64,000 bases of DNA from Thermaerobacter subterraneus DSM 13965. GTDB taxonomy: Bacteria; Bacillota; Sulfobacillia; Thermaerobacterales; Thermaerobacteraceae. The stretch covers positions 1,479,890 to 1,543,889 of the forward strand of contig NZ_JH976535.1 of NCBI RefSeq assembly GCF_000183545.2. The letters run 5' to 3'. Position numbers and translations under genes: made by a program. Within the stretch, counting starts at the first letter, position 1. Every line of letters starts with the position of its first letter. Under the pieces are notes generated by a model, which was not told where the DNA came from, made no database searches, and was given only the letters and a program-made list of their open reading frames with translations. This document shows, in pieces, positions 1 to 64,000 of this stretch.

Positions 1-1
1 C

Positions 2-49
2 GCCCTGCCCTGGCAGGTGGCCGACCTGGTGCGGGAGGCGCTGCGATAA
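2..49 (+). CDS. C-terminal tail of an upstream gene (partial)
   Basis: The window opens inside a reading frame whose last residues read ALPWQVADLVREALR before a TAA stop at 47-49. Only 15 codons are present, too few to assign a family. It lies on the same strand as menG and ends about 55 nt before it, so it is probably the preceding gene of the same operon. The final codons and stop are part of a short direct repeat that continues downstream. Confidence 0.55.
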   Translation, partial: ALPWQVADLVREALR

Positions 50-90
50 GAGGCGCCGGGAGGCGCTGCGATAAGAGGCGCTGCGATAAG
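36..90 (+). repeat. Three copies of a 15-bp repeat spanning a stop codon
   Basis: The 15-mer AGGCGCTGCGATAAG occurs at 36-50, 61-75 and 76-90. Copies two and three are directly adjacent; a 10-nt spacer separates copies one and two. Copy one contains the stop codon of the upstream gene and each later copy repeats that TAA. It looks like slippage or duplication at the gene end, just before the menG ribosome binding site. Confidence 0.9.
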
Positions 91-104
91 AGGAAGGGAC
101 GTGC

Positions 105-860
105 ATGGGGGCTCAGAGCCCGGCCCCGGGCCGGGGCGCCGACAAGGCCACGTACATCCGGGAGCTCTTCGACACCATTGCGCCCGGCTACGACCGGATG
201 AACCTGCTGATGACCCTGGGGCAGTGGCGCTACTGGCAGTGGCGGCTGCGCCGGCGGCTGGAGGAGCTGCCCCTGGACGGGGCGCGGGTCCTGGACGTGG
301 CCTGCGGCACCGGCGAGATCACGGCCATGCTGGCCCGGCGGGTGGGACCTGCCGGCCGGGTCACCGGCCTGGATTTCTCCCCGGGCATGCTGGCCGTTGC
401 CCGGCACCGGCTCGAGGCGCTGGGCCTCTCCGGCCGGGTCGAGCTGGTGCAGGGGGACGCCCTGGACATGCCCTTTGCGGCGGGCGAGTTCGACCTGGTG
501 ACCATGGGCTTCGCCTTGCGCAACGTGGCCGGCCTCGACCGGGCCCTGGCCGAGATGGCCAGGGTCACCCGCCCCGGCGGCCGGGTGCTGATCCTGGAGC
601 TGTCCCACAGTCCCTGGCCCTGGGTCCGGGTGCCCTTCCGCTGGTACTTCGAGCGGGTGGTCCCCGCCATGGGGCGGTGGGCCGCCCGCCGCTGGCGGGG
701 GCCGGGTCCCGATCCCTACGCCTGGCTGCCCCTGTCGGTGCAGGGGTTTCCCGGGGCGGAGGAACTGGCCCGCCTCATGGCGGCGGCCGGCCTGGAAGGC
801 GTCCGCTTCTGGCGCATGTCGGCGGGCATCGTCTGCTTGCATGAGGGGCGGCGACCCTGA
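105..860 (+). CDS. menG: Demethylmenaquinone methyltransferase (UbiE/MenG family)
   Basis: SAM-dependent C-methyltransferase for the last step of menaquinone synthesis (demethylmenaquinone to menaquinone). The 251-aa protein has family-typical length. The N-terminal FDTIAPGYDRMN segment (about residues 22-33) and the SAM-binding loop VLDVACGTGE (62-71) are present, as are the later MGFALRNV and RPGGRVLILE motifs. The ATG at 105 follows an AGGAAGGGA ribosome binding site by 5 nt. Its TGA overlaps the hemA ATG by one base, so the two are translationally coupled. Quinone and heme synthesis thus sit in one transcription unit. A UbiE role in ubiquinone synthesis is unlikely in a Gram-positive. Confidence 0.93.
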   Translation: MGAQSPAPGRGADKATYIRELFDTIAPGYDRMNLLMTLGQWRYWQWRLRRRLEELPLDGARVLDVACGTGEITAMLARRVGPAGRVTGLDFSPGMLAVARHRLEALGLSGRVELVQGDALDMPFAAGEFDLVTMGFALRNVAGLDRALAEMARVTRPGGRVLILELSHSPWPWVRVPFRWYFERVVPAMGRWAARRWRGPGPDPYAWLPLSVQGFPGAEELARLMAAAGLEGVRFWRMSAGIVCLHEGRRP

Positions 861-2362
861 TGGGCGTGATGGTGCTGGGCATGAACCACCGCACGGCGCC
901 GGTCGCGGTGCGGGAGCGCCTGGCGGTGGCGGGGGAGGACCTGCCGGCGGCCCTGGCGGAGCTGGCAGCCTGCCCGGCCGTCGACGAGGTGGTGCTGCTC
1001 TCCACCTGCAACCGGGTGGAGGTGTACGCGGCGGCCTCCCACCACGGCCAGGGCCGGCGCCAGGTGCGGGACGTGCTGGCGCGCTGGGCCGGCATGGACC
1101 CGGACCGGTTGGAGACCTATCTCTATGCCCGGGAAGATGCCGCGGCGGCGCGACACCTGTTCCGCGTGGCGGCGGGCCTGGACTCCATGGTCCTGGGCGA
1201 GAGCCAGATCCTGGGTCAGGTACGGGAAGCCTACCACGGGGCTGCCGCCGCGGGAACCTGTGGCAAGGTGCTGCACGGTCTCTTCCAGCAGGCCCTGGCG
1301 GTCGGGAAGCGGGCCCGGACGGAGACGGCCATCAGCCAGCACGCGGTGTCCGTCAGCTACGTGGCGGTGGAACTGGCCCGCAAGGTCTTCGGCCAGCTGG
1401 ACGGGCGGCGGGTGCTGCTGGTGGGCGCCGGCGAGACGGCGGAACTGGCTGCCCGCAGCCTGGCCGAGGAGGGTGGCTGCCGGCTGGTGGTGGCCAACCG
1501 GACCCTGGAGCGGGGCCGGCAACTGGCCGCCGCTTACGGCGGTGAGGCGGTGTCCCTGGGCGACCTACCGGCGGCCCTGGACCGCTGCGACGTGGTGATC
1601 AGTTCCACCGGCGCCGGGCGGCCCCTGATCACCGCCGCCATGGTGCGGGAGGCCATGCGCCGCCGGCGGGGCCGGCCCCTCTTGCTTGTGGATATCGCCG
1701 TGCCCCGCGACATCGAACCGGCGGCGGGCCGGTTGGACGGGGTGTTCCTGTACGACATCGACGACCTGCAGGCGGTGGTGGAAGCCAACCTCCGGCTGCG
1801 GCGCGAGGAGGCGGCGCGGGTCGAGGCCATGATCGACGAAGAGGTCCGGGGCTTTGAGGGGTGGCTGCACAGCCTGGACGTGGTGCCTCTGATCCGCTCC
1901 TTGCGGGCCAAGGCCGAGGCCATGCGGCAGGAAGAGCTGGCCCGCGCCCTGCGCAAGCTTCCCCACCTGTCGGAGCGGGACCGGCAGGTCATCGACGGCC
2001 TGACCCGGCTGATCGTCAACAAGCTGCTGAACGATCCCATGGTGCGCCTGAAGGAGGCGGTGGCCGGAGGGCGCGGCCCCGTCTACCTGGACGAAGCTTT
2101 CACCGAGCTCTTCGCCCTGGACGAACCCGGCCGCGCTGAACGCCGGCCGGCGCGGCAGGCCGGGGCGGAGCCGGCTGCCGGCGGGCCGGAGGGCACGGCG
2201 GGCCGCCGGGCCGGGCGGGGACAGGCCGCCGCCGCAGACGGCGCGGAGCCCGCACCGGAAGGGGGCACCGGTGCCGCGGGCCCGGCCGGTTCGGCGCCCG
2301 GTGACCCGGTGCTGGCCCTGCCCCTCCGCCGGGCCGGGGAAAGCGGCAGCGGCCGGGCATGA
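860..2362 (+). CDS. hemA: Glutamyl-tRNA reductase
   Basis: First committed step of C5-pathway tetrapyrrole synthesis: NADPH reduction of glutamyl-tRNA to glutamate-1-semialdehyde. STCNRVEVY (48-56) holds the catalytic Cys50, and LGESQILGQV and the NAD(P)-binding VLLVGAGETAELAAR segment follow. The protein is 500 aa against about 420-450 usual. The excess is a roughly 80-residue Gly/Ala/Arg/Pro-rich tail after the dimerisation helix (LNDPMVRLKEA), with no recognisable motif. The ATG at 860 overlaps the menG stop. It heads the conserved order hemA-hemX-hemC-hemD-hemB. The next step (hemL) is not in this window. Confidence 0.95.
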   Translation: MGVMVLGMNHRTAPVAVRERLAVAGEDLPAALAELAACPAVDEVVLLSTCNRVEVYAAASHHGQGRRQVRDVLARWAGMDPDRLETYLYAREDAAAARHLFRVAAGLDSMVLGESQILGQVREAYHGAAAAGTCGKVLHGLFQQALAVGKRARTETAISQHAVSVSYVAVELARKVFGQLDGRRVLLVGAGETAELAARSLAEEGGCRLVVANRTLERGRQLAAAYGGEAVSLGDLPAALDRCDVVISSTGAGRPLITAAMVREAMRRRRGRPLLLVDIAVPRDIEPAAGRLDGVFLYDIDDLQAVVEANLRLRREEAARVEAMIDEEVRGFEGWLHSLDVVPLIRSLRAKAEAMRQEELARALRKLPHLSERDRQVIDGLTRLIVNKLLNDPMVRLKEAVAGGRGPVYLDEAFTELFALDEPGRAERRPARQAGAEPAAGGPEGTAGRRAGRGQAAAADGAEPAPEGGTGAAGPAGSAPGDPVLALPLRRAGESGSGRA

Positions 2363-2379
2363 GCGGCAGGTGAGGCCGG

Positions 2380-3303
2380 GTGCAGGGCTGGCTCGCGTGG
2401 GGGTACGTGGGCATCACCTTGGGCTACCTGGCGGCCGCGGCCTGGCACGCCTGGGTCCTGGCCGGTTTTGCCCGGGACGGCCCGGCCCGGTGGCTTGTCT
2501 GGGCGACCTGGTCCGCCCACACCGCGCTGCTGGGCGGGGCGCTGGCGACCGGCCACATCCCCTTCACCAGTCCCCAGGGATCGGTGTTCTTCCTGAGCTG
2601 GGCATGGATCCTCAACGGCATCGTGCTGGAGGCGCTGCTGCCCTTGCGACCCCTGGGGGCCTTCATGCTGCCCCCCGTGGTGGTGTTGCTGGTGCTGATG
2701 GCGGCGGGCGCCCCGCTGCTCCCCGGCGGCGGCCTCGCCGACGGCCTGCCGGCCGGTGCCGCAGCCGGCGCCGGGGTACCGGGGCCTGGGCCCGCTCCGG
2801 GGCAGGTGCAGGCAGCGCCAGCACCCGGCGCCGCCGGGTCGCCGCTGCTTGGCGCCGGTCCATGGGTCTGGCTCCACGCCACCATCGCCCTTCTGAGCTA
2901 CGGAGCCTTCGGCCTGGCCTCGGCCCTGGCGGCCATGTACCTGCTCCAGGAGCGGCAGCTGCGGGTCAAGGCCTTCAGCCGGCTCTACCGCCACCTGCCC
3001 GCCCTGGAGGAGATGGACCGGGCCTGCTGGTGGCTGGTGGGCAGCGGCTTCGCCCTGCTCACCCTGGCCCTGGCCAGCGGCACCCTGCAGGCCGGCCGCC
3101 TCTGGGAGGGGCCCTGGGCCCGTGACGGGAAGGTCCTTGCCAGCGCCGGCGTCTGGCTGTTCTACGCCGCCTGCCTGGCCCTGCGGGCATGGGCCGGCTG
3201 GCGCGGCCGGCGGCTGGCTTACCTGTCCCTGCTGGGCTTTGCCGTCATCCTGGTGAACTACCTGGTGGTGGGGCCGCACTGGTCGGCACGCCACGTGTTC
3301 TGA
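2380..3303 (+). CDS. hemX: HemX/CcsA-like integral membrane protein
   Basis: Multi-pass membrane protein of the cytochrome c assembly (CcsA/HemX) family. In Bacillus, HemX keeps the HemA level down and sits between hemA and hemC, as here. The 307-aa protein has about eight hydrophobic segments. The segment WVWLHATIALLSYGAFGLAS and the following QERQLRVKAF are typical of the family. A Gly/Ala/Pro-rich insert interrupts it around residues 108-155. The GTG start at 2380 follows AGGTGAGG by 4 nt. HemX is inferred mainly from position; a direct role in cytochrome c maturation is possible. Confidence 0.82.
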   Translation: MQGWLAWGYVGITLGYLAAAAWHAWVLAGFARDGPARWLVWATWSAHTALLGGALATGHIPFTSPQGSVFFLSWAWILNGIVLEALLPLRPLGAFMLPPVVVLLVLMAAGAPLLPGGGLADGLPAGAAAGAGVPGPGPAPGQVQAAPAPGAAGSPLLGAGPWVWLHATIALLSYGAFGLASALAAMYLLQERQLRVKAFSRLYRHLPALEEMDRACWWLVGSGFALLTLALASGTLQAGRLWEGPWARDGKVLASAGVWLFYAACLALRAWAGWRGRRLAYLSLLGFAVILVNYLVVGPHWSARHVF

Positions 3304-3343
3304 CCCGGCCCGGCGGCCCGGAGCCGCGAGGGGAGGGACGAGG

Positions 3344-4432
3344 TTGACAGCAGCGGTCCTGCGCATCGGCACCCGGGCCAGCGCCCTGGCACGCATCCAG
3401 GCTCAATGGGTGGCCCGGCAACTGGAAACCCACCATCCCGGCCTCCGGGTCGAGCTGGTGCCCGTGACGACGCTGGGCGACCGCAACCGGTCGCGGCCCC
3501 TGTACGCCCTCAGCAGCCCCGGCGCTTTCGTCAAGGAACTGGAGGAGGCGCTGCTGGAGGGGCGTATCGACCTGGCCGTGCACAGCGCCAAGGACGTCCC
3601 CACCCGGCTGCCCGAGGGCCTGGAGCTGGCGGCCTTTCCCCAGCGGGAAGACCCGGCCGACGCCCTGGTGATCCCCCGGCCGGCGACGGGCCGCCTCTCG
3701 GTGAGGGGTCCCGGCGGAGAGGAGCCGCCGGGCAGCGAGGCCCGTGACCTGCTGGCGGCCCTGCCGCCGGGCGCTCGCGTGGGCACCAGCAGCCTGCGCC
3801 GCCAAGCCTGGCTGCGGGCCCGCCGCCCGGACCTGGCGGTCGAGCCGGCCCGCGGCAACCTGGATACCCGCCTGCGCCGCCTGGACGAAGGCCACTGGGA
3901 TGCCCTGCTGCTGGCCGCCGCCGGTCTCCGCCGCCTGGGCTTCGCCGGGCGCATCTCCGCGCTGGTGCCGCCCCTGGAACTGCTGCCGGCCCCCGGCCAG
4001 GGGGCCCTGGCCGTGGAGATCCGGGCCGGGGATGAGGCGGTGCGCCGCCGGGTCCAGGTGCTCGACCGGCCCGAGGTCAGCCGGGCGGTGCGGGCGGAAC
4101 GGGCCTTCCTGGCCGAACTGGGAGGCACGTGCCGGGTGCCCCTGGGGGCCTGGGCACGGGTGCAGGGCGGCCGGATCGTCATCGACGGCATGGTGGCGGG
4201 TCCCGCGGGAAGCCCCTGGCTCTCCGGTCGCGGCGAAGGGTCCCTTTCCGATCCGGAGGGCACGGGGCGCCGCCTGGCGGAACAGCTGCTGGCCAAGGGG
4301 GCTGCCGGCGTCCTGGCCCAGGCGGGGGTCATGGTGGAGGCCGCGTCGCGGCCGGCGGCCGGAGCGGGCGGCCCCGGGGGGCCGGCCCCCCGGGAAAGGG
4401 GAGCGGGTGGCGGTGACGGTGACGGGGGATGA
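3344..4432 (+). CDS. hemC: Hydroxymethylbilane synthase (porphobilinogen deaminase)
   Basis: Polymerises four porphobilinogens into hydroxymethylbilane. It shows IGTRASALARIQ near the N terminus, HSAKDVPT, GTSSLRRQA, ARGNLDTRL, LPAPGQGALAVE and LGGTCRVPLGA. Cys263 in the last motif is the attachment site of the dipyrromethane cofactor. The 362 aa are longer than the usual 310 or so because of a Gly/Pro/Glu-rich insert near residues 110-135 and a low-complexity tail. I chose the TTG at 3344 because a GGGGAGGG sequence precedes it. Its end overlaps the next gene by about 26 nt. Confidence 0.94.
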   Translation: MTAAVLRIGTRASALARIQAQWVARQLETHHPGLRVELVPVTTLGDRNRSRPLYALSSPGAFVKELEEALLEGRIDLAVHSAKDVPTRLPEGLELAAFPQREDPADALVIPRPATGRLSVRGPGGEEPPGSEARDLLAALPPGARVGTSSLRRQAWLRARRPDLAVEPARGNLDTRLRRLDEGHWDALLLAAAGLRRLGFAGRISALVPPLELLPAPGQGALAVEIRAGDEAVRRRVQVLDRPEVSRAVRAERAFLAELGGTCRVPLGAWARVQGGRIVIDGMVAGPAGSPWLSGRGEGSLSDPEGTGRRLAEQLLAKGAAGVLAQAGVMVEAASRPAAGAGGPGGPAPRERGAGGGDGDGG

Positions 4433-6017
4433 GGGGCACCGCAGGAAGGATCCGGCCGGCCCCGCCGGGTCCCGGGAGCCGGCCGGGGCCGGGGTGCCCC
4501 CGGAGGCGGCCTGGCCGCGGGTGCAGGCCCCTGCGCCGGACCAGGGCCCGGTGCAGGGAAAGGAGGCGGTCCTGCCCTCCGCCATGGCAGGGGGTGGGGA
4601 CGACGGCGCCCCCGACCTGTGGGCGCCCCCGGGCTGGATCTACATCGTGGATGGGGGACCGGGCGATCCCGGGCTGGTGACGGTACGGGCCAGCCGGATC
4701 CTGCAGGCGGCGGAGGTGGTGGTGGCCGATCCCGGCCTGGAGGCGGTGGTCGAGGCGTGGCGGTCCCCCACGGCCGCCCTGTGGGTGGTGCCATCGCCGG
4801 CGGCGGCCGTTTCCGCCTCCGTGCCCCTTCCTTTACACCTGCAGGCGGCGGGCCGGCTGCCGCCCCAGCATCTTCCCCAGCGCCTGGCCCGGTGGGCACG
4901 CGCCGGGCTGCGGGTGGTCCGGCTGGTTCGGGGCGGTCTCCCGGGCGGGGAGATGGAAGCCCTGGTTGCCGCGGGAGTGGGCCTCATTCCCGTGCCCTGG
5001 CCCGGTCGGCTGGCCGCGCCCGGCGGCGGACCTGCCCCCGGGGAGGCCCCGGCACCGGGTGGGCCGGGTGGGGCGGCGGCCGCCGCGGCTCCGCCGTTGC
5101 CCGGGCCCGCCGGATCCGGGGCGGCGGGCGCGGTCGCCGGCGCGGGGAGCGGGGAGGTGCCTTCCGGCACCGGGGCGCCAGCCGCGGTGGCCGGCTGGGC
5201 GGCCCCGCCGCTGGCCGGATGGCGGGTGGCGGTCACCCGCGCTCCCGAACAGGCCGTGGGCCTGGCCGAGCTCTTGCGGCAGCTGGGGGCCACGGTGGTG
5301 GAAATCCCCCTGATCGGCGTGGAGCCCGCCGCCGGCGAGAGGGAGCTCGACCGGGAGCTGGAGTCTGCCTCAGGCAGCTGGTGGGTCCTGACCAGCGGCA
5401 ACGGCGCCGCCGCTCTGGCCCGCCGGCTGGACGCCCTGGGCCGGGATGCCCGTGCCCTGGCGGGTGCCCGGGTGGCGGTGGTGGGGGAGGCAACCCGCCG
5501 CTTCGTGCGGGAGACTTTGGGGCTCCGGCCCGATCTGATGCCGGCGGAGTTCACCGGCGCCCGGTTGTGGGACGAACTGGCCCGCCGCATCACCCCGCGG
5601 CAGCGGGTGGTCTGGCCCCGGGGCGACCGGGCCGCCCTGGCGGCCGCCCGGCCGGTGGAGGCGGCCGGCGGCGACCTGCGGGCTCCGGTGGTCTACCGGA
5701 CGGTGCTGCGGCATGATCAGGCGGCGGTGCTGGTGGAGCTGCTGGCGAACCGGCAGGTGGACGTGGTGACCCTGGCCAGCCCCTCCGCCGCCGAGGCGCT
5801 GGCCGGGGCAGCGGGCCCCGGGGGGCCGGGCCGGTTCTTCCGCGGTGATGGCCAAGGGGATGGGGCGGGCCGGCCCCGGGTGGTGTGCATCGGCCCCCGC
5901 ACGGCCCAACGGGCGGCCGCCCTGGGGCTGCCGGTGGACGGCGTGCCGCGCCGCTACACGGCGGCAGGACTCGTGGCAGCGCTCCTCGAACTGAAAACGG
6001 CTGGCGGAAAGGCTTAA
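4407..6017 (+). CDS. hemD: Uroporphyrinogen-III synthase with degenerate N-terminal SUMT-like domain
   Basis: The C-terminal half, from about residue 270 ([12 protein letters not shown]), is a HemD domain. It includes [48 protein letters not shown] and VCIGPRTAQ, and closes hydroxymethylbilane to uroporphyrinogen III. Residues 77-220 resemble the first half of uroporphyrinogen methyltransferase (CobA), with [13 protein letters not shown] matching the family's first loop. The GDPFxFGRG loop is replaced by [12 protein letters not shown], and the second half of that enzyme is absent. A low-complexity linker separates the two parts. The start is uncertain: GTG 4407 or GTG 4413 behind AAAGGGGAG, overlapping hemC. 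I expect HemD activity only. Confidence 0.87.
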
Positions 6018-6148
6018 AACGCCCAAGGGGCGGAGTCCCGGCCGGCCAGATCCCGGCTCCCGGCGGGATGCCCGGCCCTGGCCGCTGTGGCGGGGACGGG
6101 ACACGAACCGGCCCGGCTGGGGCCGGACGCGGATCCGAGGTGACTTCC

Positions 6149-7123
6149 ATGGCGTTCCCCGTACACCGGCCGCGTCGGCTGCGCGCCACCCCCGTGGTCC
6201 GCAGCCTGGTGCGCGAGACGGACCTCACCGCCGACCGGCTGATCTACCCCATGTTTGTGGTTCCCGGCAGGGACGTGGTGGAACCCGTGCTTTCCATGCC
6301 GGGGGTCGAGCACCGTTCCGTGGACCGGGCGGTGGAGCGGGCCCGGGAGGTCTATGATTTGGGGATCCGGGCGGTGCTGCTGTTCGGACTCCCCCGGCAG
6401 AAGGATGACCGCGGCAGCGAGGCCGCCGACCCGGACGGCGCAGTGCAGCAGGCCGTTGCCGCCCTCAAGGAGGCCTTGCCGGACCTGCTGGTCATCACCG
6501 ATGTGTGCCTCTGCGCGTACACCAGCCACGGCCACTGCGGCATCCTGACCCCCGACGGCCGCATCGACAACGACGCCACCCTGGAGCAGCTGGCCCAGGT
6601 CGCCCTGTCCCACGCCCGGGCGGGCGCCGACTGGGTCGCCCCGTCGGACATGATGGACGGTCGCGTGGGGGCCGTGCGCAGGGTGCTGGACGAGAACGGC
6701 TTCCAGGACACGGCCATCCTTTCGTACGCCGTCAAATATGCGTCCGCCTTCTACGGGCCTTTTCGCGAGGCGGCCCACTCGGCACCGGCCTTCGGTGACC
6801 GGCGGACCCACCAGATGGACCCGGCCAACGTCCGGGAGGCCCTGCGGGAGGTGGCCCTGGACCTGGAGGAGGGGGCCGACCTGGTGATGGTGAAGCCCGC
6901 CCTGGCCTACCTGGACGTGATCCGCGCCGTGTGCCAGCAGTTCCCGGTCCCGGTGGTGGCGTACAATGTCAGTGGCGAGTACAGCCTGATCAAGGCGGCG
7001 GCGGCCCAGGGCTGGGTCGACGAGCGGGCCGTGGTGCTGGAGACTTTGACGGCCATGCGCCGGGCGGGAGCGGATGCCATCATCACGTATCATGCGCCCG
7101 AGGTGGCCCGCTGGCTGGCTTAG
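6149..7123 (+). CDS. hemB: Porphobilinogen synthase (delta-aminolevulinate dehydratase)
   Basis: Condenses two 5-aminolevulinates to porphobilinogen. The 324-aa protein has family-typical length. The zinc site is complete: Cys120 and Cys122 in [13 protein letters not shown] plus Cys130, so this is the zinc-type enzyme. The two active-site lysines are Lys196 ([15 protein letters not shown]) and Lys249 ([12 protein letters not shown]), the latter forming the Schiff base. The ATG at 6149 is preceded by GAGGTGA at a 5-nt spacing. It lies 131 nt after hemD and is probably the last heme gene of the operon; hemL, which often follows, is not here. Confidence 0.96.
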
Positions 7124-7382
7124 CTTCTGGCGGAGGGTGATGGCGGCTGGCCCCGCCGGCCGCAGCGAAGGGGACCATGCGGGGGCGGGGCGGCACGACC
7201 TGGGCCGCAAATGGCCGGGAAGGCTGCGGGGCGGTGCGGGCGGCCACCGCCTGGCCGGCCTGCACGGCGCGGGGTCCGGGCGCGGACCGTCCCGGTCCGG
7301 CCCGGGTTGCGGCGGCAGAGGCGACGGGATCGGGGATCCACCCGGTCCCGGAGCCCGGAGGCTGGGAGAGGGGTGAACCGGG

Positions 7383-9026
7383 ATGGCGAAGGAACCGGCA
7401 GCGGGCGCCCCGGCGGAGGCCGCGGCCCCGGGGCGGGAGCGGCGGCCGCGTTTTGAGACTCTGTCGGGAATCGAGGTCAAGCGCTGCTACGGGCCCGAGG
7501 ATGTGCCCGGCGCGGCGGCCGCCCGGCGGCTGGGCGTGCCGGGCCAGTGGCCGTCCACCCGCGGCATCCACGACACCATGTACCGCGGCCGGCTGTGGAC
7601 CATGCGCCAGTTTGCCGGCTTCGGCACCGCCGAGCAGACGAACCGGCGGTTCAAGTACCTGCTCAGGGAAGGCCAGACGGGGCTGAGCGTGGCCTTCGAC
7701 TTCCCCACCCTGCTGGGGTATGACTCCGACCACCCCATGTCCGAGGGCGAGGTGGGCAAGCTGGGGGTGGCCGTGGACACCCTGGCGGACATGGAGGTGC
7801 TGTTCGACGGCATCCCCCTGGACCAGGTGTCCACGTCGATGACCATCAACGGGCCGGCGGCGATGATCTTCGCCATGTACCTGGCGGCGGCCGAGAAGCA
7901 GGGGGTGCCCTTCGACCGGCTGCGGGGGACCATCCAGAACGACATCCTCAAGGAATACATCGCCCAGAACACCTACATCTTCCCGCCGCGCCCCTCCATG
8001 CGCATCATCACCGACATCTTCGCCTTCTGCGCCGACCACGTTCCCCAGTGGAACACGGTCAGCATCTCGGGCTACCACATCCGCGAGGCCGGGTCGACGG
8101 CGGTGCAGGAGCTGGCCTTCACCCTGGCCAACGGCTTCGAGTACGTGCGGGCGGGCATCGAGGCGGGGCTGGACGTGGACCGCTTCGCGCCCCGGCTCTC
8201 CTTCTTCTTCAACGTGCACAACGACTTCTTCGAGGAGATCGCCAAGCTGCGGGCGGCGCGGCGCATCTGGGCCGTCGAGATGCGGGAGCGCTTCGGGGCC
8301 AAGGACCCCCGCTCCTGGAAGATGCGGTTCCACTGCCAGACGGCGGGGTGCACGCTGACAGCCCAGCAGCCCGAGATCAACATCGTCCGGGTTACCCTGC
8401 AGGCACTGGCCGCGGTGCTGGGGGGCGCCCAGTCGCTCCACACCAACTCCTTCGACGAGGCCCTGGCCCTGCCGACGGAGAAGGCGGTGCGCATCGCCCT
8501 GCGGACCCAGCAGATCATCGCCGAGGAGAGCGGCGTGACCAGCACCGTCGATCCCCTGGGCGGCTCGTACTTCGTGGAGTGGCTGACCGACGAGATGGAG
8601 CGGCGGGCCCGGGACTACTTCCGCCGCATCGACGAGCTGGGCGGCGTGATCCCCGCCATCGAGGCCGGGTTCTTCCAGAAGGAGATCGCGGACGCCTCCT
8701 ACCGCTACCAGCAGCAGGTGGAGTCCGGGGAGATCACCGTGGTGGGGGTCAACAAGTACGTCCTGGAGGAAGAAGAGCAGCCCGAGATCCTGCGGGTGCC
8801 CGACGAGGTCCAGCAGCGGCAGGTCCAGCGGCTGCGGGACATCCGCCGCACCCGGGACAACCGGCGGGTCAGCCAGGCCCTGCGCGATCTCAAGGCGGCG
8901 GCGCGCAGCGGCGAGAACCTGATGCCGCGCCTGCTGGAGTGCGCCCGGGCCTACGCCACCCTGGGCGAGATGTGCGACACCTTGCGAGAGGTCTTCGGTG
9001 AGTATCGCGACCGGGCGATCTTTTGA
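7383..9026 (+). CDS. icmA: B12-dependent acyl-CoA mutase large subunit, isobutyryl-CoA mutase-like
   Basis: Large (TIM-barrel) subunit of a coenzyme-B12 acyl-CoA mutase, 547 aa, without the B12 domain, which is the next gene. It shows [40 protein letters not shown], the SGYH motif (Tyr231, His232) and [14 protein letters not shown]. In methylmalonyl-CoA mutase the substrate carboxylate is held by a Tyr and an Arg (Tyr89, Arg207 of the Propionibacterium enzyme). Aligning by eye, these positions are Phe77 and Gln195 here, the pair found in isobutyryl-CoA mutase. The likely reaction is isobutyryl-CoA to n-butyryl-CoA. ATG 7383 follows GAGGGGTGA. Annotation pipelines would probably call it methylmalonyl-CoA mutase. 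Confidence 0.85.
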
Positions 9027-9049
9027 GCGTGAGCGAGGCGGGAGAGGCC

Positions 9050-9502
9050 ATGGAAACCACACCGGTGACGGTGAACGAGGCGCCGGGCGCCCACGGCCCC
9101 ATCCGCGTGCTGGTGGCCAAGCCCGGCATGGACCGCCACGACCGGGGTGCCAAGGTGATCGCCCGGGCGTACCGGGACGCGGGGATGGAGGTCATCTACA
9201 CCGGCCTCCACCAGTCGCCGGCGCAGATCGCCCGGGCGGCGCTGGAGGAAGACGTGGATGTGGTGGCGCTGAGCATCCTCTCCGGCGCCCACAACACCCT
9301 GATCCCCCGGGTCTGCCAGGCCCTGCGGGACGTGGGGCGGGATGATGTGATCGTGCTGGTGGGCGGGGTGATCCCCGCCGAGGACGTGCCCCGGCTGCTG
9401 GAGGCCGGCGTGGAGCGGGTCTTCGGCCCGGGCTCCAGCACCGAGGAGATCGTGGCCTTCACCCGGGAGGCCGTGGCCCGCCGGCGGGGGGAGGCCCGGT
9501 GA
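9050..9502 (+). CDS. icmB: B12-binding small subunit of the acyl-CoA mutase
   Basis: Cobalamin-binding subunit that pairs with the preceding large subunit. It has the base-off B12 signature: the DxHxxG element in [13 protein letters not shown], whose His coordinates cobalt, then ALSILSGAH and VLVGGVIP. The length of about 150 aa is normal for the family. Start choice is uncertain. The ATG at 9050 has GGAG nearby, while the frame also opens at TTG 9023 and GTG 9029, which overlap or abut the icmA stop. It overlaps meaB by 4 nt, so all three are coupled. Confidence 0.92.
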
Positions 9503-10515
9503 CCCGGGCCGCCCGGCCCGACCAGCTGGCCGAGGGGGTGCTGGCAGGGGACCGGCGCGCCCTGGCCCGGGCCATCACCTGGGTCGAGAACCGCCACCCT
9601 GGCGCCGACGAGCTGCTGCGGCGGATCTATCCCCACACGGGCCGGGCCCATGTGGTGGGGCTGACGGGCGCGCCGGGGGTGGGGAAGAGCACCCTGGCCG
9701 CCGCCCTGGCGCGGCACCTGCGGGACACCGGCCAGCGGGTGGGGCTGGTGGCGGTTGACCCCTCCAGCCCTTTCACCGGCGGCGCCCTGCTGGGCGACCG
9801 CATCCGCTTCAGCCACGGGCCCGTGGATGACGGCGTGTTCTTCCGCAGCCTGGCCTCCCGGGGCCAGGTGGGGGGTCTCTCCCGGGCCACGGGAGACGTC
9901 ATCCACCTGCTGGATGCCGCCGGCATGGACACGGTGCTGGTGGAGACGGTGGGAGCCGGCCAGTCGGAAGTGGAGATCATGCGCTATGCCCACACAGTGG
10001 TGGTGGTGCTGGCCCCCGGCCTGGGAGACGACGTCCAGGCCGCCAAGGCCGGCATCCTGGAGGCGGGCGACATCCTGGTGGTCAACAAGGCGGACCAGCC
10101 CGGCGCGTCCCGCACGGTGCAGGAGTTGCGCCAGATGCTGGACCTGGGAGCGCCCCGGGATCCCGGGTGGAAACCGCCGGTGCTGGAGGCGGCGGCGACC
10201 GCCGGGACGGGTGTGGACGAGCTGGTGCGGACCCTAAGGCGGCACCGGGAGCACCTGGAAAGCACGGCAGCGGGCGCTTTGCGCCATCGCTGGCAGGCGG
10301 AAGAAGCGCTGCGGCAGCAGGTGCTGGCCCGGCTGTGGGAGCGCCTCAAGGCCGGCGGCCGCTGGGACGAGCTGGCCCGCGCCGTGGCCGGGCGGCAGCT
10401 GAGCCCGGGGGAGGCCGCGGAACGGCTGCTGGCATTCCTTCGCCAGGAACCGGCCCGCCCGGGGCCGGCACCTCCGGGAGCGACACCCGACGCCCTTCGG
10501 TTCCACGGCACCTGA
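9499..10515 (+). CDS. meaB: MeaB-type GTPase chaperone of the B12 mutase
   Basis: G3E-family GTPase that loads and protects adenosylcobalamin in acyl-CoA mutases. It has the P loop GAPGVGKST, the [18 protein letters not shown] segment, [13 protein letters not shown] (Walker B region) and the guanine-specifying VVNKADQ. The 338 aa fit MeaB/ArgK proteins. The GTG start at 9499 overlaps the icmB stop by 4 nt. Old annotations as an arginine/ornithine transport ATPase (ArgK) are misleading; the operon context fixes the role. Confidence 0.93.
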
Positions 10516-10527
10516 GGAGGCAGGGAG

Positions 10528-11718
10528 ATGGGGAGCCCTCCTTTTCTGCTGGATCCGACCTATGAGGAGATCCGCGCGGCGGTGCGGGAGTTCGCCCAGC
10601 GGGAGCTGGCGCCCCGGGCCGCCGCCTACGACGAGTCCGGCGAGTTTCCGTGGGAAAACGTGCGCCGGCTGGCGGAGCATGGCTATCTCGGCATGATGAT
10701 CCCCGAGGCCTATGGGGGCGGGGGCATGGACACCCTGGCCCACGCCATCTGCCTGGAGGAGGTGGCGCGGGCCTGTGCGGCGACGGCCGTGGTGATGGAC
10801 GTCCACAACAGCCTGGTGGGCGAGCTGATCAACCGCTGGGCCGGCGAGGCGATGAAGGCCCGCTGGCTGCCCGTCCTGGCCCGGGCCGAACGGCTGGGGG
10901 CCTTCTGCCTGACGGAGCCCGACGCGGGGTCGGACGCCGCCGCCCTCAAGACCACGGCGGTCCGGGACGGGGAGCACTACGTGCTGAACGGGCGCAAGAC
11001 CTTCATCTCCAACGGCGGCGTGGCCGACCTGTACGTGGTCTTTGCCGTCACCGACCCGGCGGCCGGCTCCCGGGGCATCAGTGCCTTCCTGGTGGAGAAG
11101 GGCACGCCCGGCCTCTCCTTCGGCAAGCCTTTCAAGAAGATGGGCATCCGCGCCTCGGCCACCACCGACGTGATCCTGGAGCAGGTCCGGGTGCCCGCCG
11201 AGAACCTGATCGGCCGCGAGGGGCAGGGGTACAAGATCGCCCTGGCCACCCTGGACAACGGCCGGGTGGGCATCGGTGCCCAGGCGGTGGGCATCGCCCA
11301 GGCGGCCCTGGACCGGGCGGTGGCCTACGCCGGCCAGCGGCGCCAGTTCGGACGTCCCATCGGCAGCTTCCAGGGCATCCAGTTCAAGCTGGCCGACATG
11401 GCGACCCAGGTGGAGGCGGCCCGGCTGCTGGTCTACCGGGCAGCCGTGCTCTACGACCAGAGCGTCCACACGGGCCGGCGGGCCAGCAAGGAGATCGCCA
11501 TGGCGAAGCTCTTCGCCTCGGAGGTGGCCATGAAGGTGACCACCGAGGCGGTCCAGATCCACGGCGGCTACGGCTATCTGCAGGACTTCGAGGTCGAGCG
11601 CCTGATGCGGGACGCCAAGATCACCCAGATCTACGAGGGAACCTCCGAGGTCCAGCGCATGGTCATCGCCCGGGCCCTCCTGGCGGAAGCGGGCCAGGCG
11701 GTGGAAGCCCTGGCATGA
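10528..11718 (+). CDS. Short/branched-chain acyl-CoA dehydrogenase
   Basis: FAD-dependent alpha,beta-dehydrogenation of an acyl-CoA. The 396-aa protein shows the family signatures AFCLTEPDAGSD, GRKTFISNGG, KMGIRASATTDV, QFGRPIGSFQGIQFKLADM and IHGGYGY. The catalytic base is most likely Glu370 in QIYEGTSEVQR, as in short-chain and isobutyryl-CoA dehydrogenases. The ATG at 10528 follows GAGGAGG by 7 nt, right behind meaB. Given the mutase operon, isobutyryl-CoA or butyryl-CoA is the likely substrate (inference). It overlaps the TetR gene by 4 nt. Confidence 0.92.
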   Translation: MGSPPFLLDPTYEEIRAAVREFAQRELAPRAAAYDESGEFPWENVRRLAEHGYLGMMIPEAYGGGGMDTLAHAICLEEVARACAATAVVMDVHNSLVGELINRWAGEAMKARWLPVLARAERLGAFCLTEPDAGSDAAALKTTAVRDGEHYVLNGRKTFISNGGVADLYVVFAVTDPAAGSRGISAFLVEKGTPGLSFGKPFKKMGIRASATTDVILEQVRVPAENLIGREGQGYKIALATLDNGRVGIGAQAVGIAQAALDRAVAYAGQRRQFGRPIGSFQGIQFKLADMATQVEAARLLVYRAAVLYDQSVHTGRRASKEIAMAKLFASEVAMKVTTEAVQIHGGYGYLQDFEVERLMRDAKITQIYEGTSEVQRMVIARALLAEAGQAVEALA

Positions 11719-12620
11719 GCGCGGCTGCAGAGGGCGGCGCCCGGGTCCGGGGGATTTCCTCCCGGGTGCATCGGGACGCTTCTTCGGGGGCCGGTGCCGC
11801 CGGCCGCATCCGGCGGGCGGCGGCCGGCCTCTTCCTGGAGCAGGGCTATCACGCCACGGGCCTGCGCCAGGTGGCGGCGGCCGCCGGGGTGGCCGTGGGC
11901 ACGGTGTACGCCCACTTTCCGGACAAGCCTTCCCTGCTGCGGGCCGTTCTGGAGGAACAGGCCGCCCGCCTGGGGCGCCAGCTGGCACGGGTCCACCTGA
12001 CCCCGGGCCTTCCCGCCGGGGAGCGCTGGGCAGCCTTCCGGCAGGTGCTGGTGGAAGCCCTGCCCTGGCTGGCCTGCGAAGCGGAAGCGGCCGTCGAAAC
12101 CCGGGCCGCGGGCCGCGCGGCGGGCCGGCAGGCGGCCGCCGCCGGGGGCCTGCCGGCCGGCTGGCCGGTGACGGCCCTTTTAGTCCAGGCCCTGGCCCGC
12201 TTGCTGGAAGAGGGCGCCCGGCGCGGCGAGGCGCGGCTGCTGCAGGAAGGCGGGGTGCCCGGGCCCGGAGCCGGCCCGTGCGGATCCGGGATCGGAGAGC
12301 CCGGCAGGCCTGGACCGCCTGCCCGGGCCGGTGGCGGACTCCCGGCTGGTCCGTTGCGGGAGGCCGGAGGCCTGCGGTCGGACGGGCCGGGCCAAGGGGG
12401 CGTCACCGCCGACCAGCCCGCGGTGGCCGCCACGGCGACGGCCCGTGCGGTCGTGGCGGCAGCGGTCGGGCTCTGGCAGGCGGGCTGTGCCGGGGACCTG
12501 GACTGGCTCTGGTACGGGCTGGGGCGGCCTCCGGCGGGGGAGCCGGCGGCCGCCGCACCTAGAGTCCCCGTGTCATTCCCGTCAGGACCTGGTGAAGGAC
12601 CCAGTAGTCCGTGGGCGTGA
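11715..12620 (+). CDS. TetR/AcrR-family transcriptional regulator
   Basis: N-terminal TetR helix-turn-helix at about residues 30-76: RIRRAAAGLFLEQGY, GLRQVAAAAGVAVGTVYAHF, then DKPSLLRAVLE. The C-terminal ligand domain is poorly conserved and interrupted near residues 175-245 by a Gly/Pro/Arg-rich stretch. It is the last gene of the mutase operon (4-nt overlap with the dehydrogenase), so it is probably an acyl-CoA-responsive regulator of this or another fatty-acid operon. A TetR-type palindrome lies at 29670-29687 before fadN; a link is only inference. Its 3' end overlaps the convergent XRE gene by 62 nt, so the true C terminus may be shorter. Confidence 0.82.
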   Translation: MSAAAEGGARVRGISSRVHRDASSGAGAAGRIRRAAAGLFLEQGYHATGLRQVAAAAGVAVGTVYAHFPDKPSLLRAVLEEQAARLGRQLARVHLTPGLPAGERWAAFRQVLVEALPWLACEAEAAVETRAAGRAAGRQAAAAGGLPAGWPVTALLVQALARLLEEGARRGEARLLQEGGVPGPGAGPCGSGIGEPGRPGPPARAGGGLPAGPLREAGGLRSDGPGQGGVTADQPAVAATATARAVVAAAVGLWQAGCAGDLDWLWYGLGRPPAGEPAAAAPRVPVSFPSGPGEGPSSPWA

Positions 12621-13209
12621 AGGGGCGCCTGCCTTTCCAGGTGATGGTGGCCAGGGACCGGATTTCTTCCTCGGGCACCTCGGGGTGTTCCTGCCAGAAG
12701 ACCCGCAGCGCCCAGGGAAGCTGATCCAGGGCCCTCGGAGTTCCCTCCGGGGTCGGCGTTCGCTCCGGGACCCTGTGGCCGGCCTGCGGGGGGCCGGGCG
12801 CGAACCCGGAGGCTGGCCGCGGCGCACGGGATCCGGTCGCGGGCGGAGCACCGGACGAACCCGGAGCCGGGGAAAGCGGCGCCAGGGTGCGATCCCCGGC
12901 CGCCGCCACTTCTGCCCGGGCCGCCCCTTCCCATGGCGGCGGGGGGCCGGCTTCGCCCGGAGGGGGTCCACCAGCCCCGGGCGCCTGCTCACCGGCGCCA
13001 TCGCCAACGGTGGCGGGTCCTACCAGTTCCGCCAGATCCACCTCAAGGGCCGCGGCGATGCGCAGCACCACGTCGACGGAAGGCTTGCGGGCAGGGTCGT
13101 TCTCCAGCTGGGACAGGTAGGCCTTGGACACCCCGGAGCGGCGTGCCAGGTCGCGCAGGCTGATCCCGCGTTGCCGGCGCAGATCCCGGATCCGCTTGCC
13201 AACCTCCAC
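12559..13209 (-). CDS. XRE-family DNA-binding regulator
   Basis: The Cro/C1-type helix-turn-helix fills residues 1-60: MEVGKRIRDLRRQRGISLRD, then GVSKAYLSQLEND and LRIAAALEVDLAEL. A Pro/Gly/Ala-rich linker of about 90 residues leads to a second conserved block (LPWALRVFWQEHPEVPEEEI, then ITWKGRRPFTPTDY). That block resembles the C-terminal module of several Firmicute XRE regulators; its ligand is unknown. I chose the GTG at 13209 because GAGGTGA precedes it and the helix-turn-helix starts at once. The longer open frame upstream lies over the promoter and NUDIX gene and is not real. Confidence 0.85.
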   Translation of the reverse strand: MEVGKRIRDLRRQRGISLRDLARRSGVSKAYLSQLENDPARKPSVDVVLRIAAALEVDLAELVGPATVGDGAGEQAPGAGGPPPGEAGPPPPWEGAARAEVAAAGDRTLAPLSPAPGSSGAPPATGSRAPRPASGFAPGPPQAGHRVPERTPTPEGTPRALDQLPWALRVFWQEHPEVPEEEIRSLATITWKGRRPFTPTDYWVLHQVLTGMTRGL

Positions 13210-13251
13210 GGGGCTCACCTCGGCGGTTGCCAGCCGGCGGGTTCGTTTACC

Positions 13252-13260
13252 ATTATAGCA
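13252..13260 (-). promoter_or_regulatory. Extended -10 promoter of the XRE regulator
   Basis: Read on the minus strand this is TGCTATAAT, a perfect extended -10 element (TGn plus consensus TATAAT). No good -35 hexamer sits 17 bp upstream, which is typical for extended -10 promoters. It lies about 40 nt before the GTG start and divergently from the NUDIX gene. Confidence 0.75.
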
Positions 13261-13312
13261 TGAGGCATATCCATCCTTTGGCGGGCCAGCCGCCCGGTGG
13301 GAGGGATGGGCG

Positions 13313-14134
13313 ATGATCGAACGGCAGGCCGCCGGCGGCGTGGTGTACCGGCGTGCCGGTGCCCCCGCAGGCGCCGGCGGAGCGCCGGGGCCGGATGCGC
13401 CCGGACCGGGTTCGTCCGGTGAAAGGGACCGCCGGCCCGAGCCGGCCGTAGAGGTCCTCATGATCCTCGACGCTTACGGTCACTGGGCCTTGCCCAAGGG
13501 CGGCATCGAAGCGGGCGAGACACCGGAAGCGGCCGCCTTGCGGGAGATCCGGGAGGAAACGGGAATCGTCGGGGCCCTGGAGACGCGCCTGCCGCCGGTG
13601 CGCTATCGCTTCCGCGACGGCGATGAGGACGTGGACAAGACGGTCCACTACTTTCTCGTGAGGGCGCTGAACCACGGCATCCGGGTGCAGCGGGAGGAAC
13701 TGCGGGACGCCCAGTGGCTGCCGCTGGACGAGGCCATCCGCCGCTGCACGTACGAAAACCTGGTGCCCACCCTGGAGGCGGCGCGCCGGGAGCTGAGCGC
13801 GCGCCCGTCGGAACCGGAGGCGCCGGCCCGGGTGAAGGCGCCCGGCCCGGCGGATGCCCCTGCAGGCGCGGCTGCGGCCGGGGCTCCGCCGGAGGCCGCG
13901 GCCCTCTCCCCCGAGGAAGGCACCCAGGGGGACCGCCAGGCAGGATCCGGCGCGCCGGCGGATGCCGAGACGGCGGGGGCGGGCGCCGGAGGAGGCTCCG
14001 CGGAAGGACCTGCCGCACCGGAAGGCTTGCCTGCGGCCCGGACCGGCACCGGACCGGCCGCCGCGGGCGGCGGCGAGAGCGAGCAGGTGGGAGCGGGCGG
14101 TGCCGCCCTTCCGGGCAGCGGGCTCCAGGGATAG
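13313..14134 (+). CDS. NUDIX hydrolase with long disordered tail
   Basis: The NUDIX box (GX5EX7REUXEEXGU) is intact at residues 63-85: GGIEAGETPEAAALREIREE, then TGI. It is followed by RYRFRDGDEDVDKTVHYFLV and EEARDAQWLPLDEA-like segments. Such enzymes cleave nucleoside diphosphates linked to another group; the substrate cannot be told from sequence. Two oddities: a Gly/Ala/Pro-rich insert (residues 16-44) within the first beta strands, and a tail of about 130 residues after residue 150 with no domain. ATG 13313 follows GGGAGGGAT. It is transcribed divergently from the XRE regulator. Confidence 0.87.
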   Translation: MIERQAAGGVVYRRAGAPAGAGGAPGPDAPGPGSSGERDRRPEPAVEVLMILDAYGHWALPKGGIEAGETPEAAALREIREETGIVGALETRLPPVRYRFRDGDEDVDKTVHYFLVRALNHGIRVQREELRDAQWLPLDEAIRRCTYENLVPTLEAARRELSARPSEPEAPARVKAPGPADAPAGAAAAGAPPEAAALSPEEGTQGDRQAGSGAPADAETAGAGAGGGSAEGPAAPEGLPAARTGTGPAAAGGGESEQVGAGGAALPGSGLQG

Positions 14135-14258
14135 ACGGTGGGCTGCACGGTGGCGCTGGGCGGCCCGTTCCGGGCGTTCTTTTGTGGGCGCTGGCGCAAG
14201 GCGGCCGCAGGGGAACGGCCGGGGGGACCGGGCGGGTCCACCAGGCCGGGCGCCTGAA

Positions 14259-14299
14259 GGCCAGGAGGCCGGACCCCGACGGGGTCCGGCCTCCTGGCC
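14259..14299. terminator. 19-bp perfect hairpin between NUDIX gene and tRNA-Pro
   Basis: Arms 14259-14277 and 14281-14299 are exact reverse complements (19 bp) around the loop GAC. The hairpin separates the convergent NUDIX and tRNA-Pro genes and probably stops transcription both ways. There is no clear T run on either side. Confidence 0.7.
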
Positions 14300-14322
14300 T
14301 CGTGTCCGGCCGTGTCGAGCGG

Positions 14323-14397
14323 TCGGGCCGGCCGGATTTGAACCGGCGACCTCCACGTCCCGAACGTGGCGCGCTAACCAAGCTGCGCTACGGCCCG
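14323..14397 (-). tRNA. tRNA-Pro (anticodon CGG)
   Basis: The minus strand folds into a complete 75-nt cloverleaf: acceptor CGGGCCG/CGGCCCG, D arm GCGC/GCGC, anticodon stem CCACG/CGTGG with loop TTCGGGA (anticodon CGG), T arm GCCGG/CCGGC with loop TTCAAAT, discriminator A. The 3' CCA is not encoded (ACCG follows). It reads proline CCG codons, a frequent codon in this GC-rich genome. Confidence 0.97.
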
Positions 14398-14438
14398 CGG
14401 TTCCAAAAAACACAAGGCGGCGTGCAACCGCAACTGGC

Positions 14439-14467
14439 ATTATAGAGGCGGCGCCGCACCGTGTCAA
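14439..14467 (-). promoter_or_regulatory. Perfect sigma-A consensus promoter of tRNA-Pro
   Basis: On the minus strand TTGACA (14462-14467) and TATAAT (14439-14444) are separated by exactly 17 bp. Both hexamers match the housekeeping consensus at all positions, about 40 bp before the tRNA 5' end. It lies in the selB 5' region, divergent from selB. Confidence 0.92.
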
Positions 14468-14516
14468 CGAAGACCGGTGCGCGAAACACCAGCCCTGGCG
14501 AGGAAGGATGGCATTC

Positions 14517-16559
14517 ATGATCCCGACCGCTGAACCCCACGCCGGGCCGTCCGGCGGGCTGTTGCCCTTCGTCATCGGCACGGCCGGCCACGTGGACCAC
14601 GGCAAGACCACCCTGGTCCGCGCCCTCACCGGGGTGGACACCGACCGCCTCCAGGAGGAGAAGCGGCGCGGCATTTCCATCGATCTGGGCTTCGCGCCCT
14701 TCCGGTTGCCCGGCGGCCGGCCTGCGGCCATCGTCGACGTGCCCGGCCATGAGCGCTTCATCCACAACATGGTGGCCGGCGTGCACGGCATGGACCTGGT
14801 GCTGCTGGTGGTGGCCGCCGACGAGGGGGTCATGCCCCAGACCGTCGAGCACCTGGACATCCTCGAACTCCTGGGCGTGCGCCACGGGCTCATCGCCATG
14901 ACGAAGGTTGACACCGTGGACGACCCTGCCTGGCTCGACCTGGTGGAGGAGGACATCCGGGCGGCCCTGCGGGGGACGTTCCTGGAGGGGGCGCCGCTGG
15001 TGCGGGTCGCACCGCCGGCCGGCACCGGTCTGGACCGGCTCCTGGCGGCGCTGGAGGAGGCGGCGGCCCGCGTTCCCGTTAGGGATGCCGGCGGCTTGCC
15101 GCGCCTTCCCATCGACAGGGTCTTCACCGTCACCGGCTTCGGGACGGTGGTCACGGGCACGCTGGTCTCCGGCACCTTGGAGGCCGGCCAGCGGGTGGTC
15201 ATCGAACCGGGCGGCCGGGAGGCGCGCATCCGCCAGCTGCAGGTGCACGGCCGGGCGGTGGAACGAGCGGTCGCCGGGCAGCGGGTGGCCGTCAACCTGG
15301 CCGGGGTCGACCACCACCACCTGCAGCGCGGCCAGGTGGTCCTGCAACCCGGTACGCTGGCCGCCACCACATGGCTGGCGGGGCGCGCCCGGTGGCTGCC
15401 CCGGGCACCCTGGCCCCTGCGCCACCAGGAACGGGTACGGGTCCACGCCGGTGCAGCCGAGGTCCTGGGCCGCGTGCGCCTGCTGGAGCCCGCCCGTCCC
15501 TGGGCGCCGGGCGAGGAAGGCTGGGTGGCGATCCGGCTGGAGGCGCCCCTGGTGGTGGCCCCGGGCGACCGCTTCCTCCTGCGCACCTACTCTCCCCCGC
15601 ACACCGCGGGCGGCGGCATCGTGGCCGACACCGGCCGGCCATGGACCCGGCGCCAGCGCCCGGCCCGCTGGCTCGACGCCTTTCTTGCGGACGAACCGGC
15701 CCGCGCCCTGGCCGCCCGGCTGGCCTGGGCCGGGCGCCCCGTGACGGTGGCGGGCCTGGCCCGCGAAACCGGCCAGCCGGTACCCCGGGTGGAAGCCTGG
15801 CTGCAGGCCGCCCGGCGGGCCGGCGAGGCGCGCTCCCTGGGGCAGGGGGTCTGGATCGACCCGGCCGCCCTGGACCGCCTGGCGGGCCGGCTGGCGGAGG
15901 TGCTGCATGCCTATCACCAGGAGCATCCCCTGGACCGGGGCATGCGGCGGGATGCCCTGCTCCACGCCCTGCAGGCCGGAGGCGATCCCGCTGCCGGCCA
16001 GGCGCTGCTGGAACACTGGCTGGCGGAGGGCCGCCTGGCCCTCGACGAGGACCGGTTCCACCGGCCCGGCTGGCGACCCGGTGGCGACCCCGGCGTAGAA
16101 GCCCGGCTGGAGCGCCTGGAGGCCGTGTACCGCGAGGCGCACCTGGCGCCGCCTGACCGGCCGGAGGCCGCGGCGGCCGCCGCGGGGCTTCCGGAGCAAG
16201 AGGTGGCGGCCCTGCTGGCCCTGCTGGAGCACCGCGGCCGGCTGGTGCGCGTGGCGCCCGGACTCTGGCTCACGCCCGCGGCCCTTGCCGATGCCCGGAA
16301 CCGCCTGGCGGATCTGCAGCAGCGGGTGGGCCCGTTCACCGTGGCGGAGGCGCGGGATGCCCTGGGCGTGACCCGCAAGTGGGCATTGCCGCTGCTGGAG
16401 TACTTCGACCGGCGGCGCTGGACCCGGAGGGACGGCGACCGCCGCCAGCTGCTGGTCGGGCCCGCCGACGAGGACGGAGGCGGCCCGGTCCCGGCGCGGG
16501 TGCCGCCAGGGACGGGAGGCCAGCGGGATCCCTCCCCAAATCGGGGCCTGAACAGGTAG
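14517..16559 (+). CDS. selB: Selenocysteine-specific elongation factor SelB
   Basis: GTPase that delivers Sec-tRNA to UGA codons followed by a SECIS hairpin. The G domain starts with GHVDHGKT (24-31), followed by DVPGHERFIHNMVAG and MTKVD. Domains II and III of EF-Tu type follow. The C-terminal third consists of winged helices, ending with VGPFTVAEARDALGVTRKWA and LLEYFDRRRWTRRDGDRRQL, the RNA-binding module specific to SelB. The 680-aa length is normal. I chose ATG 14517 because AGGAAGG stands 9 nt upstream; it touches the alternative ATG 14508 directly. selA, selD and tRNA-Sec are not in the window. Confidence 0.93.
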   Translation: MIPTAEPHAGPSGGLLPFVIGTAGHVDHGKTTLVRALTGVDTDRLQEEKRRGISIDLGFAPFRLPGGRPAAIVDVPGHERFIHNMVAGVHGMDLVLLVVAADEGVMPQTVEHLDILELLGVRHGLIAMTKVDTVDDPAWLDLVEEDIRAALRGTFLEGAPLVRVAPPAGTGLDRLLAALEEAAARVPVRDAGGLPRLPIDRVFTVTGFGTVVTGTLVSGTLEAGQRVVIEPGGREARIRQLQVHGRAVERAVAGQRVAVNLAGVDHHHLQRGQVVLQPGTLAATTWLAGRARWLPRAPWPLRHQERVRVHAGAAEVLGRVRLLEPARPWAPGEEGWVAIRLEAPLVVAPGDRFLLRTYSPPHTAGGGIVADTGRPWTRRQRPARWLDAFLADEPARALAARLAWAGRPVTVAGLARETGQPVPRVEAWLQAARRAGEARSLGQGVWIDPAALDRLAGRLAEVLHAYHQEHPLDRGMRRDALLHALQAGGDPAAGQALLEHWLAEGRLALDEDRFHRPGWRPGGDPGVEARLERLEAVYREAHLAPPDRPEAAAAAAGLPEQEVAALLALLEHRGRLVRVAPGLWLTPAALADARNRLADLQQRVGPFTVAEARDALGVTRKWALPLLEYFDRRRWTRRDGDRRQLLVGPADEDGGGPVPARVPPGTGGQRDPSPNRGLNR

Positions 16560-16626
16560 GAAGTGTCACTGCCGACACCGAATCCCATGGCGGTCAGCAC
16601 CAAGAGACATTGGGGAGGACGGTCCG

Positions 16627-17931
16627 TTGGGTCGAGCGGGGGATTCGCCAGATGGCGTGAAGTCGTACGGTTTCTTTGAGATGCTCCAGCGGTTCCACGC
16701 CTACCGCCGCTACTGGCTGGCCATGGCCGTGTCCTGGGCGGGCGACCGGTTCAGCGCCGTGGCCCTGGCCACGCTGGTGCTGGACCGCTTTCCGCACCAG
16801 CCCATGGCCATCGGCATCGTGCTGATGATGCAGCACTTGCCCCAGGCGGTCTTCGGCTTGCTGGCGGGCGCCCTGGCCGACCGCTGGCCGCGCCGGCGGG
16901 TCATGGTGGCCAGCGACCTGGTGCGCGCCGCCGTGGTGCTCCTGGTGCCCTTTGCAGACCAGCTGTGGCAGGTGTATCTGGCCGCCCTGGCCCTGGGCAC
17001 GGCCAGCACCTTCTTCTTCCCGGCCTGGCGCAGCACGTTGCCCGCGGTGGTCAGCCGCGACGCGCTCTTGGAGGCCAACGCCTACCATTCGGCGACCCGC
17101 TCCTTCGTGGACATCCTGGCGCCGGTGGGCGCCACGGCCCTGATTGCGGCGGGGCGCGCCCTTCATCCCGTGCTGTACATGGCGCCGGCCTTCTGGCTGG
17201 ACAGCCTGTCGTACCTCATCTCGGCGTGGCAGCTGGCCGGCCTGGCCCTGGATGAGAGGGCCCGAGCCGGGCGGGCTCCGGCCCGGGGGGCGGCCGGCGT
17301 CTGGCAGGACGTGGTGGCGGGACTGCGCTACCACCGCCAGAACCGGACGGTGTGGGCCCTGCTGCTGCTGATGGGCAGCTTCGCCTGGGGCGCCAACGGT
17401 GCCAACGCCCTGATGCAGAAAGCCGTGCCGGCCCTGCTCCAGGTGCCTCCCGAGCGCTGGGGGGTGCTGCTGGCCGCCATGGGTGCCGGCATGATCGCCG
17501 GGAATGCCGTGGTGGCCCGGCGCGGCAAGGTCTGGCCGCGCCGCGTCATCATCGGCACGGGCTACCTGGGGGCCTGGCTGGCCCTGGTGATCCTGGCGGG
17601 GACCCGGGATTTCGAGGTCGCCATGGTGGCCTACGTCCTGATGGGCGTGAGCAACGCCGCCTTCCTGGCCCCCCAGGTGGCCTGGGTGCAGGAGGCCACC
17701 GACCCGGCCTACCTGGGGCGGGTCGAGGCCACGCGCAACGCCCTGATCTACGTGGGCATGACGGCCAGCCCGCTGCTGGCGGGCTGGCTGGAGCAGGCCC
17801 TGGGCTCCCTGCCGGGCGCCATGTGGGGGATCTCGGTGCTCTTCCTGGTACCGGCGGTCCTCTCCTTCGTGCACCCCGCCCTGCGGCAGCCGCCCGCGCC
17901 GGTGCCGGCCCGTGCGGCCAGCGGGGCTTGA
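16627..17931 (+). CDS. MFS transporter (MFS_3/enterobactin-exporter-like)
   Basis: A 434-aa major-facilitator protein with about a dozen hydrophobic segments. The motif-A-like loop between helices 2 and 3 reads GALADRWPRRRVM. The sequence resembles the two-halved drug:H+ antiporter group (MFS_3): GIVLMMQHLPQAVFGLLAGA early, and MGVSNAAFLAPQVAWVQEAT late. The substrate is unknown, with export of a small molecule most likely. I chose the TTG at 16627 because GGGGAGG stands 8 nt upstream. It follows selB by 67 nt and may share its transcript. Confidence 0.85.
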   Translation: MGRAGDSPDGVKSYGFFEMLQRFHAYRRYWLAMAVSWAGDRFSAVALATLVLDRFPHQPMAIGIVLMMQHLPQAVFGLLAGALADRWPRRRVMVASDLVRAAVVLLVPFADQLWQVYLAALALGTASTFFFPAWRSTLPAVVSRDALLEANAYHSATRSFVDILAPVGATALIAAGRALHPVLYMAPAFWLDSLSYLISAWQLAGLALDERARAGRAPARGAAGVWQDVVAGLRYHRQNRTVWALLLLMGSFAWGANGANALMQKAVPALLQVPPERWGVLLAAMGAGMIAGNAVVARRGKVWPRRVIIGTGYLGAWLALVILAGTRDFEVAMVAYVLMGVSNAAFLAPQVAWVQEATDPAYLGRVEATRNALIYVGMTASPLLAGWLEQALGSLPGAMWGISVLFLVPAVLSFVHPALRQPPAPVPARAASGA

Positions 17932-17961
17932 CGGGCTGCGCCCGGCCCAAGGCGCCCTGCT

Positions 17962-18399
17962 CTAGACCCGGCCGCCGTGCTGCCGCACGATGGCGGCCGC
18001 CTGGTCCCGGCTTTGTCCGGGCTCCAGGGGTACGGTGAGCAGGTAGGGCATGTCCCCCACCAGCTCATCGTCCGACCAGCCGCTGACCGTAGGGGACATG
18101 GCGGCCAGGGCCCGCCGGTCCCGGTCCATGGCGCCCGTCAGGGTGTCCGGTACGGGCTGGTCCCACTGGTTTCCCCGTTCTTCCCGGACCGGCTGCAGCC
18201 GGTCGATCTGCACGTGCCGGTAGCCGGCGGCCTTCAGCGCCTCGGCCGCGCGCTGGGCGCCATCCGGGTCGCGGAAGCTTGCCAGGACGGCCGGTTGCTG
18301 GAAGTGGGGCTCCCGGCGCAGGGCGCCGGGCTTCGGGATGGGGGCCTCGCCGGCCGGGCCCTGCTGCGCGGGGCTTTCAGGCCGATCGGGTGACTTCAT
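17962..18399 (-). CDS. Hypothetical protein with a stress-protein-like alpha/beta segment
   Basis: A 145-aa soluble protein I do not recognise. Residues 28-60 (AVLASFRDPDGAQRAAEAL followed by AAGYRHVQIDRLQ) have the beta-alpha-beta look of small general-stress domains that begin by scanning a pair of residues. The end reads DMPYLLTVPLEPGQ and IVRQHGGRV. The ATG at 18399 is backed by AGGAGGAT at a 6-nt spacing, which supports a real gene. It stands alone, convergent with the MFS gene and divergent from secDF. No membrane segments or signal peptide. Confidence 0.65.
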   Translation of the reverse strand: MKSPDRPESPAQQGPAGEAPIPKPGALRREPHFQQPAVLASFRDPDGAQRAAEALKAAGYRHVQIDRLQPVREERGNQWDQPVPDTLTGAMDRDRRALAAMSPTVSGWSDDELVGDMPYLLTVPLEPGQSRDQAAAIVRQHGGRV

Positions 18400-18574
18400 G
18401 GTTCCATCCTCCTGGTGGCAGCTTCTCCGCCGGGACGGCGCCGGGCTCCGGGCCGGCGCGCGCCGCCTGGAAGGAGGGCGCCGGCCGGCGGGGCGAGGGC
18501 CTGCCGGGGGCGTGGACCCCGGGAGGCCTCCGCTGGTCACAAGGTTCCCTGGGGACCCCCTGGGAAACCACGGC

Positions 18575-18603
18575 TTCAAGGGGCCGGGGTGCGGTGTTAT
18601 AAT
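18575..18603 (+). promoter_or_regulatory. Extended -10 promoter upstream of secDF
   Basis: TGTTATAAT at 18595-18603 is a perfect extended -10 element. A weak -35 (TTCAAG, 18575-18580) lies 17 bp upstream. Transcription would start near 18610, about 420 nt before secD. Confidence 0.7.
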
Positions 18604-18609
18604 CGGCTT

Positions 18610-18948
18610 CGGATTTTGCGGCCCCTGGTTTTTCCGCCGGCCGTCGCCGGCCGCGGTGGCGCCGGCCGCCGTGCGGCAGCTCGCGGGGGACGGCCGCCGG
18701 CACCGGCCGCCGCCTTCCGCAGCGGCCGCCCGTGGAGCGCCGCGAGGGTCCCACCCTGGGCGCGCCGGGTTCCCGGGGCGGGCGCCCCGCCTGGGGCCCC
18801 GGCCCGAACCCAGGCCCGGCCCGAAGGCGGACCGGTCCGGCCGCAGGCGGCCCGGGGGTGGCGTCCAGCCGGACCCGGGCCCCGGCGAGACGGGGCGGGG
18901 CGCATGGGGGACGCGGCCACCGGAGACCCCGGCCGGGGCCGCTTTTTT
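18610..18948 (+). ncRNA. Long structured secDF leader or free-standing small RNA
   Basis: Between the extended -10 promoter and secD lie about 420 nt without a convincing gene. The first 340 nt are dense in complementary GC blocks (GCCGGCCG and related) and end in a hairpin with a T run. This is either an attenuated 5' leader of secDF or an independent RNA. I looked for the SRP RNA core (GGTCCGGAAGGAAGCA), RNase P, tmRNA and known riboswitch cores and found none. Open frames here lack ribosome binding sites. Confidence 0.4.
18913..18948 (+). terminator. Intrinsic terminator-like hairpin before secD
   Basis: GCGGCC (18913-18918) pairs with GGCCGC (18937-18942). An inner CCGG/CCGG stem is possible. 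TTTTTT (18943-18948) follows directly. It lies about 80 nt upstream of the secD start, so it could act as an attenuator. Confidence 0.65.
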
Positions 18949-19028
18949 GTGCCGGCGGGTATGGCTGCGAGCCGGGGCCGCCTTGGGGCGGCTTCGGGTC
19001 CAAGTCGTTGCAGGGAGGGGGCGGCCGC

Positions 19029-20276
19029 ATGCGAGCGCGCCGCAGGTGGCGGGCGGTACTGGCCCTGGTCGCCAGCCTGGCGGTCCTGGGCGGTATCGCC
19101 GCGTGGACGCTGCTGGAGTTCAAGCTGCAGAACCGCATCAACCGCGGCCTGGATCTGGCCGGCGGGGTGCGGGTGGTGCTGCAGGGCGTGGACAAGCCCG
19201 GCAACCCCGTGACCCGCGAGAAGATCGACGACGCGGTGGAGATCATCCGCAACCGGGTGGACGCCCTGGGGGTGGCCGAACCGGTGATCCAGCGCCAGGG
19301 CGAGGACCGCATCGTGGTGGAGCTGGCCGGCGTGGACGATCCCCAAAAGGCCATCGAGACCATCGGGCGCACGGCGCGCCTGGAATTCCTCGGTCCCGAC
19401 GGCAGCGTGGTGGTGACCGGCGACCAGCTGGTGGCCGGGGGCATCCAGGTGGCGGCCGACCAGGCCGGCCGCCCCGTGGTGCAACTGCAGTTCAACGCCG
19501 AGGGCACGGAGAAGTTCGCCGAGGCGACCCGCAAGTTCTACCGCCAACCCATCTTCATCGTGCTGGACGAGCAGGTGATCTCCTCGCCCACGGTGGAGGC
19601 CGTGATCACCAACGGCCGGGCGGAGATCACCGGCATCCCCACCTTCGAGGAGGCCCAGCGCCTGGCCGTGGCCCTGCGCTACGGCGCCCTGCCCGTCGAC
19701 CTGCAGGTGGTGGAGAACCGCACCGTGTCGGCCACCCTGGGCAGCGATTCCCTCCAGCGCAGCGTCGAGGCGATGATCGTCGGCGCGGCTGCGGTGGCAG
19801 CCTTCATACTGGTGATCTACCGGATCCCCGGCTTCTGGGCGGTGGTGGCGCTGGCCGTCTACATGCTGATCACCGCCGGCGCCCTCTACGGGCTCAACGC
19901 CACCCTGACCCTGCCCGGCATCGCCGGGTTCGTCATGTCGCTGGGCATGGCCGTGGACGCCAACGTGCTGATCTACGAGCGCATCAAGGACGAGCTCAGG
20001 GCCGGCAAGACCATCCGGGCGGCCCTGGAAGCCGGTTTCCGCAACGCCTTCTCGGCCATCCTGGACTCCAACCTGACCACCCTGATCGCCGCCGCCGTCC
20101 TCTACGGCCTGGGAACCGGACCGGTGCGCGGCTTTGCCGTCACCCTGGCCGTCGGCGTGGTGGCCAGCATGTTCACCGCCATCACCCTGACGCGGTTCTT
20201 CCTGCGGAACCTGGTGGACTCGGAGCTCTTCCGGCAGCCCGCCCGGCTGTTCGGCGTGAGGGGTGAGGCGCGGTGA
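19029..20276 (+). CDS. secD: Protein translocase subunit SecD
   Basis: Membrane partner of SecYEG that uses the proton gradient to pull exported proteins out of the channel. The 415-aa protein has one N-terminal membrane helix and the conserved NRGLDLAGGVRVVL segment. The periplasmic P1 domain follows (DDAVEIIRNRVDALGVAEPV, IVVELAGVDDPQKAI). Then come five C-terminal helices with GIAGFVMSLGMAVDANVLIYERIK and the AGFRNAFSAILDSNLTTLIA motif. ATG 19029 follows GGGAGGGG. SecF overlaps by 4 nt. yajC, often upstream, is absent. Confidence 0.95.
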   Translation: MRARRRWRAVLALVASLAVLGGIAAWTLLEFKLQNRINRGLDLAGGVRVVLQGVDKPGNPVTREKIDDAVEIIRNRVDALGVAEPVIQRQGEDRIVVELAGVDDPQKAIETIGRTARLEFLGPDGSVVVTGDQLVAGGIQVAADQAGRPVVQLQFNAEGTEKFAEATRKFYRQPIFIVLDEQVISSPTVEAVITNGRAEITGIPTFEEAQRLAVALRYGALPVDLQVVENRTVSATLGSDSLQRSVEAMIVGAAAVAAFILVIYRIPGFWAVVALAVYMLITAGALYGLNATLTLPGIAGFVMSLGMAVDANVLIYERIKDELRAGKTIRAALEAGFRNAFSAILDSNLTTLIAAAVLYGLGTGPVRGFAVTLAVGVVASMFTAITLTRFFLRNLVDSELFRQPARLFGVRGEAR

Positions 20277-21160
20277 AGGGCTTCTCCTTCGTGCGCACCC
20301 GGGGCGTGGCCTTTGCCCTGAGCCTGCTCTTGCTGGCCGCCGGCATGATCGCCTGGGCGGTGCGCGGGCTGAACTACAACGTGGAGTTCACCGGCGGCGC
20401 GGCCTGGACCCTGCGCTTCGAGCGGCCGGTAGAAGCGGGCCCGGTGCGGTCGGTGCTGGAGGAACAGGGCCTGGACGACGCCATCGTCCAGCTGGCGGAG
20501 GGCGGCAAGGTCGCCCTGGTCCGCACCCCCCACGTGGACCAGGCCACCCAGCAGAAGGTGCTGGAGGCCCTGGGCACGCAGGTGGCACCGGTCCAGCTAG
20601 AGCAGTTCGACAGCATCAGCCCGGTGATCGGGCGCGAGATCAAGGAAAAGGGCCTGCTGGCCCTGGGGCTGGCCACCGTCGGGATGATCGTCTACATGAC
20701 GGTGCGCTTCGAGTTCTGGTTCGCGGTGGCAGCCATCCTGGCCATGCTGCACGACGTGTTCATGGTGGTCGGCCTCTTTGCCCTCCTGCAGTGGCAGGTC
20801 GACTCCTCCTTCATCGCCGCCGTCCTGACGGTGTTCGGCTACTCGATCAACGACACCGTGGTGGTCTTCGACCGGATCCGCGAGAACCTGCGGCTGCGGC
20901 GGAAGGAGCCCCTGGAGGAGCTGGTCGACCGGTCGATCCGGCAGGTGCTGCGCCGGTCGCTCTTGACCGGCACCACCACCCTGATGGCCCTGGCCGCCGT
21001 CTTCGCCTTCGGCGGCGAGACGATCCGGGCCTTCGCGGGCGCCATGTTCTTCGGCATCCTGTTCGGCACCTACTCGTCCATCTTCGTGGCGAGTCCCCTC
21101 TGGTACGTCCTGCGCCAGCGCGCGGCCCGGCGGCAGGCCCAGGCGCGGGCGGCGGGGTAG
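20273..21160 (+). CDS. secF: Protein translocase subunit SecF
   Basis: Second half of the SecDF complex, 295 aa. It begins with a membrane helix and LNYNVEFTGGAAWTLRF, matching the SecF GGT-like motif. After the small P4 domain come five helices with DVFMVVGLF, GYSINDTVVVFDRIREN and the LTGTTTLMALAAVFAFGGET stretch typical of SecF. The GTG start at 20273 overlaps the secD stop by 4 nt, so translation is coupled. A strong terminator follows 150 nt downstream. Confidence 0.95.
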   Translation: MKGFSFVRTRGVAFALSLLLLAAGMIAWAVRGLNYNVEFTGGAAWTLRFERPVEAGPVRSVLEEQGLDDAIVQLAEGGKVALVRTPHVDQATQQKVLEALGTQVAPVQLEQFDSISPVIGREIKEKGLLALGLATVGMIVYMTVRFEFWFAVAAILAMLHDVFMVVGLFALLQWQVDSSFIAAVLTVFGYSINDTVVVFDRIRENLRLRRKEPLEELVDRSIRQVLRRSLLTGTTTLMALAAVFAFGGETIRAFAGAMFFGILFGTYSSIFVASPLWYVLRQRAARRQAQARAAG

Positions 21161-21308
21161 GGACCGGCCGGACCGGCCGGGGCTGCCAGTGCCGTTCCGG
21201 GCCCCTGGCGGCCTACGGCTAGGGGCCTGCCGGCCGGGCGGCCCGGCACCCGGGCCCACCGGCCGCCGGGCCGCGGGGCGGCGTCCGGACAACGGAAAAA
21301 CGTGGCCA

Positions 21309-21339
21309 CCACCGGGCCTTCCGGTCCGGTGGTTTTTTT
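21309..21339 (+). terminator. Intrinsic terminator after secDF
   Basis: CCACCGGGCC (21309-21318) and GGTCCGGTGG (21323-21332) form a 10-bp stem (one G-T pair) with loop TTCC, followed by seven T (21333-21339). A textbook rho-independent terminator. Confidence 0.92.
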
Positions 21340-21689
21340 CTTGAGGGCGCGGCCAGACTAACCTGCGCCGCCGGCATCCGCCGTTCCGGCCTGGTGGCCC
21401 CGCAGGCTGCGTACCGGGGCAACCCGCAGCCGTTGCCGCCCAAGGGGACCCGGACGGCGGGGCCTCCCTGGGACGGGCCGGCGGGCGGGCGGTCCGGCCG
21501 GCCCTGGGTGAGCGGTCAACGCCCGGTGGCCGGGCGGGGAGGCAGGCCGCACGTCCGGCTCCGGGCGGGTGTTCGGCGCCCGGTGGCCCGGCGGCGAGGC
21601 GGGCGGACCGGGCGGGTTCGTCCGGGCACGAAGGTCCCGGCGAGCCGCCGTTCGGGGATGCCGATCACGGCGGGCGGGGGTGTGGCTGC
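21340..21689. other. Gene-free stretch before the AAA+ gene
   Basis: About 350 nt of GC-rich DNA with no supported gene, tRNA or known riboswitch core. Open frames on both strands lack ribosome binding sites. It must contain the promoter of the AAA+ gene, but I see no clear -10 hexamer. Confidence 0.5.
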
Positions 21690-23588
21690 ATGCAGGATTA
21701 CGCGTCCCTCATCCGGCACGAGGGCAATCGCCAGCTCTTCGAAGCGGTGGAGATGTCCATCATCGCCCAGCTGTGGGGCGAACCCCTCCACCTGCACGCC
21801 GAGGGCGTGCGGGGGACGGGCAAGACCACCATCCTGCGCGCGGCCCGGCGGATCCTGCCGCGCATCGAGCGCATCCGCGGCTGTCCTTACAACTGCGATC
21901 CTCAGGCCCCCCACTGCCCGCTTCACGCCCACTGGACCCCGGACCGGATCGCCGCCCACGGCACCGAGTGGATCCCCATGCCCTTCCGGGAGATCTCGCC
22001 CTCCGCCAAGGTGGGGACGGTGACGGGCAGCCTGGACCTGGGACGGCTCACCGACCCCGCCCGCCCCGAGGCGGCCCTTTTGCCCGGCACCCTGGCCCAG
22101 GCCCACCGGGGCATCGTGCTGGTGGACGAGATCAACCGCCTGGCCGACGTGGCGCCCGAACTGGCCGACTGCCTGCTGGACGTGATGGGTACCAAGCCCG
22201 GCCGCCTGCAGATCGAGGAGACGGGGCTGCCGCCCGTGGAGATCCCCGTGCGGGTGGCGGTCTGGGCTGCGTCGAACCCCGACGAGGAACCGGGTCCCCT
22301 GGAGGAGATCCGCCGCCAGCTGTCCGACCGCTTCGACCTGGTGCTGGACGTGCGGCGGCCGGGAGAGCCGTGGCTGGTCAAGCGCATCCTGCTCCTGGGC
22401 GAGGCCCGCACCCGGGCGCTGGCCGAAGCGGCCCGGGCCGGCTGGGCGGGTACCGGGGCGAACCGGCCGGCTGGGCTCCCGGGGCGCGAGGCGCGGCCCG
22501 CCGTGCTGCCCGGGCAGGAGGGGCGTGGTGCCCCCGCGCTCCCCGAAGGGGCCGCCGCGGGCGGGGCGCAGGAGGCCGCGGTGCAGGCGGACGGCGGGCC
22601 GGGTACCAGGGGGCAGGAGGCGGAATCCACCGCCCGGCTGGAGGGAGAGCGGCCCGCGGCGCCGTCCGGTGCGGGGACCGGCCCGCGCCGGGAGCCGGAC
22701 GGGGCCTCCGGGGCCGCCGGGATCGCGCCCCCACCCGATCCTGCTGCTCCGCTGGGTACCGGGCTCACCGGCGCGGAACGCGAGGGACGATGGAACGCTC
22801 TGGGAACCGGCATGACCGAGGTGCGGCGCGGTCCGGCCGGGGGGGCGTTTGACGCCGGGGAGGCGGCGGCCGCGGCCGTGCAGGAGGCGCCCCCGGCAGC
22901 CCGGTCCCTGGCGGCAGGGGAGCGAGGGGAGCGGGAGCCTGCCGGCGCCGGGGCGATGGACGACCCCTGGGACCGGCGCTGGCGGGAAGCAGCCGCCCGG
23001 CGGCCGGAGTTTCCCGAGTCCCTGCTGGAGCTTTTGGCGGAGATCTACGTCCAGTTCCGGCTGGAAAGCCTGCGGGCGCTGGAAGCCTGGCGTCACGGGG
23101 CCGCCCTTTACGCAGCCCGGGCCGGGCGCCGGCAGGTGCTGCGGGCCGATGTCCTGGAGATCGCGCCCGCCGTGTTGCGTCACCGGGTGGAAGCCGGGGT
23201 CCTGAGCGAGATCCTCGAGTACCTGGCCCGCGCCGCGGAGGACGGGGGGGCCCGCCACGACGGCACCGCCGGGCACCACGCCGGCGAGCTGCCGGGCGGC
23301 GAGGGTCATCCGGTCCCGGGTGCAGGCCCGGGTCACGCCGGCTTGCCCTGGCAGGCGGTGCCCGGCGGCGGTGCGGTGGCCGGGATGCCCGGCGGAGCCG
23401 GGTGGGCGCGGGGCGAAGATCTGGACGAGGCCGGGCTGCCGGCCGCCCAGGGAGGAACCCCCTGGAGGGCGGGCGCTCCACCGGGGCGCCGAGAAGCGAT
23501 ACCGGCCCCCGGGGGCGTCTGGAGACCCCTGACGGAGATGCTCTCCCGGGCCGCCTGCCACGGGGCCTGCTGCCCCGGGAACCCGTGA
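21690..23588 (+). CDS. Magnesium-chelatase-type AAA+ ATPase, 3' end altered by a palindrome
   Basis: AAA+ ATPase of the ChlI/BchI-MoxR clade, 632 aa. It shows Walker A GVRGTGKTT, Walker B GIVLVDEINRLADV, and sensor-type VAVWAASNPDEEPGPLEEIR and LSDRFDLVLDV. A cysteine set C-x3-C-x6-C (GCPYNCDPQAPHCPLH) near residue 75 may bind metal. Residues 245-425 are a Gly/Ala/Pro/Arg-rich linker, then a helical lid follows (FPESLLELLAEIYVQFRLES). Its stop at 23586-23588 lies inside the left arm of the inverted repeat, out of frame with the duplicated fadE end, so the original C terminus may be lost. The von Willebrand partner expected downstream is missing. Client unknown. Confidence 0.8.
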   Translation: MQDYASLIRHEGNRQLFEAVEMSIIAQLWGEPLHLHAEGVRGTGKTTILRAARRILPRIERIRGCPYNCDPQAPHCPLHAHWTPDRIAAHGTEWIPMPFREISPSAKVGTVTGSLDLGRLTDPARPEAALLPGTLAQAHRGIVLVDEINRLADVAPELADCLLDVMGTKPGRLQIEETGLPPVEIPVRVAVWAASNPDEEPGPLEEIRRQLSDRFDLVLDVRRPGEPWLVKRILLLGEARTRALAEAARAGWAGTGANRPAGLPGREARPAVLPGQEGRGAPALPEGAAAGGAQEAAVQADGGPGTRGQEAESTARLEGERPAAPSGAGTGPRREPDGASGAAGIAPPPDPAAPLGTGLTGAEREGRWNALGTGMTEVRRGPAGGAFDAGEAAAAAVQEAPPAARSLAAGERGEREPAGAGAMDDPWDRRWREAAARRPEFPESLLELLAEIYVQFRLESLRALEAWRHGAALYAARAGRRQVLRADVLEIAPAVLRHRVEAGVLSEILEYLARAAEDGGARHDGTAGHHAGELPGGEGHPVPGAGPGHAGLPWQAVPGGGAVAGMPGGAGWARGEDLDEAGLPAAQGGTPWRAGAPPGRREAIPAPGGVWRPLTEMLSRAACHGACCPGNP

Positions 23589-24151
23589 ACCAGGTGGCCC
23601 TGGGACGGCAGGTGGCCCGGGCGGTGCTGGAGGCCGGCGGCTACCCCCTGGCGGCCCGCTGAGAGCGGACCGGGCCGGCGGCGTCACCGGGCGCAGGGCG
23701 CGGGAGGCCGCACGCGGGCGCAGGCCCACCACCCCGGGGCCGGCCCCACCGGAGCGGCGCGAACGGCCTGCCCGCGGCCCCGGCGGTGCCCCGGTGGCGA
23801 GGAGGCCGTAGCGCCAGGACGGCGGTTTTGTGGCGAGCGGGCCGCCGGGGGCCGCCCTCGCCGGGGCTCGGGCGGCCCCCGGCGGCCCGCTCGCCACAAA
23901 ACCGCCGTCCTGGCGCTACGGCCTCCTCGCCACCGGGGCACCGCCGGGGCCGCGGGCAGGCCGTTCGCGCCGCTCCGGTGGGGCCGGCCCCGGGGTGGTG
24001 GGCCTGCGCCCGCGTGCGGCCTCCCGCGCCCTGCGCCCGGTGACGCCGCCGGCCCGGTCCGCTCTCAGCGGGCCGCCAGGGGGTAGCCGCCGGCCTCCAG
24101 CACCGCCCGGGCCACCTGCCGTCCCAGGGCCACCTGGTTCACGGGTTCCCG
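23576..24151. repeat. Perfect inverted repeat, 282-bp arms, 12-nt loop
   Basis: Positions x and 47727-x are complementary from 23576-23857 (left arm) to 23870-24151 (right arm). The unpaired loop is 23858-23869. Weaker similarity continues to about 23561/24166 with scattered mismatches. The right arm is the last 87 nt of fadE plus its downstream DNA. The left arm is an inverted copy placed against the AAA+ gene, where the fadE tail (REPVNQVALGRQ to PLAAR) is still readable on the plus strand. Mirror-image 85-aa open frames on the two strands are by-products of this symmetry. Confidence 0.97.
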
Positions 24152-25879
24152 CCGCAGCAGGCGCCGCACGATGCCCAGCTGGACCTGGAGGGTGTCGCCG
24201 CTCTCGATGGCCGCCAGGGCGTTGCGGGCGATGATCTCCACCCGGTCCAGGCTGCCGGCCACGAACAGCCGCGCCAGGTCGGCGTGCATGCCGGAGCCGC
24301 CGGCCTTGAGGGCCCGCAGCACGGCGCTCTCCATGGCGTACAGCTCGATGGCGAGGTCGGCGATGGCGGCCAGCAGCTCCTGCTCGTGCTCCAGCTGCTG
24401 CATGTACTTCTGCACCGCCAGGCCGGCCACCATCAGGCCCAGGCGCCGGGTGTTGGCGACGAGGGCCTGTTCTTCCGCCAGGGGGCCTGAGGCCGCCTCG
24501 CCGGCCGGTCCCAGGGGCGACATCTCGGCCAGATCCTTCTGCACCCGGGACAGGGCCTGCATCAGGGGCAGCTGGCCCTTCATGGTCCGCCGCATCAGCT
24601 CGCGGGGGATCAGCAGGCGGTTGATCTCGTTGGTCCCCTCGAAGATGCGGTTGATGCGCGCATCCCGGTAGGCCCGCTCCACCTCGTATTCCTGCATGTA
24701 GCCGTAACCGCCGTGGATCTGCACGGCCTCGTCCACCACGAAGTCCAGGGTCTCCGACCCGAAGACCTTGTTGATGGACGCCTCCACGGCGTACTCCGAG
24801 ATGGCGGTGATGGCCTGCCGGCCCGCATCGGGGGCATCCTGGTCGATCTCGCTCAGGCTGGCGTCGAAGGCGCCCGCGGTGCGGTAGACCATGGCCTCCA
24901 GGGCGTAGGTCCGGGCGGCCATGGCGGCCAGCTTCTGCTGGATCAGGGGGAAGCTGGCGATGGGCTGGCCGAACTGCTTGCGGCCCTGGGCGTACTGGGT
25001 GGCCAGGGCGATCAGTTCCTTGCAGGCGCCCAGGTTGCCCGCGGCCAGCTTCCAGCGGCCGATGTTGAGGATGTTGAAGGCGATGTGATGCCCCTTGCCC
25101 ACCTCATGGAGCACGTTCTCCACCGGCACGGGCACGTCGTTGAGGTACAGGGTCCGGGTGGACGAGCCCTTGATGCCCATCTTGCGCACTTCCTCCGACA
25201 CCGACACGCCGGGGAAGCTGCGCTCAACGATGAAGGCGGTCATCTTGTCGCCGTCGACCTTGGCGTAGACGACGAACACGTCGGCGAAGCCGGAGTTGGT
25301 GATCCACTGCTTCTGCCCGTTCAGGATGTAGTGCTTGCCGTCGGGCGAGAGCACGGCCCGGGTCTTGCCGCCCAGGGCGTCGGAACCCGCGTCGGGCTCC
25401 GTCAGGGCGTAGGCGGCGATCCACTCGCCGGTCGCCAGCTTGGGCAGGTAGCGGCGCTTCTGCTCCGGGTTGCCGAAGTAGACGATGGGCAGCGTGCCGA
25501 TGCCCGTGTGGGCGCCGAAGGTGACGCCGAAGGAGCCCGCCGGCGCCAGCTTCTCCACCACCAGGGTGGCCGTCGCCTTGTCGAGGCCCAGGCCCTCATA
25601 GGCGGCCGGGATCTCCACGGCCAGCAGCCCCAGCTCGCCGGCCCGCCGCAGCAGGGCGACCGAGTGCTCGTGGTGCCCGTGCTCCAGCTCGTCGATCAGG
25701 GGCCGGACTTCCTGCCATGCGAAGTCCCGGGCCACCTGGCCGATCATCTTCTGCTCCTCGTTCAGGTCCTCCGCCGTGAAGATGTCTCCCGGCGCCGTGG
25801 CTTCCACGAGGAAGCCCGCGCCCAGCGGCTTGCGCCCGCGGGCCTCGCCGCCCGCCGGCATGGGCTGCGCATCCGCCAT
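24065..25879 (-). CDS. fadE: Acyl-CoA dehydrogenase (FadE/VLCAD type)
   Basis: First step of beta-oxidation. The 604-aa protein is the long acyl-CoA dehydrogenase form with a C-terminal extension, like Bacillus FadE and human VLCAD. It shows AYALTEPDAGSDALGGKTRA, LNGQKQWITNSGFADVFVVY, KMGIKGSSTRTLYL, QFGQPIASFPLIQQKLAAMA, VQIHGGYGYMQEYEVERAYR, and RIFEGTNEINR with the catalytic Glu. The ATG at 25879 stands 9 nt after GGGAGGG; the ATG at 25888 touches that sequence and is less likely. It is the third gene of fadN-fadA-fadE. Its last 29 codons lie in the right arm of the inverted repeat. Confidence 0.95.
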   Translation of the reverse strand: MADAQPMPAGGEARGRKPLGAGFLVEATAPGDIFTAEDLNEEQKMIGQVARDFAWQEVRPLIDELEHGHHEHSVALLRRAGELGLLAVEIPAAYEGLGLDKATATLVVEKLAPAGSFGVTFGAHTGIGTLPIVYFGNPEQKRRYLPKLATGEWIAAYALTEPDAGSDALGGKTRAVLSPDGKHYILNGQKQWITNSGFADVFVVYAKVDGDKMTAFIVERSFPGVSVSEEVRKMGIKGSSTRTLYLNDVPVPVENVLHEVGKGHHIAFNILNIGRWKLAAGNLGACKELIALATQYAQGRKQFGQPIASFPLIQQKLAAMAARTYALEAMVYRTAGAFDASLSEIDQDAPDAGRQAITAISEYAVEASINKVFGSETLDFVVDEAVQIHGGYGYMQEYEVERAYRDARINRIFEGTNEINRLLIPRELMRRTMKGQLPLMQALSRVQKDLAEMSPLGPAGEAASGPLAEEQALVANTRRLGLMVAGLAVQKYMQQLEHEQELLAAIADLAIELYAMESAVLRALKAGGSGMHADLARLFVAGSLDRVEIIARNALAAIESGDTLQVQLGIVRRLLRREPVNQVALGRQVARAVLEAGGYPLAAR

Positions 25880-25934
25880 GCTCCTCATCCCTCCCAAGGC
25901 TCTTGCCGGTTCCAAGGTCTCCGGGGTCCCCGGG

Positions 25935-27113
25935 TCAGCTGGCGAATTCGAAGACGCCCGCCGCACCCATGCCGCCGCCGATGCACATGGTCACCACGCC
26001 GTAGCGGGCCTTGCGCCGGGGCGCCTCGTGCATCAGGGTGACCACCTGCCGCGCCCCCGTGCAGCCCAGGGGATGGCCCAGGGCGATGGCGCCGCCGTTG
26101 ACGTTCACCCGGGCGGGATCCAGCTCCAGCTGGCGCACCACCTGGATCACCTGGGCGGCAAAGGCCTCGTTGAGCTCGATGAGATCCACGTCCTGCAGCC
26201 GCACCCCGGCCATCTTGAGGGCCTTGGGAACGGCCACCACGGGACCCACGCCCATGATGTCGGGATCCACACCGCCCACGGCGAAGCTCCGGAAGATGGC
26301 CTTGACCGGCAGCCCGCGGCGCCGGGCCTCGTCGGCCGACATGACGATCACCGCCGCCGCGCCGTCGTTGGTGGGCGAGGAGTTGCCCGCCGTCACCGAC
26401 CCGTCCCGGCGGAAGGCCGGCTTGAGCTGGGCCAGGCGCTCCAGGGTGGTGTCCCGGCGCACGCACTCGTCCGTGTCGAAGGTGAAGGTCTCCTCCAGCC
26501 GCTTGCCCTGTTCCACCCGCACCCGGCGCACGGTGACGGGCACGATCTCCTCCTTGAAGCGGCCCGCGTCGATGGCGGCCGCAGCCTTGCGGTGGCTCTC
26601 CAGGGCCCAGCGGTCCTGGTCCTCCCGGCTGACGCCGAAGCGCCGGGCCACCTCCTCCGCCGTGTGGCCCATGCCCATGTAGACCTGGGGATACTCCGCC
26701 ACCAGCGCCGGGTTCAGGGAGGGGTTGTGCCCCATCATGGGCACCCGGCTCATGGTCTCCACGCCGCCGGCGATGACGATGTCGGCCCCTCCCACCATCA
26801 CCCGCTCCGCCGCGATGGCGATGGCCTGGAGGCCCGACGAGCAGAACCGGTTGACGGTGAAGCCCGGCACGCTGGTCGGCAGGCCCGCCCGGATGGCCGC
26901 AATGCGCGCGATGTTGAGCCCCTGCTCGCCCTCGGGCAAGGCGCAGCCCAGGATGACGTCGTCGATCTCGCCCGGCTCGATGCCCGGCGCCCTCTCCAGA
27001 GCCGCCTTGATCACCAGGGCAGCCAGGTCGTCGGCCCGCATGTCCTTCAGGGCGCCCTTCTGGGCGCGGCCGATGGCCGTCCGGGCACCGGCTACGATCA
27101 CCGCTTCACGCAT
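25935..27113 (-). CDS. fadA: Acetyl-CoA acyltransferase (3-ketoacyl-CoA thiolase)
   Basis: Final thiolytic step of beta-oxidation. The 392-aa protein has the acyl-enzyme Cys91 in [21 protein letters not shown], the [13 protein letters not shown] segment, the His motif [18 protein letters not shown] and the C-terminal second Cys motif MCIGGGMG. The ATG at 27113 has GAGGTGAG upstream. The gene lies 28 nt after fadN and 55 nt before fadE, the same order as the Bacillus fadNAE operon. The GHP and CxG motifs are complete, so it should be active. Confidence 0.96.
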
Positions 27114-27141
27114 GCCGCTCACCTCGCTTCCGAGGGTGGTG

Positions 27142-29544
27142 TCAGTTGCGCAGGGGCTTGCCCGTCTTGAGCAGGTGCTGCATCCGCGCCTGGGTCTTGG
27201 GCTCGCCCACCAGGCTGAGGAAGGCTTCCCGCTCCAGGTCCAGCAGGTACTCTTCGTCCACCTCGGTGCCCGGCGGCACGTCACCCCCGGCCAGCACGTG
27301 GGCCAGCTTGCGGGCGATCTTGAGATCGTGCTCGCTGGCGTAGCCGCTCCAGTGCATGCTGATGGCCGCCAGCTCCAGCAGGGCCCGCCCGCTGTCGCCC
27401 ACCACGGGGATGCGCCGGCGCACCGGCGGCCGGTAGCCCGCCTCGTCGAGGGCCAGCACCGCCTGCTTGGCCTCGTGGATCAGGTGGTCCGGGTTCACCA
27501 CGATGCGGTCGGTGTTCCGGAAGAACCCCAGCTGCCGCGCCTCGGCCGCCGACAGGGCCACCCGCGCCGTGGCGATCAGCTCGAAGACCCGGTTGACCAG
27601 CACCTGCAGGTTGACCCGGCCCATCACGTCGGTGGTGGCCGGCCCGGGCGTCTGGGCATACTTGCCCGAGAAGACCTCCGGCACGTTCTCGATGGCCCTC
27701 AGCAGCATCTCCTTGGTGCCGCCGCCGCCCGGGATGACCCCGGCGCCCACCTCCACCAGGCCGATGTAGGTCTCGGCCGACGCCACCACCTGGGCGCCGT
27801 GCAGGGCCACCTCGCAGCCGCCGCCCACGGTGATGCCGTACGGCGCCACCACCACCGGGCGGGCGGCGTACTTGAGCTTCATGTTGGCGTACTGGAACCG
27901 GCGCACCATGGCGTCGATCTCATCCCACTCGCCCATCTGCGCCGCCAGCAGCATCAGCATGAGGTTGGCGCCCACCGAGAAGTTGGGCTTGACGTGGCTG
28001 GAGATCACCAGGCCGCGCCAGTTGGCCTCCACCTCGGCCACCGCCTTCTCCACCATCTGGATGAAGTCGGGGCCGATGGCCTGCTTGGGCCCGTGGAAGT
28101 CCAGAAGCAGGACCTCGTCGCCCAGATCGACCAGGGTCGCCCCGGTGTTGCGGTCGACCACCCGGTTCCGCTTCAAGAGCAGGGGAACGTCGATGGCGCG
28201 CGGGTCCGCCTCCACCGGGACGTACTCGCCGCCCGCCGCCAAGGCCAGCGTGCGACCGTCCTTCTCCACGTAGAACCGGCCCGGCCCGGTCTTGATGGCC
28301 TCCACAAGCCAGCCGGGCAGGCGCTCGCCGTCCCGCTCCATGCGCTCCAGGACCGCCGCCGCGCCCAGGGCGTCCCACAGCTCGAAGGGCCCCGCGTTCC
28401 AGCCGAAGCCCCATTTGATGGCCCGGTCGATGCTGGCCACGTCGTCGGCGATCTCGCCCAGCTTGTTGGCGGCGTAGGCCAGGCTGCGCCGGGTGACCTC
28501 CCAGGCGAAGCGCCCCGCCACGTCGTCCGCCGCCAGCAGGGTCTTGATCCGCTGCAGCGGGTCTTCGATGGCCCGCACCGCCTGCAGGGACGGCGCGTTC
28601 AGCCGCCGGCGCGGCCGGTATTCCATGGTGGCAGGATCGAGCACCAGGATCTCCCGCCTGCCGTCGGGCTGCTTGACCCGCTTGTAGAAGCCCTGGCCGG
28701 CCTTCTCGCCCGTCCAGCCCCGTTCCACCAGCTGGCGCATGAACTCGGGCAGGGTGAAGGCCGCCTGTTCTTCCGGATCCTGCACGGCGGCGCGGGTGTT
28801 GTCCGCCACGTCCTTCATCACGTCGATGCCGACCACGTCCAGGGTGCGGAAGGTGGCGCTCTTGGGCCGGCCCATGTTCTCGCCGGTGATCTCGTCCACC
28901 TCGTCGGGGCCGAGGCCGAACTCCTGCATCGCCCGGACCGTCACCATGAGCCCGTAGCAGCCGATGCGGTTGGCGATGAAGTTGGGCGTGTCCTTGGCCA
29001 GCACGACCCCCTTGCCCAGGATCCGCGTGGCGAAATCGCGCATGGCTTCGACCACGGCCGGGTCGGTGTCGGGGGTCGGGATCAGCTCCAGCAGGTGCAG
29101 GTAACGAGGCGGGTTGAAGAAGTGGGTCCCCAGGAACCGCCGCCGGGCCTCTTCCGGCAGCGCGCTGGCGATGGCCCGGATGGACAGGCCCGAGGTGTTG
29201 GTGCTGTAGATGCCCCCCGGCCGCAGGAAGGGGGCCACCCGCTGCCACAGCTGCTGCTTGACGGGCAGTTGCTCAAGCACTGCCTCGACGACCCATTCGG
29301 CGTCGCGCAGGCGCGCCAGATCCCCCTCGTCCTGGAAGGAGGCCGGCGAGATGAGGTCCAGCACGTCCCGGGTGTAGATCGGCGAAGGCTTGAGCTCCGC
29401 CAGGCGCTGCCTGGCCTTCTCCACCAGTTCCCGGCTGAGGTCGAACAGGTCGACGGGAATGCCCTGGTTGGCCAGGTGGGCGGCAATCTGGGAGCCCATG
29501 GTGCCGGCCCCCAGCACCGCAACCCGGCGAAAGACCTTCGGCAT
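27142..29544 (-). CDS. fadN: 3-hydroxyacyl-CoA dehydrogenase / enoyl-CoA hydratase (FadN type)
   Basis: Bifunctional second and third beta-oxidation steps. The 800-aa protein begins with the NAD-binding fold [20 protein letters not shown] and the dehydrogenase signature [31 protein letters not shown]. The C-terminal half is a crotonase-like domain ([56 protein letters not shown]). This domain order (dehydrogenase first) is that of Bacillus FadN, opposite to E. coli FadB. ATG 29544 follows GGGAGGGG by 5 nt. First gene of fadN-fadA-fadE, with a palindromic operator about 125 nt upstream. Confidence 0.96.
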
Positions 29545-29617
29545 CGCGTCCCCTCCCATCGTGGTCCGGCCGCCCGTTCCGGCCGCCGCCCGGCGGTAGC
29601 AGCGCCCCGGCCCCAGG

Positions 29618-29658
29618 CCGGCCTCCAGCCACCGGCCGCGGCGGTGGCTGGAGGCCGG
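29618..29658 (-). other. 16-bp perfect hairpin in the fadN leader
   Basis: CCGGCCTCCAGCCACC (29618-29633) and its exact complement (29643-29658) enclose a 9-nt loop. It lies between the operator and fadN, so it would be in the 5' untranslated mRNA. No T run follows, so it is probably not a terminator. Confidence 0.65.
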
Positions 29659-29669
29659 GGGCCTGGCGC

Positions 29670-29687
29670 CGACCGACCGGTCGGTCG
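29670..29687. promoter_or_regulatory. 18-bp palindromic operator upstream of fadNAE
   Basis: CGACCGACCGGTCGGTCG is a perfect palindrome. The ACCGACCGGTCGGT core is of the kind bound by TetR-family regulators. It sits about 125 nt before the fadN start and about 200 nt before the divergent rqcH, where a fatty-acid repressor would be expected. The -10/-35 of fadN could not be fixed. Confidence 0.68.
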
Positions 29688-29886
29688 AGTCATGGATGAC
29701 TTCGACGGCGCTGGGCAAATCCCTTCGCGGGGCCGGGCGGAGTTTTCGACCAGCGCCATCCGCGGACCGCCCCGGTGTAGCAGGCCGCCGCGCTATAGTG
29801 GTGAAAGGGGCTCTACTCCGACCTGGCATCGGGTTGAACCGCACCTGGTATCGGGTCCAACAGCAGAAATCACGGGAGGGACACCC

Positions 29887-31977
29887 TTGAACGGCCTGGT
29901 CCTGGCCGCCGTCCTGCAGGAGTTGAGCAGCTTGCTGCCCGCCCGGGTGGAACGGATCTACCAGCCCGAACCCCACCTGCTGGTGCTGCGGCTGTACGCC
30001 GGGCGGGAGGTGCACCTGCTGATCGGAGCCGATCCCAGCCTGCCACGGCTGCACCTGACGGCCCGGCCGCCGGCCAACCCGCCGGCGCCGCCGGCCTTTT
30101 GCATGCTCCTGCGCAAGCACCTGGAGTCGCTGCGCCTGGTGGCGGCCCACCAGGGGCCGGCCTTCGACCGCTGGGTTCAACTGGCCTTTGTTGCCCCCGG
30201 CCCGGACGAACCGGCCCGGCGCCGGTACCTGATCGTCGAGCTTTTGGAGCGGCGGGCCAACGTGGTGCTCACGGACGGCGAGGGCCGCATCCTCGATGCC
30301 CTGCGGCGCACGCCCGACTCCGCCTCGCGCTCCCTGCTGCCGGGGAGCCGGTACCAGCCGCCGCCGGCTCCCACGCCTCTTCCCGACGGGGACGCCGGCT
30401 CCCTTGGCCGAACCTGGCTGGAGGCCGTCACGGCACCGGGCCCCGAGGCAGCCGCCGGCCGCTCCCGCGGGTCCCGGCCCGCATGGCGCAGGCTGCTGGA
30501 GCAGGTGCCGGTGCTGGGCCGGGAACTCGCGCAGGAGGCCCTCCACCGGGCGGGGCTGGACCCGGCCACCGGCAAGCCCCTTCCCGCGGAGGCGACCGCT
30601 GTCCCGGAGGGGGCAGGGCGGGGGGAGACCCTGGCCAGGGTGGTGCTGGGGTGGCTTGAGGCGGCCCGGCAGGGCCGGTTCGACCCGGTGCTGGTGCGGG
30701 ACCCGGCCGGGGCCGCCATCGCCCTCACCGCCTTCCCCGTCACCCCGCCGCCCGGGGGCCGGCTGGAACGGCCGCAAGGCGCCCTCTGGCCCCTGTGTGA
30801 CACCTTTTACCGGGAGCGCCTGGACGCCCTGACCCGCCAGCGCCTGCGCCAGCAGCTGGAGCAGCTGCTGCGGGAGGCCCTGGGCCGCGCCCGGCGGCGC
30901 CTGGAGGCGCGGGAAGAAGACTTCGAGCGCACCGAGCAGGCCGAGCCCTACCGTATCTACGGTGAGCTCCTGACGGCCTTCGCCAGCCAGGTGCCCCGGG
31001 GCGCCAGGGAGGTGACCCTGCCCAACTACTACGACCCGCAGGGCGCCACCGTGACCATTCCCCTGGACCCGGCCCTGAGCCCTCAGGAGAACGCCCAGCG
31101 CTACTTCCGCCTGTACCAGAAGGCCCGGCGCGGCCGGGAACAGGCGGCGGCCCTGCTGGAGGCCGCCCGGGAGGAGGTGGCGTACCTGGAGTCGGTGGAA
31201 CAGGCCCTGGCCGAGGCCGTCTCCGCCGGCGACCTGGAGGCCATCGCCGCCGAACTGGCGGAGCAGGGCTACGCCCCGGCCTTTGCGAACCTGGCCGCCC
31301 AGCCTCTCCCGGCAGCGAAGGGGTCAAGCCCCCGGGGTGCGGATCCCGGGCGCGGCCGGGACCGGGGCCCGGCCGGTCCTGCGGCCGCGGCGACCACGGG
31401 AGTCCCGCTCTCCCGGGCCCGGCGTGCCGGCGACGGAGGGGCCGGGTTCCTCCGCTACCGCGGGCCGGGGGGTGAGCTCATCCTGGCGGGACGCAATAAC
31501 CGGCAGAACGACGCCCTTGTCACCCGGGTCGCCAACCCTTGGGACATCTGGCTGCATGCCCGGCAGGTGCCGGGTTCCCACGTGCTTTTGCGGCTGGCCC
31601 ACCGCGAGGCGGAGCCGTCGCCGGAGGCGCTGGAGGCGGCGGCGCGGGTGGCGGCCTACCACAGCAGGGCCCGGAGCTCGGGCCGGGTGGCCGTGGACTA
31701 CACCGAAGCGCGCCACGTGCGCAAGCCCAAGGGCGCCCGGCCCGGCTTCGTCCGCTACGAGTACGCTCGCACCTTGTTCGTGTCCCCCGATCCGGAGGGT
31801 CTTCCTCCCCGGCTGGATGGGGCGTCCGCTGCTGACCGCGGCGGGGAGCCCGGAGCAGGGGGCGCCGGGGACGGCGACGGCCCGGAGAAGCCCGGCGGTG
31901 ACGGGGCCCCGTCCCCCGCCACGGCCCTGGAAGGGGGCGGAGGGCCCGCGGCCGCTGGGCGGAGGCGGCAAGGATGA
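29887..31977 (+). CDS. rqcH: NFACT-family ribosome quality-control factor RqcH (Rqc2/FbpA)
   Basis: Binds stalled 50S subunits carrying peptidyl-tRNA and directs alanine tailing. It shows the NFACT-N domain with CMLLRKHLESLRL and the DR pair Asp94-Arg95 (GPAFDRWV), matching the essential Asp97-Arg98 of Bacillus RqcH. The central coiled coil spans roughly residues 300-430. The NFACT-R domain contains NRQNDALVTRVANPWDIWLH, RQVPGSHVLLR and VDYTEARHVRKPKGARPG. The 696 aa exceed the usual 570 or so because of disordered inserts near residue 480 and at the C terminus. The TTG at 29887 follows GGGAGGG. Older names (fibronectin-binding protein) are misleading. Confidence 0.93.
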   Translation: MNGLVLAAVLQELSSLLPARVERIYQPEPHLLVLRLYAGREVHLLIGADPSLPRLHLTARPPANPPAPPAFCMLLRKHLESLRLVAAHQGPAFDRWVQLAFVAPGPDEPARRRYLIVELLERRANVVLTDGEGRILDALRRTPDSASRSLLPGSRYQPPPAPTPLPDGDAGSLGRTWLEAVTAPGPEAAAGRSRGSRPAWRRLLEQVPVLGRELAQEALHRAGLDPATGKPLPAEATAVPEGAGRGETLARVVLGWLEAARQGRFDPVLVRDPAGAAIALTAFPVTPPPGGRLERPQGALWPLCDTFYRERLDALTRQRLRQQLEQLLREALGRARRRLEAREEDFERTEQAEPYRIYGELLTAFASQVPRGAREVTLPNYYDPQGATVTIPLDPALSPQENAQRYFRLYQKARRGREQAAALLEAAREEVAYLESVEQALAEAVSAGDLEAIAAELAEQGYAPAFANLAAQPLPAAKGSSPRGADPGRGRDRGPAGPAAAATTGVPLSRARRAGDGGAGFLRYRGPGGELILAGRNNRQNDALVTRVANPWDIWLHARQVPGSHVLLRLAHREAEPSPEALEAAARVAAYHSRARSSGRVAVDYTEARHVRKPKGARPGFVRYEYARTLFVSPDPEGLPPRLDGASAADRGGEPGAGGAGDGDGPEKPGGDGAPSPATALEGGGGPAAAGRRRQG

Positions 31978-32131
31978 CCGTGCCACCCGCGGCGGCCCCA
32001 CCCTGCCGCGACGGCCCTGCACCAGCGGCCGGGGGTCTTGGCGGCGCGGCAGGAAGCGGCGGGGACCCGGCCGGGGGCGGGCACCGGAAGGCAGCGGGAC
32101 CGGGACAGCCACGGGCGGGGGAGGGTGGACC

Positions 32132-33382
32132 ATGGTGCAGGCAACCGAATCGATCATGGTCCAGGCAACTGCATCCGAATCCGGAAGGTTGGGCGGGGCC
32201 GCGGGCCCGGTGCCCCCGCGGGTGCTGGTGGCGCCGGACTCCTTCAAGGGCAGCCTCACGGCGGAGGAGGCCGCGGCCGCCATGGCCCGCGGCGTGGCCC
32301 GCGGCTGGCCCGGGGCGGCGGCCACCCAGCTGCCGCTGGCTGACGGGGGCGAGGGCACCGCGGCGGTATTGGTTCGCGCCACGGGCGGCCGCTGGATACG
32401 GTGCCGGGTGACGGGGCCCCTGGGGGAACCCGTGGAGGCCCGGTGGGGTCTTCTCGGTGACGGCCAGACGGCGGTGGTAGAGATGGCCGCCGCCTCGGGG
32501 CTGCTCCTGGTGCCCCCCGGCAAGCGCCGGCCCCTGGAGGCCACCACCACCGGCACGGGGGAGCTGATCCGGGACGCCCTGGACCATGGCTGCCGCCGGC
32601 TCCTGGTTGCCATCGGCGGCAGCGCCACCACCGACGGCGGCACGGGCATGCTGGCGGCCCTGGGAGCCCGGTTCCTGGACGGCGCCGGGCGGCCGCTCCC
32701 GCCCGGGGGCGGCGCCTTGACCCGCCTGGAACGGATCGACCTTGACGGCCTGGATCCGCGGCTGCGCAAGGTCGCCATCCAGGTGGCGTGCGATGTGGAC
32801 AATCCCCTGACGGGCCCTCGCGGCGCCGCCCGCGTGTACGCCCCCCAGAAGGGTGCCACCCCCGAGCAGGTGGAGATCCTGGAGTCGGGACTGGTACGCC
32901 TGGCAGACGTGGCGGCCCGCACCCTGGGCCATGACCGGCGGGACGAACCCGGCGCCGGCGCCGCAGGCGGCCTGGGCTTCGCCCTGGTCGCTTTCCTGGA
33001 CGCCCGGCTCCGGCCCGGTGCCGAGCTGGTGATGGACGCCGCCGGCTTCGACCGTCACCTGGAAGACGCCGACCTGGTGCTGACGGGGGAAGGCCGCACC
33101 GATTCCCAGACCCTGGCGGGCAAGCTGGTGGCCCGGGTGGCTGCCCGGGCCCGCCGGTACGGGCGCCCCGTGGTGGTGATCTCCGGCGCCGTCGACCCGG
33201 CGGTGGAACCGGCCCTGAAGGAAGCGGGGGTCGCCGCCCTTCTGGCGGCGACCCCCGGGCCCGTGCCGGTGCGGCAGGCCATCGCCCAGGCCGGCCGCAA
33301 CGTGGAGGCGGCGGCGGCCACGGCCCTGGCGCTGCTGCGCCTCGGGGCGGGGCTTGCCCGGGCGGAGCCACCCCGGGCATGA
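32132..33382 (+). CDS. glxK: Glycerate kinase (GlxK/GarK family)
   Basis: Phosphorylates D-glycerate; in this family (PF02595) usually to 2-phosphoglycerate. The 416-aa protein shows VLVAPDSFKGSLTAEEAA, PLADGGEGTAAVLV, VAIGGSATTDGGTGMLAALG, CDVDNPLTGPRGAA and LTGEGRTDSQT, in family order. ATG 32132 is preceded by GGGGGAGGG. The N terminus contains an imperfect repeat, MVQATES and MVQATAS, so the second ATG (32156) is an alternative start. A 154-nt gap separates it from rqcH. A link to serine or glyoxylate metabolism is not visible nearby. Confidence 0.93.
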   Translation: MVQATESIMVQATASESGRLGGAAGPVPPRVLVAPDSFKGSLTAEEAAAAMARGVARGWPGAAATQLPLADGGEGTAAVLVRATGGRWIRCRVTGPLGEPVEARWGLLGDGQTAVVEMAAASGLLLVPPGKRRPLEATTTGTGELIRDALDHGCRRLLVAIGGSATTDGGTGMLAALGARFLDGAGRPLPPGGGALTRLERIDLDGLDPRLRKVAIQVACDVDNPLTGPRGAARVYAPQKGATPEQVEILESGLVRLADVAARTLGHDRRDEPGAGAAGGLGFALVAFLDARLRPGAELVMDAAGFDRHLEDADLVLTGEGRTDSQTLAGKLVARVAARARRYGRPVVVISGAVDPAVEPALKEAGVAALLAATPGPVPVRQAIAQAGRNVEAAAATALALLRLGAGLARAEPPRA

Positions 33383-33560
33383 GCCCCAGACCGCTTCCTG
33401 CGCCTCTTCCCTGCTCCCCTACTGTGCCTTTTCCCTGCTCCCAGCCCTGCTGCCTGGCCCTGCGCCCGGGCCCTGCCACCGGACCGGCGGCTGCCCGAGC
33501 CCAGGCCGGGCCCTTGCCCGCGCCCCACCCGGGCCCCCGCCCTTGCCGCTGTGCGGGCAC

Positions 33561-35181
<1,621 letters not shown>

Positions 35182-35187
35182 AGGCGC

Positions 35188-35679
35188 TCAGTTCCCCCCT
35201 CCCCCCGGCCCCTGCACCGGATCCGGCGCCGCGTCACGGTCTGCCAGCAGCCAGAGGACCAGGAGGGCGGTGCCGGTGACGATCGCGGCATCGGCCACGT
35301 TGAAGACCGGCCAGCGGTGCAGCGGCCAGAACTCCAGGTCGACGAAGTCGACCACGTATCCCCAGCGCAACCGGTCGATCAGGTTGCCAACGGCGCCCCC
35401 CAGCTGCAGGCCCAGGGCCAGCCGGGCCGACCCCGCCCGGCCGGGCAGCCGGGGCAGCCAGTAGAGGATGGCGGCGATGACCACCACGGCCACCACGATG
35501 AAGAAGAGGGTCTGGTTCTGCAGGAGACCAAAGGCGGCGCCCCGGTTCTGGACGTAGGTCCACTGCACCACACCGGGAAGGACCGGCACGGTGCCCCAGG
35601 GCGCGATCCGGGCCAGGACCCAGGCCTTGGTCGCCTGGTCGGCGGCCAGTACCAAGAGGGCGGTCCAGATGGGTAGCAA
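35188..35679 (-). CDS. lspA: Lipoprotein signal peptidase (signal peptidase II)
   Basis: Aspartic protease in the membrane that removes signal peptides from diacylglyceryl-prolipoproteins. The 163-aa protein has four hydrophobic segments. The catalytic Asp pair is Asp102 (GAVGNLIDRL) and Asp130 (FNVADAAI), with VQNRGAAFGLL between helices 1 and 2. The TTG start at 35679 follows AGGAGG. First gene of lspA-rluD-pyrR, translationally tight with rluD (6-nt gap). Confidence 0.95.
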   Translation of the reverse strand: MLPIWTALLVLAADQATKAWVLARIAPWGTVPVLPGVVQWTYVQNRGAAFGLLQNQTLFFIVVAVVVIAAILYWLPRLPGRAGSARLALGLQLGGAVGNLIDRLRWGYVVDFVDLEFWPLHRWPVFNVADAAIVTGTALLVLWLLADRDAAPDPVQGPGGGGN

Positions 35680-35850
35680 GCCGTTGCCTCCTGTAGCGGT
35701 TGCCTGGCGGCTGCCGGGGATCTTTCGGGCTGCTCTCCTCCATCACATTCCCCATGCCTGCCGTCATCCCTGCCGGCCCGCCCGCGACTCGGACCCGCCG
35801 GAACCGGGACCGGCGGCCTCCTCGGGCCGTGGGACCGGCCCGGGCCAGGG

Positions 35851-35886
35851 GCAGCGGCCCGGGTCCGGACGGGCCCGGACCGCTGC
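35851..35886 (-). terminator. Hairpin downstream of the DksA-like gene
   Basis: GCAGCGGCCCGGGTCC (35851-35866) pairs with 35871-35886 in 14 of 16 positions around a GGAC loop. It starts about 48 nt after the DksA-like stop codon and stands before lspA. No T run, so only a possible terminator. Confidence 0.45.
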
Positions 35887-35934
35887 GTCCGGTCCGGTTC
35901 CTCCTTCCGCCGGGGCCGGCCTCCGGCCAGCGGC

Positions 35935-36681
35935 CTACGCCGGGCCCGCTCCGTTCCCCTGGCCGCCGGGGCTCCGGCCGAATTCCCCGTCCCCCCCGGT
36001 GTTCTGGCGGCGATGGGCCTTGACGGACTCCTGAGCGACGGCGATGTCCTCTGCCGACTCGAAGCGCCGGTCCAGCAGCCGGTCGGTGTGTTCCACCAGC
36101 CCGCTGTCGTCCCCCGCGTCTTCGTAGACGTCGGGATAAGTGGCCGGTTCCCACACGTCCTGGGGCGTGTCGGAACTGCCGTACTGGGCCACCGACTGCC
36201 AGGCGTCTTCCCCGTCGAAGTCGATCTCGCCGGTATCGTCGCGCCACGAGCGGGCGAAAGGCGGCGAGAGGACCTCCTCTTCCACGGGCCGGGCGGTGCC
36301 CCGCACCTTCTTCTCCCGTTCGGCCATGGCGGTGGCGCATCCGGCGCAGAAGGGCGTGGCCGGGAGCACCTCCAGCCGTTCCCGCGGGATGGGCCGCCCG
36401 CAGCGCTGGCAGTAGCCGTAGGTTCCGTCGTCCAGCCGCGCCAGGGCGGCGTCGATGTCGTGCAGGGCCCGCTGGATGTCCCGCCGGCGGCCGATGTCCT
36501 TGGCCATCTCGAAGGTTTCCGTGCCCACGTCGCCGGGATGGTTGTCGTAGGTGGAAAGCTCGCTGATGGACTCCCGCTGGGAAAGCCGGCCGATGTCGCT
36601 GTTGTAGCGCAGGTCCCCGGCAAGGCGGCGCCGCTCCTCCAGAAGGCGCCTGCGGAAGTGCTCGCGGACTTCCGGTCGCAT
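35935..36681 (-). CDS. DksA/TraR-type zinc-finger protein (YteA family)
   Basis: A 248-aa protein. The N-terminal helical part contains ELSTYDNHPGDVGTETFEMA, characteristic of Firmicute YteA proteins. A four-cysteine zinc finger (Cys91, Cys94, Cys112, Cys115: YCQRCGRPIPRERLEVLPAT, then PFCAGC) follows a helical pair. The rest is acidic. Bacillus YteA is made during sporulation; DksA proteins bind the RNA polymerase secondary channel. Which of these applies is unknown. The ATG at 36681 is backed by GAGGGGGAA. Confidence 0.82.
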   Translation of the reverse strand: MRPEVREHFRRRLLEERRRLAGDLRYNSDIGRLSQRESISELSTYDNHPGDVGTETFEMAKDIGRRRDIQRALHDIDAALARLDDGTYGYCQRCGRPIPRERLEVLPATPFCAGCATAMAEREKKVRGTARPVEEEVLSPPFARSWRDDTGEIDFDGEDAWQSVAQYGSSDTPQDVWEPATYPDVYEDAGDDSGLVEHTDRLLDRRFESAEDIAVAQESVKAHRRQNTGGDGEFGRSPGGQGNGAGPA

Positions 36682-36713
36682 GGACCATTCCCCCTCTTCG
36701 CCGGCGGCCGCCC

Positions 36714-37475
36714 TCAGGGACCGGGCGGGGCGCCGCCCGGCCCCGGCGTGCCACCGTCCAGCTCGGTGCGGACGATGCGCAAGAGGTCGGCCACCAGGCT
36801 GCCGATGTACGGCAGGTTCAGTTCCACCGCGCGCTGCAGGGCCAGAAGGACCAGGGCGCCCAGCAGCGTGAACCCCACCGCCGCCCCCAGCCCCCGGGCC
36901 ACCCCGGCCAGGAAGTTCATCCAGAAGAGCCGGCCCGGGTCGCGAAAAAGGGCCAGGTACTCGACGATGCTGATCCGCTCCCACCGCCAGGCGAGTTCGT
37001 CCAGCCGGTGGAGGATGCCCGACAGCAGGGCCCGAGGGGGCGGTCCGGGGCGCCCGGCGCGCCTGCCCCCGGCGGCACCCGGTCCTTTCCCCGCCCCCGC
37101 CCCCGCCCCCGGAAGGGGCCACCGGTCCCGGAAGGCCGGGACCGGGCCGGGGGAATGCGGGATGGTGGCCGGCACCCGCTGAATGGCCACCCCGGCGGCG
37201 CTGCGCCGGCTGACGGGAGCCGGCGCCGGCTCTCCCGGGCGGAAGGAGCGGGATGCCCGGCGGGCACCGTCCCGGAGACGGCGGCCGCCCCGCTCCTTGG
37301 GCCCCCGAGGGGCACTCCGGGGCGCTCCCGCCCCGGTCCGGGGCCGTCGGGCGGCGCCGCCGGACGGGAGGAACCGGCCCACGGCAGGCCGCCCGTCCCG
37401 GCCACCGGCCAACCCGGACCCCATGGCGCGGCCGGGCTTTTCCGGCCCGGCGGCATCGTCCCCACCCGCCACCAC
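36714..37475 (-). CDS. DUF5665-type membrane protein with long disordered N terminus
   Basis: The C-terminal 100 residues match the small Firmicute membrane family that I know as DUF5665: an amphipathic part (LHRLDELAWRWERISIVEYL, then RDPGRLFWMNFLAGVARGLG), a membrane helix (AAVGFTLLGALVLLALQRAV) and LPYIGSLVADLLRIV. Before it lie about 150 residues rich in Gly, Ala, Pro and Arg. I place the start at GTG 37475 because a near-perfect AAGGGAGGT lies 8 nt upstream and the frame stays open. Without that signal one would guess a start near 37030. Function unknown. The stop lies 32 nt before the DksA-like gene, so both are probably cotranscribed. Confidence 0.68.
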   Translation of the reverse strand: MVAGGDDAAGPEKPGRAMGSGLAGGRDGRPAVGRFLPSGGAARRPRTGAGAPRSAPRGPKERGGRRLRDGARRASRSFRPGEPAPAPVSRRSAAGVAIQRVPATIPHSPGPVPAFRDRWPLPGAGAGAGKGPGAAGGRRAGRPGPPPRALLSGILHRLDELAWRWERISIVEYLALFRDPGRLFWMNFLAGVARGLGAAVGFTLLGALVLLALQRAVELNLPYIGSLVADLLRIVRTELDGGTPGPGGAPPGP

Positions 37476-37777
37476 GGCTGCCGACCTCCCTTGCGTCGCC
37501 GGCGTGCCCGTCCGGCCGGCGCGCGCCGCCGGCCCCCGCGGTGCCCGGCCTTTCCAGGCCCCCGGCCTGAAAGGGACGGCGCACCCTCCCAGGTCTTGGC
37601 GGGAAGGGGCAGGCGGCACCGGCCTTCCCGCGCCCGCGGAGGCAGGACCGGGCGCCACCCGCCCCGCCGGATCCAGGACGCCGGGACGCCCTCGCCTTCT
37701 CTAGCCTGTCCCGGCCATCCCTAAGCAACGCTGGATTCCCGCTGGGGGTACCCCGGCGCCGGAGGCGGGGCATGGAA

Positions 37778-37817
37778 GCATTGCGGCGCCCCGCTCGATC
37801 GCGGGGCGCCGCAATGC
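37778..37817. terminator. 17-bp perfect hairpin downstream of FBPase
   Basis: GCATTGCGGCGCCCCGC (37778-37794) and its exact complement (37801-37817) enclose loop TCGATC. It lies 57 nt after the fbp stop (minus strand) and about 300 nt before the DUF5665 gene. It probably terminates fbp despite lacking a T run. The rest of 37476-37873 shows nothing else I can name. Confidence 0.65.
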
Positions 37818-37873
37818 GCGCCGCAGGATCCCCTCGCCGGTGGGCCGGCTCGCCGCATCAGTGCCGGCCAGGC

Positions 37874-38986
37874 TCAGTCCCCCGTTGCTTCGACCCGGAA
37901 CTCGGCGTCCAGGCGCTGCAGCCGGGCGGTGATGCCGCCGTACTCGAGCTCGGAGATGGGCAGCATGGCCGGCTGGAAGAAGCCCTGCTGGCGCATGGCC
38001 ACCGCCTTCGCCACGATGCGGTGGCGGATGGGCTCCCACACCGGGTCGGCAAACAGGTCGACCGGACCCGTCAGCCGCCCCTCGTGCATGGAGAAGCCCA
38101 GGGCCGTCACCATGGGGTGGCAGAAGAAGGTGCTGGCCGGGGTGTTGACGGGAACCGGCAGCAGGGGCAGGTTGTGGCTGCCCCGGGTATCGCCGGCCAC
38201 GAAGGCGCCCAGGGCGAAGGGCGGGCCGAACTCCTCGGTGGCCGGGAAGATCTTCTGCACCCGCACGATGGCCACGGGGTCGTCCTTGCCCACATAACGG
38301 CCGGCGATCTGCCGCAGGCGGGTGGTGCTGACGGCGGCAGCCTGTTCGTCCGGGTACTTGCGCGACCAGATGCCGGCGATGACGTAGCGGTGGGTGTCGC
38401 GCAGCAGGGCGGCGATGTCGTAGAGCCGCTCCGGGGCATCCAGGGTGATCGACCGGTCGCCCTCGGTGTGCTCGACGTCCATGATGACGAACCGGAAACC
38501 GGCATGCAGTTCCTCGGAAAGCAGCAACCCGGGGGAGTACATGGGGTCGGCGAAGGCCAGGTAAAGCGGCAGGTTGAAGGCGCCCGGCTCCGTCTTGTCG
38601 GCCGCCAGGATCATCAGCGCCTCATTGGGCCGCTCGCGCAGGGTCAGCTCCGCCACCTGGGGCCCCAGGCCGCGCACGTTGCCCGAGAAGGCGTCCTTCA
38701 ACAGATCCTGGCCCGCCCCGTAGAGCCCCTGGCGCTGGGCCACCTCCGTACCGGCCCGGAAGGCCTCCCACGCCAGCCCGTGGATCGCCTCGTCGCCGAG
38801 CCCGCGCTGGTGGGTCATGAGGATGGAGATGTCGTCGCCGCAGTAGAACACCCGGGCGTCCAGCAGCAGGCCGCCCCTCTCGGCCTCCACCCGCTGCTGC
38901 ACCGCCGCCAGCAGCTCGTCGCTGGGGCGGGTGTGGCCGCCTACGCTGCCCACGTCGGCCTTGATGACGCTGACCGTGACCTCCAT
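37874..38986 (-). CDS. fbp: Fructose-1,6-bisphosphatase, class V (archaeal-type FBP aldolase/phosphatase)
   Basis: Gluconeogenic enzyme of the archaeal type, known to work as both FBP aldolase and FBP phosphatase. The 370-aa protein begins SVIKADVGSVGGHTRPSDEL. It carries YCGDDISILMTH, LKDAFSGNVRG, the metal-binding region ILAADKTEPGAFNLPLY, VIMDVEHTEGDR and FGPPFALGAFVAGDTRGSHN, in family order. This class is usual in archaea and in deep-branching thermophilic bacteria such as Moorella and Thermus. The ATG at 38986 has only a weak GGGGGT upstream. It seems to be a single-gene unit closed by a hairpin. Confidence 0.93.
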   Translation of the reverse strand: MEVTVSVIKADVGSVGGHTRPSDELLAAVQQRVEAERGGLLLDARVFYCGDDISILMTHQRGLGDEAIHGLAWEAFRAGTEVAQRQGLYGAGQDLLKDAFSGNVRGLGPQVAELTLRERPNEALMILAADKTEPGAFNLPLYLAFADPMYSPGLLLSEELHAGFRFVIMDVEHTEGDRSITLDAPERLYDIAALLRDTHRYVIAGIWSRKYPDEQAAAVSTTRLRQIAGRYVGKDDPVAIVRVQKIFPATEEFGPPFALGAFVAGDTRGSHNLPLLPVPVNTPASTFFCHPMVTALGFSMHEGRLTGPVDLFADPVWEPIRHRIVAKAVAMRQQGFFQPAMLPISELEYGGITARLQRLDAEFRVEATGD

Positions 38987-39225
38987 GGCGCAAACCCCCA
39001 TCGGACCGCGACGCCAGGTGCGCATCGCGGCCGGTGTTGAACGGCCTTCCCGCCAGCCAATTCAACAGGGGCGTGGCAGATTCCTACATTGCAGGGAGGT
39101 CCCGGGGCATCCGAGGTCCTGGGGAAACGGGCTGCAAGGACCCCGCAGGCCGCCAAGGGGCCGGCGGGCTTGCCGGGGAGCCGGGAGCGGCCCGGGAGCG
39201 CGCCGCGGCCTGCGCCCGGCCGGCA

Positions 39226-40896
39226 TCAGCCGGCCGGGCGGCGGTAAACGGGCTCGCCGCCCACGTAGGTCGCCAGCACGGGGATGTGGCGGAGCTCGTG
39301 GGGGGCCACCCGCCACGGATCGGCCCCCAGCACCACCGCATCGGCCATGGCGCCAGGCAGCAGGCTGCCCCACAGTCCTTCCGCCAGGGCCCCGCAGGCG
39401 GCGCCGGCCGTGTAGGCCTGCAGGACCTCCCCCACGCTCAACCGCTCTTCGGGATGCCAGCCGCCCGGCGGGTCTCCCTGCAGGTCGTCCCGGGTCACCG
39501 CCGCCTGGATCCCCTCCAGGGGCGCCAGCGGCTCGATGGGGGCGTCGGATCCTGCCGAGAGCGGTACACCGGCTTCCCGCAGGCTGCGCCAGGCGTAGGC
39601 CCAGCGGCTCCGCCCCGGCCCCAGCCGCTCCTCCACGAAGGCCAGGTCCGAGGCCAGGAACCGGGGCTGGATCTCGGCCACCACCCCGGCCGCCGCCAGC
39701 TGTGCGGGGTGCTCGGGCGCCATGACCTGCACGTGGATCAGCCGGTGCCGCCCCGGACCGGCCCGGCGCCGGGCCGCCTCCACCGCTGCCAGGGCCGCGT
39801 CCACCGCCCGGTCGCCGATGCAGTGGATGGCCACCTGGTAGCCGGCCGCCGCTGCTTCGGCAACCAGCGAAGCCAGTTCCTCCGGGCTGTGGCGCAGCAG
39901 GCCCCGCTCCCGGCCGTCCCCGTCGGCGTACGGGTCCCGCAGGGCCGCCGTCCGCCCGCCCAGGGACCCGTCGGCAAAGAACTTGATCGACCCCATGCGC
40001 AGCCAGGCGTCCCCGTGGCCCGAAGGCAGCCAGGCGCGGGCGTCGTCCAGGGCCTCCCGGCCCACGTCCAGCGCGACCCGCAGGGGCCGCCCCCGCTCCC
40101 GGGCGGCCCGGTAGAGGGCCAGCACGTCCCCGAGCTCGCCCGGCTGGTGGACGTCGTGGCTGTGGACGGCGGTGATCCCCGCGGCATGGGCCGAGCGGAT
40201 CACCTCCAGCAGACCGGCCAGCCGCTCCTCCAGGCCGGGGGCCGGCCGGGCGGCCGCCACCCGTTCGATGGCGGTCTCCTCGAGCAAACCCGTCAGTTCC
40301 CCCGTGACCGGGTCGCGGCCGAAACGCCCGCCGGCGGGGTCGGGGGTGTCCCGGTGGACCCCGGCGGCCGCCAGCGCCAGGCTGCTGGCCACGGCGACGT
40401 GCCGGCAGACGCGGCGCAACAGCACGGGATGCTGCGGTGCCGCCCGGTCCAGCAAGGCCCGGTCCGGCCAGACCGGCGGGTCGAACCGGCTCTGGTCCCA
40501 GCCGTAGCCCTCGATCCAGGTGCCGGGCGGCAGCTGGGCGGCTCGCCGCGCCACCCGCCGCTCCAGCTCGTCCAGGGAGGTCACGTCCCGGAGATCCAGC
40601 TGGGTGGCCACCTGCCCGCACCAGAGCAGGTGGCAGTGCCCGTCCACGAACCCCGGCAGGACCACCGCGTCCCGGGGCAGCACCTCCACCTCCGCCCGGG
40701 GTCCCGCCACCGCCCGCACCGCCGCCTCGGAGCCAAGGGCCTCCACCCGCCCTCCGCGGAAGAACACGGCCTCCGCCGGCCGCACCCCGCTGCCGGGTGC
40801 GGGGACGATGCGCCCCACCAGAACCCGACCGGCAGCAGCGGCGGCAGCCCCTTGGCCCCCTCCCCCCGCCACCTCACCGGAAGCACCCACTGGCAC
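39226..40896 (-). CDS. Amidohydrolase family 3 protein (YtcJ-like)
   Basis: Metal-dependent hydrolase of 556 aa. The first metal motif HxH is His87-x-His89 in LPGFVDGHCHL. Later come KFFADGSLGGRTAALRDPY, AIHCIGDRAVDAAL and HVQVMAPEHPAQL, then SAGSDAPIEPLAPLEGIQAA. This pattern is typical of the YtcJ/N-substituted formamide deformylase-like group (Amidohydro_3). The substrate is unknown. The GTG at 40896 follows GGAGGAGG. The next gene upstream on the same strand is a racemase (48-nt gap), so a role in amino-acid or N-acyl compound turnover is conceivable but unproven. Confidence 0.85.
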   Translation of the reverse strand: MPVGASGEVAGGGGQGAAAAAAGRVLVGRIVPAPGSGVRPAEAVFFRGGRVEALGSEAAVRAVAGPRAEVEVLPRDAVVLPGFVDGHCHLLWCGQVATQLDLRDVTSLDELERRVARRAAQLPPGTWIEGYGWDQSRFDPPVWPDRALLDRAAPQHPVLLRRVCRHVAVASSLALAAAGVHRDTPDPAGGRFGRDPVTGELTGLLEETAIERVAAARPAPGLEERLAGLLEVIRSAHAAGITAVHSHDVHQPGELGDVLALYRAARERGRPLRVALDVGREALDDARAWLPSGHGDAWLRMGSIKFFADGSLGGRTAALRDPYADGDGRERGLLRHSPEELASLVAEAAAAGYQVAIHCIGDRAVDAALAAVEAARRRAGPGRHRLIHVQVMAPEHPAQLAAAGVVAEIQPRFLASDLAFVEERLGPGRSRWAYAWRSLREAGVPLSAGSDAPIEPLAPLEGIQAAVTRDDLQGDPPGGWHPEERLSVGEVLQAYTAGAACGALAEGLWGSLLPGAMADAVVLGADPWRVAPHELRHIPVLATYVGGEPVYRRPAG

Positions 40897-40944
40897 GACG
40901 AAACCTCCTCCGGACCACCCCGCCCGCCGGTACGTGGCCGCCCC

Positions 40945-41874
40945 TCAGCGGCGGGCGGCTTCCGCCGGTGCCCCCAGCAGCCGCTGGAGGGCCGCCCGCG
41001 CCAGGATCTCCGCCGGGTCGACCCAGGGCACGGGAAAGTCCCCGGGCCGTAGCACCAGCGGCAGCTCCGTACAGCCGGCGATCAGCACCCGGGCGCCCCG
41101 CTCCACCAGGTGGGTCCCGGCCTCCAGCAGCCGCTGGCGGGCCGGCTCATAGACGCCGGCCTTGATTCCGTCGGCGCCGAAGATGGCCCGCGTCACCTCG
41201 GCCTGGTATTCGGGCGCCGGGACCACCACCTCCAGCCCCACCTCCGCCAGGGCCCGGTGATAGAGGCCGCTCTCCACCGTGAGCTCCGTGGCCAGCAGAC
41301 CGGCCGGGCCGCCGGCCGGCGGCAGGCCAGGTGCCCCGCCGGCCACCAGGGCCCGGGCCACCTCCCGCATGATGTGGAGGATGGGCACGGGGCTGGCGGC
41401 CTGCAGGCGGTCAAAGTAGACGTGGGCCGTATTGCAGGGGATGAGGATCAGGCTGGCCCCCAGGGACACCAGCCCCTGGATCGAGGCCACCATGGCCGGC
41501 ACCGGATCGGGCCCCGCGCCGCGCAAGAAGGCCGTCCGGTCGGGGATCTTGGGGTTGTTGTCGATGACGATGCGCACGTGGTCCTGGTCGACCCGCGCCG
41601 GGGTGGCGCGGACGATCTTGGCGAAGAGGTCGACGGTGGCCTCGGGCCCCATGCCGCCCAGGATGCCGATGGCCGGGCCCGGGTCGCCGCACCGGCCGGC
41701 CTCCGCCGCCCGCACGGCATAGTCGTCGCCGGGTCCCGCCCCGCAGGATCCTCCGTCCCTTGCCGGCCCCGAGCGGGCTGCGCAGGGGCCGGCCCCGGGA
41801 CGGTCCGCCTGGTGCGAAGGGACGCCGTTGGGCGCAAGACCGTTGATGGAGATCCTCTGTGAAGGCTTCGTCAT
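40945..41874 (-). CDS. Aspartate/glutamate racemase family protein
   Basis: Two-cysteine cofactor-independent racemase. The fold starts at IGILGGMGPEATVDLFAKIV. The two catalytic cysteines are in ILIPCNTAHVYFD and VLIAGCTELPLVL, and DNNPKIPDRTAFL binds substrate. This is the aspartate racemase (RacD-like) pattern and not MurI. The N-terminal 70 residues before the fold are low complexity. I used ATG 41874 with GGAGG about 10 nt upstream; a start nearer the fold cannot be excluded. It lies between ileS and the amidohydrolase gene. Confidence 0.85.
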   Translation of the reverse strand: MTKPSQRISINGLAPNGVPSHQADRPGAGPCAARSGPARDGGSCGAGPGDDYAVRAAEAGRCGDPGPAIGILGGMGPEATVDLFAKIVRATPARVDQDHVRIVIDNNPKIPDRTAFLRGAGPDPVPAMVASIQGLVSLGASLILIPCNTAHVYFDRLQAASPVPILHIMREVARALVAGGAPGLPPAGGPAGLLATELTVESGLYHRALAEVGLEVVVPAPEYQAEVTRAIFGADGIKAGVYEPARQRLLEAGTHLVERGARVLIAGCTELPLVLRPGDFPVPWVDPAEILARAALQRLLGAPAEAARR

Positions 41875-42220
41875 CGTCCATCGGGCCTCCGGCGGCCGGC
41901 GGCCCGGACCCGCCCTGTCCGGGTCCCTCCCTCCAGGGCAGGGGCCGCCGGCAGAATGACCTGTTGCTTCGACGGGCCGGCGGGCCCTCCTGCCCGGGGG
42001 GCCGCCCGGGCCTTGCCAGCGGGCCCCCGGGTGCACGCACCAGGGGGCCAGGGACCCGGGGCTGCTCACCCCGGGGCGGGCAAGTCGGGACGCCAGCCGG
42101 GTTCGGCAGGGTCGCCGCACCGACGGTCTATGCACCGGCGGCGGGACAGGTGCCCAGGACGCGGCCCGCCCGGTCCCCTTCGCCTGCCAGCCCCCGTCCC
42201 GCCGTCCGGCCGGCCTCCCC
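41875..42220 (-). other. Gene-free stretch between ileS and the racemase
   Basis: About 350 nt with no gene, tRNA or known RNA motif that I can support. A short stem (CCCGGAC/GTCCGGG) lies close to the racemase start. It could end the ileS transcript or hold the racemase promoter. Confidence 0.4.
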
Positions 42221-45040
42221 TCAGGCGCCCGCCGCCTCCAGCTGGTGGACCACGGCCGCGCAACGCGGGCAAAGGTCGGGATGGGCGGCATCGCCGCCGA
42301 CGCCGGGCACGTGCCGCCAGCAACGGGCGCAGCGGGCCAGGTCCGTGCGCTCCACCCGTACCGCCGGATCCCGGGCCGGCTGGCCCGCGGCCTGCCCCGG
42401 GCCCCCGGCCCCCTCCCCTGCGGTGCCGGCCGCCGGGCCGGGTTCGACCACCACCTCGGCCACCAGGAACAGCTCCGGCAGGTCCCGGGACAGCGCCTCC
42501 AGGACCCGGGCCGCCTCCTCCCGGGCTCCCGCGATGACCACCCGGGCCTCGGCGGGCACGTCGATCACCTTCTCCTGGCGCGCCTGCTCCAGAGCGCGGT
42601 AGACCGCTTCCCGCACCTCGAACAGCACTTCGTAGCGGCGCAGCAGCTCCTCGTCCCGCCAGGCGGCGTCAGGCTCGGGCAAGAGGGCCAGGTGGACGCT
42701 CTCCGGATCGCCCTCCAGCCGGGGCAGGTGGCCCCAGACCTCTTCCGCCGTGTGGCAGAGCACCGGGGCCAGCAGCAGGGTCAGATGGCGCGCCAGCTGG
42801 TAGAGCACCGTCTGGGCCGCCCGGCGCCGCGGGTCGGCGGGCAGGGAAGCGTAGAGCCGGTCCTTGAGCACGTCCAGGTAAAAGGCGCTGAGGTCGGTGA
42901 CGCAGAAGTTGTGCACGGCGTGGTAGACCAGGTGATACTGGTATTCCTCGTAGGCCCGCCGCACCCGTTCCGTCACCTGGGCCAGCCGGGCCAGCGCCCA
43001 GCGGTCCAGCTCACCCAGCTCCCCGTACGGCACGGCGTCCCGGGCCGGGTCGAAGTCCCCCAGGTTGGCCAGCAAAAAGCGCAGGGTGTTGCGGATCTTG
43101 CGGTAGACCTCGGCCATCTGCTTGAGGATGTCCTCCGAGATCCGCACGTCCCCCCGGTAGTCCGACGAGACCGCCCACAGGCGCAGCACGTCGGCCCCGT
43201 AGCGCCGGATCACGTCGTTGGGGTCGACCACATTGCCCAGGGATTTGGACATCTTGCGGCCCTCGCCGTCGACCACGAAGCCGTGGGTCAGCACCGCCCG
43301 GTAGGGCGCCCGGCCGCGGGTGGCCACCGCCGTCAGCAGGGACGACTGGAACCAGCCCCGGTGCTGGTCCGACCCCTCCAGGTAGAGATCGGCCGGCCAG
43401 GTCAGATCCTCCCGGGTCTCCAGTACGGCGGCGTGGCTCGATCCCGAGTCGAACCACACGTCCATGATGTCGGTCTCCTTGCGGAAGCCCTGGCGGCTGC
43501 CGCAGTGGGGGCAGGCGAAGCCCTCGGGCAGGATCTGGGCCGCCTCCCGCAGGAACCAGGCGTTGGACCCCTCCCGCCGGAAGAGCTCGGCCACCGCCCG
43601 GATGCTCTCCTCGGTGATGACCGGCTCCTGGCAGGCCTCGCAGTAGAACACCGGGATCGGCACCCCCCATGCCCGCTGGCGGGAGATGCACCAGTCGCCC
43701 CGGTCGGCCACCATGTTGTGGATACGCTCCCGGCCCCATTCGGGGATCCAGCGCACCCCGTCGATGGCCTCCAGGGCCTGCCGGCGGAAGCCCTCCACCG
43801 AGGCGAACCACTGGGTGGTCGCCCGGAAGATCACCGGCTGGCGGCAGCGCCAGCAGTGGGCGTACTGGTGCCGGATGGTGCCCTGGGCCAGCAGGGCTCC
43901 CGCTTCCTCCAGGGCGCGGGTGATGTGGGGGTTCGCATCGGCGTAGAACAGGCCCGCGAAGGGCCCGGCCTCGCCGGTGAAGCGGCCGCTGGCGTCCACC
44001 GGGCTCAGCACGGGCAGGCCGTAGCGGCGGCCCACCTCGAAGTCTTCCTGGCCGTGGCCCGGGGCGGTGTGCACCAGGCCGGTGCCCTCCTCCATGCTCA
44101 CGTGCTCGGCCAGCACCACCGGCGAGGTGCGATCGAACAGGGGATGTCGGTAGGTGACCCCCTCCAGCTCGGCTCCGGTCCAGGGGCCGGAGCGGCCGCG
44201 CTCCTCCAGCCCGGCGGCCGCCAGCACCCTTTCCACCAGCGGCTCGGCCACCACCAGCAGCCCGCGGCCGGTCTCGACCGCCACGTAACGGGCCTCGGGG
44301 TGGACGGCGATGGCCAGGTTGGCCGGGATCGTCCAGGGGGTGGTGGTCCAGATCACCAGCCGCGCGCCCCCGGGCAGCCGGCCACGGCCGTCCACCACGG
44401 GAAAGGCGACGTAGATGGAGGGCGACGTCTTCTCCCGGTACTCGATCTCGGCCTCCGCCAGGGCCGTCTCGTCCACGGGGCACCAGTAGACCGAGTAGAG
44501 GTTGCGGTAGATGTAGCCCCGCCGGGCCATCTCGCCGAAGACCTCGATCTGCTTCGCCTCGTACTCCGGCTCCAGGGTGAGGTAGGGGCGCTCCCAGTCC
44601 CCCAGCACGCCCAGGCGGCGGAACTGCTGGCGCTGCCGGTTCATCTGGTCCAGGGCATAGTCGCGGCAGCGGTTGCGCAACTCGACGGGCGAGATGGCCC
44701 GCCGGTCGACGCCCAGCACCTCCAGGGCCCGGCGTTCGATGGGCAGGCCGTGGGTATCCCAGCCGGGCACGTAGGGCGCGTCGTAGCCCGCCATGGAGGC
44801 GTGGCGCACCACCACGTCCTTGAGGATCTTGTTGAGGGCCGTGCCCACGTGGATGTCGCCGTTGGCGTAGGGCGGTCCGTCGTGCAGGACGAACCGCGGC
44901 CGCCCGCGGCGCGCCTGGCGGAGCCGCCGGTAGAGGTCCATATCGTCCCAGCGGCGCTGGATCTCGGGCTCCCGCTGGGGCAGGTTCGCCCGCATGGGGA
45001 AGTCCGTCTGCGGCAGGTTGAGGGTCTCGCGGTAGTCCAT
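42221..45040 (-). CDS. ileS: Isoleucyl-tRNA synthetase
   Basis: Class I synthetase, 939 aa. It has the HIGH-type motif [12 protein letters not shown], the [16 protein letters not shown] editing-domain threonines, [13 protein letters not shown], the KMSKS motif ([10 protein letters not shown]) and a C-terminal zinc knuckle (CARCWRH and CPRCAAVV). This is the bacterial IleS1 form with the zinc end. A Gly/Ala/Pro-rich insert precedes the zinc knuckle. The ATG at 45040 directly follows GAGGAGGAG. Expression is set by the T-box leader upstream. Confidence 0.96.
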
Positions 45041-45100
45041 GCTCCTCCTCCTCATCGATATGGACGGTCTGGATGGACGGCCTGGGCAAGGGCGGCCTGA

Positions 45101-45628
45101 AAAGAAAAACCCCCGTCGCCAAAGGGCGAAGGGGGTTCCCTCGCGGTACCACCTTTGTTCCCGGGCTGCCGGTTGCCGTCCGGCCCACCGCCGGCCAGGC
45201 AGGGGCCGGTCCTCCCTGGGCCGCCCCCGGCGGTAATCGCCGGACCGCGGGAGGACCCGGCCGGGCCCTGAACGGCGGCGCCACCCACGGGCGCGGGCAT
45301 GACCGCACCCCGGCGGTGCAAGTCCTGTCGGCCCGGGCACTCTTGCGGCCCGTTAACGGGGGCCAGGCGGCCCAGCCTACTGCGCTGCCCCCCGGCCCGA
45401 GGCAGGGACCGCCGCGGGCCGGGGGCCGGTTCGGTGGGCGGCTCGGGGGGGATCTTCGGGCGGCAACCGGCGCCCGGGCTCACAGCCGCCGGCCCGGGCT
45501 CTCTGCAGCCGGCGGGGTGCCGGCCCTACTGGCCCCCTCATCGCCGTATCCCGGCGGCGGGCGGCGCCGGGAGCCGGTGGCAGCCCGCTACCCGGCGGCG
45601 CCCGCCCTGTCGAAGCATGGCATGATTA
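45101..45628 (-). promoter_or_regulatory. T-box riboswitch leader of ileS (Ile specifier)
   Basis: The minus strand carries the conserved T-box AGGTGGTACCGCGA at 45142-45155. It overlaps an antiterminator and is followed by a terminator: stem 45110-45120 with 45125-45135, then a T-rich run at 45101-45109. Further upstream are stem I marks: CAGTAGG, CAGAGAGCC and GCTGTGAG. The likely specifier codon is ATC (Ile) at 45451-45453 after CGAAG. Uncharged tRNA-Ile would stabilise the antiterminator and switch ileS on. Stem I here is long and GC-rich. Confidence 0.92.
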
Positions 45629-45634
45629 GGGAAT

Positions 45635-45663
45635 AGTCTAGTGATCCCGGCGCAGGCCGTCAA
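45635..45663 (-). promoter_or_regulatory. Promoter of the ileS T-box transcript
   Basis: TTGACG (45658-45663) and TAGACT (45635-45640) on the minus strand are 17 bp apart, matching the sigma-A consensus in 5 and 4 of 6 positions. It lies just after the divIVA stop, so ileS is not simply part of the divIVA operon. Confidence 0.7.
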
Positions 45664-45678
45664 GGAATCCCGCCCCGG

Positions 45679-46371
45679 CTAGAAACCCGGCATCCGATCC
45701 CGGCCGGCCGCCACCTCCCGGGCGGCACCCCAGCTCCCCGAGCCCCGGTGCATGACGGCCGGCCGCACGCCCTCTCCTTCGCCTGCCGCGGGGCGGGCGC
45801 CGGTCCGGTGCGGGGAGGCGTCGCCAGGCCCGCCGGCCGGCCCCTGTGCTCCGGCCGGCCCTTCATCGCCTTCCGTTTCCTCCCGGGCGCCCTCTTCGGC
45901 AGCCTCCCGGGTCTCTTCTCCACCCAGGCCGGGTTCTTCGTCCAGCAGCTGCAGGTGGGCCATCAGCATGGCCCGCATCCGCGCCCGGGCCACCTTGATG
46001 CTGTTCACCAGCTCCTGGTAGCGGCGCTCCATCTCCTCCGCCTTCGCCCGAGCCGCCTGGATGATCTGGTCCGCCTCCAGCCGGGCCTGATTGATGGTCA
46101 GCTCGGCCTGCTTCTGGGCGCTGGCCTTGACCTCCTCCGCCGTCTCCTGGGCCACCACCAGGGTGTTGTGCAGGGTGTCCTCCAGCTGGCGGTACTGCTC
46201 CAGCTTGGCGTTCAGCGCCTCCACCTGCTCGCGCAGGGCCGCGTTGTCACGCAGCACCTGGTCGAACTCCCGGCCCACCTGCTCGAGGAACTCGTCCACC
46301 TGGGTCTCGTTGTAGCCGCGGAAAGAGCGGGAAAACTGCTTGTTGTGGATGTCCAGCGGCGTCAGGGCCAT
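45679..46371 (-). CDS. divIVA: DivIVA domain cell-pole/septum protein
   Basis: Binds negatively curved membrane at septa and poles and recruits division or chromosome-anchoring factors. The N-terminal membrane-binding domain reads LTPLDIHNKQFSRSFRGYNE, then TQVDEFLEQV, and is followed by a coiled coil to about residue 145. The last 85 residues are an acidic and Gly/Ala-rich tail without a known motif. The 230-aa length is family-typical with an extended tail. The ATG at 46371 follows GGGAGGTGG. It is the last gene of ylmE-sepF-yggT-divIVA; ylmH, usually between yggT and divIVA, is missing. Confidence 0.95.
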   Translation of the reverse strand: MALTPLDIHNKQFSRSFRGYNETQVDEFLEQVGREFDQVLRDNAALREQVEALNAKLEQYRQLEDTLHNTLVVAQETAEEVKASAQKQAELTINQARLEADQIIQAARAKAEEMERRYQELVNSIKVARARMRAMLMAHLQLLDEEPGLGGEETREAAEEGAREETEGDEGPAGAQGPAGGPGDASPHRTGARPAAGEGEGVRPAVMHRGSGSWGAAREVAAGRDRMPGF

Positions 46372-46395
46372 GCTCCCACCTCCCGGGATCGGTGA

Positions 46396-46430
46396 CCGCG
46401 GCGCCCCGGCCGGCGGCCGGGGCGCCGCGG
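46396..46430 (-). other. 16-bp perfect hairpin between yggT and divIVA
   Basis: Arms 46396-46411 and 46415-46430 are exact complements with a 3-nt loop. It fills nearly all of the 64-nt gap before divIVA and has no T run, so it may be an mRNA processing or partial termination site. Confidence 0.7.
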
Positions 46431-46435
46431 CGGGT

Positions 46436-46729
46436 TCATCCGAACAACCTGTACAGCAGCGATACCAGCAGCCGCTCCACCAGCTGGACCAGCAGGAGGG
46501 CGACCAGGGGCGACAGATCCAGGGGCCCGGTGGCGGGCATCACCCGCCGGATGGGCGCCAGGACCGGTTCCGTCAACTGGACCAGTACACGGTAGATATC
46601 GTGAAAGGTCCGGTTGTAGTTACCCTGGATGAACCACGACATGATCACCCGGATCAGCAAGAGCCAGAAGAACGCCGTGGCGAGCCCTTGGATCAATCGC
46701 ACGAGGAACAGGACGAGCAAATCGGTCAA
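46436..46729 (-). CDS. yggT: YggT-family membrane protein
   Basis: A 97-aa protein with two hydrophobic segments (LLVLFLVRLIQGLATAFFWL and LSPLVALLLVQLVERLLVSL). The family signature between them is LTEPVLAPIRRVMP. In Firmicutes and cyanobacteria it sits in the sepF-divIVA neighbourhood and affects septum or nucleoid placement; its biochemical role is unknown. The TTG start at 46729 follows GGAGGGTGA. Confidence 0.92.
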   Translation of the reverse strand: MTDLLVLFLVRLIQGLATAFFWLLLIRVIMSWFIQGNYNRTFHDIYRVLVQLTEPVLAPIRRVMPATGPLDLSPLVALLLVQLVERLLVSLLYRLFG

Positions 46730-46847
46730 CGCTCACCCTCCTACGGCCGCGCCCGGGTCCGGTGCCGGGTAGCCTACCCTTCGGTGAGGCCGGCCGGTGA
46801 TGCCCGCCGGAGGCCATCACCCCCGGCGCCGCTGCCGCCGCCTCGCA

Positions 46848-47303
46848 TCAATCCCGGGTGAGGAAGTCCGGCCGGTCGACCAGGGTCTCCACGTTCTGGG
46901 GGGCGAAGAACACCACCCCGTTGGCGATGCGGTGCATCTCCCCGTTCAAGGCATAGATCGTGCCGCTCAGGAAGTTGAGGATGCGCTGGGCCGTCTCCTT
47001 GTCGGTGTCCTCCAGGTTGAGGATCAGCGGCCGCCGGTTCTTCAGGTGCTCGGCGATCTCCTGGACCTCGTCGAAGGACTGAGGGCGGGCGATCACCACC
47101 CTCTGGGAGCGCCCCCCCGCCGCCAGGGGAACCAGCTGGCCCGGCCGGGGTCCCGGGCCGCCCTCCCCCCGCTCCCGGTGGCGGCCGTCCCGGCGCCGCG
47201 GGGCCGCCTGCGCACCCTGCGGTTCCTCCCCCGCCGGCGCCTCCACCACTTCCTCCTCCACCTCGAAGCCGATCAGGGACAGCAGCCGGTCCATCCACCC
47301 CAT
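46848..47303 (-). CDS. sepF: Cell division protein SepF
   Basis: FtsZ-associated membrane anchor. The 151-aa protein has an N-terminal amphipathic segment ([18 protein letters not shown]), a flexible Arg/Gly/Pro-rich linker, and the SepF core ([50 protein letters not shown]). I chose ATG 47303 because GAGGAGGA stands 6 nt upstream, while ATG 47309 touches it. SepF matters more than usual here because no ftsA is present next to ftsZ. Confidence 0.95.
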
Positions 47304-47315
47304 GGGCATTCCTCC

Positions 47316-48008
47316 TCATCCACGCTCGCCGAAGATGGCCCGGCCGATGCGCACGATGGTGGCGCCTTCCTCCACCGCCACCTCGAAGTCGTCGGTCATC
47401 CCCATGGACAGGTGGCGCAGCTCGATGCCCGGCAGGCCGCGGCACTGCCGGGCGGCCTCCTCCGCCAGCTGGCGCAACTGCCGGAAGACGGGCCGCACCC
47501 TTTCCGGATCATCGGTCGGGGGCGCCACGGTCATGAGCCCCACCACCTGCAAACCCTTCATTCCGGCCACCTGCTGGAGAAAGGGGACCACCTTCTCCGG
47601 CGGCAGGCCGGCCTTGGTGGGCTCCCCGGCCACGTTGACCTCCACCAGACACGGGAGGACCCGGCCGCAGCGGCCCGCCCGCCGGTCGACCTCCTGGGCC
47701 AGGGCCAGGCGGTCGAGGGAGTGGAGCAGGTGGCAGTGCCGGGCGATGTACTTGACCTTGTTGGTCTGCAGGCGGCCGACGAAGTGCCAGCGGACGTCCT
47801 CGCCGAAGGCCGGAAACTTGTCCCGGGCCTCCTGGGCCCGGTTCTCTCCGAAATCGCGGATGCCGGCGGCGTACGCCTCCCGCATGGCCGCCACGGGCAC
47901 CGTCTTGCTCACGGCCACCAGGGTCACCTCACCGGGATCCCGCCCGGCCCGGGCCGCCGCGGCGGCGATGCGGTCCCGCACGGCCGCCACCCGCTCGGCA
48001 ATGGTCAT
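47316..48008 (-). CDS. ylmE: PLP homeostasis protein (YggS/YlmE/PLPBP)
   Basis: Pyridoxal-phosphate carrier protein of 230 aa that buffers PLP; no proven enzyme activity. The PLP lysine lies in [11 protein letters not shown]. Further motifs are [46 protein letters not shown], and [20 protein letters not shown] with RIGRAIFG. The ATG at 48008 has GGGGAG upstream. It lies 12 nt before sepF, as in Bacillus ylmE-ylmF. An extended -10 element sits about 200 nt upstream. Confidence 0.95.
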
Positions 48009-48540
48009 GGATGCTGTCGCTCCCCGGATGATGCCGGCGGCCGGGCCGCGCCCTGAAAGACCCGGCACCGGGCGGCGGGCCGGCCGGTGCCGCCTTCCGC
48101 CCCGCTGCGCGGGCAAGCCGCTCTGCTGCGGGCGATCCGGCACGGGCCGGCCCCGGCACCTGGGGCGGGCCCGCCCGGCCGCGGGCCGCGGAACGCGCCG
48201 CCAGCCTTCCAGTGTAGCAGGGCGATTCCATACCGGGCGGCGCGTCTCCTGCCGGTTTCGACATCCTTGGCGGGCGGCGGCGTGGCCGGCGCTGGCAGCG
48301 TGACATGGGCGTGACGGGGTGTGGGCGGCATGGCGTGGGGGCGGGCGGCGCGGCATGCAGGGCCGGAGCCTGCAGGGAGCCGCGAGCTCTACCGGGGCCC
48401 TGTGCCGGCGGCGGGACCGGCTGCTCCCCCGCACCGGGCCCATGGCTCGCCCTGCGGTATTGCTCACATCGCCCCCGGCGCTGCCGTAGCCCCTGGGCCG
48501 CGGGCGCGGCGCGAAAGGGTCCCGGCGGCCCCGGGGCGCT
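48009..48540 (-). other. Gene-free stretch between pgeF and ylmE
   Basis: About 530 nt with no gene I can support; open frames here lack ribosome binding sites. The only signal is the extended -10 element at 48211-48219. The rest is GC-rich with short inverted repeats. Confidence 0.5.
48211..48219 (-). promoter_or_regulatory. Extended -10 promoter of ylmE-sepF-yggT-divIVA
   Basis: On the minus strand it reads TGCTACACT: TGn followed by a 5-of-6 match to TATAAT. No clear -35. The resulting leader to ylmE would be about 195 nt. Confidence 0.5.
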
Positions 48541-49413
48541 TCAGCTCGCGGGGGCCCCGGGGCGGATGCCGATCAGGCCCGCCATCCGCCCTGTGCGGCC
48601 GCCGCTGGCCCGGTGGGAGAAGAACGTCTCGGTGTCGCAGGCGGTACACAGCCCCGCCACGGCGACGTGCCGCGGATCCAGGCCCGCCTCCACCAGCAGC
48701 CGCCGGTTGGTCTCCCACAGGTCCCAGTGCCGGTAACCGGCTCCCCGAGGGGAGGGGGACAGCACTTCCTCCGCCCAGGGCAGCCGGCGGCCCAGGGACT
48801 CCAGGACAGGCTCGTCCACCTCGAAGCAGCAGGGGCCGATGGAGGGTCCGATCAACGCGTGCAGGCGCTCCGGCCCGGTCCCCAAGGCCTCGGCCAGCGC
48901 CCGGGCCGCCGCCGGCGCCACCCCCGCCAGGGTGCCGCGCCAGCCGGCGTGGGCCAGGGCCACGCCCCTGCGGGATGCCGTGGCGCTGCCCCAGAGGAAG
49001 ACGGGCACGCAGTCGGCGAAGGTCGCCCACAGGAGGACGCCGGGGTCGGTGGTGACCAGCGCATCGGCTTCCGGCCCCCGGCCGGGCGCCCAGGGCTCGC
49101 CGGCCCGGGCCACGGCCACCGCTGCGCCGTGGACCATGCGCGGCATGGCGACCCACTGCCACTCCGGACCAGCGGCGGCCAGCACCCGCTGCCGGTTGGC
49201 CTCGACGCGGGCCGGTTCGTCCGCGGTGGAGCGGCCCAGGTTGAGTTCCGCCCAGGGGCCCCGGCTGACGCCTCCCCGGCGGGTGGTGAAGGCCAAGAAA
49301 AGCCAGGGCGGCGCACCGGAAGGAACGAGCCACTCCACCCCGCCCACCCGCTGCCGCCGCATGACGGCCCCGGTCTGCCGCCCGGCCTCCGGGACCGCGC
49401 CTTCAGGGGCCAC
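48541..49413 (-). CDS. pgeF: Multi-copper polyphenol oxidoreductase / purine nucleoside phosphorylase (PgeF/YlmD)
   Basis: A 290-aa member of the YfiH/YlmD family, formerly called laccase-like. Members act on purine nucleosides, and in E. coli PgeF corrects peptidoglycan composition. It shows LAFTTRRGGVSRGPWAELNL, ATFADCVPVFLW, the metal-binding VALAHAGWRGTLAGVA, and IGPSIGPCCFEVDEPV. The Cys and two His residues that bind zinc are all present. The GTG start at 49413 follows GGGGAGGG. It lies beside ylmE, sepF and the sigma genes, as in Bacillus ylmD. Confidence 0.93.
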   Translation of the reverse strand: MAPEGAVPEAGRQTGAVMRRQRVGGVEWLVPSGAPPWLFLAFTTRRGGVSRGPWAELNLGRSTADEPARVEANRQRVLAAAGPEWQWVAMPRMVHGAAVAVARAGEPWAPGRGPEADALVTTDPGVLLWATFADCVPVFLWGSATASRRGVALAHAGWRGTLAGVAPAAARALAEALGTGPERLHALIGPSIGPCCFEVDEPVLESLGRRLPWAEEVLSPSPRGAGYRHWDLWETNRRLLVEAGLDPRHVAVAGLCTACDTETFFSHRASGGRTGRMAGLIGIRPGAPAS

Positions 49414-49587
49414 GCTGCTCCCTCCCCGCCGGCACCATCATGCTGCGCCGGGCGCGGGCACCGGGGCGGTACCTTGCTGCGACCGGGCCGGCCCGCCCGG
49501 CCGGCCGCCTTCCGCGGGCCGGCCCGGCCGGCCGCAGCCCCTTCGCCGCAGCCGCCGGGCCGTCCTCGCAGGGCCGCCCGGCACCCC

Positions 49588-49893
49588 TCAACCGGCGCTC
49601 GCCTGCATCCCTTCGCGGCCGGAACCCGCGGCCCCTTCCATGTCGACGAAACCCGGCACGTTGACCAGGATCACGTCCTGGCCGAAGCGGACGATCTGCT
49701 CCCAGGGGATCACGTAGTCCCGGTCGCGCCCGAACAGGCCGAACCAGCGGGCAGGCCCGGGCACCACAATGGCCTGGATGCGCCCGGTCTGGAGGTCGAT
49801 CTCCACATCGCCCACCCAGCCCAGCCGCCGCCCGTCCACGATGTTGATCACGTCGCGGGTGCGCAGGTCGGAGGTCTTCAGCACGGCGCTCAC
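49588..49893 (-). CDS. ylmC: YlmC/YmxH-family PRC-barrel sporulation protein
   Basis: A 101-aa PRC-barrel protein: LKTSDLRTRDVINIVDGRRL, WVGDVEIDLQTGRIQAIVVP, and the end ITRFGQDVI-like motif (WEQIVRFGQDVILVNVP). In Bacillus the orthologue lies between sigG and ylmD, exactly as here. The function is unknown, with a weak link to sporulation. The GTG start at 49893 has only a GCGGGGG-like ribosome binding site. Confidence 0.9.
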   Translation of the reverse strand: MSAVLKTSDLRTRDVINIVDGRRLGWVGDVEIDLQTGRIQAIVVPGPARWFGLFGRDRDYVIPWEQIVRFGQDVILVNVPGFVDMEGAAGSGREGMQASAG

Positions 49894-50004
49894 CCCCGCA
49901 GCTCATGCCGCCCGCGATCAGGGTATGCCGGGACGGGCGCCCGTGTCCCCCCGAGGTCCGCCCACCAGCCTTGTCCGGGATGGCGCGGCACGCCCCGGCG
50001 CCTG

Positions 50005-50034
50005 GAGCATGCCCGCATCGAGCATGCCCGCGTC
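50005..50034 (-). repeat. Two 15-bp direct repeats upstream of ylmC
   Basis: GAGCATGCCCGC occurs at 50005-50016 and 50020-50031 in a 15-bp period. GCATGC within each is itself a palindrome. It lies about 115 nt before the ylmC start and may be a regulator site; no regulator can be named. Confidence 0.55.
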
Positions 50035-50154
50035 GCCGGGCGGGAACGGGCTGTCCCGCCGTCCCCTGGCGGCCGGTGAACCGGGGGGCCATCCGCGGCG
50101 GCCGGCGCGTGCGGCAGAGGTGGCGCGTCCCTTGAACCGGCGCCCCGGGCGAGC

Positions 50155-51222
50155 CTAATGGGATGCGGAGGCCCGCTGGGCCCATCCCAGGGACGCCCAC
50201 CAGCGGCCGATGCGGGCCTGCCACCATTCCAGGAGGAACCAGCGCGGGGCCGGCGCCGCCTGCCAGGCCGTCCCGTCGCCGCCCGCCTGAACCGGGGACC
50301 AGGAGGGTGCAGCCGCCCCGGGAGCCGCCAGGGCCCCTGCAACCTCCGCAGCGCCCGAACCGCCCGCAGGGTGTGGCACCCCGGCCGTACCATCCCTTCC
50401 TGCCGGTGCGGGCGTCACGCCGGCTCCTTCCCCACCCCCGGGTGTGGCAGGGGCCACCGCCTCCGGCGCGGGGAGGGCACCGCCCCGATCCTGGGCCGAA
50501 CCTGCGAGGGTGCCGGCTTGGGCGGAGCCGCCGTCGCCCAGCCAGCAGAGCCCCGGAAAGAGGACGCACCAGAAGTTGTGCCCCGCCCCCTCGCCCAGGA
50601 CGACCCGCACGGCGGGATAGACGCCCGCAGGATAGACCGTTTCGCCCAGGCGCCGCGCCGCATACGGAAAGCGGCCCGTCTCCACCCGCGCGTCGTAGTG
50701 GAAGCCCGCCGACCGCAAGACGGCCTCGGCCCGCGCCTCAAGCCGTTCCGCCTGCCGGTCCACCCGGGCCAGGGCATCGTCCGGGGTGGTGGCTCCCGCC
50801 ACCACCTGAGCCAGAACGGGAAGCAGCGCATCCCGCACCTGGAGCTTGACGGCCTGATCCTCGGGATCGTCGCTGTTGGCAACGATGTGCAGCCTCAGGA
50901 TGGGCGGCACAGGTTGCGCGGGTGCCGCCGCCATGGAGGCGGCCGCCCCGACCGGCGTTGCAACCCCGGCGGGCCGGGCAGGACTTGCCCCCGCGGGCCC
51001 GTGCGCCGCCAGCCGGGGCCCCAGGCCGGCGGCCACCACCGTGGCCAGGGCCAGCCATCCCAGCACCCTCAGCCAGCGCCCCCATGTGCACCGGAGGGTT
51101 GCCATCACCATACCGCCGCCGGCCGGCACGACGATGCAGCCATGGACACCGGGCCCACCCTCGCCCGCCGGCCCGGATCCCCGGCCCCCGGCCGGCGGAT
51201 TCAGCCAGTCTCCAAAGCCCAT
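50155..51222 (-). CDS. spoIIR: Stage II sporulation protein R (SpoIIR)
   Basis: Signal protein made in the forespore that triggers SpoIIGA to cleave pro-sigma-E in the mother cell. The core shows LRLHIVANSDDPEDQAVKLQ, VRDALLPVLA, YPAGVYPAVRVVLGEGAGHN and FWCVLFPGLCWL, all SpoIIR landmarks. A secretion signal (RWLRVLGWLALATVVAAGLG) starts about 45 residues in. I used ATG 51222, 13 nt after sigG, with AAAGGG 8 nt upstream. ATG 51111 would put the signal peptide at the N terminus and is a serious alternative. The C-terminal 120 residues are Gly/Pro/Ala-rich and end in a Trp-rich amphipathic helix, unusual for the family. Confidence 0.88.
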   Translation of the reverse strand: MGFGDWLNPPAGGRGSGPAGEGGPGVHGCIVVPAGGGMVMATLRCTWGRWLRVLGWLALATVVAAGLGPRLAAHGPAGASPARPAGVATPVGAAASMAAAPAQPVPPILRLHIVANSDDPEDQAVKLQVRDALLPVLAQVVAGATTPDDALARVDRQAERLEARAEAVLRSAGFHYDARVETGRFPYAARRLGETVYPAGVYPAVRVVLGEGAGHNFWCVLFPGLCWLGDGGSAQAGTLAGSAQDRGGALPAPEAVAPATPGGGEGAGVTPAPAGRDGTAGVPHPAGGSGAAEVAGALAAPGAAAPSWSPVQAGGDGTAWQAAPAPRWFLLEWWQARIGRWWASLGWAQRASASH

Positions 51223-51235
51223 GCCCCTCGCCCTT

Positions 51236-52015
51236 TCACATGTACTTGCGCATCCGCTGCAGGGCGGCCTTTTCCAGGCGCGACACCTGCGCCTGGGAGA
51301 TCCCGATCTCGTTGGCCACCTCCATCTGGGTCTTGCCCTGGTAGAAGCGCTTGGTGATGATCAGCTGCTCGCGCTCATCCAGGCGCGACATGGCCTCGCG
51401 CACGGCGATGGTCTCGAGCCACCGCTCGTCGCGCTGCTTGTCGTCGCTGACCTGGTCGACCACGAAGATGGGATCGCCGCCGTCCTGGTAGATGGGCTCG
51501 AACAGCGACACCGGGTCCTGGATGGCGTCCAGGGCGTGGACCACCTCTTCCCGCGGCTGGCCCAGCTCCTGGGCGATCTCTTCCAGGGTGGGTTCGCGCC
51601 CGTGCCGGTGGGTCAGCTGGTCCCGCACCTGCAAGGCCTTGTAGGCCACGTCACGCAGGGAACGGCTGACCCGGATGGGGGTGTTGTCGCGCAGGTACCG
51701 GCGAATCTCGCCGATGATCATCGGCACGGCATAGGTGGAAAAGCGGACGTTCTGTTCCAGGTCGAAGTTGTCGATGGCCTTCATCAAGCCGATGCATCCC
51801 ACCTGAAACAGATCGTCCACCGGTTCGCCCCGGTGATTGAAACGTTGAATGACGCTCAAAACCAGCCTTAGATTGCCCTGCACCAGTTGCTGGCGGGCCT
51901 CTTCGTCGCCCTCGCGCATGCGGCGAAACAGGACCCTCATCTGCTCGTTGGACAGCACCGGCAGTTCGGCCGTATTGACCCCGCAGATCTCCACCTTGTT
52001 GATCATGCGGCTCAT
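51236..52015 (-). CDS. sigG: Sporulation sigma factor SigG (late forespore)
   Basis: A 259-aa sigma factor. It starts MSRMINKVEICGVNTAELPV, the diagnostic SigG N terminus that contacts the anti-sigma factor Gin. Regions 2 (GNLRLVLSVIQRFNHRGEPV, FSTYAVPMIIGEIRRYLRDN), 3 and 4 (QMEVANEIGISQAQVSRLEK) are complete. I chose ATG 52015 because it gives the family's length and N terminus; the longer frame upstream lies in the leader. A sigma-G-like promoter precedes it, pointing to autoregulation. spoIIR follows 13 nt downstream. Confidence 0.96.
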   Translation of the reverse strand: MSRMINKVEICGVNTAELPVLSNEQMRVLFRRMREGDEEARQQLVQGNLRLVLSVIQRFNHRGEPVDDLFQVGCIGLMKAIDNFDLEQNVRFSTYAVPMIIGEIRRYLRDNTPIRVSRSLRDVAYKALQVRDQLTHRHGREPTLEEIAQELGQPREEVVHALDAIQDPVSLFEPIYQDGGDPIFVVDQVSDDKQRDERWLETIAVREAMSRLDEREQLIITKRFYQGKTQMEVANEIGISQAQVSRLEKAALQRMRKYM

Positions 52016-52099
52016 GGGCACGCGGTTCCCTCCCGCCTGCCGGACGCTGCCTTCGCCGGCAGGCTGTGTGCGCACAGCCCGGGCTCGTCCTGCAACGGG

Positions 52100-52129
52100 G
52101 AGTATGCGCGTGGCTGGAAGCCGTTATTC
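52100..52129 (-). promoter_or_regulatory. Sigma-G/F-type promoter of sigG
   Basis: On the minus strand GAATA (52125-52129) and CATACTC (52100-52106) are 18 bp apart. The forespore sigma-G consensus is gHATR, 17-18 bp, CATWMTA, so all but the last base match. Start would fall near 52093. Two hairpins (arms 52037-52043/52056-52062, and GGCTGTG/CACAGCC at 52062-52079) occupy the leader. Confidence 0.7.
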
Positions 52130-52322
52130 ATCGGCGACGCCCGGATCATTCGTCATAACGTTCCCCGGCGCGCAGCTGAGCATGCATTGGAGAGCCCCAT
52201 TCCGCCGCACCGGAACGGGCCGCACCGGTGACCTGCGGGTCCGCACCACGGCAGGGATGAACCGGCCATCGATGGGTGACAAGGAGGTGACAAGTCTGCA
52301 ATCAAACCGGGCAGGGAAGAAA

Positions 52323-52358
52323 GCAAAAGCCCCGCAGCACGGGCTGCGGGGCTTTTGC
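52323..52358. terminator. 15-bp bidirectional-type terminator upstream of sigG
   Basis: GCAAAAGCCCCGCAG (52323-52337) and its exact complement (52344-52358) enclose a 6-nt loop, with T4 in the distal arm on either strand. It lies 20 nt after the hypothetical 112-aa gene and separates it from the sigG promoter. Confidence 0.88.
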
Positions 52359-52377
52359 GCAAACCATACTGCGCGGA

Positions 52378-52716
52378 TCAAGGGAGGGCTTCCTGGATCT
52401 TCTCCCGCAAGGCGTCCAGCTCGTCCTGGGTCGCGCCGTCCACTTCGCACCAGGTGGCCAGCGGGCACTGCCACTGCTGGTAGTCCAGCAGCCCGAAGGC
52501 CACCTCCAGCTGCCGGCGCGTCAGCACCGGCGCCTCCCCGGCCTCCATGGCCGCATCCAGGATATCGACCAGTTCCTCCAGCTCCTGCGGTTCGACCGCC
52601 GGTTCGACCTCCACGGCATGGATGTCGCAGCCGAAACCGGCAAAGTCGGCAACGTTCCGCAGGAGGGCCATCTCCCGCCCGGACAGCGCCACCGTGACCG
52701 CCGGTGTCCCTGGCAT
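52378..52716 (-). CDS. Hypothetical small acidic protein between sigE and sigG
   Basis: A 112-aa cytosolic protein I do not recognise. It starts MPGTPAVTVALSGREMALLR and is rich in Glu and Asp: EVEPAVEPQELEELVDILDA. It has LTRRQLEVAFGLLDYQQWQC and three cysteines. The ATG at 52716 has an excellent GGGAGGTGG at a 5-nt spacing, and a strong terminator follows. The gene looks real and self-contained after sigE. A role in the switch between sigma factors is only a guess from location. Confidence 0.75.
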   Translation of the reverse strand: MPGTPAVTVALSGREMALLRNVADFAGFGCDIHAVEVEPAVEPQELEELVDILDAAMEAGEAPVLTRRQLEVAFGLLDYQQWQCPLATWCEVDGATQDELDALREKIQEALP

Positions 52717-52838
52717 CGGGACCACCTCCCGGTTCCAGGATGCACCGGCCGCGGCGGGCCGCCTGTGACCGCCGTCACCAATTTGAAAAAGATTATCAAC
52801 AGGATCCCGTCCGGATGGCGGCCCCTTGTTTTCCCCAG

Positions 52839-53573
52839 CTACTCCATCTTGCGGATCTCCCGGCGCAGGCGGTTGATGATCCGTTTCTCCAGCCGGGAGA
52901 TGTAGGACTGGGAGATCCCCAGATGGTCGGCCACCTGCTTCTGGGTGCGCTCGATGCCGTCCACCAGGCCGAACCGCAGTTCCATGATCAGCCGCTCCCG
53001 CGGGGTGAGCCGCGCCAGGGCGCGGTGGAGCAGGTGCCGGTCCACCTTGGCCTCCAGGTCGCGGTAGATCACGTCCCCGTCGGTGGCGGGGATCACGTCG
53101 GAAAGCAGCAGTTCGTTGCCTTCCCAGTCCACGTTCAGCGGTTCGTCCAGGGACACCTCGTAGCGGGTCCGGCTGGTGCGGCGCAGGTGCATGAGGATCT
53201 CGTTCTCGATGCACTTCGATGCATAAGTGGCCAGCTTGATCCGCTTGGAGGGATCAAAGGTGTTCACGGCCTTGATCAGGCCGATGGTGCCGATGGACAC
53301 CAGATCCTCGATGGGAATACCCGTGTTGTCGAACTTGCGGGCGATGTAGACCACCAGGCGCAGGTTGCGCTCGATCAGGGTGTGGCGAACCGCCGGATCG
53401 TCCTCGTCCAGGCGGTCCAGCAACAGTTCTTCCTCGTCGGCCGTCAGCGGCGGCGGCAGGGCCTGGCTGCCGCCGATGTAGTGCACGGGCAGCCACGCCG
53501 CACCGCTGCGCAACAGCCAGCGCAGGATGGCCAGCCGCACGGACCACTTCAACCGGAGCCACTGATGCCGCAT
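52839..53573 (-). CDS. sigE: Sporulation sigma factor SigE precursor (early mother cell)
   Basis: A 244-aa pro-sigma-E. The N-terminal pro-sequence ([20 protein letters not shown]) is amphipathic and membrane-binding, followed by the conserved [15 protein letters not shown]. Cleavage by SpoIIGA takes place near this YIGGS (residues 32-36). Regions 2-4 follow: [57 protein letters not shown] and [20 protein letters not shown]. It lies 28 nt after spoIIGA, the conserved spoIIG operon. The ribosome binding site is weak, which suggests coupling to spoIIGA. Confidence 0.96.
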
Positions 53574-53601
53574 CTCTGGCCGGTCCTCCCTCCCGACAGG
53601 T

Positions 53602-54813
53602 CTAGGACACCCGCGCCGCCGCCTGCCGGCCGGCGGGCGGGGCCTCCAGCAACGCGATGGGCAGAAGGGCCACATAATGCTGATCCCCGGTGAAGCGGCC
53701 GGGGAAGACGGCCACCACCGCCGGTCCCAGCGGGCGCCACCGGCCCGGCGGGGGCTCCACGGAGTGATCCGCCGCCGCTGGCGCCGCCGTCGTCCCGCCG
53801 CCACCGCCCGGCTCGCCGGGCGTTCCCGCCGCCGGGTCGGTGGTGGCGGCCGCGGCCCAATCCCGCTCGGGCTCCACGGGTGTCCCGGCGGCGAGCCGGC
53901 TCGCCGCCGGTCCTGCCAGGGCCGGCTCCCCCGCGGGCGGCCGCGGCGCAGGCGTCCCGTCCGGGGATGGGGCCGGTGCTGCCGGCAGCCCGGTGCCGGC
54001 GCCCCGTTCCCGGCGCTGCCGGTCTTCGTCTCCGCCCGGCACGGCCAGCCAGAGGGCGTCGGGGCGGAACCCGGCCAGAAAGCCCCGCTCCCGGCCGATG
54101 GAGGCAAAGGGCACGATGCGCAGCCGCTCCGCCCAGCCCGCACCGGCGGCCGCCCGGGCCCAGGCGGCGATGTCGTCCCCGGCCGCCACCGCCTGCCGCA
54201 GGACCGGGGGCAGCAGGGGCGCCACGGCCTGTTCTTCCACCACCACCACCGGCAGGCCCGTCAGAGGGTCCCGCAGCTGGTTGCCCGTGTCCACCAGGGC
54301 GGGCAGGTCCAGCCAGCGCCCTTCGCAGGCCACCCGCAGGGTGACGTACAGCGGTCCCGGCAGGGACCGCCGGCGCCAGGCCTGCCAGAAGAACCGGCCG
54401 GCCGCCACGGCGGCCCCTACCGCCGGCACCAGGGCCAGGGCGGGCGACACCCGGGGAACCGTCCCCGGCCCGTCGCCGCCCGCCGCCAGCGAGAGCACGG
54501 CCAGGGCGCCTCCGGCCACGAAGCACGCCAGGCCGTAGAACCAGGCGGCCAGGGCCAGCAGGCGCCGGGGCGTAACGGGCCAGAAGGCCAGCAGCAGCAT
54601 CAGGACCGAGGCCAGCAGCACCGCGGGCAGGCTGCGCCAGGGACCGGGGGGCAGCAGGGTCACGGCACAGGCGAAGGCCGTCCCCCAGGCCGTGGCCAGC
54701 GCGAGGCGCCCGCGGCTGGTGCGGGCCTGGGTGGCCTGGGCCGTGGCGGCCAGGAGGGCGTAGTCGACCACCGCGTTGACCAGGACGAACAGGTCCAGGT
54801 AGACGTACGGCAC
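53602..54813 (-). CDS. spoIIGA: Sporulation sigma-E factor processing peptidase SpoIIGA
   Basis: Membrane aspartic protease that matures pro-sigma-E. The N-terminal half has five hydrophobic segments from [20 protein letters not shown]. The C-terminal half holds the protease motif [18 protein letters not shown] with catalytic Asp175. [20 protein letters not shown], a further family block, follows. About 100 Pro/Gly/Ala-rich residues interrupt the protease domain before [21 protein letters not shown] chose GTG 54813 since the family begins MYVYLD-like. A long-spacing promoter with a Spo0A box lies upstream. Confidence 0.93.
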
Positions 54814-54916
54814 CCGCCTCGCCCCCGCTGCGCATCGCCACAATGGCATGCCTATGCCGGTCCCCCGGGCGGTAGAACGGGCCCCGGGCGGGGCGGCAAG
54901 CCGCCCTGGAGGCGAA

Positions 54917-54945
54917 GACCGCCGGCAGCCCCGCTGCCGGCGGTC
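54917..54945 (-). terminator. 13-bp perfect hairpin between ftsZ and spoIIGA
   Basis: GACCGCCGGCAGC (54917-54929) and its exact complement (54933-54945) enclose a 3-nt loop. It lies 55 nt after the ftsZ stop and directly downstream of the spoIIGA -10, so it could end ftsZ transcripts and also fold at the start of spoIIGA mRNA. Confidence 0.65.
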
Positions 54946-54947
54946 TG

Positions 54948-54981
54948 ATTATACGCCCCGTGGACTGGGAAACATGTCGAG
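54948..54981 (-). promoter_or_regulatory. Spo0A-type long-spacing promoter of spoIIGA-sigE
   Basis: The minus strand has a consensus -10 TATAAT (54948-54953). TCGACA (54975-54980), a 5-of-6 match to TTGACA, lies 21 bp further upstream. Over that -35 lies TGTCGAG (54975-54981, plus strand), 6 of 7 to the Spo0A box TGTCGAA. The Bacillus spoIIG promoter has the same odd design: 22-bp spacer and 0A box on the -35. Confidence 0.68.
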
Positions 54982-54999
54982 ATGTGGCCGCGTCCCGGT

Positions 55000-56061
55000 T
55001 CAGCGGGCCGGCCGCGGCCGGCGGCGCAGGAAGTGGGGGATGTCCAGGTCGTCCCCGGTGAAGGGCTTGATGGGCAGGTCGTCCAGTTCGGGCCCGGGCG
55101 TTGCGGGTTTGGGGTCGAACCCCGTCGCGATGACCGTCACCCGGATCTCGTCCTCCAGGTTCTCGTCGATCACCGCGCCGAAGATGATGTTGGCGTCGGG
55201 ATCGGCCGCCTGGGCGATGATCTCCGCGGCCTCGTTGACCTCGTACAGGCCCAGGTCGGTGCCGCCGGTGATGCTCAGCAGCACGCCCTTGGCGCCCTCG
55301 ATGGACGCCTCCAGGAGGGGGCTGGAGATGGCCGCCCGGGCCGCGTCCACGGCCCGGGTCTCGCCCCGCCCCACGCCGATCCCCATCAGGGCGGAGCCCG
55401 TGTTCATCATGATGGTGCGGACGTCGGCGAAGTCCAGGTTGATGAGCCCCGGCACCGCGATCAGGTCCGAGATGCCCTGCACGCCCTGGCGGAGCACGTC
55501 GTCGGCCACCCGGAAGGCCTGGAGGATGGAGGTCTTCTTGTCGACCACCTGCAGGAGGCGGTCGTTGGGGATGGTGATCAGGGTGTCCACCTTGGCCTTG
55601 AGGTTGTTGATCCCCATCTCCGCCTGGGCCGCCCGCTTGCGCCCCTCGAAGGAGAAGGGCCGCGTGACCACGCCCACCGTCAAGGCGCCGACCTCCGTGG
55701 CGATCTCCGCGATGACGGGAGAAGCGCCGGTGCCCGTGCCGCCGCCCATGCCGGCCGTGATGAAGACCATGTCGGCGCCCTTGAGGCGCTCCTTGATCTC
55801 CTCGCGGCTCTCTTCCGCCGCCTTCTGGCCGATCTCCGGATCGGCACCGGCACCCAGGCCGCGGGTGACCTGGCGGCCGATCTGGATCTTCTCCGAGGCC
55901 AGGGATGCGGAAAGGGCCTGGGCGTCGGTGTTCACCGCCAGGAACTCCACGCCCCGCAGGCCCGCTTCGATCATGCGGTTGACCGCGTTGTTGCCCCCAC
56001 CCCCGACCCCCACCACCTTGATCACGGCAAAGGGCTGGTTTTCCATATCAAACTCAAGCAC
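55000..56061 (-). CDS. ftsZ: Cell division GTPase FtsZ
   Basis: Bacterial tubulin that forms the Z ring. The 353-aa protein has [20 protein letters not shown], the GTP signature GGGTGTG (106-112, [19 protein letters not shown]), and the T7 synergy loop [11 protein letters not shown]. The C-terminal peptide reads [20 protein letters not shown] and then an Arg-rich tail (RRRPRPAR). I chose GTG 56061, which has GGGGAGG 8 nt upstream; ATG 56046 is less well served. ftsA, which usually precedes ftsZ, is absent: ftsQ lies directly upstream. Confidence 0.97.
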
Positions 56062-56252
56062 GTTCCAAACCTCCCCGGTGCCGGTGGGCCGGCACCCTCC
56101 CGGATCGCCCGGTCCCCCTGGGGTTTGCGATCCCGGGACAAGGGTTCTTCGATCCCTATATCGTTGCGATGCCTCGTTCGGTTGAACCGCGGGACAAACT
56201 TCTAGCTTGAGTTCCACAGAGCCGCCCGGTTCCCTGCCGGCCGCCCGCCGGG

Positions 56253-57182
56253 TCAGTCACCGGGGTCCGCCCGGCGTGGCCCCAGAACGGGCCGGTCGGG
56301 ATCGGTCACGTCGATGTAAGCCGGAGCCTCCGGCCCGGCCTCCCCCTGCAGGGCCACCAGGGCCGCCGCCAGCGCCCGGACCCTGGGAACCACCTCGCCA
56401 TCCAGCATGCCCCAGCGCACGGGGATCCCGCTGGACAACTGGATCACCAGGACGGGCCCCTGCCCCACCACCAGCCGCCGGGGCGGGTCCGGCAGGCCGG
56501 CCTGGGCCAGCACCGCGGCCACGCCGGCGGCCTGGGTCAGGGGTGCGGGGACGAACCGGCCCGGCTCCCAGACCAGAGGGGTTTCCAGGTGCAGGGGCGC
56601 CACCCCGGCGCCGCCCGCCCCGCCTTCTTCCGCCCACGTCAGGAGGGGAAGGGGTGCACCGGGCTGGGAGCCGGCCTCTCCCTCGCCCGTGCCCCCCTTC
56701 CCGTCCCCGGCCGCCGGGGTGGCGCCCGCCTCCACCGCCGCCGGCGGAGCGGGCGTGCCCCGGCCGGCGCCGAGGATGCGGCCCTGGGCGTCCAGCTCGG
56801 CCCAGTGCCGGCCCGCCGGGTCGACCAGCACGGCCACGGCGGGCCGTTCCTGGATCTCGATGACAAGCCCCCGGGGCCACTCCCGCCGTACCTCCGCGCC
56901 CGCCACCCGCGGGTGGGCTTCGAGGCGCCGGGCCACGGCGCCGGGATCGACCCGCCAGATCAGGGTGCCGGGGGGAATGCCGGCCCAGTCGCGGATGGTG
57001 ACCGGATCCAGCCGCTGGTAGCCGCGGATCCGCAGGTGGTCCAGGGCGAAGTAGGGCGAGCGCATGAAGAGGTAGAGCCCCAGCAGTGCTGCCGCCAGCA
57101 CGGCCAGCAGCGCCACGCGCCGCACCCGCAGCCGCCTTTGCCGCATCTCCCGTGCCCAGAGGCTTGTCCCTTCGCCCAGCAC
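56253..57182 (-). CDS. ftsQ: Cell division protein FtsQ/DivIB
   Basis: Bitopic divisome protein of 309 aa: cytosolic Arg-rich start ([12 protein letters not shown]), one membrane helix ([18 protein letters not shown]), then the POTRA domain ([60 protein letters not shown]). A Gly/Ala/Pro-rich insert of about 50 residues splits the beta domain. I chose GTG 57182 because GGGGGAGA lies 6 nt upstream. The longer frame from ATG 57254 would overlap murB and has no ribosome binding site. Confidence 0.92.
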
Positions 57183-57222
57183 CTGCGGTCTCCCCCGTTC
57201 TCCCCCGCCCGGCCCCGGGGCC

Positions 57223-58215
57223 TCAGGCCGGTTCCGTGGCCCCGGAAGCGGCATCCCGTTCGGGTGCCTCGGGTGGCCAGCGGCGGGCCAGCGATCCCAG
57301 CAGGCGCACCTCCGGCTCCAGCGTGATGCCGAACCGGTCGCGCACGCAGCGCCAGGCGGTGGTCATCAGCGCCAGCACGTCCTCGGCCCGGGCACCGCCC
57401 AGGTTGATGATGAAGTTGGCATGCTGCTCGCTGATCTGGGCCTGGCCGTGCCGCAGCCCCTTGAGCCCGCAGGCCTCGATCAGGCGCCCCGAGGCGTCCC
57501 CCGGCGGGTTCTTGAACACGCTGCCGCAGTTGGGGTAGCGCAGGGGCTGGGTCCGCTGGCGGTAGGCGGTGTGGCGGCGGATCTCCTCCAGGATCACCCG
57601 GGGGTCGCCCGGCTCCAGGACGAGCCGGGCGGCCACCACCGGCACGGCCTCCTTCTGCATGCGGCTGGACCGGTAGGCGAAACCGCATTCCTCCCGGGAC
57701 CACCGGGCCACCCGGCCGGCGGGTTCGACCACCCGGACCCAGTCCACCACCTGGCCGATGCTGCCGTGGCGGGTGCCCGCGTTCATCACCAGGGCACCGC
57801 CCACGGTGCCGGGGATCCCTGCGCAGGGCTCCAGTCCCCGGAAGCCCCGCCGGGCCGCCTCGTGCACCAGGCGGGCCAGCACCGTGCCGGCCCCCACCAC
57901 CACCCCGCGGCGGCCCTGCGGATCGGGCGGCTCCCAGCGGATGCCGTCCAGCCCGATCCGCACCACAACCCCCGGCAACCCCTCATCGGGCACCAGCACG
58001 TTGCTCCCCCCGCCCAGCAGGGTGACGGGCAGCCCGCGCTCCCGGGCCCAGGTCAAGGTCCGCGCCAGGTCGTCCTCGGCTGCCGGTTCCACCAGGAGCT
58101 CCGCCGGCCCGCCGATGCGAAAGGTGGTGTAGCGGGCCAGGGGCTCGGCAACCCGCACCGCGCCCTGGACCAAGCCCTGCAGCTCCCTTGCCATGGCCTC
58201 CCGATCCACCGCCAT
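57223..58215 (-). CDS. murB: UDP-N-acetylenolpyruvoylglucosamine reductase
   Basis: FAD enzyme making UDP-MurNAc. The 330-aa protein has YTTFRIGGPAELLVEPA, LPVTLLGGGSNVLVPDEGLP, the flavin-binding GIPGTVGGALVMNAG, FAYRSSRM, and the catalytic Ser in NCGSVFKNPPGD. The end is AQISEQHANFIINLGGARAE and ITLEPEV with the catalytic Glu. This is the short type II architecture of Gram-positives (YRSS motif). ATG 58215 follows AGGGGT. It lies 40 nt before ftsQ. Confidence 0.95.
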   Translation of the reverse strand: MAVDREAMARELQGLVQGAVRVAEPLARYTTFRIGGPAELLVEPAAEDDLARTLTWARERGLPVTLLGGGSNVLVPDEGLPGVVVRIGLDGIRWEPPDPQGRRGVVVGAGTVLARLVHEAARRGFRGLEPCAGIPGTVGGALVMNAGTRHGSIGQVVDWVRVVEPAGRVARWSREECGFAYRSSRMQKEAVPVVAARLVLEPGDPRVILEEIRRHTAYRQRTQPLRYPNCGSVFKNPPGDASGRLIEACGLKGLRHGQAQISEQHANFIINLGGARAEDVLALMTTAWRCVRDRFGITLEPEVRLLGSLARRWPPEAPERDAASGATEPA

Positions 58216-58556
58216 CGACCCCTGTCGCCGGCGGCGTGCCGGCGCCTTCCCGTCATGCCAACGTGCGGTCCCTTGCCCCCCGGCCGGCCCGCAGGCGCCT
58301 GGGAAAGGCGTCCCCGGCGCCGCAGGTCCCCGCGGCCGAGCCCCTCTGCCGGCGTACGACCGGCCCTTGGGGGCGATCCTCTGGGGCGCTTTCTCGCCCG
58401 ACCAGGTTGCCGGGGTGCCACCCTCCGCCCCCGGTCTTCCCGCCCCTCCACGTTTCCGCCGCTTCACACCCTATGTACGTTTTGGCCGTACGGCGGGTGC
58501 CCCCTGCCGGGCGGGCACGGCCGGCGCCCACGGCCCCGGCACCCGCCGCCCGGGCC
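58216..58556 (-). other. Gene-free gap between murG and murB
   Basis: About 340 nt without a supported gene. In many Firmicutes murC stands here, but no Mur ligase motif is readable in any frame. A short stem GTACG/CGTAC is seen at about 58482-58500. Confidence 0.5.
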
Positions 58557-59696
58557 CTAGCTCCCCCCGGCGGCGACCGGCACGCCCGCCGCCGCCAGCA
58601 CCCGGTCGGCGATGGCCGCCGTGGCATCAGGCCGCCCCAGCTGGCGGCTGGCCCGCGCCATGGCGGCCAGGCGCTCGGGTGCTCCGAGGAGTCCGGTCAC
58701 CACGTCCACCAGCCGGGCTCCCGTCAGCTCGGCGTCGGCGATCACCACCGCCGCCCCTGCCTGCTCCAGCACCCGGGCGTTGGCGTCCTGCTCGTGGTGG
58801 GCCACGTGGGGCGAGGGGATCAGCACCGCGGGCAGGCCGCGCGCCGTGATCTCCGCCAGGGTGGTGGCCCCCGCCCGTCCGATGTACAGGTCCGCCGCCG
58901 CGTAGGCCGTGGGCATGTCGTCGATGTAGGGGAAGAGCCGCACCCGCGGCCCCGGATCGCGCCCGGCCTCCGCCAGCCGCCGGGCCAGGCCGGTGGCCAT
59001 CTCCCCGTGGTAGCGCTCGCCGCAGGCCCACAGCAGCACGCCGCGGGCCCAACCCGCCACGGCCACGGCCAGCTCCAGGGCCGCGGCGTTGATCCGTTCG
59101 GCGCCGCGGCTTCCGCCCGTCACCAGCACCACGGGCTCCGATCCGTCCAGCCCCAGCCGGGCCCGGGCCTCGTCCCGCCGGGCGGAGAGGATCTCCGGCC
59201 GCACGGGGTTGCCCGTCACCACCACCCGGGCTCCCTCGGGGAAGAACCGGCCCGCCTCCGCAAAGGGAACGCAGACGGCCTGCGCCCACCGCGCCAGGAG
59301 CCGGTTCGTCGCCCCGGGCACGGCGTTCTGCTCCTGGATCACCAGGGGGACCCCCCTGCGCACCGCCGCCAGGGCCACGGGCGCGGCCACGTACCCGCCG
59401 GTGCCCACCAGCACGTCGGGCCGGAAGCGGGCCACGATGCGGTCGGCCTGCCAGAGGCCCCGGGTGAGGGACAGGATCCCGGCCAGCACCTCCCGCGGGC
59501 CCTTGCGCATGAGCCCGCGGGCACTGACGGTGACGAAGGGCAGGCCTGCCCGGGGCACGATGCGGCTTTCCAGGCCCTCGCGGGTGCCGACATAGAGCAT
59601 CTCGCAGCCGGGCACCCGCCGCTTCAGCTCGGCGGCGATGGCCAGGGCCGGATAGATGTGGCCCCCCGTTCCTCCCCCTGTCAGAAGCACGCGCAA
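58557..59696 (-). CDS. murG: UDP-GlcNAc:lipid I N-acetylglucosaminyltransferase
   Basis: Makes lipid II on the inner membrane face. The 379-aa protein shows the N-terminal loop LLTGGGTGGHIYPALAIA, DVLVGTGGYVAAPVALAA, EQNAVPGATNRLLA, VVTGNPVRPEI, VTGGSRGAERIN, and the UDP-GlcNAc pocket YIGRAGATTLAEITARGLPA with HHEQDANA. I chose TTG 59696, giving the usual MRVLLTGGG start with GGGGGAAG 5 nt upstream. TTG 59711 is possible. Confidence 0.95.
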   Translation of the reverse strand: MRVLLTGGGTGGHIYPALAIAAELKRRVPGCEMLYVGTREGLESRIVPRAGLPFVTVSARGLMRKGPREVLAGILSLTRGLWQADRIVARFRPDVLVGTGGYVAAPVALAAVRRGVPLVIQEQNAVPGATNRLLARWAQAVCVPFAEAGRFFPEGARVVVTGNPVRPEILSARRDEARARLGLDGSEPVVLVTGGSRGAERINAAALELAVAVAGWARGVLLWACGERYHGEMATGLARRLAEAGRDPGPRVRLFPYIDDMPTAYAAADLYIGRAGATTLAEITARGLPAVLIPSPHVAHHEQDANARVLEQAGAAVVIADAELTGARLVDVVTGLLGAPERLAAMARASRQLGRPDATAAIADRVLAAAGVPVAAGGS

Positions 59697-59845
59697 GCCT
59701 GCTTCCCCCAATCCCCCTGGCCCGCCCGGTGCGTCCTGGGCGCATGCACCGGCCCGTCACCAGGGCGCGGCGGTCCCGCCCCGTTCTTGCCGGTCCCGCC
59801 GGGTCCCGCCCCGTGGACGCGGGCCCAGGCACCAGGCCCCGAGCG

Positions 59846-61000
59846 CTACGGCGGGCAATGCCGGGAAATGTTGATCAGGATGCCGATGGCCGCCAGGGTC
59901 ACCACCAGGGACGAACCTCCGTAGCTCAGCAGCGGCAGGGTGATCCCGGTGATGGGCAGCGTGGCCGTCACCACCCCCACGTTCACCACCACCTGGATGG
60001 CGATGATCGAGGTGATGCCGGCCGCCAGCAGGGCGCCGAAGGTGTCGGGCGCCGTGGCCGCGGTACGGAACCCGCGCCAGATCAGCACCGCGTAGAGGGC
60101 CAGCACCGTCAGGGTGCCCAAGAGGCCCAGTTCCTCCCCCAGGACGGCGAAGATGAAGTCGGTGTGCTGCTCGGGCAGGTACCAGATCTTCTGCCGGCTG
60201 AGGCCGAAGCCGAGCCCGAACCAGCCGCCCGAGCCCAGGGCCAGAAGGCCCTGGATCAGGTGGTAACCGGTGCCCTGGGGGTCGGCCCAGGGGTCGATGA
60301 AGGCGGTGATGCGCTTCCAGCGGTACTCCGACTGGGTCACGGCCACGATCAGCAAAGGAACGGCCGCCGCGGCCAGCCCCACAAGGTGCCCCAGGCGGGC
60401 TCCCGCCAGGAAGGCCATCAGCACCGCCATGCCCCCGATGGCCAGGGTGGTGCCCAGGTCGGGCTGGAGCATGATCAGCCCCGCCACCAGGCCGACCACC
60501 AGGAGCCACGGGCCGAGCCCGCGCCAGAAGTCCTGCACCCGCGACCCGGTGCGGGCGAAATAGTCAGCAAAGAAGATGCACAGCGCAAACTTCGCCCATT
60601 CCGAGGGCTGGAAGCTGAAAAAGCCGAAGTCGATCCACCGCTCGGCGCCGCCCCGCGCGGCGCCCACCAGCAGCACCGCCACCAGGAACAGCACGGTGCT
60701 GTACAGGGCCGGGCGGGCCAGTTGCCGCCAGTAGCCGTACTCGATGTGGGAGAAGGCCCACATCACCGGCACCCCGATCAGCGCCCAGAGCAGCTGCCTC
60801 TTCAAGAAATAGAAGGGATCGCCGGCGTCGTCGATGGCCTTGGCGAAGCTGGCGCTGAAGACCATGGCGATGCCCAGGGCCAGCAGGATCACCGTGACGG
60901 CGAAGATCGTCCGGTCCATCTCCCGTGCCCGGCCGGCGGGGGCCGTCGCCAGGCCCCAGCGGCTCCCGGGCCGGTGACCGCGGCCGGCGGCCAGGTTCAT
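59846..61000 (-). CDS. ftsW: SEDS peptidoglycan polymerase FtsW (or SpoVE)
   Basis: Polytopic glycosyltransferase of the SEDS family, about ten membrane helices in 384 aa. It shows MVFSASFAKA in helix 1, RGGAERWIDFGFFSFQPSEW, MLQPDLGTTL with the catalytic-region Asp, the long loop GYHLIQGLLALGSGGWFGLG, EQHTDFIFAVLGEELGLLGT, and PLLSYGGSSLVV at the end. The ATG at 61000 overlaps the mraY stop by 4 nt and has GGGAGG 9 nt upstream. It could equally be the sporulation paralogue SpoVE; position in the mur cluster cannot separate these. Confidence 0.93.
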   Translation of the reverse strand: MNLAAGRGHRPGSRWGLATAPAGRAREMDRTIFAVTVILLALGIAMVFSASFAKAIDDAGDPFYFLKRQLLWALIGVPVMWAFSHIEYGYWRQLARPALYSTVLFLVAVLLVGAARGGAERWIDFGFFSFQPSEWAKFALCIFFADYFARTGSRVQDFWRGLGPWLLVVGLVAGLIMLQPDLGTTLAIGGMAVLMAFLAGARLGHLVGLAAAAVPLLIVAVTQSEYRWKRITAFIDPWADPQGTGYHLIQGLLALGSGGWFGLGFGLSRQKIWYLPEQHTDFIFAVLGEELGLLGTLTVLALYAVLIWRGFRTAATAPDTFGALLAAGITSIIAIQVVVNVGVVTATLPITGITLPLLSYGGSSLVVTLAAIGILINISRHCPP

Positions 61001-61992
61001 CCCGGAAAACCTCCCAGGGCCAGGAAGCCCGCCAGGGCAAAGCCCAGGCCGGCGGCCCAGAAGCGATACACCACCTGGGCCTCGGTCCAGCCGCTGAGCT
61101 CGAAGTGGTGGTGGAGCGGGCTCATGCGCAGGATGCGCCGGCCCGTCAGCCGGAAGCTGGCCACCTGCACGATCACCGAAAGGGTCTCCAGCACGAACAG
61201 CATCCCTGCCACCGGCAGCACCAGCTCGGTCCCCGTCAGCACGGCCAGCCCCCCCAGGGCGGCGCCCAGGGCCAGCGACCCCGTATCGCCCATGAACACC
61301 CGGGCCGGGTGCAGGTTGAACCAGAGGAACCCGGCCAGGGCCGCGCCCAAGGATACGATGAAGATCGCCAGGTCATACCGTCCCGAGCGGGCGGCCGCGT
61401 AGAAGAACACCGAGAGCGCGATCAGGGTGGACCCGGCGGCCAGCCCGTCCAGGCCGTCGGTCTCGTTGACGGCGTTGGCGCTGGCCACCACCGCCAGCAC
61501 GGCCAGGGGGTAGTACCAGGCACCCAGATCCCACCAGCCCGCACCGAACGGCACCCACACCGCGGTCCCCCGCCCCAGCCACACCTGGGCCAGGTAGACC
61601 AGCAGGGCGGCCCCGACCACCTGCCAGAACAGCTTGGCCCGCGCCCGCAGCCCCAGGGAACGCCGCAGGGCGACCTTGAGATAGTCGTCGACCAGGCCCA
61701 CGGCACCAAAGGCCAGGGTCACACCCAGCACCAGGAGGGTGGCAGGGGTGGGCGGTGCCAGCCAGCCCGTCACCAGCAGGGCCGGGACCAGGAAGATCAC
61801 CCCGCCCATGGTGGGCGTGCCCTGCTTGACCCGGTGCCGGGCCGGTCCCTGCTCGCGCACCGTCTGCCCGAAGCGCAACCGTTCCAGCCAGGGGATGACC
61901 ACCGGCCCCAGCACCAGGGCCATCCCCGCCGACAGCACCGCCGCCAGGCCCAGCCGGGCCAGGACCGGCACCGGCCAGAGATCCATCGTCAT
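60997..61992 (-). CDS. mraY: Phospho-MurNAc-pentapeptide transferase
   Basis: Polytopic enzyme forming lipid I on undecaprenyl phosphate. The 331-aa protein has KQGTPTMGGVIFLVP, the Asp-rich catalytic motif VGLVDDYLKV, ANAVNETDGLDGLAAGSTLI, GALAALAGFLWFNLHPARVF-like MGDTGSLALGAALGGLAVL, and MSPLHHHFELSGWTEAQVVY at the C terminus. I chose ATG 61992 with AAAGGAA upstream; the longer frame enters murF. Its TGA overlaps the ftsW ATG, leaving no room for murD. Confidence 0.96.
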   Translation of the reverse strand: MTMDLWPVPVLARLGLAAVLSAGMALVLGPVVIPWLERLRFGQTVREQGPARHRVKQGTPTMGGVIFLVPALLVTGWLAPPTPATLLVLGVTLAFGAVGLVDDYLKVALRRSLGLRARAKLFWQVVGAALLVYLAQVWLGRGTAVWVPFGAGWWDLGAWYYPLAVLAVVASANAVNETDGLDGLAAGSTLIALSVFFYAAARSGRYDLAIFIVSLGAALAGFLWFNLHPARVFMGDTGSLALGAALGGLAVLTGTELVLPVAGMLFVLETLSVIVQVASFRLTGRRILRMSPLHHHFELSGWTEAQVVYRFWAAGLGFALAGFLALGGFPG

Positions 61993-62026
61993 GAAAGGCC
62001 CGTTCCTTTCCGTTCCAGCCTTCGCC

Positions 62027-63454
62027 TCATCCCTCCGCCCCGGGGGCGGAACCGGCAGCACCCGCCCGGGCCAACAGGGCGCCGGCCACCTCTTCCATGG
62101 CCATGCCCCGGGACCCCTTGATGAGGATGGCGTCGCCCGGATGGAGCCACCGGTCCAGATCCGCCAGCAGGGCCGCCTTGTCCGGATACGCCGCGGCAGC
62201 CCCGGCCGCGCCGCCGGCCTGGCGCCAGCCTTCCACCAGGGCCGGCGCCCAGCGGCCTACGGCCAGCAGCACATCGACGCTGCGGGCGGCCGCCTGTCCC
62301 GTCCGGCGATGCCCCTCTTCCGCCCAGTCCCCCAGTTCGAACATGTCGCCCAGGATGGCCACCGCCCGCCGGTCCCCGGCGACCTGCCGCAAGGCTTGCA
62401 GGGCCGCAGCCGTCGAGGTCGGCGAGGCATTATAACAATCGATGAAGAGGGTCCACGAACCGGCCTGCCGGATCTCGCTGCGCAGGGACGCGGGCCGCGC
62501 CCGGCCCAGGCCCGCCGCGATGGCGTCCGCATCCAGCCCCAGCACCACGCCCACCGCCGCTGCCGCCAGGGCACAGGTCACGGCCGCTGGCCCCGGCAGG
62601 GCCAGTTCGACGGTGGCGGCGTCGCCACCCGGGATCTCCAGCCGGAACCGGGTGCCGGGACCCCGGCTCTCCACCGCCACCGCCCTCACGTCGGCGCCGC
62701 CCTCGACCCCGAAGGTGAGCACTCGGGCCCGGGTCCGGGCGGCCATGGCCCGCACCCGGGGGTCGCCGGCATTGAGGATCGCCACGCCATCCGCAGGCAG
62801 CGCCTCCACCAGCTCGCCCTTGGCCTGGGCGATCTTCTCCAGGCTGCCGAGGAACTCCAGGTGGGATTCGGCCACCACCGTCACCACGCCGATGTCGGGC
62901 TCGGCAATGGAGGCCAGCCGGGCGATCTCCCCGAGCCCCCGCATGGCCATCTCCAGCACCGCCACCTGGTGGTGGTCCTCCAGGTCCAGCAGGATGAGGG
63001 GCAGGCCGATGTCCGTGTTGTAGTTGCCCGCCGTCTTCAGCACGGCGAAACGCTGCTCCAGGACCGCGGCGGTCATTTCCTTGGTGGTGGTCTTGCCCAC
63101 GCTGCCCGTGATCCCCACCACCCGCAGGCCGGGCCGCCGGCGGCGCACCCAGCGGGCCAGGCTGGCCAGGGCCTGGCGGGTATCGGCCACCTCCACCACC
63201 GCCGTGCCCGGCGGAGGCCCGCCGGGCAGCACCTCCGCCAGGGGGCGGGCGATCACCGCTCCCCGGGCCCCCGCCGCCAGCGCCTGCCCGACGAACTGGT
63301 GCCCGTCGACCCGCTGTCCCGGCAGCGCGAAGAACAGGTTCCCCGCCTCGACCCGCCGGCTGTCGACTGCACCGCCGGCCACGGTCACGCCGCCGTCGCC
63401 GGCCACCAGGCGCCCGCCGGTGGCCTCCGCGACCTCCGCCATGGCGAGCCGCAT
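62027..63454 (-). CDS. murF: UDP-MurNAc-tripeptide:D-Ala-D-Ala ligase
   Basis: Adds D-Ala-D-Ala to the cell-wall precursor. The 475-aa Mur ligase has the ATP loop GITGSVGKTTTKEM (117-123 is GSVGKTT), TAGNYNTDIGLPL, VLEMAMRGLGEIARL, FIDCYNASPTSTAAAL and ILGDMFELGDWAEEGH, which are MurF-specific. The ATG at 63454 follows GGGGGTGAGG. It lies 26 nt after murE and 34 nt before mraY. Confidence 0.96.
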   Translation of the reverse strand: MRLAMAEVAEATGGRLVAGDGGVTVAGGAVDSRRVEAGNLFFALPGQRVDGHQFVGQALAAGARGAVIARPLAEVLPGGPPPGTAVVEVADTRQALASLARWVRRRRPGLRVVGITGSVGKTTTKEMTAAVLEQRFAVLKTAGNYNTDIGLPLILLDLEDHHQVAVLEMAMRGLGEIARLASIAEPDIGVVTVVAESHLEFLGSLEKIAQAKGELVEALPADGVAILNAGDPRVRAMAARTRARVLTFGVEGGADVRAVAVESRGPGTRFRLEIPGGDAATVELALPGPAAVTCALAAAAVGVVLGLDADAIAAGLGRARPASLRSEIRQAGSWTLFIDCYNASPTSTAAALQALRQVAGDRRAVAILGDMFELGDWAEEGHRRTGQAAARSVDVLLAVGRWAPALVEGWRQAGGAAGAAAAYPDKAALLADLDRWLHPGDAILIKGSRGMAMEEVAGALLARAGAAGSAPGAEG

Positions 63455-63480
63455 GCCCTCACCCCCTCCGTGGACCCGCC

Positions 63481-64000
63481 TCAGCCCCGGTAACCCAGGG
63501 CGGCCAGGGCTTCCGCCGCCACCTCCCGGTCGTCGAAGTGGATGGTCCGGTCGGCGAAGATCTGGTAGTCCTCGTGCCCCTTGCCCGCGATGACCACCAC
63601 GTCGCCGGGCCGGGCCAGCTCCAGGGCCCGCCGGATGGCCGCTGCCCGGTCCGTCACCCGCTCGTAGGCCGCGCCCGGCACCCGCCGGACCCCGGCCTCA
63701 ATGTCGTCCAGGATCGCCTCCGGGTCTTCGCTGCGCGGGTTGTCGGAGGTCAGCACGGTGTAGTCGGCCAGCCTGGCGCTGATGGCACCCATCTGGGGCC
63801 GCTTGCCCCGGTCGCGGTCGCCGCCGCAGCCGAAGACGCAGATGACCCGGCCCTGGCCGGCCAGCTCGCGCACGCTCCGGAGCACATTATCGAGCCCGTC
63901 GGGCGTGTGGGCGTAGTCCACGATGACCGCGAAGGGCTGGCCGCGGTCGATGCGCTCCAGGCGCCCCGGAACCGCCTGGAGGCTCTCCAGGCCCCGGGCC
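63481..64000 (-). CDS. murE: UDP-MurNAc-tripeptide synthetase MurE (C-terminal part)
   Basis: The gene runs out of the window at 64000; only the C-terminal 172 codons or so are present. The visible part shows [37 protein letters not shown] and [16 protein letters not shown], then [14 protein letters not shown]. The DNPR motif (SDNPRSEDP) is the one that selects meso-diaminopimelate over lysine, so the wall is of the DAP type. First gene of the readable mur/fts cluster. Confidence 0.95.

Follow-up and report, generated by a model that had tools for sequence, protein, structure and literature searches.

The spoIIGA-sigE operon in the 64,000-nucleotide stretch of Thermaerobacter subterraneus DNA analysed here (the window, whose positions are used throughout) is probably under two-stage control, from a Spo0A/sigma-A promoter (P_A) and then from a self-reinforcing sigma-E promoter (P_E), which lies between P_A and the spoIIGA start, about 95 bp downstream of P_A. 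Judged from its sequence, P_A belongs with high confidence to the wide-spaced spoIIG/spoIIE type of Spo0A/sigma-A promoter, and we hold with moderate confidence that P_E functions as a sigma-E promoter, with less confidence in the copy in the window than in the phylum overall. If the model is true, sigma-E would, in many spore formers, feed back positively on the operon that encodes it, giving a self-sustaining commitment of the mother cell and a concrete difference from B. subtilis, the basis of the textbook circuit. The features of the region are as follows.

55000-56046, minus: ftsZ (TIGR00065, 456 bits), the upstream gene, with its stop codon at 55000-55002
54991-54985, minus: upstream 0A half-box of P_A, GCGGCCA, its CA precisely 10 bp upstream of that in the main box
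54981-54975, minus: 0A box of P_A, CTCGACA (complement TGTCGAG), read from the sequence and overlapping the -35-like hexamer
54980-54975, minus: -35-like hexamer of P_A, TCGACA, 5/6 identical to TTGACA
54974-54954, minus: 21-bp spacer of P_A, including a conserved TTTC tract at 54972-54969
54953-54948, minus: -10 element of P_A, TATAAT, read from the sequence and also conserved in relatives
54946-54916, minus: hairpin with a perfect 14-bp stem (from folding), directly after the P_A -10, where the spoIIGA transcript is predicted to start
54878-54871, minus: candidate P_E -35, GTTCTACC, in which CTA replaces ATA (from the genus alignment and matrix score)
54856-54848, minus: candidate P_E -10, CATAGGCAT, separated by 16 nt from the -35 core (from a matrix trained on spoIVA and spoIIIAA)
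53602-54813, minus: spoIIGA, pro-sigma-E protease (PF03419, 194 bits; TIGR02854, 144.7 bits, below the cut-off of 209.55)
52839-53573, minus: sigE, mother-cell sigma factor (from its translation and its position after spoIIGA)

We take the product of the last gene to be SigE, by its place behind spoIIGA and the known features of SigE. The ATG that opens the longest spoIIGA frame (54849) falls within the candidate sigma-E -10, and homology indicates that the GTG at 54813-54811 is the likely start.

Read 5' to 3' on the minus strand, the full P_A site is GCGGCCACATCTCGACATGTTTCCCAGTCCACGGGGCGTATAATCAGACC; it is located upstream of spoIIGA-sigE, with its -35 beginning 20 nt past the ftsZ stop. 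The first-pass annotation had described a TATAAT, a 21-bp spacer and a TTGACA-like -35 overlapped by a near-perfect 0A box at 54948-54981, and all of these elements are found there, on the minus strand. The box (TGTCGAG) is identical to the 0A core TGTCGAA at 6/7 positions and retains G2, C4 and G5, which are among the bases contacted by Spo0A (PMC3485338). The second half-site carries CCA at 54987-54985, 10 bp up, with a weak match to the full 7-bp box. In pattern searches, exact YCGACA-N20-22-TATAAT has a single match in the 2.89-Mb genome, and the looser YGACA-N20-22-TATAAT matches once in each of the other genus members (G001, G002 and G003), each time at spoIIGA, and twice in the window genome (G000), with 0 matches to the reversed control pattern in these four genomes. 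The second match in the window genome (C1:1896334-1896366, L148) precedes the gene for a large exported protein that looks S-layer-like and not like a sporulation gene; no sporulation link was seen, and we treat this match as chance.

The genome encodes Spo0A (TIGR02875, 390 bits) with its DNA-binding domain (PF08769, 150 bits). Alignment to the solved Spo0A domains 1fc3 and 1lq1 demonstrates that the recognition helix is the same except at one residue (A to P), and that the segment SRVERAIRHAIEVAW is intact. With its -35 and -10 elements 21 bp apart, P_A would be a sigma-A promoter too widely spaced for good unaided use. Repositioning of RNA polymerase by Spo0A~P is known from B. subtilis alone, at spoIIG (reportedly by Kumar and Moran), and by analogy we propose that Spo0A~P bound to the tandem 0A half-boxes of P_A, the lower of them over the -35, would reposition the polymerase to start in the predivisional cell near 54941, the start point predicted from the sequence.

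The layout of P_A recurs widely upstream of SpoIIGA genes. We sampled these regions at 49 loci of the class besides the window and at 110 broad phylum loci, letting a simple score choose the best pair of TTGACA-like and TATAAT-like elements per locus, with all spacings between 12 and 28 allowed. A 21/22-bp spacing was chosen in 129 of the 159 loci outside the window (about 15 expected), comprising 38/49 in the class (2.5 expected in shuffles; 5 in reversed sequence) and 91/110 in the phylum sample (12.7 expected in shuffles; 12 in reversed sequence), and it was likewise chosen in 56/61 named Bacillaceae SpoIIGA loci. Columns outside the pair selection are conserved as well, with a seven-sequence group (ph22) left out of the ranges. 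Of the relatives, 78-86% have C at position -6 in the upstream half-box and 45-75% have A at -5; this CA lies precisely 10 bp upstream of its counterpart in the box, and the window has both bases. The spacer conserves T at +9 and +10 and then a pyrimidine at +11, which the window also carries. The GACA of the 0A box itself is invariant or nearly so across all groups.

Closer to the window, 4/4 genus members and the sister genus (G004) all retain the 0A box, TATAATCAGACCG and the spacer of 21 bp, so that the search for the layout before spoIIGA proposed in the first-pass annotation finds it in each of them, and the loss of the box from close relatives that it had named as a refutation is not seen. 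Its suggestion of deep conservation holds because the class, phylum and Bacillaceae loci share the layout at the frequencies given above; its description of the site as a copy of the Bacillus layout does not, since the comparison supports a phylum-wide design, found across most of the spore formers sampled. The Spo0A checkpoint at spoIIG (and at spoIIE) would thus have one promoter geometry in most of the sampled spore-forming phylum, and its odd 21/22-bp spacing would reflect a functional constraint that has been conserved, rather than a peculiarity of Bacillus. A TTTYnC tract is also conserved between the 0A box and the -10, at columns +8 to +13 for spoIIG and at +11 and +13 for spoIIE, and may contact a shifted sigma region 4 or Spo0A.

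The spoIIE promoter, in the same genomes and in C. difficile (PMC13395437), resembles P_A in having YGACA and a 21/22-bp spacer. Among the 31 class members, this wide-spaced layout is present before spoIIE in 29 (21 bp in 19 and 22 bp in 10). Unlike spoIIG, spoIIE carries in 15/30 loci an inverted TGTCG box, located at -32/-33, and has no sigma-E motif, the sigma-E matrix described below finding 0/31 sites in the spoIIE regions even at score 8.

The resemblance to Bacillus spoIIG that the first-pass annotation had drawn stands for the layout but not for all of its details. The B. spizizenii spoIIG site (L088) is CTCAACATTAATTGACAGACTTTCCCACAGAGCTTGCTTTATACT, with a 22-bp spacer and another CGACA some 50 bp upstream. 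The B. subtilis group shares with the window a sigma-A promoter before spoIIGA-sigE, a GACA box over the -35, a wide spacer, the CA half-box 10 bp up and the TTTC tract. In contrast, the TCGACA of the window corresponds to TTGACA in B. spizizenii, a weaker 0A core and a better -35, and the B. spizizenii spacer is 22 bp against 21 bp. The window has no counterpart of the distal CGACA site, whose frequency in the class is not above chance. Bacillaceae spoIIG also has no sigma-E-type promoter, whereas the window has the candidate P_E.

The sigma-E-type motif just downstream of P_A had escaped the first-pass annotation. Its general form is a -35 ATA, 15-17 bp and a -10 CATA, and in the window it reads CTA-N16-CATAGGCAT, of which the CATA core and the 16-nt gap agree with a sigma-E promoter (gap 15-17). 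Leaders in the class, from the TATAAT to the start codon, are rich in GGCATA and CATAGG and contain ATA/CATA pairs with a gap of 16-17 nt; the sigma-E genes spoIVA and spoIIIAA of the same genomes have ATA-N15/16-CATA upstream. We trained a sigma-E matrix solely on 26 spoIVA/spoIIIAA sites and then applied it to the spoIIGA leaders with a threshold score of 12. At this threshold, a P_E-type site is present at 15/49 loci of the class (0.1 expected in shuffles) and at 55/110 of the phylum sample (2.1 expected in shuffles), the latter covering about 29 families, and at 0/60 Bacillaceae loci (0.5 expected); about half of the loci are without a P_E above threshold. In fixed 110-nt intervals at the same score, the phylum sample gave 57 sense against 7/110 antisense sites, with 1/108 in an upstream control.

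Within the genus, GTTCTACC-N-GGCATAG(G/A)CATG is retained in 4/4 members, and the alignment shows a gap constant at 16 while the flanking DNA gains or loses tens of bases. The motif is not kept in the sister genus. Matrix scores are 10.6 for G002 (whose copy has the same sequence as that of the window), 12.4 for G001 and 8.7 for G003, compared with 24.5 for the genus spoIVA promoter; the genus copy is weaker because its -35 reads CTA, where many class and phylum loci have ATA. Genome-wide, CATA-N16/17-CATA is only mildly enriched (22 against 13), so the case for P_E rests on the matrix and on the position in the leader.

In the proposed second stage, processed sigma-E would transcribe its own operon from P_E in the mother cell. 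P_E would then be a second switch, apparently undescribed, that is widespread in the phylum and missing from Bacillus relatives. We lean towards the view that in much of Bacillota spoIIGA-sigE carries a Spo0A~P/sigma-A trigger and a self-amplifying sigma-E promoter in series, the loop being ancestral and lost in Bacillaceae; if this is so, that loss is why the B. subtilis model has no sigE self-loop. The self-activation proposed for P_E has precedents in B. subtilis: of the four compartment-specific sigma factors, it is reported for sigG, sigK and the spoIIA (sigF) operon, whose promoters are recognised by the sigma factor that each encodes. The literature searched, which covered few subscription papers, contained no report of such a loop for sigE.

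Published work on C. difficile bears on both promoters. A start with GTGACA/TATAAT is mapped upstream of spoIIGA, and sigE expression is down 240-fold in a spo0A mutant (PMC3789822); the spoIIGA region is bound by Spo0A, weakly (PMC3485338). As described there, this promoter is like that of the window in its GACA box, its TATAAT and the Spo0A-dependent expression of sigE that is predicted for the window. Unlike the proposed P_E, however, no sigma-E start is reported for spoIIGA, the sigma-A start being the only one given (PMC3789829, PMC3789822), and a sigE reporter is mother-cell-preferential yet persists in a sigE mutant (PMC3789829). We regard the C. difficile data as neutral to mildly contrary to the sigma-E loop.

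These data, with the weakness of the window copy (10.6) and the ability of B. subtilis relatives to manage without P_E (0/60), suit an alternative in which the Spo0A/sigma-A promoter alone works, the CATA motif being some leader element or a relic, with no sigma-E feedback. We consider this rather unlikely, given a strand-specific pairing of -35 and -10 like that of spoIVA and spoIIIAA at 55/110 phylum loci in about 29 families, and the conservation of P_E in the genus. The motif might instead be a promoter of sigma-K or of a forespore sigma factor, as a CATA -10 is common to sigma-E and sigma-K and the -10 of a C. difficile sigma-K promoter is CATATAAT (PMC3789822). This is clearly unlikely: the -35 is an ATA like those of spoIVA and spoIIIAA and not AC, the phylum sites are without the GG of sigma-F -10 elements, and it would make little sense for the sigma-E protease operon to be transcribed late, by sigma-K or in the forespore. 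For P_A, an ordinary weak sigma-A promoter or chance match with an incidental 0A box is already disfavoured and hardly credible, for although matches at 6/7 positions of a 7-bp core are common on their own, the spacing and the unselected columns are conserved phylum-wide and the site is unique in the genome.

The remaining alternative concerns the hairpin at 54946-54916, which the first-pass annotation had correctly placed just downstream of the site. Its very stable stem (z -3.7 in context) could make it the ftsZ terminator, with spoIIGA transcribed mainly by read-through from ftsZ. However, the hairpin has no U-run and is located after the -10, and both a G004 hairpin with a T-rich tail and a separate G003 hairpin precede the promoter, making a terminator very unlikely. 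Under the preferred two-promoter reading, a transcript from 54941 would retain about 9-10 pairs of the stem, which may contribute to the stability of the leader. Among the relatives the hairpin is confined to the genus, where G003 has one paired change (A-U to G-C); the idea that promoters of this kind generally have a hairpin at +1 found no support among the class relatives examined outside the genus, and no match to known RNA families was found.

Several minor observations concern the neighbouring genes and the regulator. The translation of SigE has Q at what is presumably the position distinguishing recognition by sigma-E from that by sigma-K. Replacing the glutamine there with arginine reportedly allows sigma-E to transcribe genes of sigma-K (PMC3789822). 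The genes after sigE are sigG (TIGR02850) and spoIIR (PF09551), and a terminator-like hairpin, AAAAGCCCCGCAGC...GCTGCGGGGCTTTTGC (52356-52322, minus), lies between a small ORF after sigE and sigG. Upstream of sigG is GAATA-N18-CATACT (52129-52101, minus), which fits the sigma-G promoter type, so that sigG seems to own a forespore promoter. Upstream of spo0A itself (L063, at about 93000 on contig C2 of the window genome), tandem TGTCGG/TCGACA boxes are followed by a conserved AGGAGTT, an arrangement similar to an autoregulated spo0A promoter of the sigma-H type.
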